A stretch of DNA of 57,074 bases from Verrucomicrobiaceae bacterium. GTDB taxonomy: Bacteria; Verrucomicrobiota; Verrucomicrobiia; Chthoniobacterales; Terrimicrobiaceae. The DNA lies in assembly GCA_007280915.1 (NCBI GenBank), contig QYQL01000035.1:1-57074 (forward strand), read 5' to 3'. The translations under genes were made by a program, and so were the position numbers. Below, piece by piece: positions 1 through 57,074 of this stretch (positions are counted from its first letter, which is position 1; each line of letters starts with the position of its first letter). The notes under the pieces were generated by a model. The model did not search any database. It was not told the DNA's origin and saw nothing but the letters and a program-made list of their open reading frames with translations.

Positions 1-109
1 CCCTCCGGGGCTGTCTGGCGACAGTCTTCCTCGCGCTGCTCGGTTGTCGCCGTGCGCCCCGACAATCGACCGCAGGGAGAAAGACTGTCCGAAGGACAGC
101 CCGAAGGGC
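1..109. repeat. Nested imperfect palindromic repeat element
   Basis: Positions 1-28 and 81-108 are imperfect inverted arms: gacagtctt pairs with aagactgtc, ctgtc with gacag, and ccctccggg with cccgaaggg. Each arm also folds on itself (ctgtc-tggc-gacag on the left, ctgtcc-gaa-ggacag on the right), and an inner pair (ggttgtcg near 41, cgacaatc near 60) continues the stem. The whole can form a branched hairpin or cruciform. It resembles REP/BIME-type intergenic repeats. The right arm shares the string agcccgaaggg with a second element at 9531-9622. It lies downstream of the leftward REC-PAS-PAS gene and may be cut by the window edge. Open reading frames crossing it look spurious. Confidence 0.6.
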
Positions 110-238
110 GAGCCTGCGAGTCAAAGCGGGGCGGCTACAACCCCGGTAGTTCCCCTCCAGTTAATTCAAAAAGGTGGCATTTCGGAGAGAATGAACCCAA
201 ACGCACGTTCCGCACGGGATTCCCTGCGGGAAGGGGAA
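110..238. other. Short non-coding gap downstream of the leftward signalling operon
   Basis: No gene is visible here. A small hairpin ttccc-tgc-gggaa (220-232) lies just past the stop of the REC-PAS-PAS gene and could contribute to termination on the minus strand. It has no clear T-run, so a terminator call is weak. Confidence 0.35.
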
Positions 239-1387
239 CTACGAAGTGCCGGGCCTGCTTTCGTCGACATCCACTTCCACCGCCAGGTAGTGCGTGATTT
301 TTCCAGCCTTGTTGATGATGGGCGATATCAGCGCCGACTCCCAGAAGAGCTCCCCATTTTTCCTCCTGTTGTGGAACCGGCCACGCCATTCCTTCCCGGA
401 TGTGATCGTTGCCCACATCTCCCGGTAGGTTTCCGGAGGGGTTTCCCCCGATTTCAGGATGCGCGGATTTTTCCCGAGGGCCTCCTCAAGTGTATAGCCG
501 GTCAATGCGGAGAACCTCGGATTCACGTAGGTGATTTTCCCTTCAGGGTTGGTGATGGCGATCGAAACCGGACTTTGTTCGACTGCCTGCGACAGTTGGC
601 GCAGTTGCTCGTCCATCCGGTTGCGGTCCGAGATGTCCCGGAGTAATGCGAGAAGGAGGTGCCTGCCGTAAAGTTCAAGTCGCGAGACCGAGGCGTGAAC
701 CGGCACCGTTTTGCCGTCGCTGCGGATGACTTCCAGTTCACAACCTCCCGTTTGGTCGCTGCCGGCGGCGTCGCGCAGCGCTGCAATCCCTCCAGGCGCG
801 AATTCCGGTGCAAAGAGGAAGGACTGGTTTGACCCGAGAATATTTTCGCGTGGCCTGCCGAGTAGGATTTCCGCCTGGGCATTCGTATCGATGATCCGGC
901 CCGATTGCTCTTCGATGACGAACGCGGCATCGCTCATTGCCTCGAAGAGGTGGCGGTATTTGTTTTCCGATGACCGCATGGATTCCTCCGCCTCGCGTCC
1001 GGCTCTGCGGTCCGCCGCCTCACGCAGCTCGCGCTCCACAGCCGGGCAGAGTCGGGAAAGCCGGCTCTTGATCACGTAATCATGGGCGCCGGCTTTCATG
1101 GCTTCCACCGCGGATTCCTCGCCGATCGTTCCCGAGACGAATATGAAAGGGAGATCCTGTCCGCTTTCCTTGAATATCTTCAATGCTTCGCTGCCGCTGA
1201 ACCGGGGAAATGTATAATCGCACAGCACGATGTCCCAGCCTCCCCGCAGCAACGCTGCCCGAAAATCCTCCGGCGTCTCGACGCGCTCCGAGGTGGTGTC
1301 ATAGCCGCCCTTCCTGAGTTCGCGCAACAGCAGGAGCGCGTCCTCCTCGTTGTCCTCGGCAATGAGCACTTGCAGGGGAATGCTCAT
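239..1387 (-). CDS. REC-PAS-PAS signalling protein without an output domain
   Basis: 382 aa. Residues about 5-125 form a receiver domain: acidic cluster EDNEED, phosphoacceptor Asp57 in LCDYTFP, and the conserved Lys near 108. Two PAS domains follow at about 143-255 and 270-380; the second ends in the usual PAC motif. No HisKA, HATPase, GGDEF, EAL or DNA-binding domain follows, so it either works as a sensory or scaffolding response regulator or has lost its kinase end. The second PAS is strikingly similar to the first PAS of the hybrid kinase at 5056-8250 (shared EEA/EET-x-G-x-NPRILKSG and NRRKNGE motifs), which suggests duplication. The start overlaps the stop of the upstream response regulator by an ATGA junction, so the two are translationally coupled. 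The partner is probably the kinase at 1808-4609. Confidence 0.85.
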   Translation of the reverse strand: MSIPLQVLIAEDNEEDALLLLRELRKGGYDTTSERVETPEDFRAALLRGGWDIVLCDYTFPRFSGSEALKIFKESGQDLPFIFVSGTIGEESAVEAMKAGAHDYVIKSRLSRLCPAVERELREAADRRAGREAEESMRSSENKYRHLFEAMSDAAFVIEEQSGRIIDTNAQAEILLGRPRENILGSNQSFLFAPEFAPGGIAALRDAAGSDQTGGCELEVIRSDGKTVPVHASVSRLELYGRHLLLALLRDISDRNRMDEQLRQLSQAVEQSPVSIAITNPEGKITYVNPRFSALTGYTLEEALGKNPRILKSGETPPETYREMWATITSGKEWRGRFHNRRKNGELFWESALISPIINKAGKITHYLAVEVDVDESRPGTS

Positions 1388-1830
1388 GCTTTTGCAGTGA
1401 TCTCCGGAGGGGGTTCGTTGAGAAGCAGCCAGTAGAGCTCCAGTTCCCGGACAGCCTCGCTGAACTGTTCGAAGTCCACCGGCTTGCGGATGTAGCTGTT
1501 TGCACCGTGGTCGTAGCTTCTCAGAATATCCGTTTCCTCCTTGGAGGAAGTCAGCACAACGACAGGCAGGCGCTTCAGCCGTTCATCGGCCCGGATCTTC
1601 CGGAGTGTCTCCAGTCCGTCCATCCTGGGAAGTTTGAGATCGAGCAATATGACGGAGGGGAGCGTTCCTGTTCCCTCCTCCGCCGCCGTGCTGGCCTCCG
1701 CCAGATATTCCATCGCCTCCACGCCGTCGCTCACAACCACCAGCTCGTTGGCGATCTTGTTTTCCCGGAGCGCGCGCTTCGTCAGCTTGACGTCGTCGGG
1801 ATTGTCTTCAACCAGAAGAATTGTTTTCAT
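1384..1830 (-). CDS. Single-domain response regulator (CheY/Rcp1-like)
   Basis: 148 aa, a stand-alone receiver domain. Visible features are the acidic pocket VEDNPDD, phosphoacceptor Asp64 in LLDLKLPRMDG, the TSS motif and Lys in YIRKPVDF. This subtype (LKLPRMDG, about 145 aa) is typical of regulators paired with phytochrome-like multi-PAS kinases. I chose ATG 1830 rather than the upstream in-frame starts because the receiver fold begins directly with MKTILLVEDN. The gene overlaps the 3' end of the histidine kinase by 23 bases and the next gene by ATGA, giving a kinase, regulator, REC-PAS-PAS operon. It has no output domain, so it presumably acts by protein contact or phosphorelay. Confidence 0.9.
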   Translation of the reverse strand: MKTILLVEDNPDDVKLTKRALRENKIANELVVVSDGVEAMEYLAEASTAAEEGTGTLPSVILLDLKLPRMDGLETLRKIRADERLKRLPVVVLTSSKEETDILRSYDHGANSYIRKPVDFEQFSEAVRELELYWLLLNEPPPEITAKA

Positions 1831-4609
1831 GATTTTGTTTCGGCTTGGGAAAGGCGAAATAGGCCGTTGCCCCGCCATCAACCCGTCCTTCGATCCACAC
1901 TTTGCCACCGTGGCGGTGGATGATCCGCTGCACGCTTGCCAGACCGATTCCGGTGCCGGGAAATTCGCTTGTCGTGTGAAGCCGCTGGAACGCCCCGAAA
2001 AGTTTCGGCGCGTATTTCATGTCAAAGCCGACGCCGTTGTCGTGCAGGAAGAAGACCGGGCTTCCGTCACGCATCTCCCTGCCAAACTCGATCTTCGCCT
2101 CGGGATGTTTTCCCGTGAACTTCCAGGCGTTGCCGATGAGGTTTTCCAGGACGACCCGCATCTGGTTCCCGTCGGCGAGCGCGATGCAGCCGGGCTCGAT
2201 CTGAAAATCCACCTTGCGTTCCGGTTCGAGCTTTCTCAAATCGTCCGCCACCGTGGCAGCCAGCGCGCTCAGATCCACCGGGAGCAGGCGGAGTTGGGCG
2301 CGGTTGAGGCGCGAGAGTTGCAGGATGTCGTCGATCAGGTGGGCCATGCGTTGGCTCGCATTCCGCACGATCTGGAGGTTTTCACGGCCGGCCTCGTCGA
2401 GCTTGTCGGCGTAATCCTCCAGCAAAATCCTGCTGAATCCGTCGATGCTGCGCAGCGGGGCGCGCAGGTCGTGAGACACGGAGTAGGCGAAGGCCTCCAG
2501 CTCCTTGTTCGCTGACTCCAACTGTGCGGTGCGGGCGATGACCCGTTGCTCAAGCTCTTCGTTCAGCTTCTGGATTTTTTCCTCCGCCTGCCTGTGTTCG
2601 ATGACGACGCTGGTGAGACCCGCCATGGATTTCATCAGATCTAAATCCCGGTCAGTGGGAGCATAGGGGATCCTGTGATACATGGCGAACGTCCCGATGA
2701 CGCTCCCCTGGCTGCTGAGAATCGGTTCGGACCAGCATGAGGCAACGCGCGCCCGCACCGCGAGGTCGCGAAACGCCTCCCAGAATGGGTGGGTCTGGAT
2801 ATTTTCCACCACGACCCGTTTCCCGGTAAATGCTGCGGTGCCACAGGAGCCGATACCCTGGCCAATCGGCATGCCATGAATCGTTTCATTATAAAACCTG
2901 GGCAGGCTTGGGGCGGCCCCCAGAAGCAAGCGCCCAGTCTCTTTGTCCAGTAACAGGATGGATGCGATGATGTCCTTGTTTTCCTGCTCAATGTGCAGGA
3001 CGATTTCGGTAAGGATTTCGCGAAGGGGGATCCCTTTCGTAAGATTTTCCAATATCTTGACCCGCATGAGCTCGCGTTTTTCCAGCAGCCGCCGTTCTGT
3101 GACGTCGCGGGCGACAGTAGAAGCCCCAACGACTTTCCCTATAGAGTCTTTTATGGGGGAGATGGTGAGGGAAACACAGATCAGCTGTCCATCCTTGCGC
3201 ACGCGGGCCGTTTCGAAGTGCTCGATGGACACCCCGCATTTCAACCGTTCCATGATCCCGTCCAGTTCCTTGCGAAGATTCGCGGGAACCAGAACCGATA
3301 CAGGGCGGCCCACAATCTCATCCGCCCGGTAGCCGTAAATTCGCTGCGCTCCCAGATTCCAGCTGAGAATTTTCTCGTCTAGGGCCTTTCCGATAATCGC
3401 GTCATCCGACGATTCCACGATGGAGGCCAGGTGCAGGATTTTTTCTTCCGCCAGCTTGCTATCGTGGATGTCCGTGCATAGTCCCACCCATTCTCTGATG
3501 GTTCCGGACACATCGATGACGGGCACCCCCTTGGCGGCGAAATAGCGGTATACCCCGTCGTGGCGCCGGAGCCGGTATTCGATTCTATAAGGAGAGCGGT
3601 CTTTCACCGCCTGCTGCCAGACGGCAAGCGTGCGTTCAAGGTCGTCGGGATGAAGTGCCTTCGTCCACCCCGAGCCTTTTACTTCGTCGCAGGTCTGCCC
3701 TGTGTAGGCACACCACGTGGGGATGTCATCCCTCACGAGGCCCTCCGGCGTCGTGGTCCAAACAATTTCCGAAATGGCGGTCACGAGGGAGCGAAAGCGG
3801 GCCTCGCTTTCGCTCACGGCGCTCATGGCTCTTTCGAGGTCGGTGATATCGCGTGCGGCGGCAAACACACCGACCACAGCCCCCTCCTTGCTGCGGTAAA
3901 CCGAAGCGTTATACAGGACCGATATCACAGTGCCGTCCTTGTGCCGCAGTTTCAGCGGGTAATCCCACACTTCGCCTTCGCGAAATGCCTGCTCATATCC
4001 TTCGCGGGCTTTTCGGGGTTCGGTAAAATAGATCGAAAAATCCGCCCCAATCAGTTCTTCCCGCGAATGCCCGGTCGCCTTTTCAGTGGCGGTGTTCACG
4101 TCGGTGATTTTCCCGTCCGGTCCGATGGTGACGAGCGGATCCAGGCTGGCCTCGATCAGGCGCCGATTGTAATTCCCGGCTGCTCGCAGGGCTTCTTCCG
4201 CCAGTTTGCGCCTGGTGATGTCCTGAACCGTGCCCACCATCCGGGTCGGCTTGTTCTCCTTGTCCAGGACCATGGATCCACGGCCGTAGAGATACTTGAA
4301 GCTTCCATCGGACCGCGTGGCGCGAAACTCAATGCCCCCCGGCTTTTCATCCGCCATGCAGGCACGGAGCCACTCCTTCATCAAGACAAGGTCGTCGGAG
4401 TGGATCAAAGAAAGGAATGAATCGACGGTAAGGGTAAACGATTCTCGGGAAACCCCGTAGATGTGGTAGGTTTCGTCCGACCAAACAATGCGCTGTGTTG
4501 CCAGGTCAAGTAACCAGCTTCCGATGTGAGCGGCCTGCATGGATTCGGCCATCAGAAGCTCCTCTTCCTTGCTGCCCGGTGGGTTGATCGTGTTACCTGC
4601 CGTTTTCAT
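1808..4609 (-). CDS. Multi-PAS/GAF sensor histidine kinase
   Basis: 933 aa from ATG 4609; another in-frame ATG lies at 4705, but the added residues are rich in Cys and Pro and look non-conserved. Four PAS/PAC modules are followed by a GAF domain (with GIGSCGTAAF and the DRDLDLM end). Then come a short coiled linker, a HisKA domain with H-box FAYSVSHDLRAPLRSIDG, and a HATPase_c domain with N-box ENLIGNAWKFTG, G1 DNGVGFDM and G2 GTGIGLA. This is the bacteriophytochrome-type kinase core without transmembrane segments, so it is a cytosolic sensor. It is co-transcribed with the response regulator immediately downstream, its probable phosphotransfer partner. The ligand of the PAS/GAF array cannot be read from the sequence. 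Confidence 0.92.
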   Translation of the reverse strand: MKTAGNTINPPGSKEEELLMAESMQAAHIGSWLLDLATQRIVWSDETYHIYGVSRESFTLTVDSFLSLIHSDDLVLMKEWLRACMADEKPGGIEFRATRSDGSFKYLYGRGSMVLDKENKPTRMVGTVQDITRRKLAEEALRAAGNYNRRLIEASLDPLVTIGPDGKITDVNTATEKATGHSREELIGADFSIYFTEPRKAREGYEQAFREGEVWDYPLKLRHKDGTVISVLYNASVYRSKEGAVVGVFAAARDITDLERAMSAVSESEARFRSLVTAISEIVWTTTPEGLVRDDIPTWCAYTGQTCDEVKGSGWTKALHPDDLERTLAVWQQAVKDRSPYRIEYRLRRHDGVYRYFAAKGVPVIDVSGTIREWVGLCTDIHDSKLAEEKILHLASIVESSDDAIIGKALDEKILSWNLGAQRIYGYRADEIVGRPVSVLVPANLRKELDGIMERLKCGVSIEHFETARVRKDGQLICVSLTISPIKDSIGKVVGASTVARDVTERRLLEKRELMRVKILENLTKGIPLREILTEIVLHIEQENKDIIASILLLDKETGRLLLGAAPSLPRFYNETIHGMPIGQGIGSCGTAAFTGKRVVVENIQTHPFWEAFRDLAVRARVASCWSEPILSSQGSVIGTFAMYHRIPYAPTDRDLDLMKSMAGLTSVVIEHRQAEEKIQKLNEELEQRVIARTAQLESANKELEAFAYSVSHDLRAPLRSIDGFSRILLEDYADKLDEAGRENLQIVRNASQRMAHLIDDILQLSRLNRAQLRLLPVDLSALAATVADDLRKLEPERKVDFQIEPGCIALADGNQMRVVLENLIGNAWKFTGKHPEAKIEFGREMRDGSPVFFLHDNGVGFDMKYAPKLFGAFQRLHTTSEFPGTGIGLASVQRIIHRHGGKVWIEGRVDGGATAYFAFPKPKQNHENNSSG

Positions 4610-5055
4610 GGTTGGCTCTGTCTGGCACTGACAGGGAATTGGCCGGGGAGGAATGCAGACATCCGAGCAAGCTGCCTCTGTCGGCGGAGAGATGGGATGC
4701 GACATCTCATACCGCTAAACCCTACGTCTGAACGCATGGCATGGCCAGCTCAAATCCGGGGCTTCGTGGTGCGATGGAATTCCGGCGATCAGTTCGCACA
4801 ATTCGCTTTCCGACAGACGCTTTTTGAGATAGGGAGTTGGGACTTCAACCGTTGGCTGACTCTCGTCGCTTTTGAATAACACCGCACCGAATACCAAACT
4901 GGAGTTTCCCGGTTCGCGCGAACGCACGGTCGGTTCCGGTGTCCGTTTGTTTGCCGCTGCATCTGGTTGGGGGTGGCCTCACTCCACGCGAGATCGTGGC
5001 CCCGGCTTCTCCCAAGTCCAATTCCGAGAAACTTAGAAAAGCCGCGACGAAGATC
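4610..5055. other. Divergent promoter region between two kinase genes
   Basis: Gap between the leftward multi-PAS kinase and the rightward hybrid kinase. It probably contains both promoters. I see no strong hairpin, repeat or convincing sigma-70 pair. Both kinases have longer ORF starts inside this interval (4705 on the minus strand, 4939 on the plus strand), but the extra residues do not look like conserved protein. Confidence 0.4.
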
Positions 5056-8000
5056 ATGGACGAGGTGCTCCGAATTTTATTCATCGAAGACAGTCCAGCC
5101 GACGTCAAGCTTGCGGAGCATACGTTGCGACACGAGCGCATCGAATTCGTTTCCCAATGCGTGCAGAATACCGAAGGTCTTACGCTCGCCCTCCAGGAAT
5201 TTCTCCCGGATGTCATCATCTCGGACTACGCCCTGCCGGATTACGACGGGCTGAGCGCACTCAGGCTGTGCAAAAAGGCCCGTCCGCGCGTTCCGTTCAT
5301 TCTGCACACGGCTGCGCTGAAGGACGAGGCGGCGGTCTTCTGCATCAGGGCAGGTGCCGACGATTATGTGCTCAAGCAGAATCTCGAGCACCTGCCGTTC
5401 GCCGTGAAAAACGCGCTGGAGCGTCGCAGGGCCCAGGAGGCAGCGCAAGTGGCGCATGAAAAGTTGGTCCTGCTCTCCCGGGCTGTCGAGCAGAGCACAG
5501 CGTCCATCATCATCACGAACGTTTCCGGCATCATCGAATACGTCAACCCGAAGTTTCTGCAGGTGACGGGATACACGCTGGAGGAAACGATTGGACAGAA
5601 CCCGCGCATCCTGAAATCCGGCCGGCAGACGAAGGAGTTCTACACGGAGATGTGGCGGAAAATCACAGCGGGCGAGGAGTGGAGCGGGGAAGTTGAGAAC
5701 AGGCGCAAAAACGGGGAGATCTATATCGAGGCGGTCACGATTTATCCGATCCGGGACGAACTGGGAGCCGTCACGCATTTTCTCGCGGTGAAGGAGGACA
5801 TCACGGCGCGCCGGCATGCCGAGGAACGTGCCGCCAGTGAGAGCACGCTGCTCAGCGAATTGATCACGGCGATTCCCGACAGGATTTACTTCAAGGACAC
5901 ACGCTACCGGTTTCTGAAGGTGAACGACGCCGTGCTCCGCGGCTTCGGTCGAAACCTGTCGGAGGTGATCGGCCACACGGACATGGAGCTCGGGCCGAGC
6001 GAGTCCGCCAACAAATCCCTCGCCGATGACCGGTTTGTCATAGAAACCGGAGAGGCTCTCATCGGCATCGAGGAGCAGGAGGTGTCGCCGGATGGCAGGC
6101 CGCGCTGGTATTCCACGACCAAGGTCCCTCTCCGTGACTCCACCGGAAAAATCATCGGGCTGATGGGCATCACGCGCGACGTGACCAATCTCAAGACCAC
6201 CGAGAACCGTCTGCGGGTGTCGAACGCCCAGCTCAAGGATTCCCTCGCGCGTTCCCGCGAACTCGCCGAGAAGGCCGATTCGGCGAACCGGGCGAAGAGC
6301 GAGTTCCTCGCAAATATGAGCCACGAGATCAGGACTCCGATGAACGGGGTCATCGGGATGACCGACCTTCTCATCGAGAGCGGCCTCGGGGCGGAGCAGA
6401 TGGAATATGCCGAGGCCATCCATTCCTGCGGCGACACCCTTCTCTCCCTGATCAACGACATCCTCGACTTTTCCAAAGTGGAAGCCGGGCAACTCGTTCT
6501 CGAGAACCTGGACTTTGACATCCGGTCGACCCTGTATGATGCGGTCGAAATCCTCGCGTTCAAGGCTCAGGAGAAGGGGCTTGATATGGCCTGCCTCATT
6601 GCGGACGACGTGCCGAAGTTCCTGAAGGGGGACCCGGGCCGCTTGCGCCAAATTCTCTTCAACCTGATCGGCAACGCGATCAAGTTCACCGCCACCGGAG
6701 GAGTTTCAGTTCACGTGGACTGCGTCGGGCAGACGGACAGCTCTGCCGCCCTGCGGTTCAGCGTGGTTGATACCGGGATAGGAATTCCTTCCGAGAAGCA
6801 ATCGGTTATTTTTTCCAAATTCACCCAGGCGGATACGTCCACGACGAGGGAGTTCGGCGGAACCGGGCTCGGGCTCGCGATCTGTCGGCAGCTCGTTCAT
6901 CTTTTCCGCGGGGAGATCGGCGTCACGAGCCAGGAGGGCGAGGGGGCCACATTCTATTTCACAGCCGAGTTCGAGAAGGTTTCCGGCGCTGCGGCCGAGT
7001 CTCCTGCTCACGAGGCGGACCTCTCCGGGGTGAGAGTTCTTGTCGCGGATGATTTTAAGACCAATCGTGTCCTGATAGCGAGGCTGCTGACCCGCTGGGG
7101 GTGCCGGTATAGTGAGGCAGAGGACGCGGTTTCTGCGCTGGCCATGCTCAGGCTTGCAGCGAGGGAGGGGGATCCCTACGTGGCTGTTCTCTCCGACATG
7201 CACATGCCCGGCATGGACGGGGCGGAGCTCGGGCGGCAGATCAAGGCGGATGAGGAAATCAAGTCGGCCCGGCTTGTGATGCTGACATCCATTGGCAAAC
7301 GCGGGGATGCCGAGCGCCTGGCCGGGGTCGGGTTTTCCGGCTATCTGCCCAAGCCGATCCGTCCCGGCCTTCTGCGGAAATGTCTTGCCCTTGTTCTTGG
7401 CAGGGAAGAGGCCAAGGGAGCCGATCACCACCTGATCACGCGCCACACAGTGGCCGAGACAAGCCGCCGGAAACTCAGGGTCCTGGTCGCGGAGGATAAT
7501 TCGACGAACCGGATCGTCGCCATCAAGATGCTTGAGAAGCTCGGGCACACCGCCGACGCCGTCGGCAACGGAAAGGAAGCCGTCGAGTCCCTGAAGCGCC
7601 TGCCGTATGACATCGTTCTGATGGACTGCCAGATGCCGATCATGGACGGGTTTGATGCCACCCGGGCGATCCGTCTTCCGGACTCGGGTGTCAGGAATCA
7701 CAGCATACCCATCATTGCCATCACGGCACATGCCATGAAGGGAGACCGCGAGCTCTGCCTCGAAACTGGAATGAACGACTATCTTTCCAAACCTGTGAAT
7801 CCCCGTGAACTGGCCGCGGCCCTTGAGCGCTGGGGGCCGAAGGGGTCACATTTCGGAGATCCTCAGCCCGCCCCCCATCCCCCTGCCGGTGAGTCGTTGA
7901 AGGTTTTCGACTTGGAGGGATTCATCGAGAGGGCGATGGATGACCGCAGCCTCGCCGCCGAGATTGTGGAGGCATTTCTCGCCGACACCCCGCCGCTTTA

Positions 8001-8250
8001 TGCCCAGCTCGAATCCGCGATTGACTCGGCGGATTCCGCTGCCGCTGGAAGATTTGCCCATACGCTCAAAGGTTCGAGCGCCAACATGGGAGGGGAAGCT
8101 TTCAGCCGGATCGCCGCACAAATGCAGGATGCCGGCAAGCGGGGGGATTTGGCGCTCCTGAAGGAACTTCTCCCCGAGGCCCGCTCCGCGTTGCGGGCTT
8201 TGATCTCCGCCATAGAACAGGAGTTTCATACGCCAGGCGGACCGCATTGA
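5056..8250 (+). CDS. Hybrid histidine kinase REC-PAS-PAS-HisKA-HATPase-REC-REC-HPt
   Basis: 1064 aa from ATG 5056, chosen because the receiver begins MDEVLRILFIEDSPAD; the ORF extends to 4939. Domain order: receiver (Asp57 in SDYALPDYDG), PAS (about 140-255), PAS (about 265-385), HisKA with His423 in NMSHEIRTPMNG, HATPase with NLIGNAIKF, DTGIGI and GGTGLGLAI. Two receivers follow (Asp714 in LSDMHMPGMDG; Asp857 in LMDCQMPIMDG with KP), then a C-terminal HPt with His1002 in AHTLKGSSANMG. All phosphotransfer residues are present, so one polypeptide holds a full His-Asp-His relay. No transmembrane segment is seen. No dedicated output regulator lies next to it; the leftward regulator at 1384-1830 is a possible final acceptor. 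A strong hairpin follows the stop. Confidence 0.93.
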   Translation: MDEVLRILFIEDSPADVKLAEHTLRHERIEFVSQCVQNTEGLTLALQEFLPDVIISDYALPDYDGLSALRLCKKARPRVPFILHTAALKDEAAVFCIRAGADDYVLKQNLEHLPFAVKNALERRRAQEAAQVAHEKLVLLSRAVEQSTASIIITNVSGIIEYVNPKFLQVTGYTLEETIGQNPRILKSGRQTKEFYTEMWRKITAGEEWSGEVENRRKNGEIYIEAVTIYPIRDELGAVTHFLAVKEDITARRHAEERAASESTLLSELITAIPDRIYFKDTRYRFLKVNDAVLRGFGRNLSEVIGHTDMELGPSESANKSLADDRFVIETGEALIGIEEQEVSPDGRPRWYSTTKVPLRDSTGKIIGLMGITRDVTNLKTTENRLRVSNAQLKDSLARSRELAEKADSANRAKSEFLANMSHEIRTPMNGVIGMTDLLIESGLGAEQMEYAEAIHSCGDTLLSLINDILDFSKVEAGQLVLENLDFDIRSTLYDAVEILAFKAQEKGLDMACLIADDVPKFLKGDPGRLRQILFNLIGNAIKFTATGGVSVHVDCVGQTDSSAALRFSVVDTGIGIPSEKQSVIFSKFTQADTSTTREFGGTGLGLAICRQLVHLFRGEIGVTSQEGEGATFYFTAEFEKVSGAAAESPAHEADLSGVRVLVADDFKTNRVLIARLLTRWGCRYSEAEDAVSALAMLRLAAREGDPYVAVLSDMHMPGMDGAELGRQIKADEEIKSARLVMLTSIGKRGDAERLAGVGFSGYLPKPIRPGLLRKCLALVLGREEAKGADHHLITRHTVAETSRRKLRVLVAEDNSTNRIVAIKMLEKLGHTADAVGNGKEAVESLKRLPYDIVLMDCQMPIMDGFDATRAIRLPDSGVRNHSIPIIAITAHAMKGDRELCLETGMNDYLSKPVNPRELAAALERWGPKGSHFGDPQPAPHPPAGESLKVFDLEGFIERAMDDRSLAAEIVEAFLADTPPLYAQLESAIDSADSAAAGRFAHTLKGSSANMGGEAFSRIAAQMQDAGKRGDLALLKELLPEARSALRALISAIEQEFHTPGGPH

Positions 8251-8277
8251 GGCGGTTCGTTTTTGCGAATAAATATT

Positions 8278-8311
8278 GCAGGCCACTGCGACGAGCGCCG
8301 CAGTGGCCTGC
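8278..8311 (+). terminator. Strong hairpin, probable bidirectional terminator
   Basis: A perfect 13-bp stem, gcaggccactgcg (8278-8290) pairing with cgcagtggcctgc (8299-8311), closes an 8-nt loop 28 bases after the hybrid-kinase stop. The plus side is followed by tgttcccc (weak T content). On the minus strand the stem is followed by an A/T-rich tract, so it may also stop transcripts from rsmH. The rest of the gap (8312-8494) shows no gene. Confidence 0.65.
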
Positions 8312-8494
8312 TGTTCCCCCCAGAACAAGGTTTATATAGCAGGCTTCATGCCAATATTTGGCTGAGTCTTTTCAGAAAAGCAATCTCAGAGGCAGATGGA
8401 GGGACCGCGCTGTCCGGCCCGTTGCTCGTCCACGGACGACAGCGGGCGGAAAAGCCAAAACATCCTTCGGGGGATCCGCCCTGCTTACACCGCT

Positions 8495-9649
8495 CTACCG
8501 AATCGCCCAGCGGAGTTTTGCCGAGGAGGCGCGAGGGTTCGCGCGGCACTCTTCCGGCGACGGACGTGTGACGTTGTCGGCGATGCCGGAGTAAATTCCT
8601 GTGCGGAATCCGGATTGGAATGCCTTTTTGACGCGCCGGTCCTCGCCGGAGTGGAACGTGAGGATTGCGACCCGTCCGCCGGTCTTCAGACAGCCGGGCA
8701 GGTTGCGGAGAAGTGCGTCGAGAGCGGAGAATTCCTCGTTGACCTCGATGCGGATGGCTTGAAAGACGCGTCGCACGGATTTTTCAATGTCGTCAGCCGG
8801 CATGGATCCGAGGGCGGAACGAACCGCATTTGTGAGATCGGTGGTGAGTGCGAAATCCTTCCCGGCCAGGGCGGAAGCGATTTTCCCGGCATGGGGCTCA
8901 TCGGCATTTTCCCGGAGGAGGGTTTCCAGTGCGGGGGATTGGATCTTTTTCAGAAATCCCGCTGCCGAGAGCCCGCGCTGAGGGTTCATCCGCATGTCGA
9001 GCGGCCCGGGTGTCTTTGTCGAGAATCCTCGGCCCGGGGTGTCGAGTTGCATCGACGAGACACCGAGATCGGCGAGGAGGCAGTCTGCTCCCGCAATCCT
9101 CTCCGCGACCATCGCAGCCGGCAAACCTGCGAAGTTGGATTTTCTGATCCGCAATGTTTGGGAGCCGAAACCAAGCGAACTCAGCCGGGCTTTTGCTCTC
9201 GGCAACTCCACCGGATCCACATCGAGCCCGAGCAGGAGACCGCCGGGCTGAATGAGCGGGAGCAGCGCCGAGGCGTGCCCGCCATGGCCGAGGGTGCAAT
9301 CCACAACAGTATCGCCCGGCTGCGGGCGCAGGACCTCAAGAATCTCCTTCACCATAATGGGCACATGTGACCCGGCGGGAGTTTTTCCCGAGGCCAGAAC
9401 TTTCGCGACGGTTTCCGGCCGGCTCTCGAGTTCCTTGTATTTTTCCTCGAACCGGCGCGGGTATTTTCCGGAGTAGCGCGGCCGGCGGCGATGAGCGGAC
9501 GGTTGCCCAATCCCGTCATCTGCTTTTCCCTGCGAGCCCTGCGATTGCCTCGCTCGCTCCCGCGAGTCTCCCCCTTCGGGCTGCTTGCAGCAGGCTACCC
9601 GGCTGGCTCCCGCCAGCACGTGTTTTGCGTGAGGAATCTCCGGACTCAA
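8495..9649 (-). CDS. rsmH: 16S rRNA (cytosine1402-N4)-methyltransferase RsmH
   Basis: SAM-dependent methyltransferase that makes m4Cm1402 in 16S rRNA. The core shows motif I VVDCTLGHGGHA, the LLADLGVSSMQLD motif, the GFSTKTPGPLDMRM motif and the C-terminal LTFHSGEDRRVKKAF motif, all characteristic of RsmH/MraW. The ORF opens at TTG 9649, giving 384 aa against roughly 300-320 for the family. The extra 70-90 residues contain a basic stretch RRRPRYSGKYPRRFEEKYKE that looks like a real extension, preceded by about 30 residues encoded by a palindromic repeat (9531-9622) that look non-protein. The only ATG before the core is MVKEIL, inside the core domain. The true start is therefore uncertain: TTG 9649, or a non-ATG codon after the repeat. 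The TTG overlaps the stop of the upstream MazG-type gene, suggesting coupling. Confidence 0.9.
   Translation of the reverse strand: MSPEIPHAKHVLAGASRVACCKQPEGGDSRERARQSQGSQGKADDGIGQPSAHRRRPRYSGKYPRRFEEKYKELESRPETVAKVLASGKTPAGSHVPIMVKEILEVLRPQPGDTVVDCTLGHGGHASALLPLIQPGGLLLGLDVDPVELPRAKARLSSLGFGSQTLRIRKSNFAGLPAAMVAERIAGADCLLADLGVSSMQLDTPGRGFSTKTPGPLDMRMNPQRGLSAAGFLKKIQSPALETLLRENADEPHAGKIASALAGKDFALTTDLTNAVRSALGSMPADDIEKSVRRVFQAIRIEVNEEFSALDALLRNLPGCLKTGGRVAILTFHSGEDRRVKKAFQSGFRTGIYSGIADNVTRPSPEECRANPRASSAKLRWAIR
9531..9622. repeat. Palindromic repeat cluster inside the 5' end of rsmH
   Basis: Several GC-rich hairpins lie in tandem: ctcgc-tccc-gcgag (9553-9566) and gctggc-tccc-gccagc (9602-9617), both with the same tccc loop, and a smaller ctgc-tt-gcag between them. 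The central string cccttcgggct is the reverse complement of the agcccgaaggg string in the element at 1-109, so the two probably belong to one repeat family. If rsmH starts at 9649, this element is translated as about residues 10-40. Confidence 0.5.
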
Positions 9650-9996
9650 AGCTCGTTGTATTTTTTGTTCGAGCCCCGGGCCTTGGCGACCGGGTAGCGC
9701 GCCTCATTCCGTGCGAGCTTCCTTCGGATGGCTTCCGGCAGGCTCACTTCGCAATTGTCTGCGAGCTCGAAGAGGAGGATCGCGATGTCGGCCATCTCGG
9801 AGGCGAGTTCATCCCTGCGGTCGGCGACCCGCTGGTCCGACTGCTCCGGGCTCTGCCAGACAAAATGCTGGAGCAGTTCTCCCGCCTCGGCGGTGATGGC
9901 CACGGCGAGTTCCTTGGGATTGTGGAATTGTCTCCAGTCCCGCGCGTCACGAAAGGCGCGGATCTCGGCTGTCAGGGATTCGATGCTGGTCGGCAT
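9646..9996 (-). CDS. MazG-like nucleotide pyrophosphohydrolase (dCTPase/RS21-C6 type)
   Basis: 116 aa, an all-alpha NTP pyrophosphohydrolase. Visible are EAGELLQHF (the first acidic metal-binding helix, reading E-x-x-E) and DELASEMADIAILLFELAD (second acidic helix). A WRQFHNPKELA segment precedes them, as in the DCTPP1/RS21-C6 family. The expected activity is hydrolysis of (d)NTPs, often dCTP or modified pyrimidine nucleotides, to the monophosphate and PPi. The size matches the single-domain family. It ends by overlapping the TTG start of rsmH; the upp gene lies 148 bases upstream on the same strand. Exact substrate cannot be inferred. Confidence 0.85.
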   Translation of the reverse strand: MPTSIESLTAEIRAFRDARDWRQFHNPKELAVAITAEAGELLQHFVWQSPEQSDQRVADRRDELASEMADIAILLFELADNCEVSLPEAIRRKLARNEARYPVAKARGSNKKYNEL

Positions 9997-10144
9997 GTGG
10001 AATATCCTAGGCGGAGGCGGGCTTCACCGACAACCTTCGAGTCCGTTTCACGGTCACAGGAAGAGGAAAGGAAGCGAGCAGGCCTATACCCTGTGGACAG
10101 GATTGTTTGCGCAAAAACCGGTTTGATCTGATTCCGCTTGTTGC

Positions 10145-10768
10145 TCACGTGCCGAAATACCTGTCCCCCGCATCCCCGAGTCCTGGCAAGATATAGGCTT
10201 TGTCGTTGAGTTCCGCATCCAGCGCTGCCAGGAAAACCGGGACATCCGGGTGACGGGATGTGAAAAGCTCGACGCCCGGCCTCGCGCCGATGAGGGCGAG
10301 CACCCGCAGGCATTTGGCTCCGGCGGCCTTTAATTTATCCACCGCATCTGCGGCGCTCTGGCCGGTTGCAAGCATTGGGTCCACGAGAAAAATGTCCGCC
10401 CCCTCGAGCGGCGGGGTCTTGAAGTAATAGCTTTGCGGTTCGAATGTGCTCTCATCGCGGTAGAGCCCGACGTGTCCGACCCGGGCCTCGGGAAAAACCT
10501 GGAGCAATGCCTCCGCCATGCCCAGGCCGGCGCGGAGGATCGGGATGATCACGAGCGGCCGGGCAAATTCATGCCCGGCGCAACAGGCGAGGGGAGTTTG
10601 CAACGGAAACTCCCTCAACGCCAGATTGCGGGATGCCTCAACGCCCACAATGACCGCCAGCTCCCGCAATGCCCGGCGGAAATCCCCGAGGGAAGTCTCC
10701 CTGTTCCTGAGGCGGGCGACTCCGACTTTCACCAACGAATGCTCCACAACATGACACCCTGAAATCAT
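10145..10768 (-). CDS. upp: Uracil phosphoribosyltransferase
   Basis: 207 aa, the normal size for Upp. It makes UMP from uracil and PRPP. Family motifs: IIPILRAGLGM, GHVGLYRDE, the PRPP loop VDPMLATGQSA (D-P-M-L-A-T-G) and the C-terminal uracil-binding LPGLGDAGDRYFGT. It is a single cytosolic protein. It sits between the MazG-type gene and the porin on the same strand, separated by 148 and 173 bases, so it likely has its own promoter. Confidence 0.95.
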   Translation of the reverse strand: MISGCHVVEHSLVKVGVARLRNRETSLGDFRRALRELAVIVGVEASRNLALREFPLQTPLACCAGHEFARPLVIIPILRAGLGMAEALLQVFPEARVGHVGLYRDESTFEPQSYYFKTPPLEGADIFLVDPMLATGQSAADAVDKLKAAGAKCLRVLALIGARPGVELFTSRHPDVPVFLAALDAELNDKAYILPGLGDAGDRYFGT

Positions 10769-10941
10769 GGAGGACAGGTCTAAGCAAAATCCCGCCGCAT
10801 GCCCAGAACCTTCGCGTCGATTTGGACGGTCGCTATACTACGCCATCCTTCGGTAACGCCTTTGCGACTGGGAGCGCGGCTTAAAGCTGGAATTGACGAG
10901 TCAACCCGGCAACATCCGAAAAGCGATATCCAGCTCTGCTT
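10769..10941. promoter_or_regulatory. Gap between porin and upp; possible upp promoter
   Basis: Reading the minus strand, a ttgact hexamer near 10900 sits in the small palindrome ttga-ctcg-tcaa, and a tatagc hexamer lies nearer upp. Spacing is not ideal for a single sigma-70 promoter. No clear terminator for the porin is seen. Confidence 0.25.
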
Positions 10942-12342
10942 TCAGAACAGCAGGGTGAACCGCATGGTCATCGCCCAGGCTCCGCTGAGCGATGAGTCGG
11001 CCCCCGGGGTCGGGATGTAGCTCAGCGTGGGCTGGATGAAGGCCCCACCGTAAAGGTGCGCCTGGTAGTAGCACTGAAACATCAGCTCGCTCGAACGGTT
11101 GAAGATATTCGGGTTGAGCCATGACCACGCCATGCCGAATCCTATCGAGTCCGCGGGCCGGTTGGGCACGAGCCCGAAGCCGGTGATCCCGCCGCCGAAA
11201 TACTGGTTCACGGGAAGCGTCTCCGAGTTGTTGACGCCGAACTGGTAGAAGATCGAGATCGAGGAATTCGGGCCCGTTGTGGATGCGGGGATCACGATCT
11301 TCGATTTGCCGTCCTTGTCGCGCGTGGTCGCCGGTCCCTGCTGTGCCGACCTGCCCCAGACCCGCTGCCCGCCAAACAGGTAGAATCCGCCGGTCCCGTT
11401 CTGCTGGATCGCACCCGGCCCGGTGAGAACTCCGGTTTGATACCAGAGGCCGGCCCCGAATTGCCCTGGGTATTTGTCGGCGATCACCCAGTCGACTCCG
11501 GCTTCCCAGATGTTAAAATAATAGCCGTTGAACTGCGGGGCTGTCAGGCCGGTCTGGACGCCGTTCGCGAGGTTGCCGTCGTAGAACCCGTAGTTGATGT
11601 AGGAGTTTTTTGTCGGGGTCACCGTGACCGTGAGGCCGTTCGCGGAGTTGTAGTATCCGGGCAGCGAGCCGAGCATCGTGGGGTTCACGAAGATCGGGGT
11701 GTAAAGGAGACCGCTCACGGACGGGATCTCGAGGCCGCCTTCCTTCGTGGTGACCGGGCGGCAGACGTTGTTGAAGTCATACGTGGGCACGCTGCGGCCG
11801 ACGCGGATGATGAGGCGGTTGTCGAAAAGCTTTTGGCGATACCAGGCCTGATACAGCTCCGAGCGATCGAGCGGGGGCAGGCCGGGGAGGCCGTTGTAGC
11901 CCTGCACGCTGCCGGCCTGGCCGTTCGTGTTTTGGCCGTTGAACTGCAGAAACTGGACGCCGAAATCCGCGCCCTTCCATCCGATGAGCTTTTCCGCGTC
12001 AATCTCCAGCGAGGCGATGAGGAGGCTGTTCCAGCTTGACGCTCCGGGCTGCGCGCCTCCGGACATCAGGATGTTGTAATCCGCCAACCAGATCCCACCG
12101 AGCTTCACGCCCGTGTCCGGCGACAGGCGGGTCAGGCTTTGCAAAAATCCGTTGCCGGTTTCCGCATTCACGGCACCCGGGTTTCCGCTGATGGCGGCGG
12201 GCACACGGGAGACGATTTCCCAAGGCGTCGGGTTGTTGGCGGGTTTCGTCGGCTCGGGATCCGCAGCAACAAGCGTGGCAACCGCCGCAAAAAACACGAG
12301 CGCCGGAAGGCAAACAGGAAGGCGGTGGAGAAGGGATTTCAT
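10942..12342 (-). CDS. Outer-membrane porin, carbohydrate-selective (OprB-like) type
   Basis: 466 aa from ATG 12342 (the ORF runs further upstream, but this ATG gives a clean signal peptide: MKSLLHRLP followed by a hydrophobic LPALVFFAAVATLVAA core). The mature part is rich in Gly, Asn, Tyr and Trp with alternating beta-strand pattern and ends MRFTLLF, with the terminal Phe used by the BAM machinery. GVKLGGIWLADYN and the ELYQAWYRQKLF / RVGRSVPTYDFN segments match the OprB porin family. Expected role: passive uptake of sugars or other small solutes across the outer membrane. It is divergent from the amidohydrolase at 12574, so it may admit that pathway's substrate. Confidence 0.82.
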   Translation of the reverse strand: MKSLLHRLPVCLPALVFFAAVATLVAADPEPTKPANNPTPWEIVSRVPAAISGNPGAVNAETGNGFLQSLTRLSPDTGVKLGGIWLADYNILMSGGAQPGASSWNSLLIASLEIDAEKLIGWKGADFGVQFLQFNGQNTNGQAGSVQGYNGLPGLPPLDRSELYQAWYRQKLFDNRLIIRVGRSVPTYDFNNVCRPVTTKEGGLEIPSVSGLLYTPIFVNPTMLGSLPGYYNSANGLTVTVTPTKNSYINYGFYDGNLANGVQTGLTAPQFNGYYFNIWEAGVDWVIADKYPGQFGAGLWYQTGVLTGPGAIQQNGTGGFYLFGGQRVWGRSAQQGPATTRDKDGKSKIVIPASTTGPNSSISIFYQFGVNNSETLPVNQYFGGGITGFGLVPNRPADSIGFGMAWSWLNPNIFNRSSELMFQCYYQAHLYGGAFIQPTLSYIPTPGADSSLSGAWAMTMRFTLLF

Positions 12343-12476
12343 GGCGGATATGTGGCAAATTTGTGGAAATGAGTCCTCCCTCGCCTCAACCTCAAAAGCA
12401 TTCACGGCTGCGAACAGCCATTCCAAGAAACGGACCCAGCCACATCGACCAGATTGGCAATTTTACGGAACATAAT

Positions 12477-12498
12477 AAATACCCACTTGCCGGTATTT
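12477..12498. promoter_or_regulatory. Inverted repeat in the divergent porin/deaminase promoter region
   Basis: aaatacc (12477-12483), an 8-nt spacer, then ggtattt (12492-12498): a perfect 7-bp inverted repeat in the 231-base region between two divergent genes. The layout suits a dimeric regulator operator controlling one or both genes. No regulator gene lies beside it. Confidence 0.35.
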
Positions 12499-12573
12499 TG
12501 GGCGCGGCCGATTTCTGGCATTTTTAAATTTCACGCAAAACTTCCACGATAATTCCACACGACTGCTCATTAC

Positions 12574-13995
12574 ATGAAAACACTGCTCGCAAAAAACGCC
12601 GACATCCTCGTGACCATGGACAAGGACCGTCGGGAAATCAAAAATGCCAGCCTCTATGCCGAGGACGGTGTCATCAAAAAGGTCGGCCCCGCGTCCGAGC
12701 TTCCGGAGACAGCGGATACGGTCATCGACATGAGCGGTCAGGTCGTCCTGCCGGGCTTTGTCAACTGCCACCACCACCTCAACCAGACGCTCACCCGCAA
12801 CCTCCCGAACTCGCAAAACAACAACCTGTTTCCGTGGCTGCGCGGCCAATACCGGATCTGGGCGGGGACCACGCCGGAAGCCTCGCGCACGAGCGTGATC
12901 GTCGGCCTTGCCGAGCTGGCGCTGAGCGGGTGCACGACGGTCTTCGACCATTCGTATATTTTCAAAAGCGGGAACACTGTGGACTGCATCATTGACGCGG
13001 CGAAGGAATTCGGCTCCCGCTTCCACTGCAGCCGCGGCTCGATGTCGCTCGGCGAATCGAAGGGAGGGCTCCCTCCCGACGACTGCGTCGAGGACGAGAA
13101 ATTCATCCTCAAGGACTCGCAGCGCGCGATCGAGACCTACCATGATTCCAAGCACGGCGCTATGACCCGCATCGTGATCGGGCCGTGCTCGCCGTTTTCG
13201 GTGACCGCGAGCCTGCTGAAGGAATCCGCCGCCCTCGCCCGCCAATACAAAGTCGGCCTGCACACGCACCTCTGCGAGACGTTCGACGAGGAGCGCTTCA
13301 CCCTGAATAATTTTTCCATGCGCCCGATCGAATGGATGGAGACGGTGGACTGGCTCGGCGACGAGGTCTGGTTCGGCCACGCGATCCACGTGCTCGACGA
13401 GGAGATCCAGCAATTTGCCCGCTGCGGATGCGGCGCCTCGCACTGCCCGTCCTCGAACATGCGCCTCGCCTCCGGCATCGCGCCGATCAAGAAATACATG
13501 GCGGCCGGCGTGAAGGTCGGCCTCGGGGTCGATGGCTCGGCGAGCAACGACAGCTCGAACATGATGCTCGAAGTCCGCACCGCCTTCCTGCTCGCCCGGG
13601 TGAAGATGGGCCTCCTGCCGCCCGAAGGTCCGGAGAAATACATGAACCTTTCGCAGTCGCACCCGAAGCGCGCGGCCGAATGGATGACCGCCCGCGAGGC
13701 GCTCGAACTCGGCACGCTCGGAGGCGCGAAGGTTATTGGACGCGATGACATCGGCTCGCTGGAAACCGGCAAGTGCGCCGACTTCTTCAGCATCAACCTG
13801 AACACTGTGGATTTTGCGGGGGCGCTCCACGACCCTGTCGCCGCCACGGTTTTCTGCGCGCCGCAGAAGGCGCAGCACACGGTCATCAACGGCCGCGTGA
13901 TCGTCAAGGACGGCAAGTGCGTCACGGTGGACCTCGGCAAGATCGTCGAGGAACACAATAAATTCAGCATCAAACTCGCCAACGCCGCGATCTGA
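12574..13995 (+). CDS. 8-oxoguanine deaminase-like amidohydrolase
   Basis: 473 aa, cytosolic metal-dependent hydrolase of the TrzN/AtzB/8-oxoguanine deaminase group. Metal ligands are visible: His66 and His68 in VNCHHHL, His232 with Glu235 in THLCE, His269/His272 in HAIHV and Asp320 in GVDGSAS. The HCPSSNMRLASGI segment and the long N-terminal composite beta domain fit deaminases of aminated purines or triazines rather than dihydropyrimidinases. Likely reaction: hydrolytic deamination of a purine base such as 8-oxoguanine or guanine. An MFS carrier follows 67 bases downstream on the same strand and a porin diverges upstream, consistent with an import-and-salvage unit. The precise substrate is inference. 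Confidence 0.82.
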   Translation: MKTLLAKNADILVTMDKDRREIKNASLYAEDGVIKKVGPASELPETADTVIDMSGQVVLPGFVNCHHHLNQTLTRNLPNSQNNNLFPWLRGQYRIWAGTTPEASRTSVIVGLAELALSGCTTVFDHSYIFKSGNTVDCIIDAAKEFGSRFHCSRGSMSLGESKGGLPPDDCVEDEKFILKDSQRAIETYHDSKHGAMTRIVIGPCSPFSVTASLLKESAALARQYKVGLHTHLCETFDEERFTLNNFSMRPIEWMETVDWLGDEVWFGHAIHVLDEEIQQFARCGCGASHCPSSNMRLASGIAPIKKYMAAGVKVGLGVDGSASNDSSNMMLEVRTAFLLARVKMGLLPPEGPEKYMNLSQSHPKRAAEWMTAREALELGTLGGAKVIGRDDIGSLETGKCADFFSINLNTVDFAGALHDPVAATVFCAPQKAQHTVINGRVIVKDGKCVTVDLGKIVEEHNKFSIKLANAAI

Positions 13996-14062
13996 TTTTC
14001 ATGCACCCGCCGGTGCCCGCCTCAACAGCGGGCCCCGGCGGGGCAAATTTCCCCACACAACT

Positions 14063-15301
14063 ATGAACGACCGCTCCTCCACACGCGCCGGCGCGCTCCC
14101 CAGTTGGGCAGCCGCCGAACTCTTTTTCACCGCCGGGGTTGCCGTCGCCATCCTTTTCGCAGTCCTATCCGGCACGGTTTCCAAATCGCTCGGGATCAAC
14201 CAAGCGCAGCTCGGCCAGCTCAGCGGCGTCTACACTCTCGCCTACTCGGTGGGGCAGCTCATCCTCGGCATCCTCCTCACCTCGCGCAACATCAAGGCCC
14301 TCCTGGGCATCGGTTCCGCGCTCGGCGCGGCGGGATGCTTCCTCCTTTCCACCAGCACCGGCTACGCCACCGCCTTCGTTGCACAGATCCTGCTCGGCAT
14401 CGGCTTTTCCGGCACGTTTGTCGGACTCATCTTCCTCATCGGGCGCGACTTCTCGGCGAATTTCTCCTTCATGTCCTCGCTGAGCCAGAGCATCACGAAC
14501 ATCGCCGGTGCCGCGCTCTCGATCACCGCCAGCCTCACTCCGTGGCTGGCCGACTTCCGCGTCACCTTCCGCGTCATGGCCGCCGCGCTCCTCGGTGTCG
14601 CCGTTCTCCAATTCCTCTTCGTCCGCGGCAAATCCGCCGAGGCTTCCGCTGCCGCCGCCCCAGCGACGCCGTTCCTCGCCGCGCTTCGGCTCGCGGCCTC
14701 AAACCTCCAGTTCTGGTGGGCCGCGATCTACTACGCCGGACTCTTCGGCACCATGCTCGCCTACGCGAACCTCTGGAATATCCAATTTCAGATCAATTAT
14801 TTCGGAAACACGCCGCAGCAATCCGCGATGATGAACGCCATGATCGCCATCGGCATCACCGTCGGCAGCATCGTCGCCGGCATGTGGGCGAAAAAAGCGG
14901 GGTTTCTCGTTCCCGCCCGCGCCTTTGCACTTCTTTCGCTGGCGATCTTTGTCTTGATGGCCCTACTGCCATTGCCCCGCTGGGAAGCCACGACCTTCAT
15001 CCTCGTCATAGGCTTCGGGCTCGCCGGTTCCATCCTCGCGCTCTCGGTCATCTACGCACACATTCCGCCGGCCGCCACCGCCGTGGCCACCTCCCTCGTC
15101 GTGACCGCCGCATTCGTCCACGGGGCCATCCTCCAAACACTCATCGGTAGTTCCCTCGCCCACGCCACCCCGGTAACCTCCGCTGCCGGCACCCATGTGG
15201 CCATGTTCACGATTTACCAGCACGGTATGGTTTGGCTGCTCGGCAGCGTCGTCTGCTCGGTCATCGCCAGCTTCCTTTTCCGCCCGGCACCTGCTAAATA
15301 G
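14063..15301 (+). CDS. Major facilitator superfamily transporter
   Basis: 412 aa, about 12 predicted hydrophobic segments, with the first ones starting near residue 20 (AELFFTAGVAVAILFAVL) and a hydrophilic central loop around 190-205 (RGKSAEASAAAAP). This is standard MFS size and arrangement. It follows the deaminase-like gene by 67 bases on the same strand, so its cargo may be a purine or related base; the sequence itself does not settle this. A channel-like gene starts 7 bases after its stop. Confidence 0.85.
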   Translation: MNDRSSTRAGALPSWAAAELFFTAGVAVAILFAVLSGTVSKSLGINQAQLGQLSGVYTLAYSVGQLILGILLTSRNIKALLGIGSALGAAGCFLLSTSTGYATAFVAQILLGIGFSGTFVGLIFLIGRDFSANFSFMSSLSQSITNIAGAALSITASLTPWLADFRVTFRVMAAALLGVAVLQFLFVRGKSAEASAAAAPATPFLAALRLAASNLQFWWAAIYYAGLFGTMLAYANLWNIQFQINYFGNTPQQSAMMNAMIAIGITVGSIVAGMWAKKAGFLVPARAFALLSLAIFVLMALLPLPRWEATTFILVIGFGLAGSILALSVIYAHIPPAATAVATSLVVTAAFVHGAILQTLIGSSLAHATPVTSAAGTHVAMFTIYQHGMVWLLGSVVCSVIASFLFRPAPAK

Positions 15302-15308
15302 CGGTCCC

Positions 15309-16388
15309 ATGAGCGGAATCCTTCCAGCCAGCCTGGACATCTTTGCGGCGGATGCCCTCCGCTTGGCGGCCGGACTCGCGGGCGTGCTGGCTATTCTCTA
15401 TTTTTTTAAATCCATCATCCGCGTCGGCGTCCTGAACCAGCGCTATCAGGATCCGCTGGCGTTCTGGGTGGGGCGCGTCCTGCTGAACCTTTTCCGCTTC
15501 CGCATTTCACGGCTTCCGAAAAACGATCCGCACCGGCATGAGATCATGGTCTGGTATTGGCCGTGCTCGCTGATCGGCATCATCACAGCCTGGTTTTTGC
15601 TTGTGACCTTCGGGTTCGCGCTGCTCAACTGGGCGTTGCGCGCCGACGCCACGTTTACCAGCGCGGTCGTCTCGAGCGGCTCTGCCCTGAGCACGCTGGG
15701 TTTTTCCACCCCCACCAGCCTCTCCGGCCAGATTCTCGCCATCATCGAGGGAGCCATCGGGCTGTTTCTCATCGTCTATCTTTTCACGTTTCTTCCGGGG
15801 TTCATGCAGCTCATCCATGAACGCGGAAGCCGGGTCGCATGGGTTTATGCGCGCACCGGCCCTAACCCCTCCGGAGCGGAAGTCCTCCGATGGTTCTACC
15901 GGAACGGACGGGCCGGCGAAATCGCCAGCCTCTGCGATGACTGGGAAATTTTTTTCCGCGACCTCGGCCAGTCGAGGAGCTTTCTGCCCATTCTCTGTGT
16001 CGTCCGGCCGCTGAATCCGTCGGAGTCCTGGGTCTGCGCCTTCGGGGCCTTTCTTGATGCGCTCGCTCTGTTGAACACAACAGTGGACCGTCCCACCGAG
16101 AGTTCCCGAATCTGTTTTGAACTGGGGGTAACCGCCGTGCAGAATATCCATGAAGCGATGCGCGGAACGCCAATCAGTCCGGAGCGGAGCCCGACGCTGA
16201 TGCATGTCCGCCGCCAGGACTACGACACCGCGTGCGGGATGCTTTCCAAAGAGGGAGTCGCGCTCAAGGCCGACCGCGAGGCGGCGTGGAAGGATTTCAT
16301 CGGCGCCCACATGCTTTACGAACAGGAAATCGCATGGCTCGCCGCCTCGCTCGGCGACCCGACGCCCTTCTGGACCCGTTCGATTTGA
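15309..16388 (+). CDS. Membrane protein with potassium-channel-like pore motif
   Basis: 359 aa from ATG 15309 (the ORF extends upstream inside the MFS gene). Hydrophobic segments lie at about 15-35, 80-105 and 140-170. Between the last two is SSGSALSTLGFSTPTSL, which looks like the pore helix plus selectivity filter of two-TM potassium channels (usual filter T-x-G-Y/F-G), here STLGFS with Ser at the last Gly position. The remaining 190 residues are soluble and predicted cytosolic, with no recognised RCK or nucleotide-binding motif; a Trp- and Arg-rich region (GRAGEIASLCDDWEIFFRD) stands out. It probably forms an ion channel or a channel-derived sensor. It may be co-transcribed with the MFS gene. 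Confidence 0.6.
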   Translation: MSGILPASLDIFAADALRLAAGLAGVLAILYFFKSIIRVGVLNQRYQDPLAFWVGRVLLNLFRFRISRLPKNDPHRHEIMVWYWPCSLIGIITAWFLLVTFGFALLNWALRADATFTSAVVSSGSALSTLGFSTPTSLSGQILAIIEGAIGLFLIVYLFTFLPGFMQLIHERGSRVAWVYARTGPNPSGAEVLRWFYRNGRAGEIASLCDDWEIFFRDLGQSRSFLPILCVVRPLNPSESWVCAFGAFLDALALLNTTVDRPTESSRICFELGVTAVQNIHEAMRGTPISPERSPTLMHVRRQDYDTACGMLSKEGVALKADREAAWKDFIGAHMLYEQEIAWLAASLGDPTPFWTRSI

Positions 16389-16504
16389 TGCTTCGACCAG
16401 GGGCAAACTGCTGAAAAAATGCGGGGTCGCATGGTTTTGCTGAGAAGCAGCTCATTCAGCCTTGATCGTCCGCCCGACCCGGTCCAATACTTCCCGCCTA
16501 CGTT

Positions 16505-17953
16505 TTGAATTTTTCCACACATCACAAACCAAAAGATGAGTGCGGGGTCTTCGGGGTTTTCGGCCATCCGGACTCGGCTCTGTTGACCTATTACGGATTG
16601 TTTGCACTGCAGCACCGCGGCCAGGAGAGCGCGGGGATTGTTTCCGCAAAAGGCTCCGACCGCGCGTTCATGAGCCACAAGGGGATGGGGTTGGTCTCCC
16701 AGGTTTTTCCGATGGAGGAGCTCGACCACCTCACCGGCACGCGCGCGATCGGGCACGTCAGGTATTCGACCACGGGATCCAGCAACAAAAAGAACGCACA
16801 GCCGTTTGTCGTGGACACCGCCCGCGGGCAGCTGGCGGTTGCGCACAACGGGAATCTTGTCAATGCGGCGGCCCTCCGGACCGAGCTCGAGGCGCGCGGA
16901 TCGATTTTTCAGACGACCGTGGACAGCGAGATTGTTCTGCATCTGCTTGCCCAGCCGCGCGGAACCGGCGGCGGGCTTGCCGCGCTCCGCAGGCTCGAAG
17001 GCGCGTTCTCCATCGTCCTCATGGGCGAGCACGAAATCATCGGCTTCCGGGATCCGCAGGGATTCCGCCCGCTCTGCATCGGTAAGGTGGATGGGGCGTA
17101 TGTCCTCGCCTCCGAGAGCTGCGCATTCGATTTGATCCACGCCGAGTTCATCCGCGACGTGGAGCCCGGCGAGGTCGTGATCATCGACAGCAACGGCCTG
17201 CGCAGCGAGTGGCCGTTCAAGGCCGCCCGGAGCGCGGTCTGCATTTTTGAGTATGTGTATTTCGCGCGGCCGGACAGCAATGTCGGGGGAGTCAACGTCA
17301 GTAAGGTCCGCGTCGAGATGGGCCGGGAGCTGGCGCGCAGGCATCCGGTCGAGGCCGATCTCGTCGTGCCCGTGCCCGACTCCGGGATCTTCGCGGCGAT
17401 CGGGTTCGCCGAGGAGCTGGGGATTCCGTATTATCCGGCATTCGTCCGCAACCACTACATCGGCCGCACGTTCATCCAGCCGACCCAGCTCATCCGGGAT
17501 TTCAACGTCAGGGTGAAGCTCAACCTGATCCGCGAGGCGGTCGAGGGGAAGCGGGTGGTCGTGGTGGACGACTCGATTGTGCGCGGCACCACCGCCCGCA
17601 CCCGCGTCGTCAACCTGCGGGAAAACGGCGCGAAGGAAGTCCACATGCGGATCAGCTGCCCGCCACACAAGCACGCCTGCTATTACGGAATTGATTTTCC
17701 GGATCCCGAGAAGCTCCTCGCGAACCAGTGCACGCATGAGGAAATCTGCAAATATCTCGGTGCGGACTCGATCGGGTATCTCGACGTCGAGGGGATGGTG
17801 AAGGCGACCGGGCGGCCGTTCAACGAGTTCTGCATGGCGTGTTTCAACGGCGACTACCCGGTGCCGTTCGATGCGGGTTTCGACAAGCTGATCATGGAGA
17901 AGCGCCGCGACAACGCCCGCCTGCTCGACCCGGACACCAACCGCCTCATCTGA
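16505..17953 (+). CDS. purF: Amidophosphoribosyltransferase
   Basis: 482 aa. First committed step of de novo purine synthesis: PRPP plus glutamine to phosphoribosylamine. The N-terminal glutaminase (Ntn) domain shows the nucleophile Cys13 in KDECGVFGVFG, which becomes residue 1 after propeptide removal, then ALQHRGQESAG and the RYSTTGSS loop. The PRPP-binding loop VVVVDDSIVRGTT lies near 350. C-terminal cysteines (CPPHKHACYYGIDF; EFCMACFNGDYP) are those that bind the Fe-S cluster in the Bacillus-type enzyme. The apparent start is TTG 16505, because no in-frame ATG precedes the catalytic Cys; a 12-residue propeptide results. purM follows after 3 bases. Confidence 0.95.
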   Translation: MNFSTHHKPKDECGVFGVFGHPDSALLTYYGLFALQHRGQESAGIVSAKGSDRAFMSHKGMGLVSQVFPMEELDHLTGTRAIGHVRYSTTGSSNKKNAQPFVVDTARGQLAVAHNGNLVNAAALRTELEARGSIFQTTVDSEIVLHLLAQPRGTGGGLAALRRLEGAFSIVLMGEHEIIGFRDPQGFRPLCIGKVDGAYVLASESCAFDLIHAEFIRDVEPGEVVIIDSNGLRSEWPFKAARSAVCIFEYVYFARPDSNVGGVNVSKVRVEMGRELARRHPVEADLVVPVPDSGIFAAIGFAEELGIPYYPAFVRNHYIGRTFIQPTQLIRDFNVRVKLNLIREAVEGKRVVVVDDSIVRGTTARTRVVNLRENGAKEVHMRISCPPHKHACYYGIDFPDPEKLLANQCTHEEICKYLGADSIGYLDVEGMVKATGRPFNEFCMACFNGDYPVPFDAGFDKLIMEKRRDNARLLDPDTNRLI

Positions 17954-17956
17954 TTT

Positions 17957-18976
17957 ATGCCACGCAAACAAAAAGCCTACGCCGCCGCCGGAGTCGATGT
18001 GGACCTCGGCAACCGCGTCAAGAAGGGGATCCACGCACTGGTCAGCTCGACGCACGGGCCGGAGGTTCTGGGGAAAATCGGTGGATTCGGCGGGTTGTTC
18101 CGTCCGAACTTCAAGGGCATGAAGGATCCCGTGCTGGTGTCGAGCGTGGACGGAGTCGGCACGAAACTGAAGATCGCATTCGCGACCGGGCGGCATGACA
18201 CGATCGGCGAGGATCTCGTCAACCACTGCATTAACGACATTGCCGTCATCGGGGCGCGCCCGCTTTTTTTTCTGGATTACATCGCCGGCGGAAAGCTTGA
18301 TCCCATCGTCTTCCGCCAGATTCTCAAAGGATTTGCGAAGGCCTGCCGGGAGGGCGGATGTGCCCTCATCGGCGGTGAGACGGCGCAGATGCCCGGCATG
18401 TATCATCCCGGCGAATACGACGTGGCCGGCACGATTGTCGGCGTCGTGGACCGGGCGAAGCTCCTCGACGGCTCAAAAATCCGCAGGGGGGATGTTCTGA
18501 TCGGCCTCAAGGGGAACGGACTTCACACCAACGGATATTCGCTCGCCCGCCATGTCCTTTTTGAAAAGCTGCGTGTTCCGCTCGATCATCCGATTCCCGG
18601 CACGAAGACGACCTTCGCGAAGGAGCTTCTCCGCGTGCATCCGAACTACCAGCCGCTGATGGCCTCGCTGCCGTCCGGGATTCTTCATGGAGCAGCACAC
18701 ATCACGGGCGGCGGGCTGCTCGACAACATCCCGCGTGTTCTGCCGGAGGGCTGCCGGGCGTTGATCGACAGCCGCTCATGGAAAGTGCCGATCCTGTTCC
18801 ATTTGATCCAGCATGGCGGCGAGGTTCCGCAGAGGGAGATGTATCAGGTTTTCAACATGGGAATCGGCATGGTGCTCGTGGTGCCGCCTTCCCGCGCCGT
18901 CGAAGCGTGTCGTCTGACCAGGGGAATCCGGATCGGCGAAGTCGTCGATGGTCCCCGCGATGTCGTGATCGAATGA
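17957..18976 (+). CDS. purM: Phosphoribosylformylglycinamidine cyclo-ligase (AIR synthetase)
   Basis: 339 aa, full length for PurM. ATP-dependent ring closure of FGAM to AIR. Typical motifs: YAAAGVDVDLGNR at the N-terminus, SSVDGVGTKLKIA, the HCINDIAVIGARPLFFLDY helix, GGETAQMPGMY and the GNGLHTNGYSLAR loop. ATG 17957 lies 3 bases after the purF stop, so the two are an operon, and the next gene begins 4 bases after its stop. Confidence 0.96.
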   Translation: MPRKQKAYAAAGVDVDLGNRVKKGIHALVSSTHGPEVLGKIGGFGGLFRPNFKGMKDPVLVSSVDGVGTKLKIAFATGRHDTIGEDLVNHCINDIAVIGARPLFFLDYIAGGKLDPIVFRQILKGFAKACREGGCALIGGETAQMPGMYHPGEYDVAGTIVGVVDRAKLLDGSKIRRGDVLIGLKGNGLHTNGYSLARHVLFEKLRVPLDHPIPGTKTTFAKELLRVHPNYQPLMASLPSGILHGAAHITGGGLLDNIPRVLPEGCRALIDSRSWKVPILFHLIQHGGEVPQREMYQVFNMGIGMVLVVPPSRAVEACRLTRGIRIGEVVDGPRDVVIE

Positions 18977-18980
18977 GCCT

Positions 18981-19967
18981 GTGAAAATCTGGAAACGGAA
19001 ACCGGCGCTGGGTATAGGAATCGGGGTGGGCGTCCTCGGTGCCGTCGCGCTGGCTCTCCGCTACGGGGTGCGCCGCGCCGCGCGTGAGCCGATTCCCGAC
19101 ACGATCTCACCCGCGATCTTCGCGACGCGGGTCGCGCGCACCGGATTCGGCGAGATGATCTACCATGTGAGCGGGTCCGGCGAACCGCTCGTCTTTCTGC
19201 ATGGGGTCTTCCTCGGGGCCTCGTCCTACGAGTGGTCAAAAGTTTATCCGCGGTTTGTGATGGACCACGAGGTGATTGTTCCTGATCTGATCGGGTTCGG
19301 CGAGTCGGAGCGTCCCTCCACGCCGATGGATGCGGCCGATTATGTGGAGGCGCTGGCCGAGTTCCTTCGTGAGGTCGCGCCGGACAGGAAGCCGATCGTC
19401 GTCGCCAGCGGCCTCACGGCCGGAATTTCTCTCCTGCTGGCCGCGCGCCATCCGGAGCTCGTCTCCAGGCTGGTGGTCTTTCTTCCAACCGGCCTCAAGG
19501 AATCCGGGAAGTGGCGTGCGATGGGCATGCTGGCGCTCAGCGGAATTCCGGGGGTGAGCCGGTTTGTTTACCGGAACTACCTCGCCCGCGCGCCGTTCAT
19601 CCGGGGCTGGCTCACCCGGTTCGCGCTCGTGGACCCTGCTTCGCTGACCGATGAAATGGTGGAGATTCTGGCCACATGCGCCCAGCAATACGGGGCGGAG
19701 TATGCGATTCTCGGTTTTCTCCGCGGCCGACTGGCTTTCGACATCGAGCGCCGTCTGCGCGATGTCGCGGCCCCGGTTCATATTTTGTGGCCCGACCGGG
19801 CCACCGGCTTCCCGATCGGAGGAGGGGAGGCAATCCGGGCCCGCATTCCCCGCGCTTCGCTCGAAGAGCTCTCCGGGTGCGGCATCCTCGCCGCTCTCGA
19901 AAATCCGGATCTTGTGACCGAATCGATTTTTCAATCCCTGCGGGGAGATCTTCCCGCCGTCGCCTGA
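18981..19967 (+). CDS. Membrane-anchored alpha/beta-hydrolase-fold protein with a degenerate triad
   Basis: 328 aa, GTG start at 18981. One N-terminal hydrophobic segment (about 10-28) is followed by Arg-rich residues, then an alpha/beta-hydrolase domain recognisable from PLVFLHGVFLGASSYEW (oxyanion region) and VIVPDLIGFGESERP. By eye the catalytic residues appear replaced. The nucleophile elbow reads GLTAG (Thr for Ser). The acid-bearing strand reads ILWPDRATGF (Ala where Asp is usual). The C-terminal region reads GCGILAALENP (Ile where His is usual). The fold call is firm; the activity is doubtful. It is tightly packed behind purM (4 bases), but nothing links it to purine synthesis biochemically. 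It could be a non-catalytic binding protein or use other residues. Confidence 0.75.
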   Translation: MKIWKRKPALGIGIGVGVLGAVALALRYGVRRAAREPIPDTISPAIFATRVARTGFGEMIYHVSGSGEPLVFLHGVFLGASSYEWSKVYPRFVMDHEVIVPDLIGFGESERPSTPMDAADYVEALAEFLREVAPDRKPIVVASGLTAGISLLLAARHPELVSRLVVFLPTGLKESGKWRAMGMLALSGIPGVSRFVYRNYLARAPFIRGWLTRFALVDPASLTDEMVEILATCAQQYGAEYAILGFLRGRLAFDIERRLRDVAAPVHILWPDRATGFPIGGGEAIRARIPRASLEELSGCGILAALENPDLVTESIFQSLRGDLPAVA

Positions 19968-20034
19968 AGGCGGGTGGTGATTTTTCCCCTGTGTTTCGCC
20001 GGCGGTCTGTGATAGACATCCCGCCAGCCGTAAA

Positions 20035-21318
20035 GTGAACGTATCCGATCTCCGTGAAATTCTTCAGTATGTGCCCCGGTTCCGGGAGCGCACGTTTGTT
20101 GTTGCCGTGGACGGCGAGGTCGTCGCCTCGGAAAATTTTTCCAATGTTCTGCTGGACATTGCGGTGCTCCGCTCGCTGAGCGTCAAGGTGGTGCTCGTGC
20201 ATGGCGCGAGCCACCAGATCCAGCATCTTGCCGCGGAGCGGGGGGTGAAAATTTCCAATTCCGACGGCATCGGCCTCACCGATGCCCCCACGCTCCAGCT
20301 CAGCATCGATGCCGCCATCCGGCTTACGAACGAGATCATGGAGGGGCTCTCCTCGGTGGATCTTCGGGCGGCGTATATCAACGCGCTCATCACCCATCCG
20401 GCCGGGATCCTGGGCGGAGTGGACCAGCAATACACCGGAAAGGTCGAGCGCGTGGACGTGAAGGCGCTCAAACTTCTGCTCGACGAGGGGATCATTCCCG
20501 TCGTGCCCCCGCTCGGCTTCGACGGGGAGGGCCGGACGTATCGGGTGAACTCCGACAGCATCGCCGTCGAGATCGCAGAGGAACTGTCCGCCGCAAAAAT
20601 TCTTTATCTGGCACCGGGCAATGCTTTTTCCGGCGCCGCCGACCTGCCCCGGCAGCTTTCCGTCCCCGAGACGCAGGAGCTGCTGAAGAAGAGGCGTCAG
20701 GATTTTGCCCCGGGTGTCGTCTCCAAGCTCGAGCATGGCGCGCGGGCGTGCATGCAGGGAGTCCCGCGGGTGCATGTGCTCAACGGAGGCGTCAACGAGG
20801 CGTTGCTCAACGAGGTATTCAGCCACGACGGCATCGGCACGATGGTTTATTCCAACGAATACCAGCAGATCCGGCGGATCTTCAAAAAGGACGTCCGGGC
20901 GGTCATGTCGCTCATCCGGCAGTCGGTGAGAAACGAGGAACTCGTCCGCAGGAACCGGACCGAAATCCTCGAACACCTCGAGGATTACTGGCTGCTCGAA
21001 ATCGACCGCTCGCCGCTCGCCTGCGTCGCTCTCCACCTTTATCCGGAGGAGTCCGCCGGCGAGCTAGCCTGCCTTCATGTCAGCAAGGCCCATGAGAACC
21101 AGGGCCATGGGAAAAAACTCATGGCATTTGTCGAAAACCTCGCCCGCGAAAAGGGGGTGAAGGATCTCTTTGCCCTCTCGACCCAGGCTTACAGTTATCT
21201 TCAGCAGAAGGGCGGATATCACTCGGCGGATCCGTCGCAGTTGCCTGCCGCCCGGCGTGCCAAATACGAGGCCAGCGGAAGGAATTCCATGGTGCTCCTG
21301 AAGACTCTGCGGTCCTGA
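20035..21318 (+). CDS. argA: N-acetylglutamate synthase, ArgA type (AAK + GNAT)
   Basis: 427 aa from GTG 20035. The N-terminal amino-acid-kinase fold (about 1-280: VVAVDGEVV, VLVHGASHQI, RVNSDSIAVEIAEELSA) is the arginine-sensing domain of the ArgA family. The C-terminal GNAT acetyltransferase (about 285-427) carries LHVSKAHENQGHGKKLM, the acetyl-CoA loop in the form Q-x-x-G-x-G/K. Reaction: acetyl-CoA plus glutamate to N-acetylglutamate, the first step of arginine synthesis. Other arginine genes are not in the window. The symporter start codon begins 1 base after its stop, so it is translationally linked to the next gene; 67 bases separate it from the hydrolase. Confidence 0.92.
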   Translation: MNVSDLREILQYVPRFRERTFVVAVDGEVVASENFSNVLLDIAVLRSLSVKVVLVHGASHQIQHLAAERGVKISNSDGIGLTDAPTLQLSIDAAIRLTNEIMEGLSSVDLRAAYINALITHPAGILGGVDQQYTGKVERVDVKALKLLLDEGIIPVVPPLGFDGEGRTYRVNSDSIAVEIAEELSAAKILYLAPGNAFSGAADLPRQLSVPETQELLKKRRQDFAPGVVSKLEHGARACMQGVPRVHVLNGGVNEALLNEVFSHDGIGTMVYSNEYQQIRRIFKKDVRAVMSLIRQSVRNEELVRRNRTEILEHLEDYWLLEIDRSPLACVALHLYPEESAGELACLHVSKAHENQGHGKKLMAFVENLAREKGVKDLFALSTQAYSYLQQKGGYHSADPSQLPAARRAKYEASGRNSMVLLKTLRS

Positions 21319-21319
21319 T

Positions 21320-22963
21320 ATGCATCCGGCGCAGACCTGGTTCAACCTCGCCGTGGACGGCGCGGTCATTCTTGTTTATTTCGTCGGAATCGTCGGCATC
21401 GGACTCCATGCGGCGCGGAAAAACACGAGCCTCAAGGATTTTTCGCTCGGCGGGCACTCGATCCCCTGGTGGGCGGTGCTGGCTTCGATCATCGCAGCGG
21501 AGACCAGTGCCGTGACATTTCTCGGGGCGCCTGCGGAGGGGTTCAAGACCCGCAGCTACGCCTATGCACAGCTGGCGATCGGAACCATCATCGCGCGCGT
21601 CATCATCGCGTGGCTCTTCATCGCGCCGTATTACCGCTACAAGGTCGAGAGCATTTACGAGTTCCTCACGCTGCGGTTCGGGGAGCGGACAAAAAACATG
21701 GCCAGCGGGATTTTTCTGGCCACTCGGGTGCTCGGGATCGGCGTCCGCCTTTACCTCGGCGGCGTGATCATGGTTGTCGTATACCGCTATCTTTTCCCCG
21801 GTTCGGAAATCACGATCTGGACATATTTCTGGGGCATTGTCTTCGTCACTTTCGTCACGACGCTCTATACCACAGCCGGCGGGATCAAGGCGGTGGTTTG
21901 GACCGATCTGATCCAGGCCTGCCTGATGATGGGGGCCATCCTCTTCTCGATCGTCGCCGTCTTCAACGACATCCCGGGCGGAATGCGGACCGTGCACGAG
22001 CAACTCGCCGGTCAGAACCTTTCCATGTTCCAAACCGGATGGGATTCGGCGAAGCCGTTCGGTGAGGCGCTTCGCGGGCTTCTGGAATCCGAATACACGA
22101 TCTTTGCCGCCCTGGTCGGCATCACGTTCTTCACCATGGCGACCCACGGGACCGACCAGGACATGGTCCAGCGCATGCTCACCGCGGAGAACACCGCCAA
22201 GTCCCGGCTTTCGCTGATCTTGAGCGGATTCGCAGACATTCCGATCGTGCTGTCTTTTCTGACCGTTGGAATCCTGCTTTACGTCCGCTACCAGATCCAC
22301 CCGGATGCATCGCTTCCTTCGGAGGACAACGAAATCTTCGCGCATTACATTGTCAACGAGATGCCGGTCGGGATCCGCGGACTGATCGTAGCGGGCGTCT
22401 TTGCCACCATGATGGGCTCCACATCGGCGGCGCTGAATGCGCTGGCCACCTCGTTCATCAAGGACTTTTACCAGCCTTACATCCGGCCATCCGGCACCGA
22501 CCGGCAGGCGGTCACTGCCGCGCGCTGGGCGACCTCGGTCTTCGGTGTGCTGATGATTGTCGTGGCGACCGTGGCGGCCTACACCGTGCTGCACACAAAC
22601 ATCACCATCATTCCTCTTGCCCTCGGGATCCTCGGCTACAGCTATGGCTCGCTGCTGGGCGTTTTTCTCCTGGGGGTCCTCACGCGCGGGAGGGGGGACG
22701 ACCGGGCGAATGTCCTCGCGATGATCTTCGGCATCCTCGCGGTTCTCGTGCTTTGCAAAATTCAGATCCCGCTCTGGGAATCCGTCGATTCTGCGGGGAA
22801 TGTGGTGAAGCAGAGCTTTCGCTTCGGTCTCCTCCTTCCCTCGTGGTGGCCGGCGATCGCCTGGCCATACTACGTCTTCATCGGATGCCTTGTCACCTTC
22901 GGCTTCAGCATCCTTTTCCCATCAACCGCAGCGCGACTTCCGGCGGGCACCGGGGAAAGCTGA
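21320..22963 (+). CDS. Sodium:solute symporter (SSS family)
   Basis: 547 aa with about 13 hydrophobic segments. The SSS signature is visible in the GGHSIPWWAVLASIIAAETS region (helix 1-2) and TAGGIKAVVWTDLIQA, followed by TDQDMVQRMLTAENTAKSR, common to SglT/PutP-like carriers. It imports a solute with Na+ across the inner membrane. The substrate is not readable; the family covers sugars, amino acids and organic acids. It follows argA by 1 base, which could mean linked expression only. Confidence 0.88.
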   Translation: MHPAQTWFNLAVDGAVILVYFVGIVGIGLHAARKNTSLKDFSLGGHSIPWWAVLASIIAAETSAVTFLGAPAEGFKTRSYAYAQLAIGTIIARVIIAWLFIAPYYRYKVESIYEFLTLRFGERTKNMASGIFLATRVLGIGVRLYLGGVIMVVVYRYLFPGSEITIWTYFWGIVFVTFVTTLYTTAGGIKAVVWTDLIQACLMMGAILFSIVAVFNDIPGGMRTVHEQLAGQNLSMFQTGWDSAKPFGEALRGLLESEYTIFAALVGITFFTMATHGTDQDMVQRMLTAENTAKSRLSLILSGFADIPIVLSFLTVGILLYVRYQIHPDASLPSEDNEIFAHYIVNEMPVGIRGLIVAGVFATMMGSTSAALNALATSFIKDFYQPYIRPSGTDRQAVTAARWATSVFGVLMIVVATVAAYTVLHTNITIIPLALGILGYSYGSLLGVFLLGVLTRGRGDDRANVLAMIFGILAVLVLCKIQIPLWESVDSAGNVVKQSFRFGLLLPSWWPAIAWPYYVFIGCLVTFGFSILFPSTAARLPAGTGES

Positions 22964-23233
22964 TCAGTCTTACTCCGGGTGCTTTTTTACAGGTTTTTTT
23001 CTTGCTTTTCAGCGGGTTTTTTGAGGTTCCGAATCCGGGGTTTGTTTGCACGGGAATCCGCCGTTTTTTTTTGCATTTTCAATCAACTCGGCACAAGCGA
23101 CTTAAAGAGTTTTCTACCGGGCGTGAAAATTCCGCGCTTTTCATCGCAATGAAATCTGTAATTCTGAACCTCCCTCGGAACGCTGGATTAAGTGCGGTGT
23201 GAGAGAGGGAAGGAATAACCAGTTGGTATAGTT
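22964..23233. promoter_or_regulatory. Upstream region of dnaA
   Basis: 270 bases with several T-runs (near 22985, 22996, 23018 and 23063). It probably holds the dnaA promoter. A purine-rich stretch gagagagggaaggaa about 20-35 bases before ATG 23234 may be the ribosome binding region. I looked for DnaA boxes (TTATNCACA on either strand) and found none, so there is no evidence for oriC here. Confidence 0.4.
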
Positions 23234-24577
23234 ATGATCACAGAATCAAACGACGTATGGGATGAAATATCATCCAGGATTCGCGAGCGGGTGAGCGCCG
23301 ACGGGTTTGAGCGATGGTTTTCCGGCGTGAGCGCTTCTGTATCCGGCGGGGAGACGATCACGCTTTGCGTGCCGAACCCGATCCATCAGTTTTTTATCGA
23401 GAGCAACTACCTCCCGATCCTCGAGGAATCCGTCCGGGACGTTATCCCCTCCATCAAATCCGTTCATTTTTCCACGACATCCGCGGAGATGGAACCCGCC
23501 CCCAAGCCGGTGCCGGCTGCCAGGGCCTCCCGGGAAAAATCCACGCTTGTTCCGGTCAATGGGATGAATTCGCGGAACACTTTCGAGTCCTTCGTCGTGG
23601 GGTCGAACAACCAGTTTGCCCATTCGGCAGCACTGGCCGTTGCGAAGTCGCCCGCCCGCACATACAACCCGCTTTTTGTCTATGGCGGCAGCGGACTGGG
23701 GAAAACCCACCTTCTTCAGGCCATCGGACACTACGTCATTTCCGCGAACAAATCCGCGAAGGTCGTTTATCTCTCCAGTGAGCAGTTCACGAACGAGTTC
23801 ATCGACGCGATCCAGCACGGAACACTCGTCAAATTCCGCAAGAAATACCGCAATGCCGACGTCCTCATGATCGACGACATCCAGTTTCTTGCCGGCAAGG
23901 AACGTTCGCAGGAGGAATTCTTCCACACCTTCAACGCGCTCCACGACGGACACAAGCAGGTCGTTCTTTCGAGCGATCGTCCCGCCAGCGAAATTGACAA
24001 GCTCGAGCAGCGCCTTGTGTCCCGCTTCGAGTGGGGGATGACCGCAGAGATCCAGCCGCCCGATGCCGAGACCCGCATCGCGATTCTTCGCAGCAAGGCC
24101 GCCGGGCTGAACATCGAGCTCGAGTCGTGGGTGATTGACTTTCTTGCCGACAAGATCCGCAACAATGTGCGACGGCTTGAGGGAGCTCTCATGCGCGTGG
24201 CTTCCTACAAATCCCTCAGCGACCGTCCGATCACGCGTGAAGTCATCGAGAACCTCCTGCGCGACATCTTCCAGGAGCAGGCGCGCAAAATGGTGACTAT
24301 CGACCAGATCCAGCGCCGCGTTGCCGAACATTTCGATGTCCGCCTCGCCGACATGACCAGCAAGCGTCGCCCGGCTAACATCGCATTCCCTCGGCAGATC
24401 GCCATGTATCTCTCCCGCGAGCACACCAAATCCTCCCTCAGCGACATCGGCGAGGCATTCGGAGGGAAGGACCACGGAACGGTCATCCACGCCTGCAAGC
24501 TGGTCAAGAAGCGCATCGAGGAAGATGAAAAGACGCGCAGCGCGGTCAGCCTCCTAGACAACCAGCTCCAGCGGTAG
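23234..24577 (+). CDS. dnaA: Chromosomal replication initiator DnaA
   Basis: 447 aa, normal length. Domain I (about 1-80) is followed by a short linker and the AAA+ ATPase core starting at NTFESFVVGSNNQFAHSAA. Walker A is GGSGLGKTH, Walker B is VLMIDDIQFLAGKE, and sensor 1 lies in VVLSSDRPASEI. The C-terminal domain IV holds the DNA-binding signature with FGGKDHGTVIHACK. ATP-bound DnaA melts the replication origin. Its position between a symporter and dgt, with no dnaN or gyrB beside it, differs from the classical dnaA-dnaN-recF order. Confidence 0.97.
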   Translation: MITESNDVWDEISSRIRERVSADGFERWFSGVSASVSGGETITLCVPNPIHQFFIESNYLPILEESVRDVIPSIKSVHFSTTSAEMEPAPKPVPAARASREKSTLVPVNGMNSRNTFESFVVGSNNQFAHSAALAVAKSPARTYNPLFVYGGSGLGKTHLLQAIGHYVISANKSAKVVYLSSEQFTNEFIDAIQHGTLVKFRKKYRNADVLMIDDIQFLAGKERSQEEFFHTFNALHDGHKQVVLSSDRPASEIDKLEQRLVSRFEWGMTAEIQPPDAETRIAILRSKAAGLNIELESWVIDFLADKIRNNVRRLEGALMRVASYKSLSDRPITREVIENLLRDIFQEQARKMVTIDQIQRRVAEHFDVRLADMTSKRRPANIAFPRQIAMYLSREHTKSSLSDIGEAFGGKDHGTVIHACKLVKKRIEEDEKTRSAVSLLDNQLQR

Positions 24578-24666
24578 GTCGCAGAAACTCGGGCTGGAAG
24601 ACGGGGCATTCTCTTCCATGCGTTGGATTTTCCCTGCCGACGAAAAGCAGTTCGGGCTTGTGATCG

Positions 24667-25803
24667 CTATCTGATCAATTCGCGATGCTGCAGCGCGAGG
24701 TAGCGGTCGGTCATGCCCGAGATGTAGTCGCCGATGCTGCGTTCGAGTCCGTCCCTGCGCACTCTGGCGCTGGCCTTGCGTCCGAGTTGTGATGGATTTT
24801 TCAGCAGGTGATGAAAAAGGTCCGAGATCATGCCTGCGGCTTGGCGGTTGACTCCGGCGACGTCCGGGTGGTGGTAAAGGTTTTTGAAAAGAAACTTCCG
24901 GAGCGCGGAGAGTTCCCTGCGGATTTCGACATGGAATGCCGCCAGGCGGGACGGATGGTTCCGGATCCCCTCGAACGTGGAAATTCCGGATTTTTCGATG
25001 TTGGAAGATGTCCTTTGGACGAGGTCTTCGACGAGGAGGGTGACGAGGCAGCGGATGACGAAGCCTTTGTGGCGGTCGGGATCGATGCGGGAATGTTCGG
25101 ACCGCGCGCGGTCCAGCGCACGCCTCCAGAGGGCGACGGAGTCCAGTGTGCCGGTGTCCAGAAAGCCCGCGTCCAGTCCGTCGTCGAGATCGTGGCTGGA
25201 GTAGGCGATCTCATCGGCGAGGTCGGCAACTTGCGCTTCGAGCGAGGGCGAGGGGTGGTTGCCGAGTGATGGATGAGTGTATCCACCTGCATGTTTCTGA
25301 ATGCCTTCCCGGACATCCCAGGTCAGGTTGAGCCCGTGGTGGCCGGGGTATTTTTCCTCGAGGATTTCCACGATGCGCAGGCTCTGTGCGTTGTGGTCGA
25401 ATCCACCATGGGCCTTGAGAAGAAGGTCGAGTTCCTCTTCGCCGGTATGCCCGCAGGGCGGATGTCCGAGGTCGTGTGCGAGGGCGATGGCCTCCGCCAG
25501 GTCCTCGTTGAGGCGGAGTGCCCGCGCGATCGTGCGGCTGATCGAGGCCACTTCGATCGTGTGGGTGAGTCGGGTGCGGTAGTGGTCGCCGGTGCCGTTG
25601 AGGAAAACTTGAGTCTTTCCATCAAGCCTGCGGAACGCCGAGCAATGGATGATTCGCGCGCGGTCGCGCTGGATCTCGGATCGGAAGGAGTGGCCGGGTT
25701 CGCGGCGTTCGCGTCCGGCGGATCCGCCTCCCGGGATGGCGCACGGCGAGAGCCGGGAGGTTTCCTCCCGGTCGAATTCCTTTGATGATCGCGTGGTATT
25801 CAA
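24667..25803 (-). CDS. dgt: Deoxyguanosinetriphosphate triphosphohydrolase-like protein
   Basis: 378 aa. HD-superfamily dNTP triphosphohydrolase: SEIQRDRARIIHCSAFRRLDGKTQV, then RLTHTIEV (first His), ALAHDLGHPPCGHTGEE (the HD pair) and the downstream Asp in LADEIAYSSHDLDD. It degrades dGTP or other dNTPs to nucleoside and triphosphate. The opening codon is TTG 25803; no ATG is found before the conserved core, so the start is uncertain by up to about 30 residues. It is convergent with dnaA (gap 24578-24666 without clear terminator) and lies 34 bases after the DUF2126 gene on the same strand. Confidence 0.9.
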   Translation of the reverse strand: MNTTRSSKEFDREETSRLSPCAIPGGGSAGRERREPGHSFRSEIQRDRARIIHCSAFRRLDGKTQVFLNGTGDHYRTRLTHTIEVASISRTIARALRLNEDLAEAIALAHDLGHPPCGHTGEEELDLLLKAHGGFDHNAQSLRIVEILEEKYPGHHGLNLTWDVREGIQKHAGGYTHPSLGNHPSPSLEAQVADLADEIAYSSHDLDDGLDAGFLDTGTLDSVALWRRALDRARSEHSRIDPDRHKGFVIRCLVTLLVEDLVQRTSSNIEKSGISTFEGIRNHPSRLAAFHVEIRRELSALRKFLFKNLYHHPDVAGVNRQAAGMISDLFHHLLKNPSQLGRKASARVRRDGLERSIGDYISGMTDRYLALQHRELIR

Positions 25804-25837
25804 ACGTCAAAAAACTTCGCACTCAGGGGCATCCGAC

Positions 25838-27832
25838 TCAAGGAATTCTCAGGTCGCATGTCAAATCCCGATGGTTTCCGGCCTTGCATGGCGAGCCTGC
25901 CGGTCCGGCCAGGCGGGATCCCGCGGCGCGGAACTGATAGCGGGTGGCACTGAGCGTGAAGCGGGCCGCCTTTTCCTTCCGGATGATATCAAGATGGAGG
26001 GGAATCTGCGGCGGAAGACCCGGATGCAACGACGGGTAGAGATTGGTGCGGCGGTATCGGAGCCCTGCAATGAAATGGTCGTCTCCAACCGGAACCAGGC
26101 GGAGCGGACGGTTGTTGAAACGGACCTCGTAATTCGCGGCGAAGTCCGGGTTCGCCGACACCTCCAACCGCTGCATTGAGGTGTCCACAAACCGGCTCGT
26201 CGTGCCACCATCGACCGGAGTCTCGCAAAGCAGCGGCCAGTTTTCGTGTGCCTTCCGCACTTCGGCGCGGGCGGCTCCACCCTGGAAATCCAGAAGTTTT
26301 GGAAACTTCCAGTTCCAAATGTTCCGGTAGATTTGCGGATCAAGGCGGAATCCGTGGTCCGCAAGGTCCTTCAGAACTTCGTCCAGGTCCTTCCAGAGAA
26401 TGGATGGAAGAAAATACCGGTCGTGCAATGCCGAGGCAAACCGTCGCAGTCCGCCGCGCTCCGGATGATCCAGTAGCCTTGCGGCAAGCGAGGTCCACAG
26501 CAGCGCCACCGCGCTCATCCAATCCGCCTTCGGCAGAGACTCGATCGCACGGAATTCCAGGAGACCAAGAGTTCCGGCCGGCCATCCAGGGTTCCAGAAC
26601 TTGTCGAGGCTCACTTCGCTCCGGTGGGAGTTTCCCGTGACGTCGGTCTGAAGATGACGGAGCGTTTCGGAGATCATCGCCCTGTGGTCGCCCGCGGGAA
26701 GTGATTCAAGAAAAGAGAGCGCCATTTCCAGATCGTGTAAATCCCTGGCGGATTCATCCGCGCGGGGCGCCTGGGACGAGGCCCCCGCATAGCATCCTGT
26801 GAAAAGGTATGCGAGCGAGGGATGGTGCTGCCAGTGGCGCAGAATGGATGCCAGCCAGTCCGGACGTGAGAAGAAGGGGTTTTCCTCAATCGATGGTCCC
26901 CCGAAGAGGAGATGGTTGCCTCCGCCGGTGCCTTCCGGCGATGCTCCGGTCGGTTGCTTCCATGGGCGAAGCCCCGACGCGGCCGCAGCTTTCGTCACGG
27001 CCTCGATCCAGCGCGCATACTCGGACCAGTCGACGCAAGCGGGGAGATTCACCTCCAAAACGCCGGGATCCGCAGCCAGCCCAAGCTGGATCCATGAACG
27101 GGTTTCGTCCTCTGGAAGATACCCCTGCATGCTGACCCGGCCGATGCCTGCGGAAATCAGGGCGGTTTCCACGACGCGGAGCAGGTGAAGGAATGGCTTT
27201 TGAAAAACAGGCGGCAGAAAAATCGAGAGGCCGTCGTCATTCCATTCCATTGTGAGAGCACGACGCGGAGCCGACTTCGGGAGGGTGTGGAGTGGAAGCC
27301 GCAACCCTGCGGCTCCTTGGGCGGTTGTGAGTATCAGTCGTCCATCGGGCCATTTGTGGGCCCGCCACCGGCCTTTGTTTTCGCCGAGCACAATCGCCCA
27401 GACCTGGTTTTTGCGATCCAGCGGATCGGGCAGAAGTTTCCACATCGGGGGAACCTCCAGGCCGGCCGCGACAGCGTTGCGGAAGGCGGCCAGCGAACCG
27501 GATGAGGGCAGTCTTTTGGAGCGCAGTCGGAACACCGGCGAGCCGTCCCGATTCGCGAGAATCCGGATTGCCCACCTCGGGTTCACTTCGCCTGGATACG
27601 ATTTTCCCGGCGAAAAAAAGTCGACGCCGCCGCGCAGGGGGTCTTTGAGCAGGCAGGCGGCAACCGCCTTCGCGTATCCGAGTTTTGTTGGGCCGACGGC
27701 GGAATAGCTCCACTCCGGTCCCTGAGGATGGATCGGCAGGAATGTGGGCTCTCCGCCAAGCGTCAGCTTTGCTCCGTGCCGCATGAACACTTCCCCGCAT
27801 TTGTCCGAGACCCCCTGTTGCCAGCCCTTCAT
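25838..27832 (-). CDS. DUF2126-family protein of the ATP-grasp/transglutaminase cluster
   Basis: 664 aa from ATG 27832; this ATG overlaps the TGA of the upstream transglutaminase (ATGA), and the conserved region begins soon after (GAKLTLGGEPTFLPI, GPEWSYSAVGPTKLGYA, SPGKSYPGEVNPRWAI). These match the opening of DUF2126 proteins, which in many bacteria are fused behind an N-terminal transglutaminase domain. Here the two halves are separate genes. The domain is suggested by comparative genomics to be related to carboxylate-amine ligase/glutamine-synthetase-like enzymes, but its chemistry is not established. It is the last gene of the four-gene unit and is followed by dgt after 34 bases. Confidence 0.82.
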   Translation of the reverse strand: MKGWQQGVSDKCGEVFMRHGAKLTLGGEPTFLPIHPQGPEWSYSAVGPTKLGYAKAVAACLLKDPLRGGVDFFSPGKSYPGEVNPRWAIRILANRDGSPVFRLRSKRLPSSGSLAAFRNAVAAGLEVPPMWKLLPDPLDRKNQVWAIVLGENKGRWRAHKWPDGRLILTTAQGAAGLRLPLHTLPKSAPRRALTMEWNDDGLSIFLPPVFQKPFLHLLRVVETALISAGIGRVSMQGYLPEDETRSWIQLGLAADPGVLEVNLPACVDWSEYARWIEAVTKAAAASGLRPWKQPTGASPEGTGGGNHLLFGGPSIEENPFFSRPDWLASILRHWQHHPSLAYLFTGCYAGASSQAPRADESARDLHDLEMALSFLESLPAGDHRAMISETLRHLQTDVTGNSHRSEVSLDKFWNPGWPAGTLGLLEFRAIESLPKADWMSAVALLWTSLAARLLDHPERGGLRRFASALHDRYFLPSILWKDLDEVLKDLADHGFRLDPQIYRNIWNWKFPKLLDFQGGAARAEVRKAHENWPLLCETPVDGGTTSRFVDTSMQRLEVSANPDFAANYEVRFNNRPLRLVPVGDDHFIAGLRYRRTNLYPSLHPGLPPQIPLHLDIIRKEKAARFTLSATRYQFRAAGSRLAGPAGSPCKAGNHRDLTCDLRIP

Positions 27833-28674
27833 GATTTTGTGATTTCCAAATTGGTGAGCAGTGTGCTCGGGATCTGTTTTTTTCCGTAATACGTCCCGGC
27901 GATCGGCGCGACATCGGCATGCCGGAGCCCGACCGCTGTCGTGATGAAATGGTGGTCGCACAGCACTCCGTTTGTCGGATCGATCCCGATCCATCCGGCT
28001 CCCGGCAGATAAGCCTCCACCCAGGCATGCATCGCGCTTTCCGCCCGGCGGTCCTCCGCCTTCTTGTCGCCTTCCCAGACGAACCCGCTCGCCAGGCGTG
28101 CCGCGACCCCGTTGATCCGCAGTACCTCTGCGAAGAGCACGCCAAAATCCCGGCAGGATCCGGCAGCCCTGTTCAAGGTTTCCTGCGGCGGAAACGGATC
28201 CCCCTCTTCGCGTCTCTCGTATTCCAGATTCTCGTGGATCCAGCGATTCAGTGTCACCAGGGTTTCAACCGTCGGGCGGGGGCCGGATGGTCCCAGGGTC
28301 GATGGGAGAGACAATGCCGACTCCGAATGCAGAAAGGAGGCGAGGATCGCGCGCTCGTCGTCCGAGTAGTCGCAGGGAATTTTCAATCCCCTGGAGTCGA
28401 GAAGAAAGTGGAACGGGTTCCTCTCGCGGACATCGAGGTCCAGCTCGAGTTCAAAGGGGAGTTCCTGCACGGGTTCCGGAAAAAAACAATACGCAATCAG
28501 ATTGTCACAAAGATCCCTGCGCCACTGGACGTCGGCGGTCGGATGGGTCGCGAATGCCGTGTGTCCGATTTTGACAAACAGGTCTGTGCGCGGGAAAACA
28601 CGGGCAAGGTGAGGGGACAGGGAGGCCGGTTCCCCGTAGGAATAGACGGCCTTGTAGCGGATCGAAAGTCTCAT
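27829..28674 (-). CDS. Transglutaminase-like cysteine protease-fold protein (second copy)
   Basis: 281 aa from ATG 28674, which overlaps the TGA of the preceding gene; the long upstream ORF extension is a shadow. The N-terminal beta domain (RLSIRYKAVYSYGEPASLSPH) is typical of bacterial transglutaminase-like proteins. Catalytic residues are visible: Cys in AAGSCRDFGVLFAEV, His in AMHAWVEAYLPG and Asp in IGIDPTNG. No signal peptide. The GSCRDFG variant and the tail GLRHADVAPIAGTYYG match the kind usually fused to DUF2126, here encoded by the adjacent downstream gene. Likely role: peptide or isopeptide bond hydrolysis or transfer in the cluster's unknown pathway. Confidence 0.88.
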   Translation of the reverse strand: MRLSIRYKAVYSYGEPASLSPHLARVFPRTDLFVKIGHTAFATHPTADVQWRRDLCDNLIAYCFFPEPVQELPFELELDLDVRERNPFHFLLDSRGLKIPCDYSDDERAILASFLHSESALSLPSTLGPSGPRPTVETLVTLNRWIHENLEYERREEGDPFPPQETLNRAAGSCRDFGVLFAEVLRINGVAARLASGFVWEGDKKAEDRRAESAMHAWVEAYLPGAGWIGIDPTNGVLCDHHFITTAVGLRHADVAPIAGTYYGKKQIPSTLLTNLEITKS

Positions 28675-29549
28675 TGTGTTTTCCCCGTCAGTCGTCTCAT
28701 CGTGACACGGACCTTCATGCTTTGCGAACCGGATCCTTTGAACATTCCTCGGACCGGAGCGGCGTCCTCGAAGTCCCGGCCGAGGGAGACCGTGATGTGG
28801 CGTTCTCCGCACCATTGGTCGTTCGTCGGATCCAATGCGAGCCATTCCATGCCCGGGAGGAGGACCTCGACCCATGCGTGCGTCGCGACCGAGCCGATGA
28901 GTTTTCTCCCTCCGGGTCCGGGCGGAGCGTCGGACTCGATGTAGCCGCAGACGTAGCGCGCGGGAATCCCGGCGGTGCGGAGCACGCTCAGCATGATGTG
29001 CGCAAAATCCTGGCAGACGCCGGCCCTTTTTTTCCACACAGCCGCGAGCGGGGTGTTCAGCTCCGTCGAGCCCGGCTTGTATTCGAACTTTTCGTGGATC
29101 GCCCGGTTCAGAGATTCCACGGCCTCGCCAACAGGGATGCTTCCCTTGAGGAATTTTTTTGCCCAATCGGTGGACATGCCTCCTGTCGGGACGGCAGGAG
29201 TCGGCTGCAGGTAGTCGAAGACATCGGTCAGCGAGGAGGCCAGGATCTGCCGGGCCTCGGCCAGCGGCAGGGCCAGCGCCTCGCCAAGCGGCTCCCTGGG
29301 CTTCGTCTGCACGCTCATCCGGTTCGTCACCGTCAGGCGTTCGTGCCGGAGCGTCATCGAGTAAAATGTCGTCGAGTTTCCAAAGTAGTCCACGTAGTCG
29401 GACATGGCCGCACCGGGTTGGAATTCGATCTTGTGGGAAAGAATCTGCTGTTCCTCCCTGTGTGGCGGGGTAAGCCTCGCTTCGAGGTAGGCTTCACTGA
29501 CAGGTTCGCTGTAGCGGTAGTCAGTGGTATGGACGACTTCGAAGAGCAT
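28671..29549 (-). CDS. Transglutaminase-like cysteine protease-fold protein (first copy)
   Basis: 292 aa. It opens MLFEVVHTTDYRYSEPVSEAYLEAR, the N-terminal domain of bacterial transglutaminase-like proteins. Triad: Cys in RAGVCQDFAHIML, His in VATHAWVEVLLPG, Asp in ALDPTNDQW. No signal peptide or membrane segment, so it is predicted cytosolic. It begins 1 base after the ATP-grasp/alpha-E gene and ends in an ATGA overlap with the second transglutaminase. The two copies are clearly related but differ in the active-site loops (VCQDFAH against SCRDFGV), suggesting distinct substrates. Confidence 0.9.
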   Translation of the reverse strand: MLFEVVHTTDYRYSEPVSEAYLEARLTPPHREEQQILSHKIEFQPGAAMSDYVDYFGNSTTFYSMTLRHERLTVTNRMSVQTKPREPLGEALALPLAEARQILASSLTDVFDYLQPTPAVPTGGMSTDWAKKFLKGSIPVGEAVESLNRAIHEKFEYKPGSTELNTPLAAVWKKRAGVCQDFAHIMLSVLRTAGIPARYVCGYIESDAPPGPGGRKLIGSVATHAWVEVLLPGMEWLALDPTNDQWCGERHITVSLGRDFEDAAPVRGMFKGSGSQSMKVRVTMRRLTGKTQ

Positions 29550-29550
29550 C

Positions 29551-32097
29551 TCAGGGCCTTGCGAAAAGCGGCTGGGTTTCGTGCCGCATGTGGATCTGGT
29601 GGTTCAAAAAGCCATCGGCGATCAAATCGTGAATGCCGAGCACCTTCGAGAGGAGCTCATCGCTTTGGACCTGCAGGTCGGACTTGCGCGCCGGCGGCCC
29701 GGAGGGCGTGTCCATGAGCGAGTGCCAGTCGGTCGACAGGACGGCCTGCACAAGGGCTTCGATGGCGGCAACGGCACGGCCGGTCGCCGGAGACGCCGTA
29801 TCCTCGCTGCCTGCAATCAGCGCCGCGCAACCGCGCAGGCAGCGGGTGACTGAACGCGGGGCCACCGGGTTTTTCCAGAGCAAGTCCAGCAGAGGCACGG
29901 GCTCGATGCGCATTTGATAAACCCTCCGGTAGATATCGCGGCTGTTCAGGAGCCTCAGGAATGCGGACAGGCGGATCTCCACCGCATGATCGCCTACAGA
30001 TTCCTCGGCGGGCTGGAGAAGGGGGTCCGAGATCGAGGTGATCGCGTTCGCTGTGATGGCGGCCCGCTCGATCAGCTGTCCGATCTCACAGAATTTCCAA
30101 CCTCCGTCGGCGAGCATTGTGCACTCGGCGGTTCCGAAGAACTGGGGGATCAAAGCCCTGGCGAAATCGCAGAGTTTCCGGCTCGATGAAGTCAGGATTT
30201 CCGGTGCGGCGTCGGGGCGGAACCGTGTTTGTTGAAAGCGGTCGCGCAGCGTGCTGAGCACACCCCATGCTTCAAGGCTCAAGGTTTCCGACACGCTTTC
30301 CGCATTTCGGGAGGCCCGCAAAATCGCGGTGACCACCGAGCCCGGTTCCTCGATGTCGAGGGTGAGCCGGTAGCGGCCGGCCGGATTCGAGATGGTCCGC
30401 CTGGTCGCCGCGCCTTCTCCCTCCAGCATGGGAAGAATCCTGTTCCATACCGGGCGGTAATGGGTCCGTTCAGTCGGGTTCAATTCCTCCAACTCTAGGG
30501 ATTCGATGGCTCCCACCATGCCGGCGAGGTTGTAGGCGCGTTCCATGTATCTACCGATCCAGTAGAATGCCTCGGCGACACGGCTGGTGACGTAGGCGGA
30601 GGGCAGAATTGTTTCGCTCGCTCGAGGCGACTCCCAGTCCTCCGATTCGGGTTCGAATCCCACCTGCACCCAGGTGTCCTTGCTCCCTCCGCCGAGCTCG
30701 GACGATGTATAGGGCGTTTCATCGGTCGACACGCGGGTCAGCGCGCCGGGGAACACCTCGTATTCGCCATCGGGCCGCCGGAGTGCGAAGACGATATGAT
30801 CCTGCCGCCGGACCGCCCGCCGTCCATCGTGGTAGCAAACCGTCTCCGCGTCGCAGTCCTGTGGCTGGGCGACAAAGTGCGAGGCGTTGCGGAGGATTTC
30901 CTCCTTCACGGATTTCACCTGTTCGGCCGTGGGACGGCGTCCGTCTCCGCCGAGGAGGATGCGTTCTCCATGGAGCGGGCGGATCGTGTAGTCAGCGAGG
31001 TCAGAAAGAACCAGCTCCCTCTGGTCGATGTCTCCGAGCCAGTAGGTCGGCAGACTTTTGAGCAGTGGGCGCTCGCTCAGGTAGTGGCGGATGATATGCC
31101 CAGCGAGCGGAAGGAGGGCACGGTCGTCGGCGAGCTGGGAGCCGATGCCGTTGACGACGGCCACGGTTCCCTTGCGGATGCAGTGGACAAGACCGGGAAC
31201 GCCCAGCAGGGAATCCCGCCGGAACGCCATGGGATCAAGCCATTGGTCGGAGATGCGGCTGTAGATGATCTCCACGCGCTCGAGCCCGGACACTGTCTTC
31301 AGATAGACCGCATCATTGAGCACGAGTAAGTCTCCGCCCTGCACGAGCGGGATGCCCATCCTTCTCGCCAGAAAACTGTGTTCCGAATAAACCGGGCTGC
31401 CTGCTCCGGGTGATAGGAGAACGACCTTTGGGTCGGACGCCTGCGAGAATGACCTGAGCATCTCCAGGATATCGGTTGGCGCGTCGGCAATCGAGTGGAT
31501 GCTCGTTTCCTGAAACGATTGGGGGATCACGCGGGCGAGCGCGCGGCGGTTCTGGATCATGTAGGACATGCCCGAGGCATTGCTGAAGTAGTGGTGCTTC
31601 ACCGCCAGCTCTCCTCCCGGCAGACGGCAGATACTGATTCCGCTCAAATGCAAATAGGCACCCCCGGGGGGCGGAAGGTTCGCGGCAGCAGGCTGGAAAA
31701 AGGAGCTGCCGAGAACCGGCTGGATGGGCACTCCTCCTTCCCGGAGAATTTCCTTCCTGGAATAAACGTCCTGCAGCAGGAGTTCGAATGCCTTGAGCCG
31801 CTGCTTGATCCCGGCCACAAGCGGCTCCCATTCCGCCTGCGTGAAGATCTGTGGCAGTAGATCACAGAACCAGGGGCGCCGCCCCCATGGCCGATCGCGC
31901 GCCACGTCAAACGTCACGCCCATCTCCCGCATCGTCGCCTCAAGCCGTTCATCCAGCGAGCGGGCCCTAGCGATAGGCAGGGAATCCAGCCGTTCGAACA
32001 AAGGGCGGTATACGTCGCGCGGCCCGCCATCCGGTCCATACGCCTCGTTCCATGTCCGGAATTCTGATCCGGTTTTTCTGGTCTCCCTCAGTGGCAC
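29551..32097 (-). CDS. Circularly permuted ATP-grasp protein fused to alpha-E domain (DUF403)
   Basis: 848 aa from GTG 32097. Residues about 20-480 are a type 2 circularly permuted ATP-grasp: RPWFCDLLPQIFTQAEWEPLVAGI at the start, GGAYLHLSGISICRLPGGEL, VVLLSPGAGSPVYSEHSFLARRMG and GDLLVLNDAVYLKT. Residues about 520-848 form the all-helical alpha-E domain, opening SRVAEAFYWIGRYMERAYNLAGM. ATP-grasp enzymes join a carboxylate to an amine through an acyl phosphate, so this is a predicted peptide or amide ligase. In genome surveys this protein occurs with transglutaminases, as here. It is the first gene of the unit. The natural product is unknown. Confidence 0.9.
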   Translation of the reverse strand: MPLRETRKTGSEFRTWNEAYGPDGGPRDVYRPLFERLDSLPIARARSLDERLEATMREMGVTFDVARDRPWGRRPWFCDLLPQIFTQAEWEPLVAGIKQRLKAFELLLQDVYSRKEILREGGVPIQPVLGSSFFQPAAANLPPPGGAYLHLSGISICRLPGGELAVKHHYFSNASGMSYMIQNRRALARVIPQSFQETSIHSIADAPTDILEMLRSFSQASDPKVVLLSPGAGSPVYSEHSFLARRMGIPLVQGGDLLVLNDAVYLKTVSGLERVEIIYSRISDQWLDPMAFRRDSLLGVPGLVHCIRKGTVAVVNGIGSQLADDRALLPLAGHIIRHYLSERPLLKSLPTYWLGDIDQRELVLSDLADYTIRPLHGERILLGGDGRRPTAEQVKSVKEEILRNASHFVAQPQDCDAETVCYHDGRRAVRRQDHIVFALRRPDGEYEVFPGALTRVSTDETPYTSSELGGGSKDTWVQVGFEPESEDWESPRASETILPSAYVTSRVAEAFYWIGRYMERAYNLAGMVGAIESLELEELNPTERTHYRPVWNRILPMLEGEGAATRRTISNPAGRYRLTLDIEEPGSVVTAILRASRNAESVSETLSLEAWGVLSTLRDRFQQTRFRPDAAPEILTSSSRKLCDFARALIPQFFGTAECTMLADGGWKFCEIGQLIERAAITANAITSISDPLLQPAEESVGDHAVEIRLSAFLRLLNSRDIYRRVYQMRIEPVPLLDLLWKNPVAPRSVTRCLRGCAALIAGSEDTASPATGRAVAAIEALVQAVLSTDWHSLMDTPSGPPARKSDLQVQSDELLSKVLGIHDLIADGFLNHQIHMRHETQPLFARP

Positions 32098-32178
32098 GCC
32101 GCGAAACTTTCCAACGCCCCCTCCACGGTCAAGCGCAATCGCCTCAGCAGGCGAGCGATTTATGTGAAATGGATTGAA

Positions 32179-32220
32179 CGCATGAGCAAGATGAGCATGC
32201 CGCGAGAATCAACGGACGGC
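32179..32220 (+). repeat. Left copy of direct repeat flanking the toxin-antitoxin pair
   Basis: About 42 bases that recur at 32793-32835 with one indel and roughly eight mismatches. The best-conserved part (32197-32220) reads MPRESTDG in one frame. The right copy reads the same peptide, and the three differing bases are all at third codon positions. Possible remnant of a duplicated coding or insertion sequence. Confidence 0.5.
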
Positions 32221-32256
32221 TTGCCTCTGCGCCTGATGGCGTGTAGTTTGGTGCCC

Positions 32257-32490
32257 ATGGCGATCACGTTGGATGAAATCGTAGAAGAGACAGCGCAGCT
32301 CCCCGAGGATGTCGCCGCCGAACTGGTCGAGCGTATCCTTGTCAAACGCCACGGAGGCATCGAGTCAGGAGTCGATGCCGCTTGGAAGGCCGAGACCAGC
32401 CGCCGCGTGGCAGAGATTACCACCGGACAGGTGGTCGGCGTCCCATTGGAAGTGTCCCTAGCCCGGGCATCCCGCGTTCTTCGCGAGTGA
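32257..32490 (+). CDS. Putative addiction module antitoxin
   Basis: 77 aa from ATG 32257. It starts MAITLDEIVEETAQLPEDVAAELVERIL, the helical pattern of the short 'putative addiction module component' antitoxins, and ends with a Glu/Arg-rich tail (VSLARASRVLRE). The stop overlaps the GTG start of the toxin (GTGA), a standard coupled antitoxin-toxin order. Longer in-frame starts exist upstream but run into the repeat at 32179-32220. Such antitoxins bind and neutralise the RelE/ParE-type partner and often repress their own promoter. Confidence 0.82.
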   Translation: MAITLDEIVEETAQLPEDVAAELVERILVKRHGGIESGVDAAWKAETSRRVAEITTGQVVGVPLEVSLARASRVLRE

Positions 32491-32780
32491 GGATCGTCCT
32501 CCATCCCGCTGCTGATGAGGAACTTTCCGAGGCAGTGGCCTATTATGCGGCCATCGACGTCTCGTTGGGGCAGCGCTTCTACCTTGAGATGGAGAGATTG
32601 ATGAGTGAGGTCTGCGTCCATCCCAAGACCTTCAGGCCATTCGATCCTCCGGCCCGGCGACACTTCAGTTCTTGGTTTCCTTATGGGATCATTTATCTGG
32701 AACACGACGACCACCTCTGGATCGTGGCCGTGATGCACATGAAGCGCAAACCCGGCTACTGGAAAGCACGGCTGCAATAG
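32487..32780 (+). CDS. RelE/ParE-family toxin
   Basis: 97 aa from GTG 32487, overlapping the antitoxin stop. Features of the RelE/ParE fold: an N-terminal strand VRIVLHPAADEELSEAVAYY, a helical hairpin, RRHFSSWFPYGIIYLEHDD and the C-terminal strand VAVMHMKRKPGYWKARL. This PYGIIY-...-H-x-K/R-R-x-P-x-YW ending is common in the subfamily. The target (mRNA on the ribosome or DNA gyrase) cannot be told from sequence. The pair sits on the plus strand between two leftward operons, flanked by direct repeats, which suggests it was acquired as a unit. Confidence 0.85.
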   Translation: MRIVLHPAADEELSEAVAYYAAIDVSLGQRFYLEMERLMSEVCVHPKTFRPFDPPARRHFSSWFPYGIIYLEHDDHLWIVAVMHMKRKPGYWKARLQ

Positions 32781-32792
32781 ACCAAATCCCGG

Positions 32793-32835
32793 CGCATGGT
32801 CAAGCTGGCCCATGCCACGAGAATCGACGGACGGT
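32793..32835 (+). repeat. Right copy of direct repeat flanking the toxin-antitoxin pair
   Basis: Counterpart of 32179-32220. The stretch 32812-32835 encodes MPRESTDG in frame, as does 32197-32220, with cca/ccg, tcg/tca and ggt/ggc third-position changes only. Beyond it the reading frames lose similarity. It lies between the toxin stop and the end of aroB. Confidence 0.5.
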
Positions 32836-32879
32836 TCAGCGACCCGTCCCTGCTACATGTCATCTACCGGATTTTCTGC

Positions 32880-33932
32880 TCAATCCCGCAGTGCTTCGAT
32901 CTGCCGGGCAATGTCTGACTCGGTCACGTCGCTTGAAACAATCGCGTCGCCGGGGCTTCGCAGGAGGACGAAGCGGACGGTGCCCGCCTGGAATTTTTTG
33001 TCCTTCTGAAGCGCCGCGAGAATTTTTTCCACCGGGATGTCGGGAGGGAGCGAAAGCGGGAGTTTGTAGCGGGCGAGGGTGGCGAGGATTTTGTCGCAGT
33101 CGGATTGCGCGAGCCCGGCCTTTTCCACCGACAGTCGGCAGGCGGCGACGAGACCGAGGGCGATTGCCTCGCCGTGGAGGAAGCGTCCGTAGCCGGCGGC
33201 GTTTTCGATTCCGTGTCCGATGGTATGGCCGAAATTGAGAAGCGCGCGAACGCCCTTGGTCTCGAACTCATCCTCTGCGACGATCGCCGCCTTGATCGCC
33301 ACATTGCGCGCGACCAGAGCGGGGAGGTCATCGAAGGCGTCGAGCATTTCAAAATCACGTATCGCCGCGTGTTTGATGATTTCAGCGAAGCCCTCGTTGA
33401 ATTCGCGTTCGGGCAGAGTCGAGAGGGTGTCCGTATCGGCAATGACGAGGAGAGGCTGGTGGAAAGCCCCGATGAGGTTCTTGCCTCCCGGCGCGTTGAC
33501 CCCGGTTTTTCCCCCGACCGAACTGTCCACCTGCGCCACGATAGTTGTGGGGATCTGAATGAACGGGATGCCGCGGTAGTAGATGGCCGAGACGAATCCC
33601 GCGAGGTCGCCGACTACCCCGCCCCCGAGCGCGACAAGGCAGGAAGAACGGTCTAGGCCGGCGGAGATCATGCGGTCGCACAATGCGGAGGCCTTCTCCA
33701 TGGATTTCGATTTTTCCCCGGCGGGCGAGACGAGTATCGTCACTTGGAATCCTGCGTCGCTCAGAGATTTTTCAACCTGTCCGGCGTAGAGCGGGGCGAC
33801 ATTCGAATCCGTGATGAGCGCGCATCGGCGGGGCTTCACCACCGATGCGGCCAGGGAGCCGAGCTGATCGAGCAGACCGGGGCCGACATGGACGTCGTAG
33901 GGGCAGTCCTTGAGCGGAACGGGGACAATCAT
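32880..33932 (-). CDS. aroB: 3-dehydroquinate synthase
   Basis: 350 aa, full length. Converts DAHP to 3-dehydroquinate in the shikimate pathway; NAD- and metal-dependent. Motifs: DSNVAPLYA, the NAD-binding GGGVVGDLAGFVSA, PTTIVAQVDSSVGGKTGVN (catalytic Lys), FAEIIKHAAI and the metal ligands in NFGHTIGHGIE and HGEAIALG. The ATG starts directly after the stop of the PreA-like gene (no gap), so the two are co-transcribed. No other shikimate gene is in the window. Confidence 0.96.
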   Translation of the reverse strand: MIVPVPLKDCPYDVHVGPGLLDQLGSLAASVVKPRRCALITDSNVAPLYAGQVEKSLSDAGFQVTILVSPAGEKSKSMEKASALCDRMISAGLDRSSCLVALGGGVVGDLAGFVSAIYYRGIPFIQIPTTIVAQVDSSVGGKTGVNAPGGKNLIGAFHQPLLVIADTDTLSTLPEREFNEGFAEIIKHAAIRDFEMLDAFDDLPALVARNVAIKAAIVAEDEFETKGVRALLNFGHTIGHGIENAAGYGRFLHGEAIALGLVAACRLSVEKAGLAQSDCDKILATLARYKLPLSLPPDIPVEKILAALQKDKKFQAGTVRFVLLRSPGDAIVSSDVTESDIARQIEALRD

Positions 33933-35036
33933 TTATTTTTCTCCGGTGAGAGTGCGGGCCTGATCGAGGAATTTGTCGGCGCTCCATTCGCCGTCGGACC
34001 TGGGAAGGGCTTTCCTCGCACGCTGCCGCTTCACGAGATCCGCGTGTGTCGTAAAATAGGGAAGGCTCAGTCCCTTGAAATCTTCGAGGGTTTGGAATCC
34101 GTGATTTTCCATAAAGGCCAGGAGTTCCTCCTTCATTTTCTCCACGATCCCGTAGCCGGATTTCATGACGCCGGAGCAGACCTGGACGGTGTCCGCGCCG
34201 AGGAGCAGAAATTCCGCCGCGTGCGTGCCGGTTTCAATCCCGCCGATTCCGGACAGCGAGCGCCCCGGGAATTCGCTCCGGATCAGGGCGGCAATTTCCA
34301 TGCACATCCGGAGCGCGATCGGGCGGATCGCGGTGGAGGAATACCCTCCGACCATCGAATAGCCTTCAACCGTCGGTTCCGGACGCAGAGTCTCCAGGTT
34401 CACCCGCATGACGCTTCGCAGCGTGTTGATCGCGCTGATCCCGTGGCAACCGGCTTTCAGGGCCGCGCGTGAGGGATCTTCGATGTGGGTGATATTCGGC
34501 GTCATTTTCGCCCAGACCGGCTTTTTTGCCGCGTCCATCACCCACTTGCAGACCTCTTCCAAAATCTCGGGATCCTGGCCCATGGCCGAACCCATTTTTC
34601 TTTCCGGAAGCCCGTGCGGACATGAGAAATTCAGCTCAAATCCATCGACTCCGGCGTCCTGGCAGCGCTCGACAATTTCCACCCACGCATCCCGGCGGAA
34701 CTCCTCCATGATCGAGGCGATCAGGATTCCTTGCGGGTGTTCGTCCTTGCACTTTTTGAATTCCTCCAGCCACACGGAGAACGGGCGGTCGCTGATCAGT
34801 TCGATATTTTCCCACCCGATGATTTCCTTTCCTCCATCGGCATAAAGTTTCGCGTAGCGCGGGCTGACGTTGACGACTTTCGACGCATCCAGGCTGATCG
34901 TCTTGGCGACCACCGCTCCCCAGCCTTCGCGAAACGCGCGCGAAATGACGTTCAAATTCGTCCCCGGGGGCCCGGACGCGATCACGAAAGGATTCGGAAG
35001 CGCGAGCCCGTCAACTTTGGTTTCAAGTGTCGGCAT
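33933..35036 (-). CDS. preA: PreA-like dihydropyrimidine dehydrogenase catalytic subunit lacking Fe-S domain
   Basis: 367 aa, a TIM-barrel FMN enzyme of the dihydroorotate/dihydropyrimidine dehydrogenase class. Signature parts: FVIASGPPGTNLN, the active-site loop ELNFSCPHGLPERKMG with the catalytic Cys, KMTPNITHI and GIGGIETGTHAAEFLLLGAD (phosphate-binding). E. coli PreA is about 40 residues longer and carries two [4Fe-4S] clusters at its C-terminus; no CxxCxxC motif is present here, and no PreT-like partner lies nearby. Likely reaction: reversible reduction of uracil or thymine, but the electron donor is unclear. It is followed immediately by aroB. Symbol given by similarity. Confidence 0.75.
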   Translation of the reverse strand: MPTLETKVDGLALPNPFVIASGPPGTNLNVISRAFREGWGAVVAKTISLDASKVVNVSPRYAKLYADGGKEIIGWENIELISDRPFSVWLEEFKKCKDEHPQGILIASIMEEFRRDAWVEIVERCQDAGVDGFELNFSCPHGLPERKMGSAMGQDPEILEEVCKWVMDAAKKPVWAKMTPNITHIEDPSRAALKAGCHGISAINTLRSVMRVNLETLRPEPTVEGYSMVGGYSSTAIRPIALRMCMEIAALIRSEFPGRSLSGIGGIETGTHAAEFLLLGADTVQVCSGVMKSGYGIVEKMKEELLAFMENHGFQTLEDFKGLSLPYFTTHADLVKRQRARKALPRSDGEWSADKFLDQARTLTGEK

Positions 35037-35257
35037 GGTTTGCTAAAGGCGAAGGCATCTTTACGGCGATTCATGGCTTTGCCAAGGACAGGTTCACTTT
35101 TGAAGTTCCCGGGTGGAAGGAAAATGCTTCCCCTCGTGGCAGAGACAGATGGCGAAAGCGGAAGGGAATCGGGGCATTGATAAATATTTCCTAAAATCGC
35201 TTTTCAGAAAAAAGATTTTATGCAAACAATGCCAAATTCATTCAATGATCAGTTTAT

Positions 35258-37633
35258 TTGGTTATTGAGGTGTGGAGCAATCAACAACGAGGTATTGTGG
35301 GACAATCTTTTCCATTCTGGGTGCAGGGAGTCGAAGCAGCGGACAGCCATGTCTTGATTCGTGGAACTTTTGAGCTCGGCAGGAATGAAGAGATCGAGAT
35401 CCGTCATATCGGAGCTTCGATGTATCGGCTCTGGGTGGATGGAAATATTCTGGACGAAGGTCCCGCGCGTTTTGACGTTGCGCATCCCGCTTTTTTGGTT
35501 TCGAGGGTGAGGTTGTCGAAAGGAAAACATGTGATCGCCGTTCACGGGCATTTTCACGGGGTGACGACGCGCTTGTTGAGCGCCGAGGTGCCGGGATTTT
35601 TCCATGCTGTTGTGACGGCGAAGGGTGATGTTCCTGTTGTATGGAAGGGGATCGAGGCGGGAGCCTACCAGAAAACCGGAAGGCGGCTCGGCTGTGTGCT
35701 GGGTCCGGTGGAATGGTGCGACACGCGCCACTTGCCGGGAGGTTGGACCAAAAAAGAATTCAACGACGCCGGGTGGGCGGATGTGTGTCGGTCGGATGTG
35801 AAGCTTGGCCCTGATGAGACGGCGAGGCTTGGCGACATCACACTGCGGCCGCGGGCGATTACCAAAGTGGCGGAGGGGGAACTCGTGAATCACTCGCCGG
35901 TCGCCCACGACCCGCCGATGAATTTTATCACCCGGGATCTCGTGGTTTCCGATCTTCCTCCCGAGGGGATCTGGCAGCGCTTCGATCTCGACCGGGTGCA
36001 GCTTGGGCGGCCGACGCTGAAGGTTTCCGCCCCGGCGGGCACTCTGCTCCAATGCGCGTATTCCGAGTGTCTGACCCACGGCCGCGTGAGTCCGTATTTG
36101 AAAAGCGGAGGAGGGGACAACTCGTGCATGCTGGATACATGGATTCTGTCCGGCGGAACCCAGACCGTCGAGCCACTGCAGCCGAAAGGAGCCCGCTTTC
36201 TCGAGGTTCATCTGCTGGGAAACCAGGCAGCCGGTCTCCAAATTGAATCGGTCGAGTGGAACGAGCGCGCTTACTGCCCGGATGATCCGGCGGGTGCCTT
36301 CTCCTGCAACGACGAGCTTCTGAACCGCATCTGGACAACCGGGGTCGAAACCCTCCGCAGTTGTGTGGAAGATGCCGTTACCGACAACCCGCACCGCGAG
36401 CGCGGCCAGTGGCTCGGCGACGCAGTCGGGGCGGGAATGGATATTCTGGCGGTTGCTTACTCGGATTGGCGTCCCCTTGAGCGCGGGCTCATCCAGGCCG
36501 CGCAGTGTGCTCGCGAGGATGGACTGATTCCGGCGGTTTTTCCTGGCACCCGGGAGTTTCTTCCCTCGTTTGCCATCCAATGGGTTGCCGCTGTGCCCCA
36601 TTATTTCCGGATCGGAGGCGACAAGGAATTGCTGCGGAGCCTCTATGATTTTGCTGTGGCGAATATCCGGTCATTTGACGCGGACCGCGAGCCGCTCGGA
36701 CTGCGTACCAACCCGAAGCACTGGAATTTCATCGACTGGGGATATCGCGGGTCGGCGACGGTTTTTCTTGAAGGGAAGCAGGACGAGGCCGGGTTCGATC
36801 CGGCTCTTTCTCTCATGTATCTCGGGGCCTTGCGCGCCCTTTCCGACTGGGCGGGATGGATCGGGCAGGATGGCACAAAGTGGGCAGCCGATGCAGAGGA
36901 AATTGCCGGGCGCTATTTTCGTCACCTTGAGGGGTGCCTGAAGGCGAGTCCCGATTGCTGGGAGGCGCAGGGATTCCATACAACCGCGCTCGCTCTGGCG
37001 CAGAAAGTCGTTCCGGCCGCGGGCATCCCCTCGGCGGTGGCATTTTTGAAGAAGCACCTTCTGGCATGCTTTCCGAACAACCCGGCCGCTCAGCGGCATT
37101 CAGGAACGACTGTCGAGAGCGACCAACTGATCACTCCGTTTTTCCTGCATCATGTGCTGCCTGTCCTGATCGAGCACGGCGAGATGGATTTTGTTCTTGG
37201 TCAGATCCGATCCTGCTGGGGTTGGGCGTTGGACTGCGGTCTCACCACATGGCCGGAGGTTTTTGATATCCGGTGGAGCCACTGCCACCAGTGGTCCGGG
37301 TGTCCCACATGGATCCTCTCCCGCTACGCGCTCGGGCTGCACCCTCGGTATGATCTCGGCTGCGACGTTTTTGAACTGAAAATTCATCCCGGCGATCTGA
37401 TCTCAGCCTCGGGGCGCCTGCCGCTTTATGCCAGCGACGACCATGTGGAAATCGCATGGAAACGCACCGGGCCGGCAACCATCTCCTATACCCTTCGATC
37501 CCAGCGTCCGGTTCGCCTTCTGTTGCCCAACGGGACGCGGATCGAAACCGGCGGTGAGTGGACGGCTGAGCTGGCAGTCTGCAAAAGTGGTTCCGCCATT
37601 CCGGCCGGCGAAGCCGAATCCGTCCGTGCCTGA
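35258..37633 (+). CDS. GH78-like alpha-L-rhamnosidase family protein
   Basis: 791 aa. N-terminal beta-sandwich domains (about 1-340) precede an (alpha/alpha)6 barrel opening DEPFSCNDE-type sequence (AFSCNDELLNRIWTTGVETLRSC). The key GH78 loop reads TDNPHRERGQWLGDA, where the usual form is DCPxRE-x-x-GWxGD; Asn replaces Cys. The barrel continues with aromatic residues and ends in a short beta domain. No signal peptide is seen, so it should act in the cytosol. The ORF begins at TTG 35258; GTG 35270 is an alternative. It would release L-rhamnose or a similar deoxy-sugar from an oligosaccharide or glycoside. The next gene (25 bases on) is a phosphorylase, so they likely form a carbohydrate operon. 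Confidence 0.75.
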   Translation: MVIEVWSNQQRGIVGQSFPFWVQGVEAADSHVLIRGTFELGRNEEIEIRHIGASMYRLWVDGNILDEGPARFDVAHPAFLVSRVRLSKGKHVIAVHGHFHGVTTRLLSAEVPGFFHAVVTAKGDVPVVWKGIEAGAYQKTGRRLGCVLGPVEWCDTRHLPGGWTKKEFNDAGWADVCRSDVKLGPDETARLGDITLRPRAITKVAEGELVNHSPVAHDPPMNFITRDLVVSDLPPEGIWQRFDLDRVQLGRPTLKVSAPAGTLLQCAYSECLTHGRVSPYLKSGGGDNSCMLDTWILSGGTQTVEPLQPKGARFLEVHLLGNQAAGLQIESVEWNERAYCPDDPAGAFSCNDELLNRIWTTGVETLRSCVEDAVTDNPHRERGQWLGDAVGAGMDILAVAYSDWRPLERGLIQAAQCAREDGLIPAVFPGTREFLPSFAIQWVAAVPHYFRIGGDKELLRSLYDFAVANIRSFDADREPLGLRTNPKHWNFIDWGYRGSATVFLEGKQDEAGFDPALSLMYLGALRALSDWAGWIGQDGTKWAADAEEIAGRYFRHLEGCLKASPDCWEAQGFHTTALALAQKVVPAAGIPSAVAFLKKHLLACFPNNPAAQRHSGTTVESDQLITPFFLHHVLPVLIEHGEMDFVLGQIRSCWGWALDCGLTTWPEVFDIRWSHCHQWSGCPTWILSRYALGLHPRYDLGCDVFELKIHPGDLISASGRLPLYASDDHVEIAWKRTGPATISYTLRSQRPVRLLLPNGTRIETGGEWTAELAVCKSGSAIPAGEAESVRA

Positions 37634-37657
37634 GCCCAACGCAGTTTTACACATCCT

Positions 37658-40585
37658 ATGAATCCATTATTAATCCGTGCCTTCCTGTTCGATCTCGACG
37701 GGGTTGTTGTATTCACCGACCGCTACCATGAAATGGGATGGCGGAAACTTGCCGAAGCTGAAGGCTGGGATTTTCCTCAGAAGCTGGCCCATTCCCTGCG
37801 CGGGATCTCGCGGACGGACAGTGTGGACATTATCCTTGCCCACAACAAATTGGAAAAATCCCCGGAGGAGAAGGAGGCGTTCGCTACGCGAAAAAATGCG
37901 ATCTATGTGGACGCCATCCGCAATATCAGCGAAGCGGATGTTGTCCCCGGTGCCGTCGACTTCATCCGGGAAGCCCGCGCGGCAGGCATCCATACCGCGT
38001 TGTGTTCCGCAAGCAAGAATGCCGTGGGCGTGCTCGAGGCGCTCGGGATCAGCGATCTGTTCGATGCGGTCGTGACCGGCGCCGACATTCACCGTTCCAA
38101 GCCGGATCCGGAAATCTTTTTGCTCGGCGCGGAGCGTTTGGGAATCCCTGCCTTCCATTGCATGGTTTTCGAGGATGCGGTTTCCGGTGTTGAAGCCGCT
38201 CATCGGGCCGGGATGAAATGTGTCGGCGTGGGAACCTCGGAGGGACTTCCCAATGCAGCCGAAGTGATCCCCGACTTCACCTCGGTGAACCTGCTTTCCC
38301 TTTTGGAGACAGGCCGTCTTCATCGTCCGGAGCCCGAGCCATGGGGGATCAGCCAGACCGCGCTCCGCGAGCGCAGGAGCCAATACTGGGAATCGATTTT
38401 TGCTTTGAGCAACGGCGTCATCGGCGTGAGGGGAGCACTTGAGGAGACCGCCTGGCCGGGGCACACCTACGCTGCCACATTTGTGAACGGGGTGTTCGGC
38501 CGCAAACCCTACGAGCACCTCTGGAAGCTGCCCGGTTTCGCCGAAGGACTGGAGTTGATGCTCAACGTGGCGGAGTGGACCCGTGTCGATCTGGAGGTTG
38601 ATGGCGTGAAATTCGCGCCCGATGCTGCCGGGATATCGGGTCATCGCCGCCATTTGGATTTCGAGCGCGGCTGTCTGGTCCGCGAGTTTGTGTGGGCGCC
38701 CGCCGGATCTCCGAAGGTCCGCGTTCGGACCAACCGACTTGTCAGCATGACCCGCAGCCACTGCGCGGCGCTGAGTTACGAGGTCGAGGCGCTGGAAGAT
38801 TGCAAAGTGCATCTCTCCGCCTCCACGATCATTCCCACCGGTCACTGGCATTTGCCGGGCGAACCGATTCTGGTGGAAAAAATCGGGGAGTCCGCAGGTT
38901 GCGACACGTTCCTTCTGAACCCGGCCGACGGTCCTCACGCCGTCGCGATTGCAGCCGCGACACGCTTCGTCGGATCCGGCAGCCGCGATCGTCTTGCGGG
39001 AGAGCGCTCGGTCAAGCATGAGGCGACGGTCCGCCTGGCTAAGGGTGAGGTGTTCCGCCTCGAAAAAAATGTCGCCTTCCTTTCCACCATCGACCTCGCG
39101 AATGACGTCATCATCGGCAAGGCATCCGAATTGGCTGTTGCCGATGCCGCAGGCGGGTTTGCCGCGCTCGAAATGGAACAGGCCGCCTGGTGGAAGGCAT
39201 GGTGGCCGCTTCACGATATCCGCATCGAGAGAAACCCCGCCGACCAGCAGGCGATCCGGTTCAACCTGTTCCAGCTCCGGCAGAGCTTCCCGTGCCATCC
39301 GAAGCTCAGCATCGGCGCGAACTTCCTCACCGGGGACAAATACTGCGGGCATGTCTTCTGGGACACGGAGATGTATATTTCTCCGCCGGCGCTTTACAGC
39401 GAGCCGCAGATCGTGCAGCCGCTGCTCGACTACCGCTACCATTTGCTCGACAAGGCAAGGAAGAGGGCTCGCGAGGTCGGCAACAAGGGCGCTCTCTACG
39501 CATGGAATACGATCAGCGGCGATGAATGCGCCACCGTTTTCGAGGCCTCGACCGCGGAATACCACCTTGTCACCGCGGTGGCCTGGGCGATCCGCCGTTA
39601 TGTCGAGCAGACAGGCGATACCGCATGGCTGTGGGCGCGCGGTGCCGAGATTCTCTTTGAGACTGCGCGCTTCCTCGAAGATCTTGGTGGATACGTTCCG
39701 CTGCGGGACGGAAAATTCTGCATCAATGCAGTCTGCGGGCCCGACGAATACGCCTGCGGGGTCAACAACAACTGCTACACGAACGTGATGGCCCAGTGGC
39801 ACCTCCGCTATGCGGCGCAAATTTTTGACCGGATGGAAAAGGAGGCTCCCGAGGCATTCAAGACGCTCTGCGCCCGTTGCGGGTTCACGCGGGACGAACG
39901 CGATGCCTGGCAGCGTGCCGGGGACGCGATGTATATTCCGTTCCGCGAGGATCTCGGCATCCATGCGCAGGACGACGGGTTTTTGAATCTCAGCCCGGTG
40001 GACATGTCGGAGATTCCGATGCACACCGACATCCGGGAGAAAAAGCACCCGCTCATGCTGTGGCGCACGCAGGTCTGCAAGCAGGCCGACACGGTCCTCA
40101 TGCTGTTCGTCCATGGCGACCAGTTCAGCAGGGAGGTGAAGGAGGCGGATTACAACTTCTACGAACCGCGCACCAACCACGGATCATCGCTCTCGGCATG
40201 CATCCACACAATTATTGCGGCGGAGCTTGGGCGCATGGAGGAAGCCTACCAGTTCTTCCATCTCAGCGCTTGCATGGACATCAACGATTTCAAGAGCAAT
40301 GTGGCCGGGGGCCTTCATTCCGCCTGCATGGGCGGGACATGGATGGCGGTCGTCAACGGGTTCGGAGGCATGCGGGATTATGACCGTGGGCTCGAATTCT
40401 CCCCGCGCCTGCCATCGGCTTGGAAAGAATGTGCGTTCCACGTCTGGTGGCGGGGACAGGGGATCGAGGTGACCATGATGCCGGACAAGACCCGTTACGT
40501 CCTCATTGAAGGGGGCAGCGTGGAATTCCTTCACCATGGCACTCCGGTTCACCTGACCCGTAAGCAACCGGAGAAGACTCTTTAA
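37658..40585 (+). CDS. Beta-phosphoglucomutase / GH65 disaccharide phosphorylase fusion
   Basis: 975 aa bifunctional protein. Residues 1-215 are a HAD-type beta-phosphoglucomutase: nucleophile Asp12 and Asp14 in FLFDLDGVVVFTD, SASKNAVGVL, and SKPDPEIFLLGAERLG with FEDAVSGVEAA. From about 230 a GH65 phosphorylase follows (kojibiose, trehalose or maltose type), with RRSQYWESIFALSNGVIGVRG, the GDKYCGHVFWDTEMYISP substrate loop and catalytic acid Glu697 in CGPDEYACGVNNNCYTN. GH65 enzymes release beta-glucose 1-phosphate from alpha-glucosides with phosphate; the mutase converts it to glucose 6-phosphate. Fusion therefore channels the product. No signal peptide. Disaccharide specificity cannot be deduced by eye. 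Confidence 0.92.
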   Translation: MNPLLIRAFLFDLDGVVVFTDRYHEMGWRKLAEAEGWDFPQKLAHSLRGISRTDSVDIILAHNKLEKSPEEKEAFATRKNAIYVDAIRNISEADVVPGAVDFIREARAAGIHTALCSASKNAVGVLEALGISDLFDAVVTGADIHRSKPDPEIFLLGAERLGIPAFHCMVFEDAVSGVEAAHRAGMKCVGVGTSEGLPNAAEVIPDFTSVNLLSLLETGRLHRPEPEPWGISQTALRERRSQYWESIFALSNGVIGVRGALEETAWPGHTYAATFVNGVFGRKPYEHLWKLPGFAEGLELMLNVAEWTRVDLEVDGVKFAPDAAGISGHRRHLDFERGCLVREFVWAPAGSPKVRVRTNRLVSMTRSHCAALSYEVEALEDCKVHLSASTIIPTGHWHLPGEPILVEKIGESAGCDTFLLNPADGPHAVAIAAATRFVGSGSRDRLAGERSVKHEATVRLAKGEVFRLEKNVAFLSTIDLANDVIIGKASELAVADAAGGFAALEMEQAAWWKAWWPLHDIRIERNPADQQAIRFNLFQLRQSFPCHPKLSIGANFLTGDKYCGHVFWDTEMYISPPALYSEPQIVQPLLDYRYHLLDKARKRAREVGNKGALYAWNTISGDECATVFEASTAEYHLVTAVAWAIRRYVEQTGDTAWLWARGAEILFETARFLEDLGGYVPLRDGKFCINAVCGPDEYACGVNNNCYTNVMAQWHLRYAAQIFDRMEKEAPEAFKTLCARCGFTRDERDAWQRAGDAMYIPFREDLGIHAQDDGFLNLSPVDMSEIPMHTDIREKKHPLMLWRTQVCKQADTVLMLFVHGDQFSREVKEADYNFYEPRTNHGSSLSACIHTIIAAELGRMEEAYQFFHLSACMDINDFKSNVAGGLHSACMGGTWMAVVNGFGGMRDYDRGLEFSPRLPSAWKECAFHVWWRGQGIEVTMMPDKTRYVLIEGGSVEFLHHGTPVHLTRKQPEKTL

Positions 40586-40604
40586 GCCAACCGTCAGTTT
40601 CCAT

Positions 40605-40635
40605 CGCCGGGACGTCCGGCGGGGCTGGTTTTTCC
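40605..40635 (+). terminator. Possible terminator after the phosphorylase
   Basis: A short stem cgccgg-gacgt-ccggcg (40605-40621) is followed by ggggctggtttttcc, giving a T-run 8 bases later. Weak stem, so only a possible intrinsic terminator between the phosphorylase and the sulfatase. Confidence 0.35.
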
Positions 40636-40700
40636 GTCTCATGGCGGGCTGGTCCTGCTGGCACGTCTGTGTTTAACATTCATCTCACCATACCCCCGTA

Positions 40701-42005
40701 ATGAAACTTCACACCCTTGGATTCATCTTCTGCGCCCTTGCGCTTTCGGTCATTCCGTCTTCCGCCGCAACCGACAAGCCGAACATTGTCCTGATCGTGG
40801 CCGACGATCTCGGATATGCCGATCTCGGCATTCAGGGCTGCAAGGATATTGCGACTCCGCACATGGATTCGATCGCGGCGGATGGGGTTCGTTTCACAGA
40901 TGCTTATGTCACCGCGCCGGTTTGTGCGCCCTCGCGCGCCGGCCTGCTCACCGGGCGCTGGCAGGACCGCTTTGGGTTCGAGGGCAATCCGGAGCCGGGT
41001 GCCACATGGGGCCTGCCGCTCACAGAAAAGACGATTGCCGAGCGGCTCAAGCCCCTGGGTTACGCAACCGGCATCTTCGGCAAATGGCACCAAGGTGAGA
41101 CGCCTGAATTCCGTCCAAACAAGCGCGGATTCGACGAGTTCTTCGGGTTCCTCTCCGGCATGCATTCTTACTTCGAGGGAAACGATCCCAAGTGGGGGCC
41201 GATCTTCCGCGGCAACGAGCCTGTTCAGTTGGACAAATACCTGACCCAGGCGATCGCGGAGGAGAGTGTAGGCTTCATCGACCGACATAAGGGGCATCCG
41301 TTTTTCCTCTACGCCGCCTTCAATGCCCCGCACACACCTATGGAGGCACCGCAATCGTATCTTGACGAGGTCGCCGGGATTCAGGATCCCGCGCGGCGGA
41401 AGTATGCCGCGATGGTTCGGGCTTTGGATGACGGAGTGGGCACAATTCTGGAGGCGATCAGGAAAAACGGCCTTGAGGGCAACACTCTGCTCATCTTTCT
41501 CAGCGACAACGGAGGTCCCATTCTGGAGGGAGCGGCCGTCAACGGCTCCAGCAACGCTCCTCTGCGCGGAGGAAAAGCCGAGGTTTGGGAAGGTGGAATC
41601 AGGGTTCCGTTTTTTGTGCGCTGGCCCGGACATTTGTCCCCGGGCAAGGTGCTGGATGATCCGGTCATCAGCCTGGATATTCTACCGACCGCCCTCGCTC
41701 TGGCGGGTGGGCCGAGGGATCCCGGGCTCGACGGGGCGGACATTTTTCCGTGGCTCGAAGGCAAAGCCTCCGCCCCGGCCCGCACGACGTTCTTTTGGAA
41801 ATTCTACGCCCAGGTTGCCGTGCGTGACGGGGATTCCAAACTCGTCCGGCCGAATGCCGGAAAACCCATGGAACTCTACGACCTGAAAAACGACGTCTCC
41901 GAGTCCAGAAATCTTGCCGATGGCGACCAGGACCGCGTGAAGTCACTGAAAAAGAAATTCGATGACTGGAACAGCGGCAACGGGAAACCTCTGAATACCC
42001 GATAG
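40701..42005 (+). CDS. Secreted sulfatase (formylglycine-dependent)
   Basis: 434 aa. The N-terminal signal peptide (MKLHTLGFIFCALALSVIPSSAA) predicts export. The sulfatase fold begins KPNIVLIVADDLGYADLG with metal-binding Asp pair, and CAPSRAGLLTGR contains Cys75, the residue converted to formylglycine by a sulfatase-modifying enzyme (C-x-P-S-R). FLSDNGGPILEG near the middle supplies further metal ligands. Length fits arylsulfatase-like enzymes acting on sulfated sugars or glycans. No anaerobic/aerobic sulfatase-modifying enzyme gene lies beside it. It is convergent with the XylR-type regulator (8-base gap). Confidence 0.92.
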   Translation: MKLHTLGFIFCALALSVIPSSAATDKPNIVLIVADDLGYADLGIQGCKDIATPHMDSIAADGVRFTDAYVTAPVCAPSRAGLLTGRWQDRFGFEGNPEPGATWGLPLTEKTIAERLKPLGYATGIFGKWHQGETPEFRPNKRGFDEFFGFLSGMHSYFEGNDPKWGPIFRGNEPVQLDKYLTQAIAEESVGFIDRHKGHPFFLYAAFNAPHTPMEAPQSYLDEVAGIQDPARRKYAAMVRALDDGVGTILEAIRKNGLEGNTLLIFLSDNGGPILEGAAVNGSSNAPLRGGKAEVWEGGIRVPFFVRWPGHLSPGKVLDDPVISLDILPTALALAGGPRDPGLDGADIFPWLEGKASAPARTTFFWKFYAQVAVRDGDSKLVRPNAGKPMELYDLKNDVSESRNLADGDQDRVKSLKKKFDDWNSGNGKPLNTR

Positions 42006-42013
42006 CGTTCTTG

Positions 42014-43195
42014 TCAGACGGGAAGATCAGCAGCGATCGGGGGAACGAGTTCATCCTCCTCCTGCGCGTGGTGGGCCGCGCGAAACTCGCTGGCGCTCAT
42101 CTTGAGATTTTCTGAAAACGCACGGCTGAATGTGATCAGGCTGGAAAACCCGCATTCCCTCGCGATTTTCCCCACCGACTTCTCGGTCGTGGTGAGCAGG
42201 CTTTTCGCGTGGTCGAGGCGGACCCGCATCAACTCGCGGGCGATCGGCCGCCCGACCTGCTGGATGAACAGCTTGTAAAGGCTTGATCTGGAAATCGGCA
42301 CCGAGGAGACCAGTTTTTCCACGCACAGGGGCTCGGCATAATTGTCCCAGATCTTTCTCAGCACGATCAGAACATGAGGGTCTGAGACCGCCAAAAAGTT
42401 GGTGGACTCCCGGAGGACGACCGCCTTCGGGGGGACCCTGATGGGAGTCACCCGCGGTGCGCCTCCCTGCAGCAACCGGTCGAGCTCCTGGGCTGCACGA
42501 TAGGAGTGTCCCGTCAGATCTGCGTCGATGCTGGAAAGGGTCACCGGCAAAAATTCGCAAGTCAGGGTCATGTTTCCCAACCCGAGCAGGGCGACTTCCT
42601 CCGGCACATGAAGTCCGGCATCGACAGCTGCATTGAGGATGATCGCCATCGTGTCATCATTTTGACACATGACGGCAACCGGCCTGGGGAGTGAGGAGAG
42701 AGTGGTTTTTGCCCAATTGTGAACCGAGCGGTAATTCACCTCGTGTTCGGATTGCGCCTGGTTCCAATGATAAAGATGGCACGTTCTTCCGGCTGCCTCG
42801 ACCGTCTGGATGAACCCGGCGGACACCTCTTGTTCAAGCCGGCTGTTCTGAATGAAAAAGAATGCGAAATGTTTGTGGTTTCTTTCCAAAAAGTGCGCGG
42901 CTCCGATGGCACCTGCCCGGTGGTTGTCCGACAAAACCTGTGGAAATTCCGAAAAATGCCCACCCATGTCGACCGTGGGAAGCCTCAGCGAACGGACAAA
43001 TGAGCGCGTCGTCGGACGTTCCATCAAGCCGATCACGCCGTCTCCCTCCCAACCTTCGGGGATCTGGTGGGTGCGAGCCATGTGGGTGTTTAAAACCCAA
43101 TCCCGTTCTCTCGCATAGGCGGCAATCCCCCTGTGCAACTCGGAATCATACCAGTCCAAAGCCATGAGAACGCTTATTCTTTTCACAGGAAGCAT
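42014..43195 (-). CDS. XylR-type transcriptional regulator (LacI-like sensor + AraC HTH)
   Basis: 393 aa from ATG 43195 (an upstream TTG at 43237 adds 14 residues; a purine-rich aga-ag precedes the ATG). Residues about 1-265 form a LacI-type periplasmic-binding-like sensor (VSVLMALDWYDSELHRGIAAYARE, VIGLMERPTTRSF, VALLGLGNMTLTCEFLPVTLSSID). The C-terminal 110 residues are an AraC helix-turn-helix (PISRSSLYKLFIQQVGRPIARELMRVRLDHAKSLL and the second HTH KIARECGFSSLITFSRAFSENLKMSASEFR). E. coli XylR has the same layout and binds a sugar. Members of this group in sugar-degrading bacteria control adjacent glycan genes; here the sulfatase and GH genes are candidates. Confidence 0.9.
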   Translation of the reverse strand: MLPVKRISVLMALDWYDSELHRGIAAYARERDWVLNTHMARTHQIPEGWEGDGVIGLMERPTTRSFVRSLRLPTVDMGGHFSEFPQVLSDNHRAGAIGAAHFLERNHKHFAFFFIQNSRLEQEVSAGFIQTVEAAGRTCHLYHWNQAQSEHEVNYRSVHNWAKTTLSSLPRPVAVMCQNDDTMAIILNAAVDAGLHVPEEVALLGLGNMTLTCEFLPVTLSSIDADLTGHSYRAAQELDRLLQGGAPRVTPIRVPPKAVVLRESTNFLAVSDPHVLIVLRKIWDNYAEPLCVEKLVSSVPISRSSLYKLFIQQVGRPIARELMRVRLDHAKSLLTTTEKSVGKIARECGFSSLITFSRAFSENLKMSASEFRAAHHAQEEDELVPPIAADLPV

Positions 43196-43293
43196 GTTAC
43201 TGACTTCTGGACGAATTGTAAAGTCTCCGTGTTTCAAAAAGAAGACATGACAATTTCTTTACGAAACAGATCTGGCAGAGTCATCTACGAGAA
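43196..43293. promoter_or_regulatory. Divergent promoter region with inverted TGTTTC/GAAACA
   Basis: 98-base region between the XylR-type regulator and the CPBP gene. tgtttc (43230-43235) and gaaaca (43263-43268) form inverted half-sites, and aattgt (43213) pairs with acaatt (43252). This could be an autoregulatory operator for the AraC-family protein; it is not a proven site. Confidence 0.3.
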
Positions 43294-43947
43294 ATGAATC
43301 CGGATCAGAACCATGGGCAGGCAGCACGGAGGGATACGATGATTGCGCCATTGATAGCCTGCTTGCTTTCTGTGTGCGCCATTGGTGCAGGTTTATATTT
43401 TCTGCATAGCGGATGGGCGGCGATCCTCCTTTATCACAGCGTCTTGCTTTGCTCACTGATCATCGGGAAGCGGGCAGAGAAACCAGGGATCATTCTGCGC
43501 GGTTTCCATATGGGAGCGGTCATCGGGCTGGTTTCGCTGTCGCTCGGGATGGGGTGGATGTTTTATGAATTCATCCAGCACCTGGATCCTCACGGTAGTT
43601 ATGTTCTCAAGCAATTTTCCCGTGCCGGGCTCACGGGGATGATTCCCTTTCTTGTTTACTCCTCGACCATCAATCCTGTTCTCGAGGAATTTTACTGGAG
43701 GCAGAATTTTGCGAGCCCCGGCGGCTGGATGAACGATGTCTTTTACGCCCTGCTGCACACCCCGATGTTTCTATATTTCGGAAGACTGACTCCGGTTCAA
43801 GCGATACTCCCTGTGCTGGGGCTTGTTCTGGCAGGTGCGCTTTGGCGCGCTGTCGCCAGAAAGGTCGATGGCCTTGCCTCTTCAATCATCGGCCACGGCT
43901 CAGGCGATTTTGCGATGCTCCTCGCGATCGTTCTGATCGTGAAATAA
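43294..43947 (+). CDS. CPBP-family intramembrane glutamic protease
   Basis: 217 aa with about six hydrophobic segments. The CPBP/CAAX-protease motifs are present: EEFYWR in NPVLEEFYWRQNF (catalytic Glu pair), YALLHTPMF (His on the next helix) and IIGHGSGDFAMLL (third motif His). These proteases cleave within or near the inner membrane; bacterial members serve in peptide maturation or self-immunity, but the role here is unknown. No bacteriocin-like small gene is nearby. It is divergent from the XylR-type regulator and convergent with the FAD oxidoreductase (17-base gap). Confidence 0.82.
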   Translation: MNPDQNHGQAARRDTMIAPLIACLLSVCAIGAGLYFLHSGWAAILLYHSVLLCSLIIGKRAEKPGIILRGFHMGAVIGLVSLSLGMGWMFYEFIQHLDPHGSYVLKQFSRAGLTGMIPFLVYSSTINPVLEEFYWRQNFASPGGWMNDVFYALLHTPMFLYFGRLTPVQAILPVLGLVLAGALWRAVARKVDGLASSIIGHGSGDFAMLLAIVLIVK

Positions 43948-43964
43948 CCGGGCGTGTTGATGTC

Positions 43965-46901
43965 TCAACGGGCGGTCTTGAGGGCTGCCCGGAGAATTTC
44001 CGCCGGGTGGAGCGCCTTGCGCCCGGTTCCATCGTGAATCTGGTGCCGGCAGCTTGTCCCGGGCGCTGCGACGATTGAGTCCGCAGTCTGGTTCCTCACG
44101 GCGGGGAAGAGGACCAGTTCCCCGATTTTCATCGAGATGTCGTAGTGCTCGCTCTCATATCCGAACGATCCCGCCATGCCGCAGCAGCCGGACGGGATGA
44201 CTTTCACAATGAAATTCTCCGGGAGTGAGAGCATGCGGACCGTCGGGTCGATGGACACGAGGGATTTTTGGTGGCAATGCCCGTGCAGGTGGATGGTTTT
44301 CGGATCGCTTGTGAAAAGACCCGAGTCGATGCGTGCGGCGGAGGCTTCGCGGCACAGGAACTCTTCGATGAGAAGGCAGTTGGCGGCCAGCGAGCGGGCG
44401 GATTCCCGCAGGGAAGGATCGACGAGGGAAGGATATTCGTCGCGGAATCCGAGGATCGCCGACGGCTCGATGCCGAGAAGCGGTTCCTTTTCCGAAACGA
44501 CCGGCGCGAGGCGTCGCACGTTTTCATCGGCGAACCCCTTTGCCCGGCGCACGAGTCCCTTCGAAAACGAGGCGCGCCCGCTTTCCACATGGTCGGGAAT
44601 GACCACCTCGTAGCCGAGGAGTTCGAGCAGTTCGACGGTCGCGATGCCGGCATCCAGGTCGTTGTAATTTGTGAACTCGTCGCAGAAGAGATGCACGCGG
44701 CCGTTCAGGTTTTTCAGCGGCCGGAGCGGCTTATGGTTTCTGAACCAGCTCCGCAATGTCTGCCGGTTGATTTTTGGCAGCGTGCGGTCCAGGTGGAATC
44801 CCACGAGCCGGTTGAACAGTTTCCGGATCCATGCGGTTTGGAACATCGCATTGTAAATTCCCGGGAAGATCGAGGCGAGGCGGGCGGCGTCCGAAAATCC
44901 CGCGACGATCCGGGAGCGGAGGGGAATCCCGTGGGCGTCGTGGTAATGCTGGAGGAATTCCGCCTTGAGCTTGGCGATGTCCACGCTCGACGGGCATTCG
45001 CTTTTGCACGCCTTGCACGACAGGCAGAGGTCCATCACTTCCTTGACCTCGGCACTGTCAAAGGGGTTCGCCGCGTCTGTGGGATGGTAGAGCGTGTGGC
45101 GGAGGATGTTCGCCCGCGCGCGCGTCGTGTGCTTTTCCTCGCGTGTCGCCATGTAGCTCGGACACATCGTCCCGCCGGCGAGGTGGGATTTCCGGCAGTC
45201 GCCGGACCCGTTGCACTTCTCGGCGGCCCGGACGACTCCCGCCTCATCGCTGAAATCAAAGACCGTCGTGTATTCCGGCGTCGGATGTCCGGGAACGTGG
45301 CGCAGGTGGGTGTCCATCGGCGGCGTGTCCACGATCTTTCCCGGATTGAAGAGATTGAGTGGATCGAAGGCGGCCTTGACCTGCTTCATGAGGTCGTAGC
45401 ATTCGAGGCCGACCATCAGGGGGATGAACTCGCCTCTCAGGCGGCCGTCGCCGTGCTCGCCGCTCAGCGAGCCGCGGTATTTTTTCACGAGATGCGCAAT
45501 ATCCGTGGCGACACCGCGGAACGTCTTCAGTCCCTGTTCGGTTTTCAGATCGAAAAGCGGACGGGTGTGGATCTCTCCGGAGCCCGCATGCGCGTAATAC
45601 ACGCAGCCGATTCCGTATTTCGTTTTCAGGATCGCGTCGAATTCCGCGATGTAGGCTGGGAGATCATGGACGTCCACCGCCGTGTCCTCGACGACCTCTC
45701 GCGGCTTGGCGTCTCCAACCACATTGCTCATCAGCCCCTGTCCCGCGCGCCGCAGCTCCCAGACCTTGTTGCCTTCATCCCCGAGTAGCACGGGTGCCGC
45801 ATAGCCGAAGCCGGCCGCCTTCCAGTCTTCCTGAAGCCCGCTGACTGCGGCCGAGACGTCTGCGTCATGGTCCCGACGAAGCTCCACAACCAGCACGGCT
45901 CCTGGATCTCCGACGACAAATGACCGGTTTCTTTCCTGCGCGAGATTCGCCTTCGTACATTCGAGGATGTGACGGTCGATCAGCTCGCAGGCGGAGGGGG
46001 CGAACTGCAATGCGATCAGGTTCGCCCGCAGGGCTTCGTCCACCGAGTGGAAATGCCCGCAGACGAGCGCGACGCAGGGCGGGGGGAGGGGATCGCAGAG
46101 AAGATCGAACTCCACTCCGAAAAACAGCGTGCCTTCGGATCCCGCGATCAGCTTGCAGAAATTGAAATCCCGTCCCGAAGCGGGATCGAAGGCTGTCGCG
46201 TCCATCAGCAGGTCGAGGGCATAACCGGTGTTGCGGCGCGGAATCGATTTGAGCGGGAAATTTTCAGTAATCAGCCGGCGGTTTTCCGGATTGCCGAGCA
46301 TTTCTCTCACCGACCGGTAAACGTTTCCTTCCAGCGAGTCGGACCCGCTGCATTTTTTTTGAAATTCCACTGGGGACAGCGGCTGAAGAACGCCCTCGCT
46401 TCCGTCGCTAAAAAAACCGCGCGCCGAGACCAGATGATCCCTCGTGCTTCCGTATACGATCGAGTTGGAGCCGCACGAATTGTTGCCGACCATCCCGCCG
46501 ATCATCGCGCGGTTCGCGGTCGAGGTCTCGGGTCCGAAGACGAGCCCGTATTTTGCGAGCTCGAAGTTCAGCTCGTTGCGGACGACTCCCGGCTGGACCC
46601 TTACCCGTCTGGTTTCCCGGTTGATCTCAAGAATTTCGTTAAAATGGCGGAGGTCGACGACGAGACCGCTTCCCACGACCTGCCCGGCCAGCGAGGTGCC
46701 GGCCGTGCGGGGAATGATCCCGCCGCCGTGTTTGTTTGCGAAGAGGATGATTTCCCTCACGTCCGCCTCGGTTTTCGGGAAGGCCACTGCCGCCGGCATC
46801 TCCTGGTATTCGGAGGCGTCGGTGGCGTAAAGCTTCCGCATCATGTCGCCGGTGAAAATTTCCCCGGAGATGCGGAGCTGGTCGAAGGGAAGCGTGGACA
46901 T
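43965..46901 (-). CDS. FAD/4Fe-4S oxidoreductase, GlcD-GlcF-like fusion (YdiJ type)
   Basis: 978 aa. N-terminal FAD-binding (PCMH-type) domain: TAGTSLAGQVVGSGLVVDLRHFN and PGVVRNELN, with VGNNSCGSNS; then the FAD-oxidase C-terminal domain, with AHAGSGEIHTRP (His ligand) and SGEHGDGRLRGEF. Two ferredoxin-type clusters follow: the second shows CLSCKACKSECPSSVDIAKLK. CCG domains close the protein (GCCGMAGSFGYE). The layout matches YdiJ/Dld-type enzymes, which oxidise 2-hydroxy acids such as D-lactate or D-2-hydroxyglutarate and pass electrons to quinone. ATG 46901. It follows the aldolase gene by 67 bases on the same strand, so a catabolic operon is likely. Confidence 0.9.
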   Translation of the reverse strand: MSTLPFDQLRISGEIFTGDMMRKLYATDASEYQEMPAAVAFPKTEADVREIILFANKHGGGIIPRTAGTSLAGQVVGSGLVVDLRHFNEILEINRETRRVRVQPGVVRNELNFELAKYGLVFGPETSTANRAMIGGMVGNNSCGSNSIVYGSTRDHLVSARGFFSDGSEGVLQPLSPVEFQKKCSGSDSLEGNVYRSVREMLGNPENRRLITENFPLKSIPRRNTGYALDLLMDATAFDPASGRDFNFCKLIAGSEGTLFFGVEFDLLCDPLPPPCVALVCGHFHSVDEALRANLIALQFAPSACELIDRHILECTKANLAQERNRSFVVGDPGAVLVVELRRDHDADVSAAVSGLQEDWKAAGFGYAAPVLLGDEGNKVWELRRAGQGLMSNVVGDAKPREVVEDTAVDVHDLPAYIAEFDAILKTKYGIGCVYYAHAGSGEIHTRPLFDLKTEQGLKTFRGVATDIAHLVKKYRGSLSGEHGDGRLRGEFIPLMVGLECYDLMKQVKAAFDPLNLFNPGKIVDTPPMDTHLRHVPGHPTPEYTTVFDFSDEAGVVRAAEKCNGSGDCRKSHLAGGTMCPSYMATREEKHTTRARANILRHTLYHPTDAANPFDSAEVKEVMDLCLSCKACKSECPSSVDIAKLKAEFLQHYHDAHGIPLRSRIVAGFSDAARLASIFPGIYNAMFQTAWIRKLFNRLVGFHLDRTLPKINRQTLRSWFRNHKPLRPLKNLNGRVHLFCDEFTNYNDLDAGIATVELLELLGYEVVIPDHVESGRASFSKGLVRRAKGFADENVRRLAPVVSEKEPLLGIEPSAILGFRDEYPSLVDPSLRESARSLAANCLLIEEFLCREASAARIDSGLFTSDPKTIHLHGHCHQKSLVSIDPTVRMLSLPENFIVKVIPSGCCGMAGSFGYESEHYDISMKIGELVLFPAVRNQTADSIVAAPGTSCRHQIHDGTGRKALHPAEILRAALKTAR

Positions 46902-46968
46902 AGGATCGTTTTCGGAATGAGTCGGCCATTCTCTTCGCTGAAAACGGAAAACGGAATACTGAAAACTT

Positions 46969-48012
46969 CTACCGATAGCTCATCTTGTTCGTGGTGAGCT
47001 GGAGGTCCTGCTGGAGCGTCCGCTGCGGGCGGATGCCGCTCTTCTGGAGGATACCGTGATAAACCTTCACCGCCTCCACCGGCGTGATTTCCCCTTCCAC
47101 AATTCGGCGCAGCAGTTCGATGAAAGCGAGCGGATGCTCGGAAAGGTTGATCTTCCGTCCGAAGAGGGCCACCCGGGCGCCGTGCTTCCGGGCGTCATGG
47201 ATGAGTTGGAACGCGTCCAGCGTGGTTCCAGAGCTTCCCCCGAGGATGCCGACAATCAGCTTGGGATCGTAGGCGACCAACTCCTCAAGCGGTCCGGGAC
47301 CATTGTAGGGAATCTTCAGAAAAATCGGCCGTCCCGCCGATGTGACTCCGGCGAGCGTGCGGATGATGTGGTCGTTCAGGAAGCCGGCCACCTTCTTGTC
47401 GGGAATCCCCGGATTCACATTCGGGTTGAACACCTCGAGGAAATACCGGAACCGCTTGCGCTCGGCCTCGAGCCGGAAATCATGGAAGTCGGTCAGCGCC
47501 TTGTAGTCCCAATCAATGTTGTTCGTGAAGGTGATTGAGTAGAGCCCCAGATCGGCTCCGGGGAACGGCTGGGTGCAATCCTCGGTGATCTTGCCGTATT
47601 TGATGTGGCAGATATTAGCGGTCCGGAACGAGCGCGAGGGATAATCGGTCGGATATTTTCCTCCGCGGACCGCCCACACATCCGAGGTGTCGTTCGCCCT
47701 TGCCGCCGGCGTGATAGCGGAATTTGCAAAGAGATTCTCCTGCATCGCCAGCCGCTCGAGGTTTGAGGCGGATAGCAGGACGATGTCCACGATATCCTGC
47801 CGGATCACCCCGCGGATCTGGTCGAGATACTGGTCGAGCGTCTTCCAGCATCCCTCGGATTCATTGTAGCCGTGCCTGCAGGCACCCGTCTGGGGGCCGG
47901 GAGCGGTGATGCCGAATGCCATGTCGGCGTCCTTCGCATCGGCGATGATGAAATCCTTCGCCCCGGATGGATTGTTGAGAATATTCGCGATTTTCTGGTC
48001 GAGTCGTTTCAT
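46969..48012 (-). CDS. DhnA/DeoC-type class I aldolase-like protein
   Basis: 347 aa from ATG 48012, which overlaps the DeoR stop by ATGA; the longer ORF upstream is a shadow. The TIM-barrel half is clear from ILGGSSGTTLDAFQLIHDAR and KHGARVALFGRKINLSEHPL, and IFLKIPYNGPGP contains the probable Schiff-base Lys. This resembles the class I aldolases of the DhnA/FbaB-LacD kind, with a longer N-terminal part than usual (about 260 residues before the GGSSGTTLD motif). Expected chemistry: cleavage of a phosphorylated keto-sugar or a keto-deoxy acid. It is placed between its likely regulator and the oxidoreductase. Confidence 0.7.
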   Translation of the reverse strand: MKRLDQKIANILNNPSGAKDFIIADAKDADMAFGITAPGPQTGACRHGYNESEGCWKTLDQYLDQIRGVIRQDIVDIVLLSASNLERLAMQENLFANSAITPAARANDTSDVWAVRGGKYPTDYPSRSFRTANICHIKYGKITEDCTQPFPGADLGLYSITFTNNIDWDYKALTDFHDFRLEAERKRFRYFLEVFNPNVNPGIPDKKVAGFLNDHIIRTLAGVTSAGRPIFLKIPYNGPGPLEELVAYDPKLIVGILGGSSGTTLDAFQLIHDARKHGARVALFGRKINLSEHPLAFIELLRRIVEGEITPVEAVKVYHGILQKSGIRPQRTLQQDLQLTTNKMSYR

Positions 48013-48749
48013 GGATGATGAATTTTCAGGCCGCTTCTTCGGAATGGCGGCTTTTTGTCGGTGTAAAATTCGTCGAACTCGTCCCACCGGGCGAAAGAGA
48101 CAAGGTTGGTTTGAGACCATTTCGAGGCGTCTGCGAGCAAAACTTTCCTGCGGCTTCGGGCGAGCCACTCGCGCTTCACTGCAGTCTCAAGCAGTTCCGT
48201 GGTCCCGACGCCGTCCTCCGCGTGGAGTCCGGATGCCCCGATCAGGGCCACATCCGCCCGCAGGCGGTTGAGAGCGGAGAGTGCCAGGTCTCCAACCAGG
48301 GCGCCGCTGACATTCCGCATTTCGCCGCCCAGCACGATCAGGCGAGCGCGGAACTGCTCGTGGCTGGCAATCAATGGCAGGGAATTTGTGATGATTGTCA
48401 GGTCGGTTCGGCCTCTCAGAAGGCGGCCCGCTTCCAAGCAAGTCGTCCCGCTGTCGATAAAAACCGTTGACCGCTGGTCGATGCTTGCCGCCACGGATTC
48501 CGCAATCACACGCTTTGGTTTGACCGACATTGCCGCCTTTTGCCAGAAACTCGGCTCGCCGGTCATCGCGCTCGGATGGAAGACCCCTCCATGCACGCGG
48601 ACCACGCGGTCGGTCCGCCCGAGATATGTCAAATCCCGCCTCAATGTCGCCGCCGAAACTCCCAGGATATCCATCAGCGCATGCACCTCCATGCGATGGT
48701 GTCGTTCCAGAAGAGACACAATCTTTTGATGGCGTTCATGAGCGAACAT
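48009..48749 (-). CDS. DeoR-family transcriptional regulator
   Basis: 246 aa, ATG 48749. N-terminal DeoR winged helix: RHQKIVSLLERHHRMEVHALMDILGVSAATLRRDL with DRVVRVHGG. The C-terminal sensor domain has the DeoRC features FIDSGTTCLEAGRLL, ITNSLPLIA, LGGEMR and DVALIGASGLHAEDG. Such proteins respond to phosphorylated sugars or related intermediates and usually repress the adjacent operon, here aldolase plus FAD oxidoreductase. It is the first gene of the leftward unit and is divergent from the small membrane protein at 48942. Confidence 0.92.
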   Translation of the reverse strand: MFAHERHQKIVSLLERHHRMEVHALMDILGVSAATLRRDLTYLGRTDRVVRVHGGVFHPSAMTGEPSFWQKAAMSVKPKRVIAESVAASIDQRSTVFIDSGTTCLEAGRLLRGRTDLTIITNSLPLIASHEQFRARLIVLGGEMRNVSGALVGDLALSALNRLRADVALIGASGLHAEDGVGTTELLETAVKREWLARSRRKVLLADASKWSQTNLVSFARWDEFDEFYTDKKPPFRRSGLKIHHP

Positions 48750-48834
48750 GAGCGTATTAACAGTTAAAGATCATGCCCGATCAAGCGTTATCTATGTCGA
48801 TTTTCCACTCCGTCTCAATCCTGACGTTGCTTTT

Positions 48835-48855
48835 GAGGAGGGAATTCCCTTCCTC
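48835..48855. promoter_or_regulatory. Near-perfect palindrome upstream of the DeoR gene
   Basis: gaggagggaa followed by ttcccttcctc: a ten-base palindrome with one bulged base, in the 192-base gap between deoR and the membrane protein. It may be an operator or, since tttctt follows, a weak hairpin terminator. No other strong signal is visible in 48750-48941. Confidence 0.35.
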
Positions 48856-48941
48856 TTTCTTCCCGCGAAAATATCGGTGAGACTTCACTATTGGAACAAA
48901 CAAGATTGACGCCGCGGGGATTCCCGCCTCCGATACGCCGC

Positions 48942-49280
48942 ATGAAATTACACATTTACCAGGTGCTCCACGTGGCCTCGATGGTTTTGATGACCTGCTT
49001 CCTGTTCCAGGCGTTCGCAAATCCCGACCCGCGGAACAAGAAGAAGAGCAGCATTCTCATCGGCACCCTGGCGCTCCTCATGCTGATCGGAGGTTTCGGC
49101 TTGGTGTCAGTTCTTCACGTGGGTATTCCATGGTGGGTCATTGTTAAGCTGGTCTGCTGGTTGGGATTGGTGGCCATGAGCGGGCTCGCCTACCGCAAGC
49201 CAGAACGCATTCCGCTTTTCACGGGCGTGGCAATCGCGCTGATCCTGATCGCCATCACCACTGTCTATTTCAGCCATTAG
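48942..49280 (+). CDS. Small inner-membrane protein, three hydrophobic segments
   Basis: 112 aa from ATG 48942 (the ORF starts earlier but the extension is not membrane-like). Hydrophobic segments at about 7-22, 35-57 and 65-112. The segment KLHIYQVLHVASMVLMTCFLFQAF and the turn NPDPRNKKKSS are visible. No known family assigned. Its last 11 bases overlap the stop of the convergent membrane protein at 49270. Expression alone could not be judged from sequence. Confidence 0.7.
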   Translation: MKLHIYQVLHVASMVLMTCFLFQAFANPDPRNKKKSSILIGTLALLMLIGGFGLVSVLHVGIPWWVIVKLVCWLGLVAMSGLAYRKPERIPLFTGVAIALILIAITTVYFSH

Positions 49281-50160
49281 GGATCAGATTGTCCTGTTCT
49301 GACGCGGTCTCCGGGAGCATGAGCACGGAGCCAACAAAGAAGCCTGCGGCGCCGAGGAGAGTGAATGCAAGGGCTTCCACCGGAAAACCGGCTGATGACC
49401 GGGGGACAAATGCGAAGAGCGCTGAGAGCATGAAGGCCACGCATCCGAGCAGGTTCGAGAAGTTGAGCGTCCAGGTGAGACTTGAGGGTCGCCACGACCA
49501 ATAGGAGTGGCCGGCTTCGACAAAGAACAGGTAGCCTGAAACCAGAAATAGGACCGAGCCGGCCAGATCAGGAATCCAAACGAGGAAATCCTGCCGCAGC
49601 CAGTTCAGGCCGGGGAGAATGGCATCGAACGTATTCACATTGAACAGGAGGGTCCCCGCAAACTGGAGGGCACAGGCCAGCCATCCGATTTCGTGCGGCC
49701 GCCATCCGATGAGGCGCCTCCCGCGTGGTCCGGTGCCACCCGGCTTTGCAAAGTCCGGTGCGTTGGCGGCCTGGTAGAGTTGGAGGTAGGCTGCTGACGA
49801 AAAAGGGATCGACCCGGCGAAAAATACCGCATTGACGGCGGTGGCATCCATGCGCAAGGCGTTGGCGAGTTGTGTCCAGAGTGCCAGGACGCTGCCCAAC
49901 CCGAACAGAAATGACCCGATCGCAAAGATGATGCCGATCCACCAGTTCAATTTGTCCGGCATCCAGAGGCAGCGAAAAAGTCGGGGCTGCCAGGCTGGCG
50001 GAGCAGAGATCGTGAAAATCCCCTTACGGTGAGCCCGTGAAGCGAGCGTGAACCGGCCGAACCGTTCGTGATCCAGCGTGAGGCGCGTGACGAACGGCCA
50101 TGGTCCGGAGGCTTCCAGCCGCCGTGCTTCCCGCAGCAGGACGTCCAGTGCACGGTTCAT
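49270..50160 (-). CDS. Multi-pass membrane protein of unknown family, downstream of gad
   Basis: 296 aa. A soluble N-terminal stretch of about 75 residues, then roughly six hydrophobic segments: WWIGIIFAIGSFLFGLGSVLALW, AVNAVFFAGSIPFSSAAYL, EIGWLACALQFAGTLLF, VWIPDLAGSVLFLVSGYLFF, LTWTLNFSNLLGCVAFMLSALFAFV and LAFTLLGAAGFFVGSVLML. No catalytic or transport motif recognised. It follows the glutamate decarboxylase by 16 bases on the same strand, so a joint role, such as GABA or proton handling, is possible but unproven. Confidence 0.78.
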   Translation of the reverse strand: MNRALDVLLREARRLEASGPWPFVTRLTLDHERFGRFTLASRAHRKGIFTISAPPAWQPRLFRCLWMPDKLNWWIGIIFAIGSFLFGLGSVLALWTQLANALRMDATAVNAVFFAGSIPFSSAAYLQLYQAANAPDFAKPGGTGPRGRRLIGWRPHEIGWLACALQFAGTLLFNVNTFDAILPGLNWLRQDFLVWIPDLAGSVLFLVSGYLFFVEAGHSYWSWRPSSLTWTLNFSNLLGCVAFMLSALFAFVPRSSAGFPVEALAFTLLGAAGFFVGSVLMLPETASEQDNLIPNG

Positions 50161-50176
50161 TCCGGGAACGGCGCGC

Positions 50177-51562
50177 TCAATGTCGAAAACCGGATGCTTC
50201 CTGCCCGGTCATGGCGGATGCGACCGGATGCCTCTGGAAATGTTCCAGTGCCTGTCTCATGTCCTTCAGGAGAAGAGAGGCGAGATCCCGACTCACCCCG
50301 TGGCGGACGAGGATCCGCTGGACGACGAGTGTTTCGCAGCGGGGTGGCAGCGAGTAGGCGGGAACCTGCCAGCCGCGGCAGCGGAGGCGGTCGGCAAAAT
50401 CGTAGAGGCTGAATCCGGGATCCCCCTTGAGCTTCCAGCAGACCGCCGGGATGCCTTCCTCCATCCGGCCGCCATAGACGACTTCAAAGGGCCCGAGCCG
50501 GCCGATCTCTGCTGCCAGATAGTGGGCAGTGTCGTAGCACGCCGTGTGGATCTTTCTGTATCCCTCATGCCCGAGCCTGAGGAAATTGTAATACTGGCAG
50601 ACGACCTGACCGCCCGGACGGGAGAAGTTCAGCGCGATGTCGCGCATGTTGCCTCCGAGGTAGTTGACCCAGAAGATGAGGTCTTCCGGAAGATCCTTCT
50701 GCTCCCGCCAGAGGACCCAGCCCACACCGAGGGGAGCGAGGCCGAACTTGTGGCCGGATGAATTGATCGACTTCACCCGGGGCAGGCGGAAATCCCACAC
50801 CAGCCCGGGTGCGCAGAACGGGGCCAGGAACCCTCCGCTTGCGGCATCGACGTGGATTGGAATGTCCAGCCCGGTTCTGGCCTGGAGAGCATCGAGCGCC
50901 TCAGCGACCGCTTTGACCGGCTCATATTGGCACGTGAATGTGACTCCCAGCGTCGGGACGACGCCGATCGTGTTTTCGTCGCAACGGGAGAGAACTTCTT
51001 CCGGTGTCATGATGAGGCGCCCGTTCTCCATCGGGATCTCTCGGTGTTCGATGTCCCAGTAGCGTGTGAACTTGTGCCAGCAGACCTGAACCGGCCCGGT
51101 GACGAGGTTCGGGCGTCCCGGCGCTTTGCCCGCCGCTTTGGCTTTTGCCTCCCAGCGGCGTTTCATGCCCATGCCGCCAAGCATCACGGCCTCGCTTGAA
51201 CCTGTGGTCGAACACCCCACGCCATCCGGCCGGGCCGGTGAATTCCAGAGGTCGGCCAGCATCCGCACGCAGCGCGCCTCGATCTCGGCCGTCTGCGGAT
51301 ACTCGTCCTTGTCGATCATGTTTTTGTCGAGGCACTCATCCATGAGCCGGTGGATCTCCGGCTCCTCCCACGTCTGGCAGAACGTCGCGAGGTTCTGCCG
51401 TGAGTTGCCGTCGAGCATCAGTTCATCGTGAACAGCCTCGTAGGCGTGGCGGGCGGGACGTTCCGACTGCGGAAACGCATCCGCCTCGGCCGCGCGTCCC
51501 ATGTCGGCAGAGCCGTAAATCTCGTCGTCGGATGGCAGAACACTGTGCTCGGATTTGGACAT
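50177..51562 (-). CDS. gadB: Glutamate decarboxylase
   Basis: 461 aa, normal length for bacterial/plant-type Gad. PLP-dependent alpha-decarboxylation of glutamate to GABA, consuming a proton. Motifs: [49 protein letters not shown] (Schiff-base Lys) and a C-terminal region ending in His (ASGFRH), as in acid-regulated GadB. No GadC-type antiporter is adjacent; a membrane protein follows 16 bases downstream. Role could be acid resistance or the GABA shunt. Confidence 0.95.
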
Positions 51563-51955
51563 GGTGGCGGTTTGAGCGGCCAGCCTAGCGGGGGCGCACT
51601 GCGTCCGCGAGCATTTCCCGCCGGCCTGCGCGACATGTCGGAATTTGTCAGATTTTCTGAAGCCGGGATCACGGCGTGAAGATTTTTAGCCGTGATCGCA
51701 AGCCTCAAGTGACAGTGTATCGTGGTCGTGTGCCTCCAGGGGGCGAGTTGCCAGATGTCCGGCAGATAATGTCAGTATGCAAGGCTGACGCTTTTCCCGC
51801 CATGGACGACAAGGGGGCGCCCATGCCTTGTCTCCATTATTGCCTGCCAGAGGAAAGGAATCCGGCCGCAAGCCTGCTTGTCGGTTTCTACATTTGACTG
51901 ATGGGCTGGTGTAAACTTCTCGCCATCGAGCCTGCCCGGCAGCAGGGTCGATGAA
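51563..51955. other. 393-base gap between gad and the aminopropyltransferase-like gene
   Basis: No convincing gene. It contains a perfect 9-bp inverted repeat, gatcacggc (51667-51675) and gccgtgatc (51689-51697), with a 13-base spacer. A 73-codon GTG-started frame at 51676-51897 has no recognisable features and begins inside the repeat. Promoters for gadB (minus) and the aminopropyltransferase-like gene (plus) are expected here. Confidence 0.4.
51667..51697. promoter_or_regulatory. Perfect 9-bp inverted repeat
   Basis: gatcacggc and gccgtgatc surround a 13-base spacer in the gap upstream of gadB. The symmetry fits a dimeric repressor operator or an RNA hairpin; no T-run follows, so a terminator is less likely. 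Its position about 105 bases upstream of the gadB start is compatible with regulation of that gene. Confidence 0.35.
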
Positions 51956-52675
51956 ATGGTGAAAACTTTTGAGGAACTCGATTTCCGCAGCACCCCGCTT
52001 GGAGAACTCGTCCTGCGAAGACGAAAGATCCCCATGCTGGAGAACGAGGTTGTCTATGAGATCATCCTTAACGGGGAGTTCCTGATGAGCAGTCTTTTCC
52101 ATGCGGTGGAAGACGCTCTGGCCGATCTGGGGCTGGCGGTGGCCCCGCCAGGTCCTCTGGATGTGGTGGTCGGAGGTCTGGGACTTGGCTACACGGCAGT
52201 CGCTGCGCTGAAGCACCAAACCGTGAGGTCTTTGATCATTGTTGATTTTCTTGAGCCGGTCATCCGTTGGCACCAGGCCGGGTTGGCTCCGTTGGGGAGC
52301 AGTATTTCGTCTGATCCTCGCACCCGATTCATCGAAGGAGACTTTTTCGTCATGGCTTCCCATCCCGAAACGGGCTTCGACGCAGTCGAGCCGGGGCGGA
52401 AGTTTCATGCCATCCTGCTGGACATCGACCATACCCCGAAGCACTGGCTGAACGACAGGCATGCGTCATTTTACACCCTGGAGGGATTGAAAAGCCTCCG
52501 GCGGCAGCTGGTTCCGGGAGGGGTATTTGCCCTGTGGTCCGACGAGCCGCCGGACAGCGGGTTCTGCTCGACTCTGGAAGGTGTCTTCCAGAGCGTTCAT
52601 GCCCATACGGTGAGTTTTCCGAATCCAATCCGTGGTGGAGAATCCTCCGGCACCGTCTATGTGGCTGTTTGCTAA
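51956..52675 (+). CDS. Spermidine-synthase-like aminopropyltransferase
   Basis: 239 aa. Rossmann methyltransferase-like fold of the polyamine aminopropyltransferase family. The nucleotide-binding loop reads VVGGLGLGYTAVAAL (usual GGGEG replaced by GGLGLG), acidic strand end IIVDFLEPVI, and LLDIDHTPKHWL where the catalytic Asp usually lies (DxxDP). The short N-terminal beta hairpin (LGELVLRRR, ENEVVYEIILNGEFLMSS) is present. It may make spermidine from putrescine, or belong to the related SAM-binding group of unknown substrate. No speD or putrescine-synthesis gene is near. Upstream ATG 51956 chosen; no clear Shine-Dalgarno. Confidence 0.75.
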   Translation: MVKTFEELDFRSTPLGELVLRRRKIPMLENEVVYEIILNGEFLMSSLFHAVEDALADLGLAVAPPGPLDVVVGGLGLGYTAVAALKHQTVRSLIIVDFLEPVIRWHQAGLAPLGSSISSDPRTRFIEGDFFVMASHPETGFDAVEPGRKFHAILLDIDHTPKHWLNDRHASFYTLEGLKSLRRQLVPGGVFALWSDEPPDSGFCSTLEGVFQSVHAHTVSFPNPIRGGESSGTVYVAVC

Positions 52676-52721
52676 AAATCAGCACTAAAAACAAGGCTGA
52701 CAGACTTTAAAAAGCGAGGTT

Positions 52722-53159
52722 TCAGCGTTGAATATACTCCCTGGCCTTGAGGAGGAGGACCGGGATCTCCACGAGGTGGCGGACTTTGTCGGCGGTGCTG
52801 CCGTGGATCAGGTCGGCGACGAGACGGTGTCCGTGCGTGGCCATCGCGATGAGGTCGATCGTGTGGGATTTGGCGAATTTGACGATCTCGGTCGAGGGCT
52901 CTCCCATGGCGAGGATGCTTTCCACCTCGAATCCCTCTTTCCTGAGTTCTTCTGCGAGGCGTTCGAGGTAGGAGCGGTCCTCCTGAATCTCCTCACCTTC
53001 CGCCAGTTTGAGTTGCTCGAAATTTCTGGCCACCCATCCGTTGGCGACGTGCAGGAGGAGAAACCTTGCGCCGGTGAGCCTGGCGAGCGGTTTGATATGC
53101 TCGAGGATCGTCTGGTCCGCCGGGCTGTTTTCCACAGGGATCAGGATGGTGTGATACAT
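52722..53159 (-). CDS. Universal stress protein (UspA family)
   Basis: 145 aa from ATG 53159; the longer ORF to 53684 is only the mntH shadow. UspA fold: MYHTILIPVENSPADQ at the start and the ATP-binding loop DLIAMATHGHRLVADLIHGSTADKV with the pattern G-x2-[G/A]-x9-G-S. It starts 5 bases after the mntH stop on the same strand, so it is in an operon with manganese uptake. The exact stress is unknown. Confidence 0.92.
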   Translation of the reverse strand: MYHTILIPVENSPADQTILEHIKPLARLTGARFLLLHVANGWVARNFEQLKLAEGEEIQEDRSYLERLAEELRKEGFEVESILAMGEPSTEIVKFAKSHTIDLIAMATHGHRLVADLIHGSTADKVRHLVEIPVLLLKAREYIQR

Positions 53160-53164
53160 GGGGG

Positions 53165-54562
53165 TTATTCGATGGGGAGTCCGATGGCGTAGTAGAAGGC
53201 CCGGCGGATGGGTTCCGGTGCGAAGGAGTCGAAAAGGAGCTTCACGTTGAGAGTAATGATAATGAGGGTGGTCGTCCATCCCAGGATCGTGATCCAGAGC
53301 GGGTTGACGAATTCCCCCATCTTCGCCTTTTCGCAGGTGAAGCGCATGAGCGGCCAGACGGCGAATCCGAGCTGCATGCTCAGAACGACCTGGCTGGCCA
53401 CGAGGAGGTCGGTCGTCTTGCTCTCGCCGAAAAACCCGATGATGCAGACCGCCGGAATGATCGCGATGCCTCGGGTGATCAAACGTCGCAGCCAAGGGGT
53501 GATGCGGAAATTCAAAAATCCCTCCATGACAATCTGTCCGGCGAGGGTGCCGGTGAGCGTGGAATTCTGCCCGGAGGCGAGCAGAGCCACCGCAAACAAC
53601 GTGCTCGCCACGCCGACCCCGAGGGTCGGACTCAGCAGCTTGTAGGCATCCTGAATCTCGGCCACGTCCTGATGTCCGGACCAATGAAATGCGGCTGCTG
53701 CGAGGACGAGGATGGCGGCGTTGATGAAGAGCGCAAACATCAATGCGGCGGAGGAATCGATCGTCGCGAATTTGATCGCTTCGCGCCGGCCTTCCGGCGT
53801 CCGCTCGAACATGCGCGTCTGCACGATTGAGGAATGGAGATACAGGTTGTGGGGCATGACGGTCGCGCCCAGGATGCCGATGCTGACGTAGAGCATTCCG
53901 TGGTTCGTGAGAATCTCCGCGCTTGGAACGAAGCCGAGCATCACCCCCGCAATGCTGGGCTTCGCGAACAGAAGCTCTGCTGCGAAACAGGTTCCGATCG
54001 TGACGATCAGCGTGATCACAATGGCCTCAACATAACGGAACCCTTTGTTTTGGAGATAAAGAACCGCCAGAACGTCCAGACAGGTGATGACGCATCCCCA
54101 GACGAGCGGAATCCCGAAAAGAAGTTGGAGCGCTATCGCCGACCCCACCACTTCGGCCAGATCGCAGGCGGAGATTGCCAGTTCGCAGAGCACCCAAAGG
54201 AACCACACCACCGGCTTCGGATAGTGGTCCCGGCAGGCTTGGGCGAGGTCCCTCCCGGTGGCCACTCCCAGTTTCACGCACAGATGCTGGAGCAGGATCG
54301 CCATCAGGTTGGAGATCAGGATGACCGAGAGGAGCGTGTAGCCGAACTGTGCGCCGCCAGCGAGATCCGTCGCCCAGTTGCCGGGATCCATGTAGCCCAC
54401 CGCCACAAGAAATCCCGGACCGGCAAAGGCCAGCATCTTCCGCCAGAACGACACCTTCCCCGGCACAAAAATCGTGCGGTGCACCTCGGGCAGGCTGACT
54501 TCAGCAACCTGCCGCTTCCAGCCATCCATGTCATCTGCTGTTTCCTGCATCTCGGACTTCAT
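53165..54562 (-). CDS. mntH: Manganese/divalent metal transporter, Nramp family
   Basis: 465 aa, about 11 hydrophobic segments. Nramp hallmarks: [14 protein letters not shown] (the DPGN metal-binding motif on helix 1), the [15 protein letters not shown] helix and [15 protein letters not shown] (the MPH motif). Proton-coupled uptake of Mn(II) and possibly Fe(II). It is divergent from mntR with the palindromic operator 54590-54605 between them and is followed by usp. That layout predicts manganese repression by MntR. Confidence 0.95.
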
Positions 54563-54589
54563 GAATGTGTGTTTGGCATTTTCCGCAAA

Positions 54590-54605
54590 TGTAGCATAAG
54601 CTACA
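54590..54605. promoter_or_regulatory. Putative MntR operator
   Basis: tgtagc-ataa-gctaca: a perfect 6-bp inverted repeat with 4-base spacer in the 83-base gap between the divergent mntH and mntR. It resembles the palindromic MntR boxes of Gram-negative bacteria (ACATAGC...GCTATGT type). tacaat (54602-54607) could be a -10 for mntR and tatgct on the other strand a -10 for mntH, so MntR binding would block both promoters. Confidence 0.7.
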
Positions 54606-54645
54606 ATATGAGGCCCACGCTAAACTCTGCAGTGGAAGGTTGTCA

Positions 54646-55203
54646 ATGGGTAATGTTTGGGGAAGACTCGGGCCGATGCTTTTGAAGAAACACAAGCCGG
54701 TTGGAGCCGCAGCCCGTGCCGGCGGCAAAGGTTCGGAGACGGCGACGTATCAGCAATTGACCCGCCTCCAGCATGCCCAGGAGCGTGCGCAGGATTATGT
54801 GGAGGCGATTGCGGACCTGATTGCCCTGCGCGGCGAGGCCCGCGCGACCGATCTGGCCAAATCGCTCGGGGTGACGCACGTCACGGTGATCCGGACGGTC
54901 CAGCGGCTGCAGCGCGAGGGACTCGTGAGCACAGAGCCCTACCGGTCGATCTTTCTCACCGATTCCGGGCGGCGACTGGCCGGCAAGGCGAGGGCTCGCC
55001 ACGAAAAGGTGGTCGCATTTTTGGAAGCCCTGGGAGTCTCGCCGTCCGCCGCCCGCGCGGATGCGGAGGGGATCGAGCACCACGTGGGCTCGGAGACACT
55101 GGCCGCCATGGAGAAATATTTGTCCGCGACGGAGCGAACTCCGAAGCTTCCTACTTCAAGCTCCGGTGCTGGCATCCGACCCAGGCGGCAAACAAGCCGA
55201 TAA
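54646..55203 (+). CDS. mntR: Manganese-responsive DtxR/MntR-family repressor
   Basis: 185 aa from ATG 54646, preceded by agtggaagg; TTG 54640 and ATG 54676 are alternatives. N-terminal winged helix: ATDLAKSLGVTHVTVIRTVQRL and STEPYRSIFLTDSG. Metal-binding and dimerisation part: ARHEKVVAFLEALGVSPSAARADAEGIEHHVGSETL, which closely follows E. coli MntR. No SH3-like C-terminal domain, as in MntR. The last 25 residues are basic and extend 53 bases into the convergent ABC gene. It represses mntH when manganese is high. Confidence 0.93.
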   Translation: MGNVWGRLGPMLLKKHKPVGAAARAGGKGSETATYQQLTRLQHAQERAQDYVEAIADLIALRGEARATDLAKSLGVTHVTVIRTVQRLQREGLVSTEPYRSIFLTDSGRRLAGKARARHEKVVAFLEALGVSPSAARADAEGIEHHVGSETLAAMEKYLSATERTPKLPTSSSGAGIRPRRQTSR

Positions 55204-56917
55204 TGACGTGTGAGCAAAGGACCCAGACGCAGAGCGATGCGGGGGAGAGCGCGGTCTGGACGACCATTTGGACGATGTCGTAGTAGCGCTCGCCTTTGAG
55301 TGTCTGAAGAACTCCGGACCAGCTCCAGTAAGCGGCGATGAACGGCCGGACGAGGCTGCCGAGGAAGTCCGGCAGGGCCAGAACGGCCCCGGAGAGCGGA
55401 AGCTGGAAACCGACGAGGTAAATTGAGACAAGCGACGCCTGCTCTGCGGAGTTCAGAAAGCTGGAGACGGCCAGGCAGACCGATGTCATTGCCGCATTGA
55501 CAAGGGTTAGAAACACGAGTTGCGGTCCGAGTTCACCCGGGAACCCGCAGACGTAATGCACGAAGAGTCCCATCCAAAGCGATTGGGCGAGCACAAGAAA
55601 ACCAAGGAAAACCGCCTTTCCCGCCACGTAGCTCAGCGGGCTCAATCCGGAGAGCTTTTCTTTCTCGAAGATCAGTCGCTCGGATGCGATCTCCCGGCCC
55701 GAATTGTTGGCCCCCATGAGGGTCAGGAGAACGACCTGGAACATGACGATTCCGGAGACCAGGCTGCCGACTTTGCTGGACTGGATCAGGAACTCTTTCG
55801 CCTCGACGAGCTGCTGCACGACATCGAGCCCGAGTCCCATGCTCAGGTTCTTGACCGCGGGAAGTCCGTTCCAGGCGAAGATCGCCACGAGGACCGGAAA
55901 GCCGAAGATCAGCCCCAGCTGGAGGGCAAGCTGTGCCTTCGCGCGGAAAAAGATTTTGAGGCGGCGGGAGAGGAGAGTGAAGAACTGGCTGATCGGGCCC
56001 GGCACCGGAAGGGTGGAGGAGGGGATCGTCTCGTGGGTCGGGGATTCGATGGGTTCCTCCTCCTTGGGAGCCGCGCTGTCAAAGCTGACCGGGCTCACCA
56101 TGTCGAGACCTCCGCGGGTCTCCAAGAAGGCATGCCGGTGTTTTTTCCACGATTGAGCCCACTCCTTCGTGCTCCGCCGTCCCAGTTGCGAGTAGAGATC
56201 ACGGGCATCCTCCGTGCGGAAGTAATGGGTGAGAAACTGGGAGGGACCGTGATACGCGACGACGCCCTCGTGAAGAACGAGAACCGAATCGTAGAGTTCC
56301 AGATGGCGCAGGCTGTGGGTCACGGAAAGCACGACACGGCCTTCGGTCCGGCTGAGCCCGTGCAGGAGGCGGACGATTTCGTCTTCGGATTGCGGGTCAA
56401 GGCCGCTTGTCACCTCGTCGCAAAGCAGCATCGCCGGCTTGCTCACCAGCTCCATCGCGAGCGCAAGCCTTCGCTTTTGACCACCGGAGAGCACACTCAC
56501 GAGCTGGTTGTGGACTTCGGCCATTCCGACTTCCTCCAGAATTCCCTCGACCGCTTCCTCCAGTGCCGATGCGTGCATTCCGCGGACCCGGAGGCGCATC
56601 GCATACCCGACGCACTCGCGCACGGTCAATTCCTCGTGGGCGATGCTGAACTGGGGGACATAACCGATCTCCGACGGGGAAAAGTCCTCCTCCGTGACAT
56701 TTCTGCCGTTCCAGAAAATCGTCCCCTCCTCGTCGCCGGGGGCGATGCCGGTGATCACCTTGAGGAGTGTGCTTTTTCCGCAGCCGGAGGATCCTATGAT
56801 CGCGCCGAAATGCCCTCTGGGAAAGGAGGCGTTGATATCCGAGAGCAAGGGGCGGACATCGTCCCCGCTGCCGATAAACAATGTGACATCTTTAAGCTCG
56901 AGCACTCGGGGCAGCAT
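55151..56917 (-). CDS. ABCG-like half-transporter (ATPase fused to ABC-2 permease)
   Basis: 588 aa from ATG 56917 (an earlier ATG gives 600 aa). N-terminal ATPase: Walker A GSSGCGKST, signature LSGGQKRR, Walker B LLCDEVTSGLDP and the H-loop SVTHSLRH. After a linker of about 80 residues (to about 320), a permease domain with six hydrophobic segments begins near FFRAKAQLALQLGLIFGFPVL and ends near SLCVWVLCSHVIIGLFAAWVG. NBD-TMD order in one chain is the ABCG/ABC-2 type. It probably works as a dimer and exports or flips a lipid or small molecule; cargo is unknown. Its 3' end overlaps mntR by 53 bases (convergent). Confidence 0.9.
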   Translation of the reverse strand: MLPRVLELKDVTLFIGSGDDVRPLLSDINASFPRGHFGAIIGSSGCGKSTLLKVITGIAPGDEEGTIFWNGRNVTEEDFSPSEIGYVPQFSIAHEELTVRECVGYAMRLRVRGMHASALEEAVEGILEEVGMAEVHNQLVSVLSGGQKRRLALAMELVSKPAMLLCDEVTSGLDPQSEDEIVRLLHGLSRTEGRVVLSVTHSLRHLELYDSVLVLHEGVVAYHGPSQFLTHYFRTEDARDLYSQLGRRSTKEWAQSWKKHRHAFLETRGGLDMVSPVSFDSAAPKEEEPIESPTHETIPSSTLPVPGPISQFFTLLSRRLKIFFRAKAQLALQLGLIFGFPVLVAIFAWNGLPAVKNLSMGLGLDVVQQLVEAKEFLIQSSKVGSLVSGIVMFQVVLLTLMGANNSGREIASERLIFEKEKLSGLSPLSYVAGKAVFLGFLVLAQSLWMGLFVHYVCGFPGELGPQLVFLTLVNAAMTSVCLAVSSFLNSAEQASLVSIYLVGFQLPLSGAVLALPDFLGSLVRPFIAAYWSWSGVLQTLKGERYYDIVQMVVQTALSPASLCVWVLCSHVIIGLFAAWVGCQHRSLK

Positions 56918-57024
56918 GCAAAGCCCCCGCGGAATTGACAACGCAAATCGCACCCATGGCTCCGGACGGGTGGGAATGGTGTTTGAAGTGACGGCGGGTT
57001 CCTGAGAGCCTAAACTGACAAACC

Positions 57025-57074
57025 ATGAGCAAACCGCGTTTGAGTTTCTGGGCGATCTGGAACATGAGTTTCGG
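57025..57074 (+). CDS. MFS sugar transporter (N-terminus only, cut by window edge)
   Basis: Only MSKPRLSFWAIWNMSF is visible. This opening is typical of the MFS sugar carriers related to the SLC45/maltose-sucrose group (SFWQIWNMxFGF). The gene runs out of the window and is divergent from the ABC transporter (107-base gap). Function is inferred from 16 residues only. Confidence 0.5.
   Translation, partial: MSKPRLSFWAIWNMSF

Follow-up and report, generated by a model that had tools for sequence, protein, structure and literature searches.

The window is the whole stretch of DNA analysed here, 57,074 nucleotides of a Verrucomicrobiaceae bacterium. Its reverse strand carries a reading frame for a predicted RNA methyltransferase of the RsmH/MraW type, which begins on the stop codon of a mazG-like gene and holds, ahead of its conserved part, a palindromic repeat in frame (Table 1). 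The ORF on the other side of the methyltransferase gene is one that we take, from its sequence, to be histidine-kinase-like.

Table 1 Features of the methyltransferase locus, in positions of the window.
Feature	Position	Strand	Basis and remarks
mazG-like gene	9646..9996	-	PF12643, E 4.7e-14; TGA overlaps the methyltransferase start as TTGA, 9649-9646
TTG start codon, coupled to the mazG-like stop (predicted)	9647..9649	-	homologous TTG/GTG in 15/16 same-family relatives
In-frame insert, ~138 nt (46 codons)	9506..9643	-	L008/L013 alignments; absent from relatives; junctions uncertain by ~16 nt
Core (80 bp) of the palindromic repeat, a dispersed family	9545..9624	-	alignment, covariance model, BLAST copies
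Conserved basic N-terminal motif RRRPRYSGKYPRRFEEKYKE	9431..9490	-	residues 54-73; ancestral to the gene; 51/51 sequences
RsmH/MraW-type methyltransferase domain	8504..9370	-	PF01795, residues 94-382, E 6.2e-67
Whole ORF, second RsmH-type protein	8495..9649	-	384 aa including the translated insert; ORF list, TIGR00006

The window protein scores 207.2 bits against TIGR00006, above the curated cut-off of 154.3, and by sequence shares its domain with RsmH/MraW, the 16S rRNA m4C1402 methyltransferase (TIGR00006, PF01795). The sequence-only reading had called the gene rsmH, which is right as to family, the gene being the second copy in the genome. The other RsmH gene is located on contig C134 (C134:15840-16751), where it scores 322 bits against 227 for the window copy, shares 43% identity with it and adjoins an ORF that, to judge from its sequence, is presumably MraZ-like. 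The window copy is flanked instead by the mazG-like gene and another ORF, outside the mraZ/fts setting of RsmH. The window gene is thus, on sequence grounds, a paralogue of rsmH, which differs from RsmH/MraW in being a second copy apart from the other RsmH gene and in carrying the N-terminal extension RRxRYxGxxPxxF..KYKE. Residues Arg-55, Arg-56, Arg-58, Tyr-59, Gly-61, Pro-64, Phe-67 and Lys-70 to Glu-73 of this extension are invariant in 51/51 aligned orthologues (50 of 77 reference rows plus the window), as are many positions of the methyltransferase domain, and the basic stretch behind the repeat, earlier suspected to be real protein, is borne out by these residues. At a threshold of 60% identity, 27/58 genomes searched, the own genome included, have an orthologue, and the named relatives are Verrucomicrobiota, several of them labelled Spartobacteria or Chthoniobacterales. 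Comparison with the same-genus relative G002 gives a dN of 0.17 and a dS of 1.27 over 331 codons of the rest of the gene. These rates indicate constraint and purifying selection on the gene; being a pairwise value, they give no age for the insert. A second RsmH-type protein with the basic N-terminal motif is conserved in Verrucomicrobiota besides the other RsmH (L021-L046, L098-L177), and its gene is often coupled to a mazG-like gene. A literature search for RsmH named together with Verrucomicrobi- returned nothing.

The frame is open from TTG 9649 to 8495. Among its first 60 codons the in-frame start-type codons are TTG 1, ATT 5, GTG 11 (within the repeat), CTG 12 and ATT 47, and the scan confirms the earlier statement that ATG is absent between TTG 9649 and the methyltransferase core, none being found in these 60 codons. 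The 53 codons leading from TTG 9649 to the invariant motif are mostly palindromic repeat, and the segment between repeat and motif contains no in-frame ATG, GTG or TTG. Since the motif is invariant in 51/51 sequences the protein must begin 5' of it, and since the sole standard starts located there are TTG 1 and GTG 11, any standard start translates most of the repeat.

The relatives indicate which start is used. In 15/16 same-family relatives (the genomes with an orthologue, the window's own left out) the gene starts with TTG (12) or GTG (3) overlapping the mazG-like TGA, lacks the repeat and places the start 8-12 codons ahead of the motif; the coupled TTG/GTG is missing from one relative, G014. 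The mazG-like protein of the relatives ends in ..GSN(K/R)KY(N/S)(E/Q)L (..GSNKKYNEL), likewise overlapping the next gene. A wider survey of 105 rows from 107 loci (L105 and L155 left out) found 40 mazG-coupled rows, a number that includes the window and in which at least two loci figure twice. Start and motif are 54 codons apart in the window and 8-24 codons apart in the remaining 39. An empty site is provided by the same-genus G002, 75% identical, in which TTG SEGIPH is followed directly by RRRPRYSGK. The gene start of the window is thus, as predicted from these alignments, the ancestral coupled TTG, and the sharing of this start by repeat-free relatives means that no rare downstream start is required.

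A rare start behind the repeat, which the sequence-only reading had offered as the other possibility, would fall late in the repeat or after it, at ATT 9511 (MGQPSAHRRRP...), and would leave the repeat as a 5' untranslated, possibly regulatory segment. Such a start at codon 47 is in frame, and the conserved motif would still be part of the product. Passages of Di Nocera et al. (2013, PMC3733652) also warn that, with a translation start farther downstream, many of the REPs placed at the N-terminus of genes may be extragenic. The lack of ATG, GTG or TTG between repeat and motif and the coupled TTG/GTG kept by relatives without repeat speak against it, as does the insert itself, which is stop-free and keeps the frame, neither being required of an untranslated segment. 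ATT 9511 is thus without support and translation from it is improbable.

The repeat occupies codons ~3-48 of the window ORF, and the earlier impression that the first ~40 codons are largely hairpin repeat is upheld by the BLAST copies and by covariation of the stems. Its borders were placed with two long copies of the element. Local alignment to L008 spans 9644-9506 and to L013 9644-9522, both starting at 9644, the first base past TTGAG. The left flank SPEIPH is similar both to the native SEGIPH/SEETPH found in relatives and to the ends of other element copies, and the right end of the insert resembles L008 as far as 9506, so that 9521-9643 or 9491-9628 are alternatives, every version being frame-preserving. 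Three versions were weighed: 123 nt after codon 2 (native MSDDGIGQPSAH), 138 nt after codon 2 (native MSQPSAH) and 138 nt after codon 7 (native MSPEIPH). A length of 138 nt is preferred over 123 nt, since its removal would leave the spacing seen in G002, the position being left open. A repeat finder run on 9440-9700 reported neither direct nor inverted repeat at its thresholds.

These comparisons support an in-frame insertion of the repeat behind the coupled TTG, as deduced from sequence. The alignment with repeat-free relatives, which had been proposed beforehand as one way to check the matter, puts the start at the coupled TTG/GTG with ~138 nt of insert as extra sequence, and the same coupled codons in those relatives agree with the earlier option of a repeat lying in frame behind a TTG coupled to the mazG-type stop. 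That either option would be unusual was too strong a statement for in-frame insertion, passages of PMC3733652 already describing in-frame palindromic repeats. An assembly or binning artefact, through misjoining of a repeat copy into the gene or an indel that hides an ATG start, would find some footing in the draft state of the genome (190 contigs, two of which, C142 and C23, seem to stop close to a copy of the repeat). The sequences on either side of the insert are parts of one gene, correctly ordered and in frame, and most same-family relatives also have no ATG at the start, so that there is none for a corrected sequencing error to restore; an artefact is thus hardly credible.

The repeat belongs to a dispersed family. 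BLAST locates it at 17 places in the genome including the window, the best of the 16 others being 88% identical over 81 bp (E 9.9e-23), and a covariance model gives 13 matches in the genome at E<=0.01. The match of the model at 9545-9624 has an E of 7.1e-19, a value that is not independent because the window copy is one of its 16 training sequences. Matches are found in 20/26 family genomes at E<=1e-3; across the phylum, in 145 genomes at E<=1e-6 with stricter filters, they are found in 2 only, the window's own genome and another genome of this family. Compensatory changes among copies affect 8/21 predicted pairs, and it is this covariation, not the local fold energy, that supports the formation of hairpins. 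The search of 8200-11000 against Rfam gave no match at E<=1. Several copies sit amid short tandem repeats. A longer composite form of ~210 bp (L008:1486-1697, L013:1486-1697) contains a mid-segment of ~60 nt that is absent from the window copy. GTAG is present in 27/38 full-length copies, one base ahead of a CTGCC..GGCAG stem, inside the larger composite and not at the end of a single palindrome. Stop-free antisense frames number 35, 31 and 35 of 38 full-length copies and stop-free sense frames 13, 15 and 23, with ~58% in shuffled sequence; antisense openness does not explain the window copy, whose reading frame is a sense one. Around 33 Y1_Tnp (RAYT) loci from family genomes no full core copy lies within ~1.5 kb, two weak partial core matches (in L236 and L239) resemble a hairpin of another kind, and no mobilising enzyme for the repeat was identified among these loci.

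Folded as a single strand, the 171-nt region shows no unusual stability for a sequence of this composition (z -1.05 against shuffled sequences). This value bears on a regulatory role of the insert, in which hairpins behind the coupled start would lower or tune methyltransferase synthesis relative to the mazG-like protein, a role compatible with tolerated in-frame insertion and suggested by the position of conserved repeat hairpins directly behind the start codon. With a local fold no more stable than shuffled sequence, and with a long start-to-motif distance that none of the other 39 coupled rows shares and hence no sign of conserved regulation, such a role is unlikely. At the protein level, an AlphaFold2 model built on the 51-sequence alignment assigns residues 6-46 a pLDDT below 50 and most of the methyltransferase domain a pLDDT above 90. 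The conserved motif itself also scores low, with values below 50 at residues 57-64 and 66-75, so that low pLDDT alone is no proof of disorder. The simplest reading of the model is that the ~46 residues encoded by the insert would form a tolerated floppy tail.

Reading frames were followed over 75 unique repeat copies. A codon-usage test for intragenic copies proved too weak, leaving the window copy itself unflagged, and was replaced by frame reading with homologues. The clearest second case is a four-helix-bundle gene of the 23S_rRNA_IVP type (PF05635), interrupted in frame and mid-domain by an 81-nt insert (27 aa) in two species, on G000:C142 of the window's genome (L247) and on G002:C98 (L246). 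Nine homologues that span this site lack the insert; L261, a degraded copy, is among them. Similarly, a family-2 glycosyltransferase ORF of G004 (C19; L185/L213) carries the repeat in frame and is probably interrupted by it, as judged from sequence. The corresponding site in G016 (C60; L214) holds an unrelated stretch of ~120 aa, and thus represents an insertion-accepting site and not a clean empty site. There, and again farther along, the G016 protein carries a long repeat of another kind. In three pseudopilin-like ORFs with N_methyl matches (one in L007, two in L055) copies lie 5' of the prepilin motif and share its frame; the starts are putative, and the repeat-encoded leader would be cut off. 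The copy at L005:1168-1278 continues in frame into the start of an ORF for a solute-binding protein, just ahead of a signal-peptide-like stretch, and is ambiguous, a start 3' of the repeat being plausible. For the same reason L009, L203, L206 and L056 are not taken as translated copies. The L009 copy lies upstream of an ORF that we take to be TrpS-like. For most of the 75 copies the frames gave no recognizable host gene, and many of them probably are intergenic. As a tentative generalization for this verrucomicrobial family, the composite palindromic element may repeatedly enter coding sequences in frame and lengthen proteins of unrelated kinds (RNA methyltransferase, glycosyltransferase, four-helix-bundle protein and pseudopilin leaders), and could thereby be more than a filler between genes, namely a recurrent source of new peptide segments.

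Two types of known element were compared with the repeat, in both cases as described in passages of Di Nocera et al. (2013, PMC3733652), the only source judged relevant, from titles and abstract openings, in a literature search that combined this phylum with palindromic repeats of REP type or lying in frame. GTAG/CGTC REPs are described there as short dispersed palindromes that often encode 20-30 aa, and more when clustered; 24 GTAG families are published, together with intragenic REPs of Opitutus. The window element is likewise short, palindromic and dispersed at many genomic places, which is what characterizes the REP superfamily. A GTAG stands ahead of a hairpin in its core, but inside the composite. 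In contrast, the GTAG/CGTC REP of those passages is a single unit of 20-40 bp and the window core an 80-bp composite of several hairpins, and none of the 33 RAYT loci scanned was flanked by the element, so that membership in the REP (GTAG) superfamily, based on shared features and not on published consensus sequences, is less certain. Rickettsia palindromic elements (RPE) are reported in PMC3733652 to sit in frame within genes whose proteins are probably functional, and to be tolerated there. Frame-preserving insertion of this type is observed in two conserved genes, the window gene and the four-helix-bundle gene, and the window element would share with RPE its way of working, tolerated in-frame insertion, a likeness drawn from the description of RPE in that paper and not from sequence; the host belongs to a different phylum with a different host biology. 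By analogy, the window element would work like RPE and the intragenic REPs of Opitutus.

Taken together, the locus very probably reflects a coupled paralogue start into which the repeat was inserted in frame, to be translated as a disordered and tolerated N-terminal tail. A ribosome ending the mazG-like gene at its TGA would re-initiate at the overlapping TTG. The family-specific REP-like palindromic element, its 80-bp core and flanking repeat amounting to ~138 nt, would have entered just behind this codon, in a short variable linker ahead of the conserved RRxRYxG motif, probably as a non-autonomous unit of REP/RPE type moved by some transposase. With a length divisible by three and no in-frame stop, the element would be translated as a long disordered tail of the enzyme, and the insertion would be tolerated, and presumably neutral, because the linker is non-conserved and outside the fold.

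Copies of palindromic repeats at the N-terminus have previously been discounted, the annotated start being possibly wrong. Here the start is fixed by upstream coupling and by repeat-free relatives, making an unusually clear case of repeat turned into protein at the N-terminus. Translated repeats are known from a few other bacteria, and what is new is this clean example with an independently fixed start codon. The window gene thus provides a natural test of the spread of an element through coding DNA, and draws attention to the second conserved RsmH-type protein of Verrucomicrobiota.
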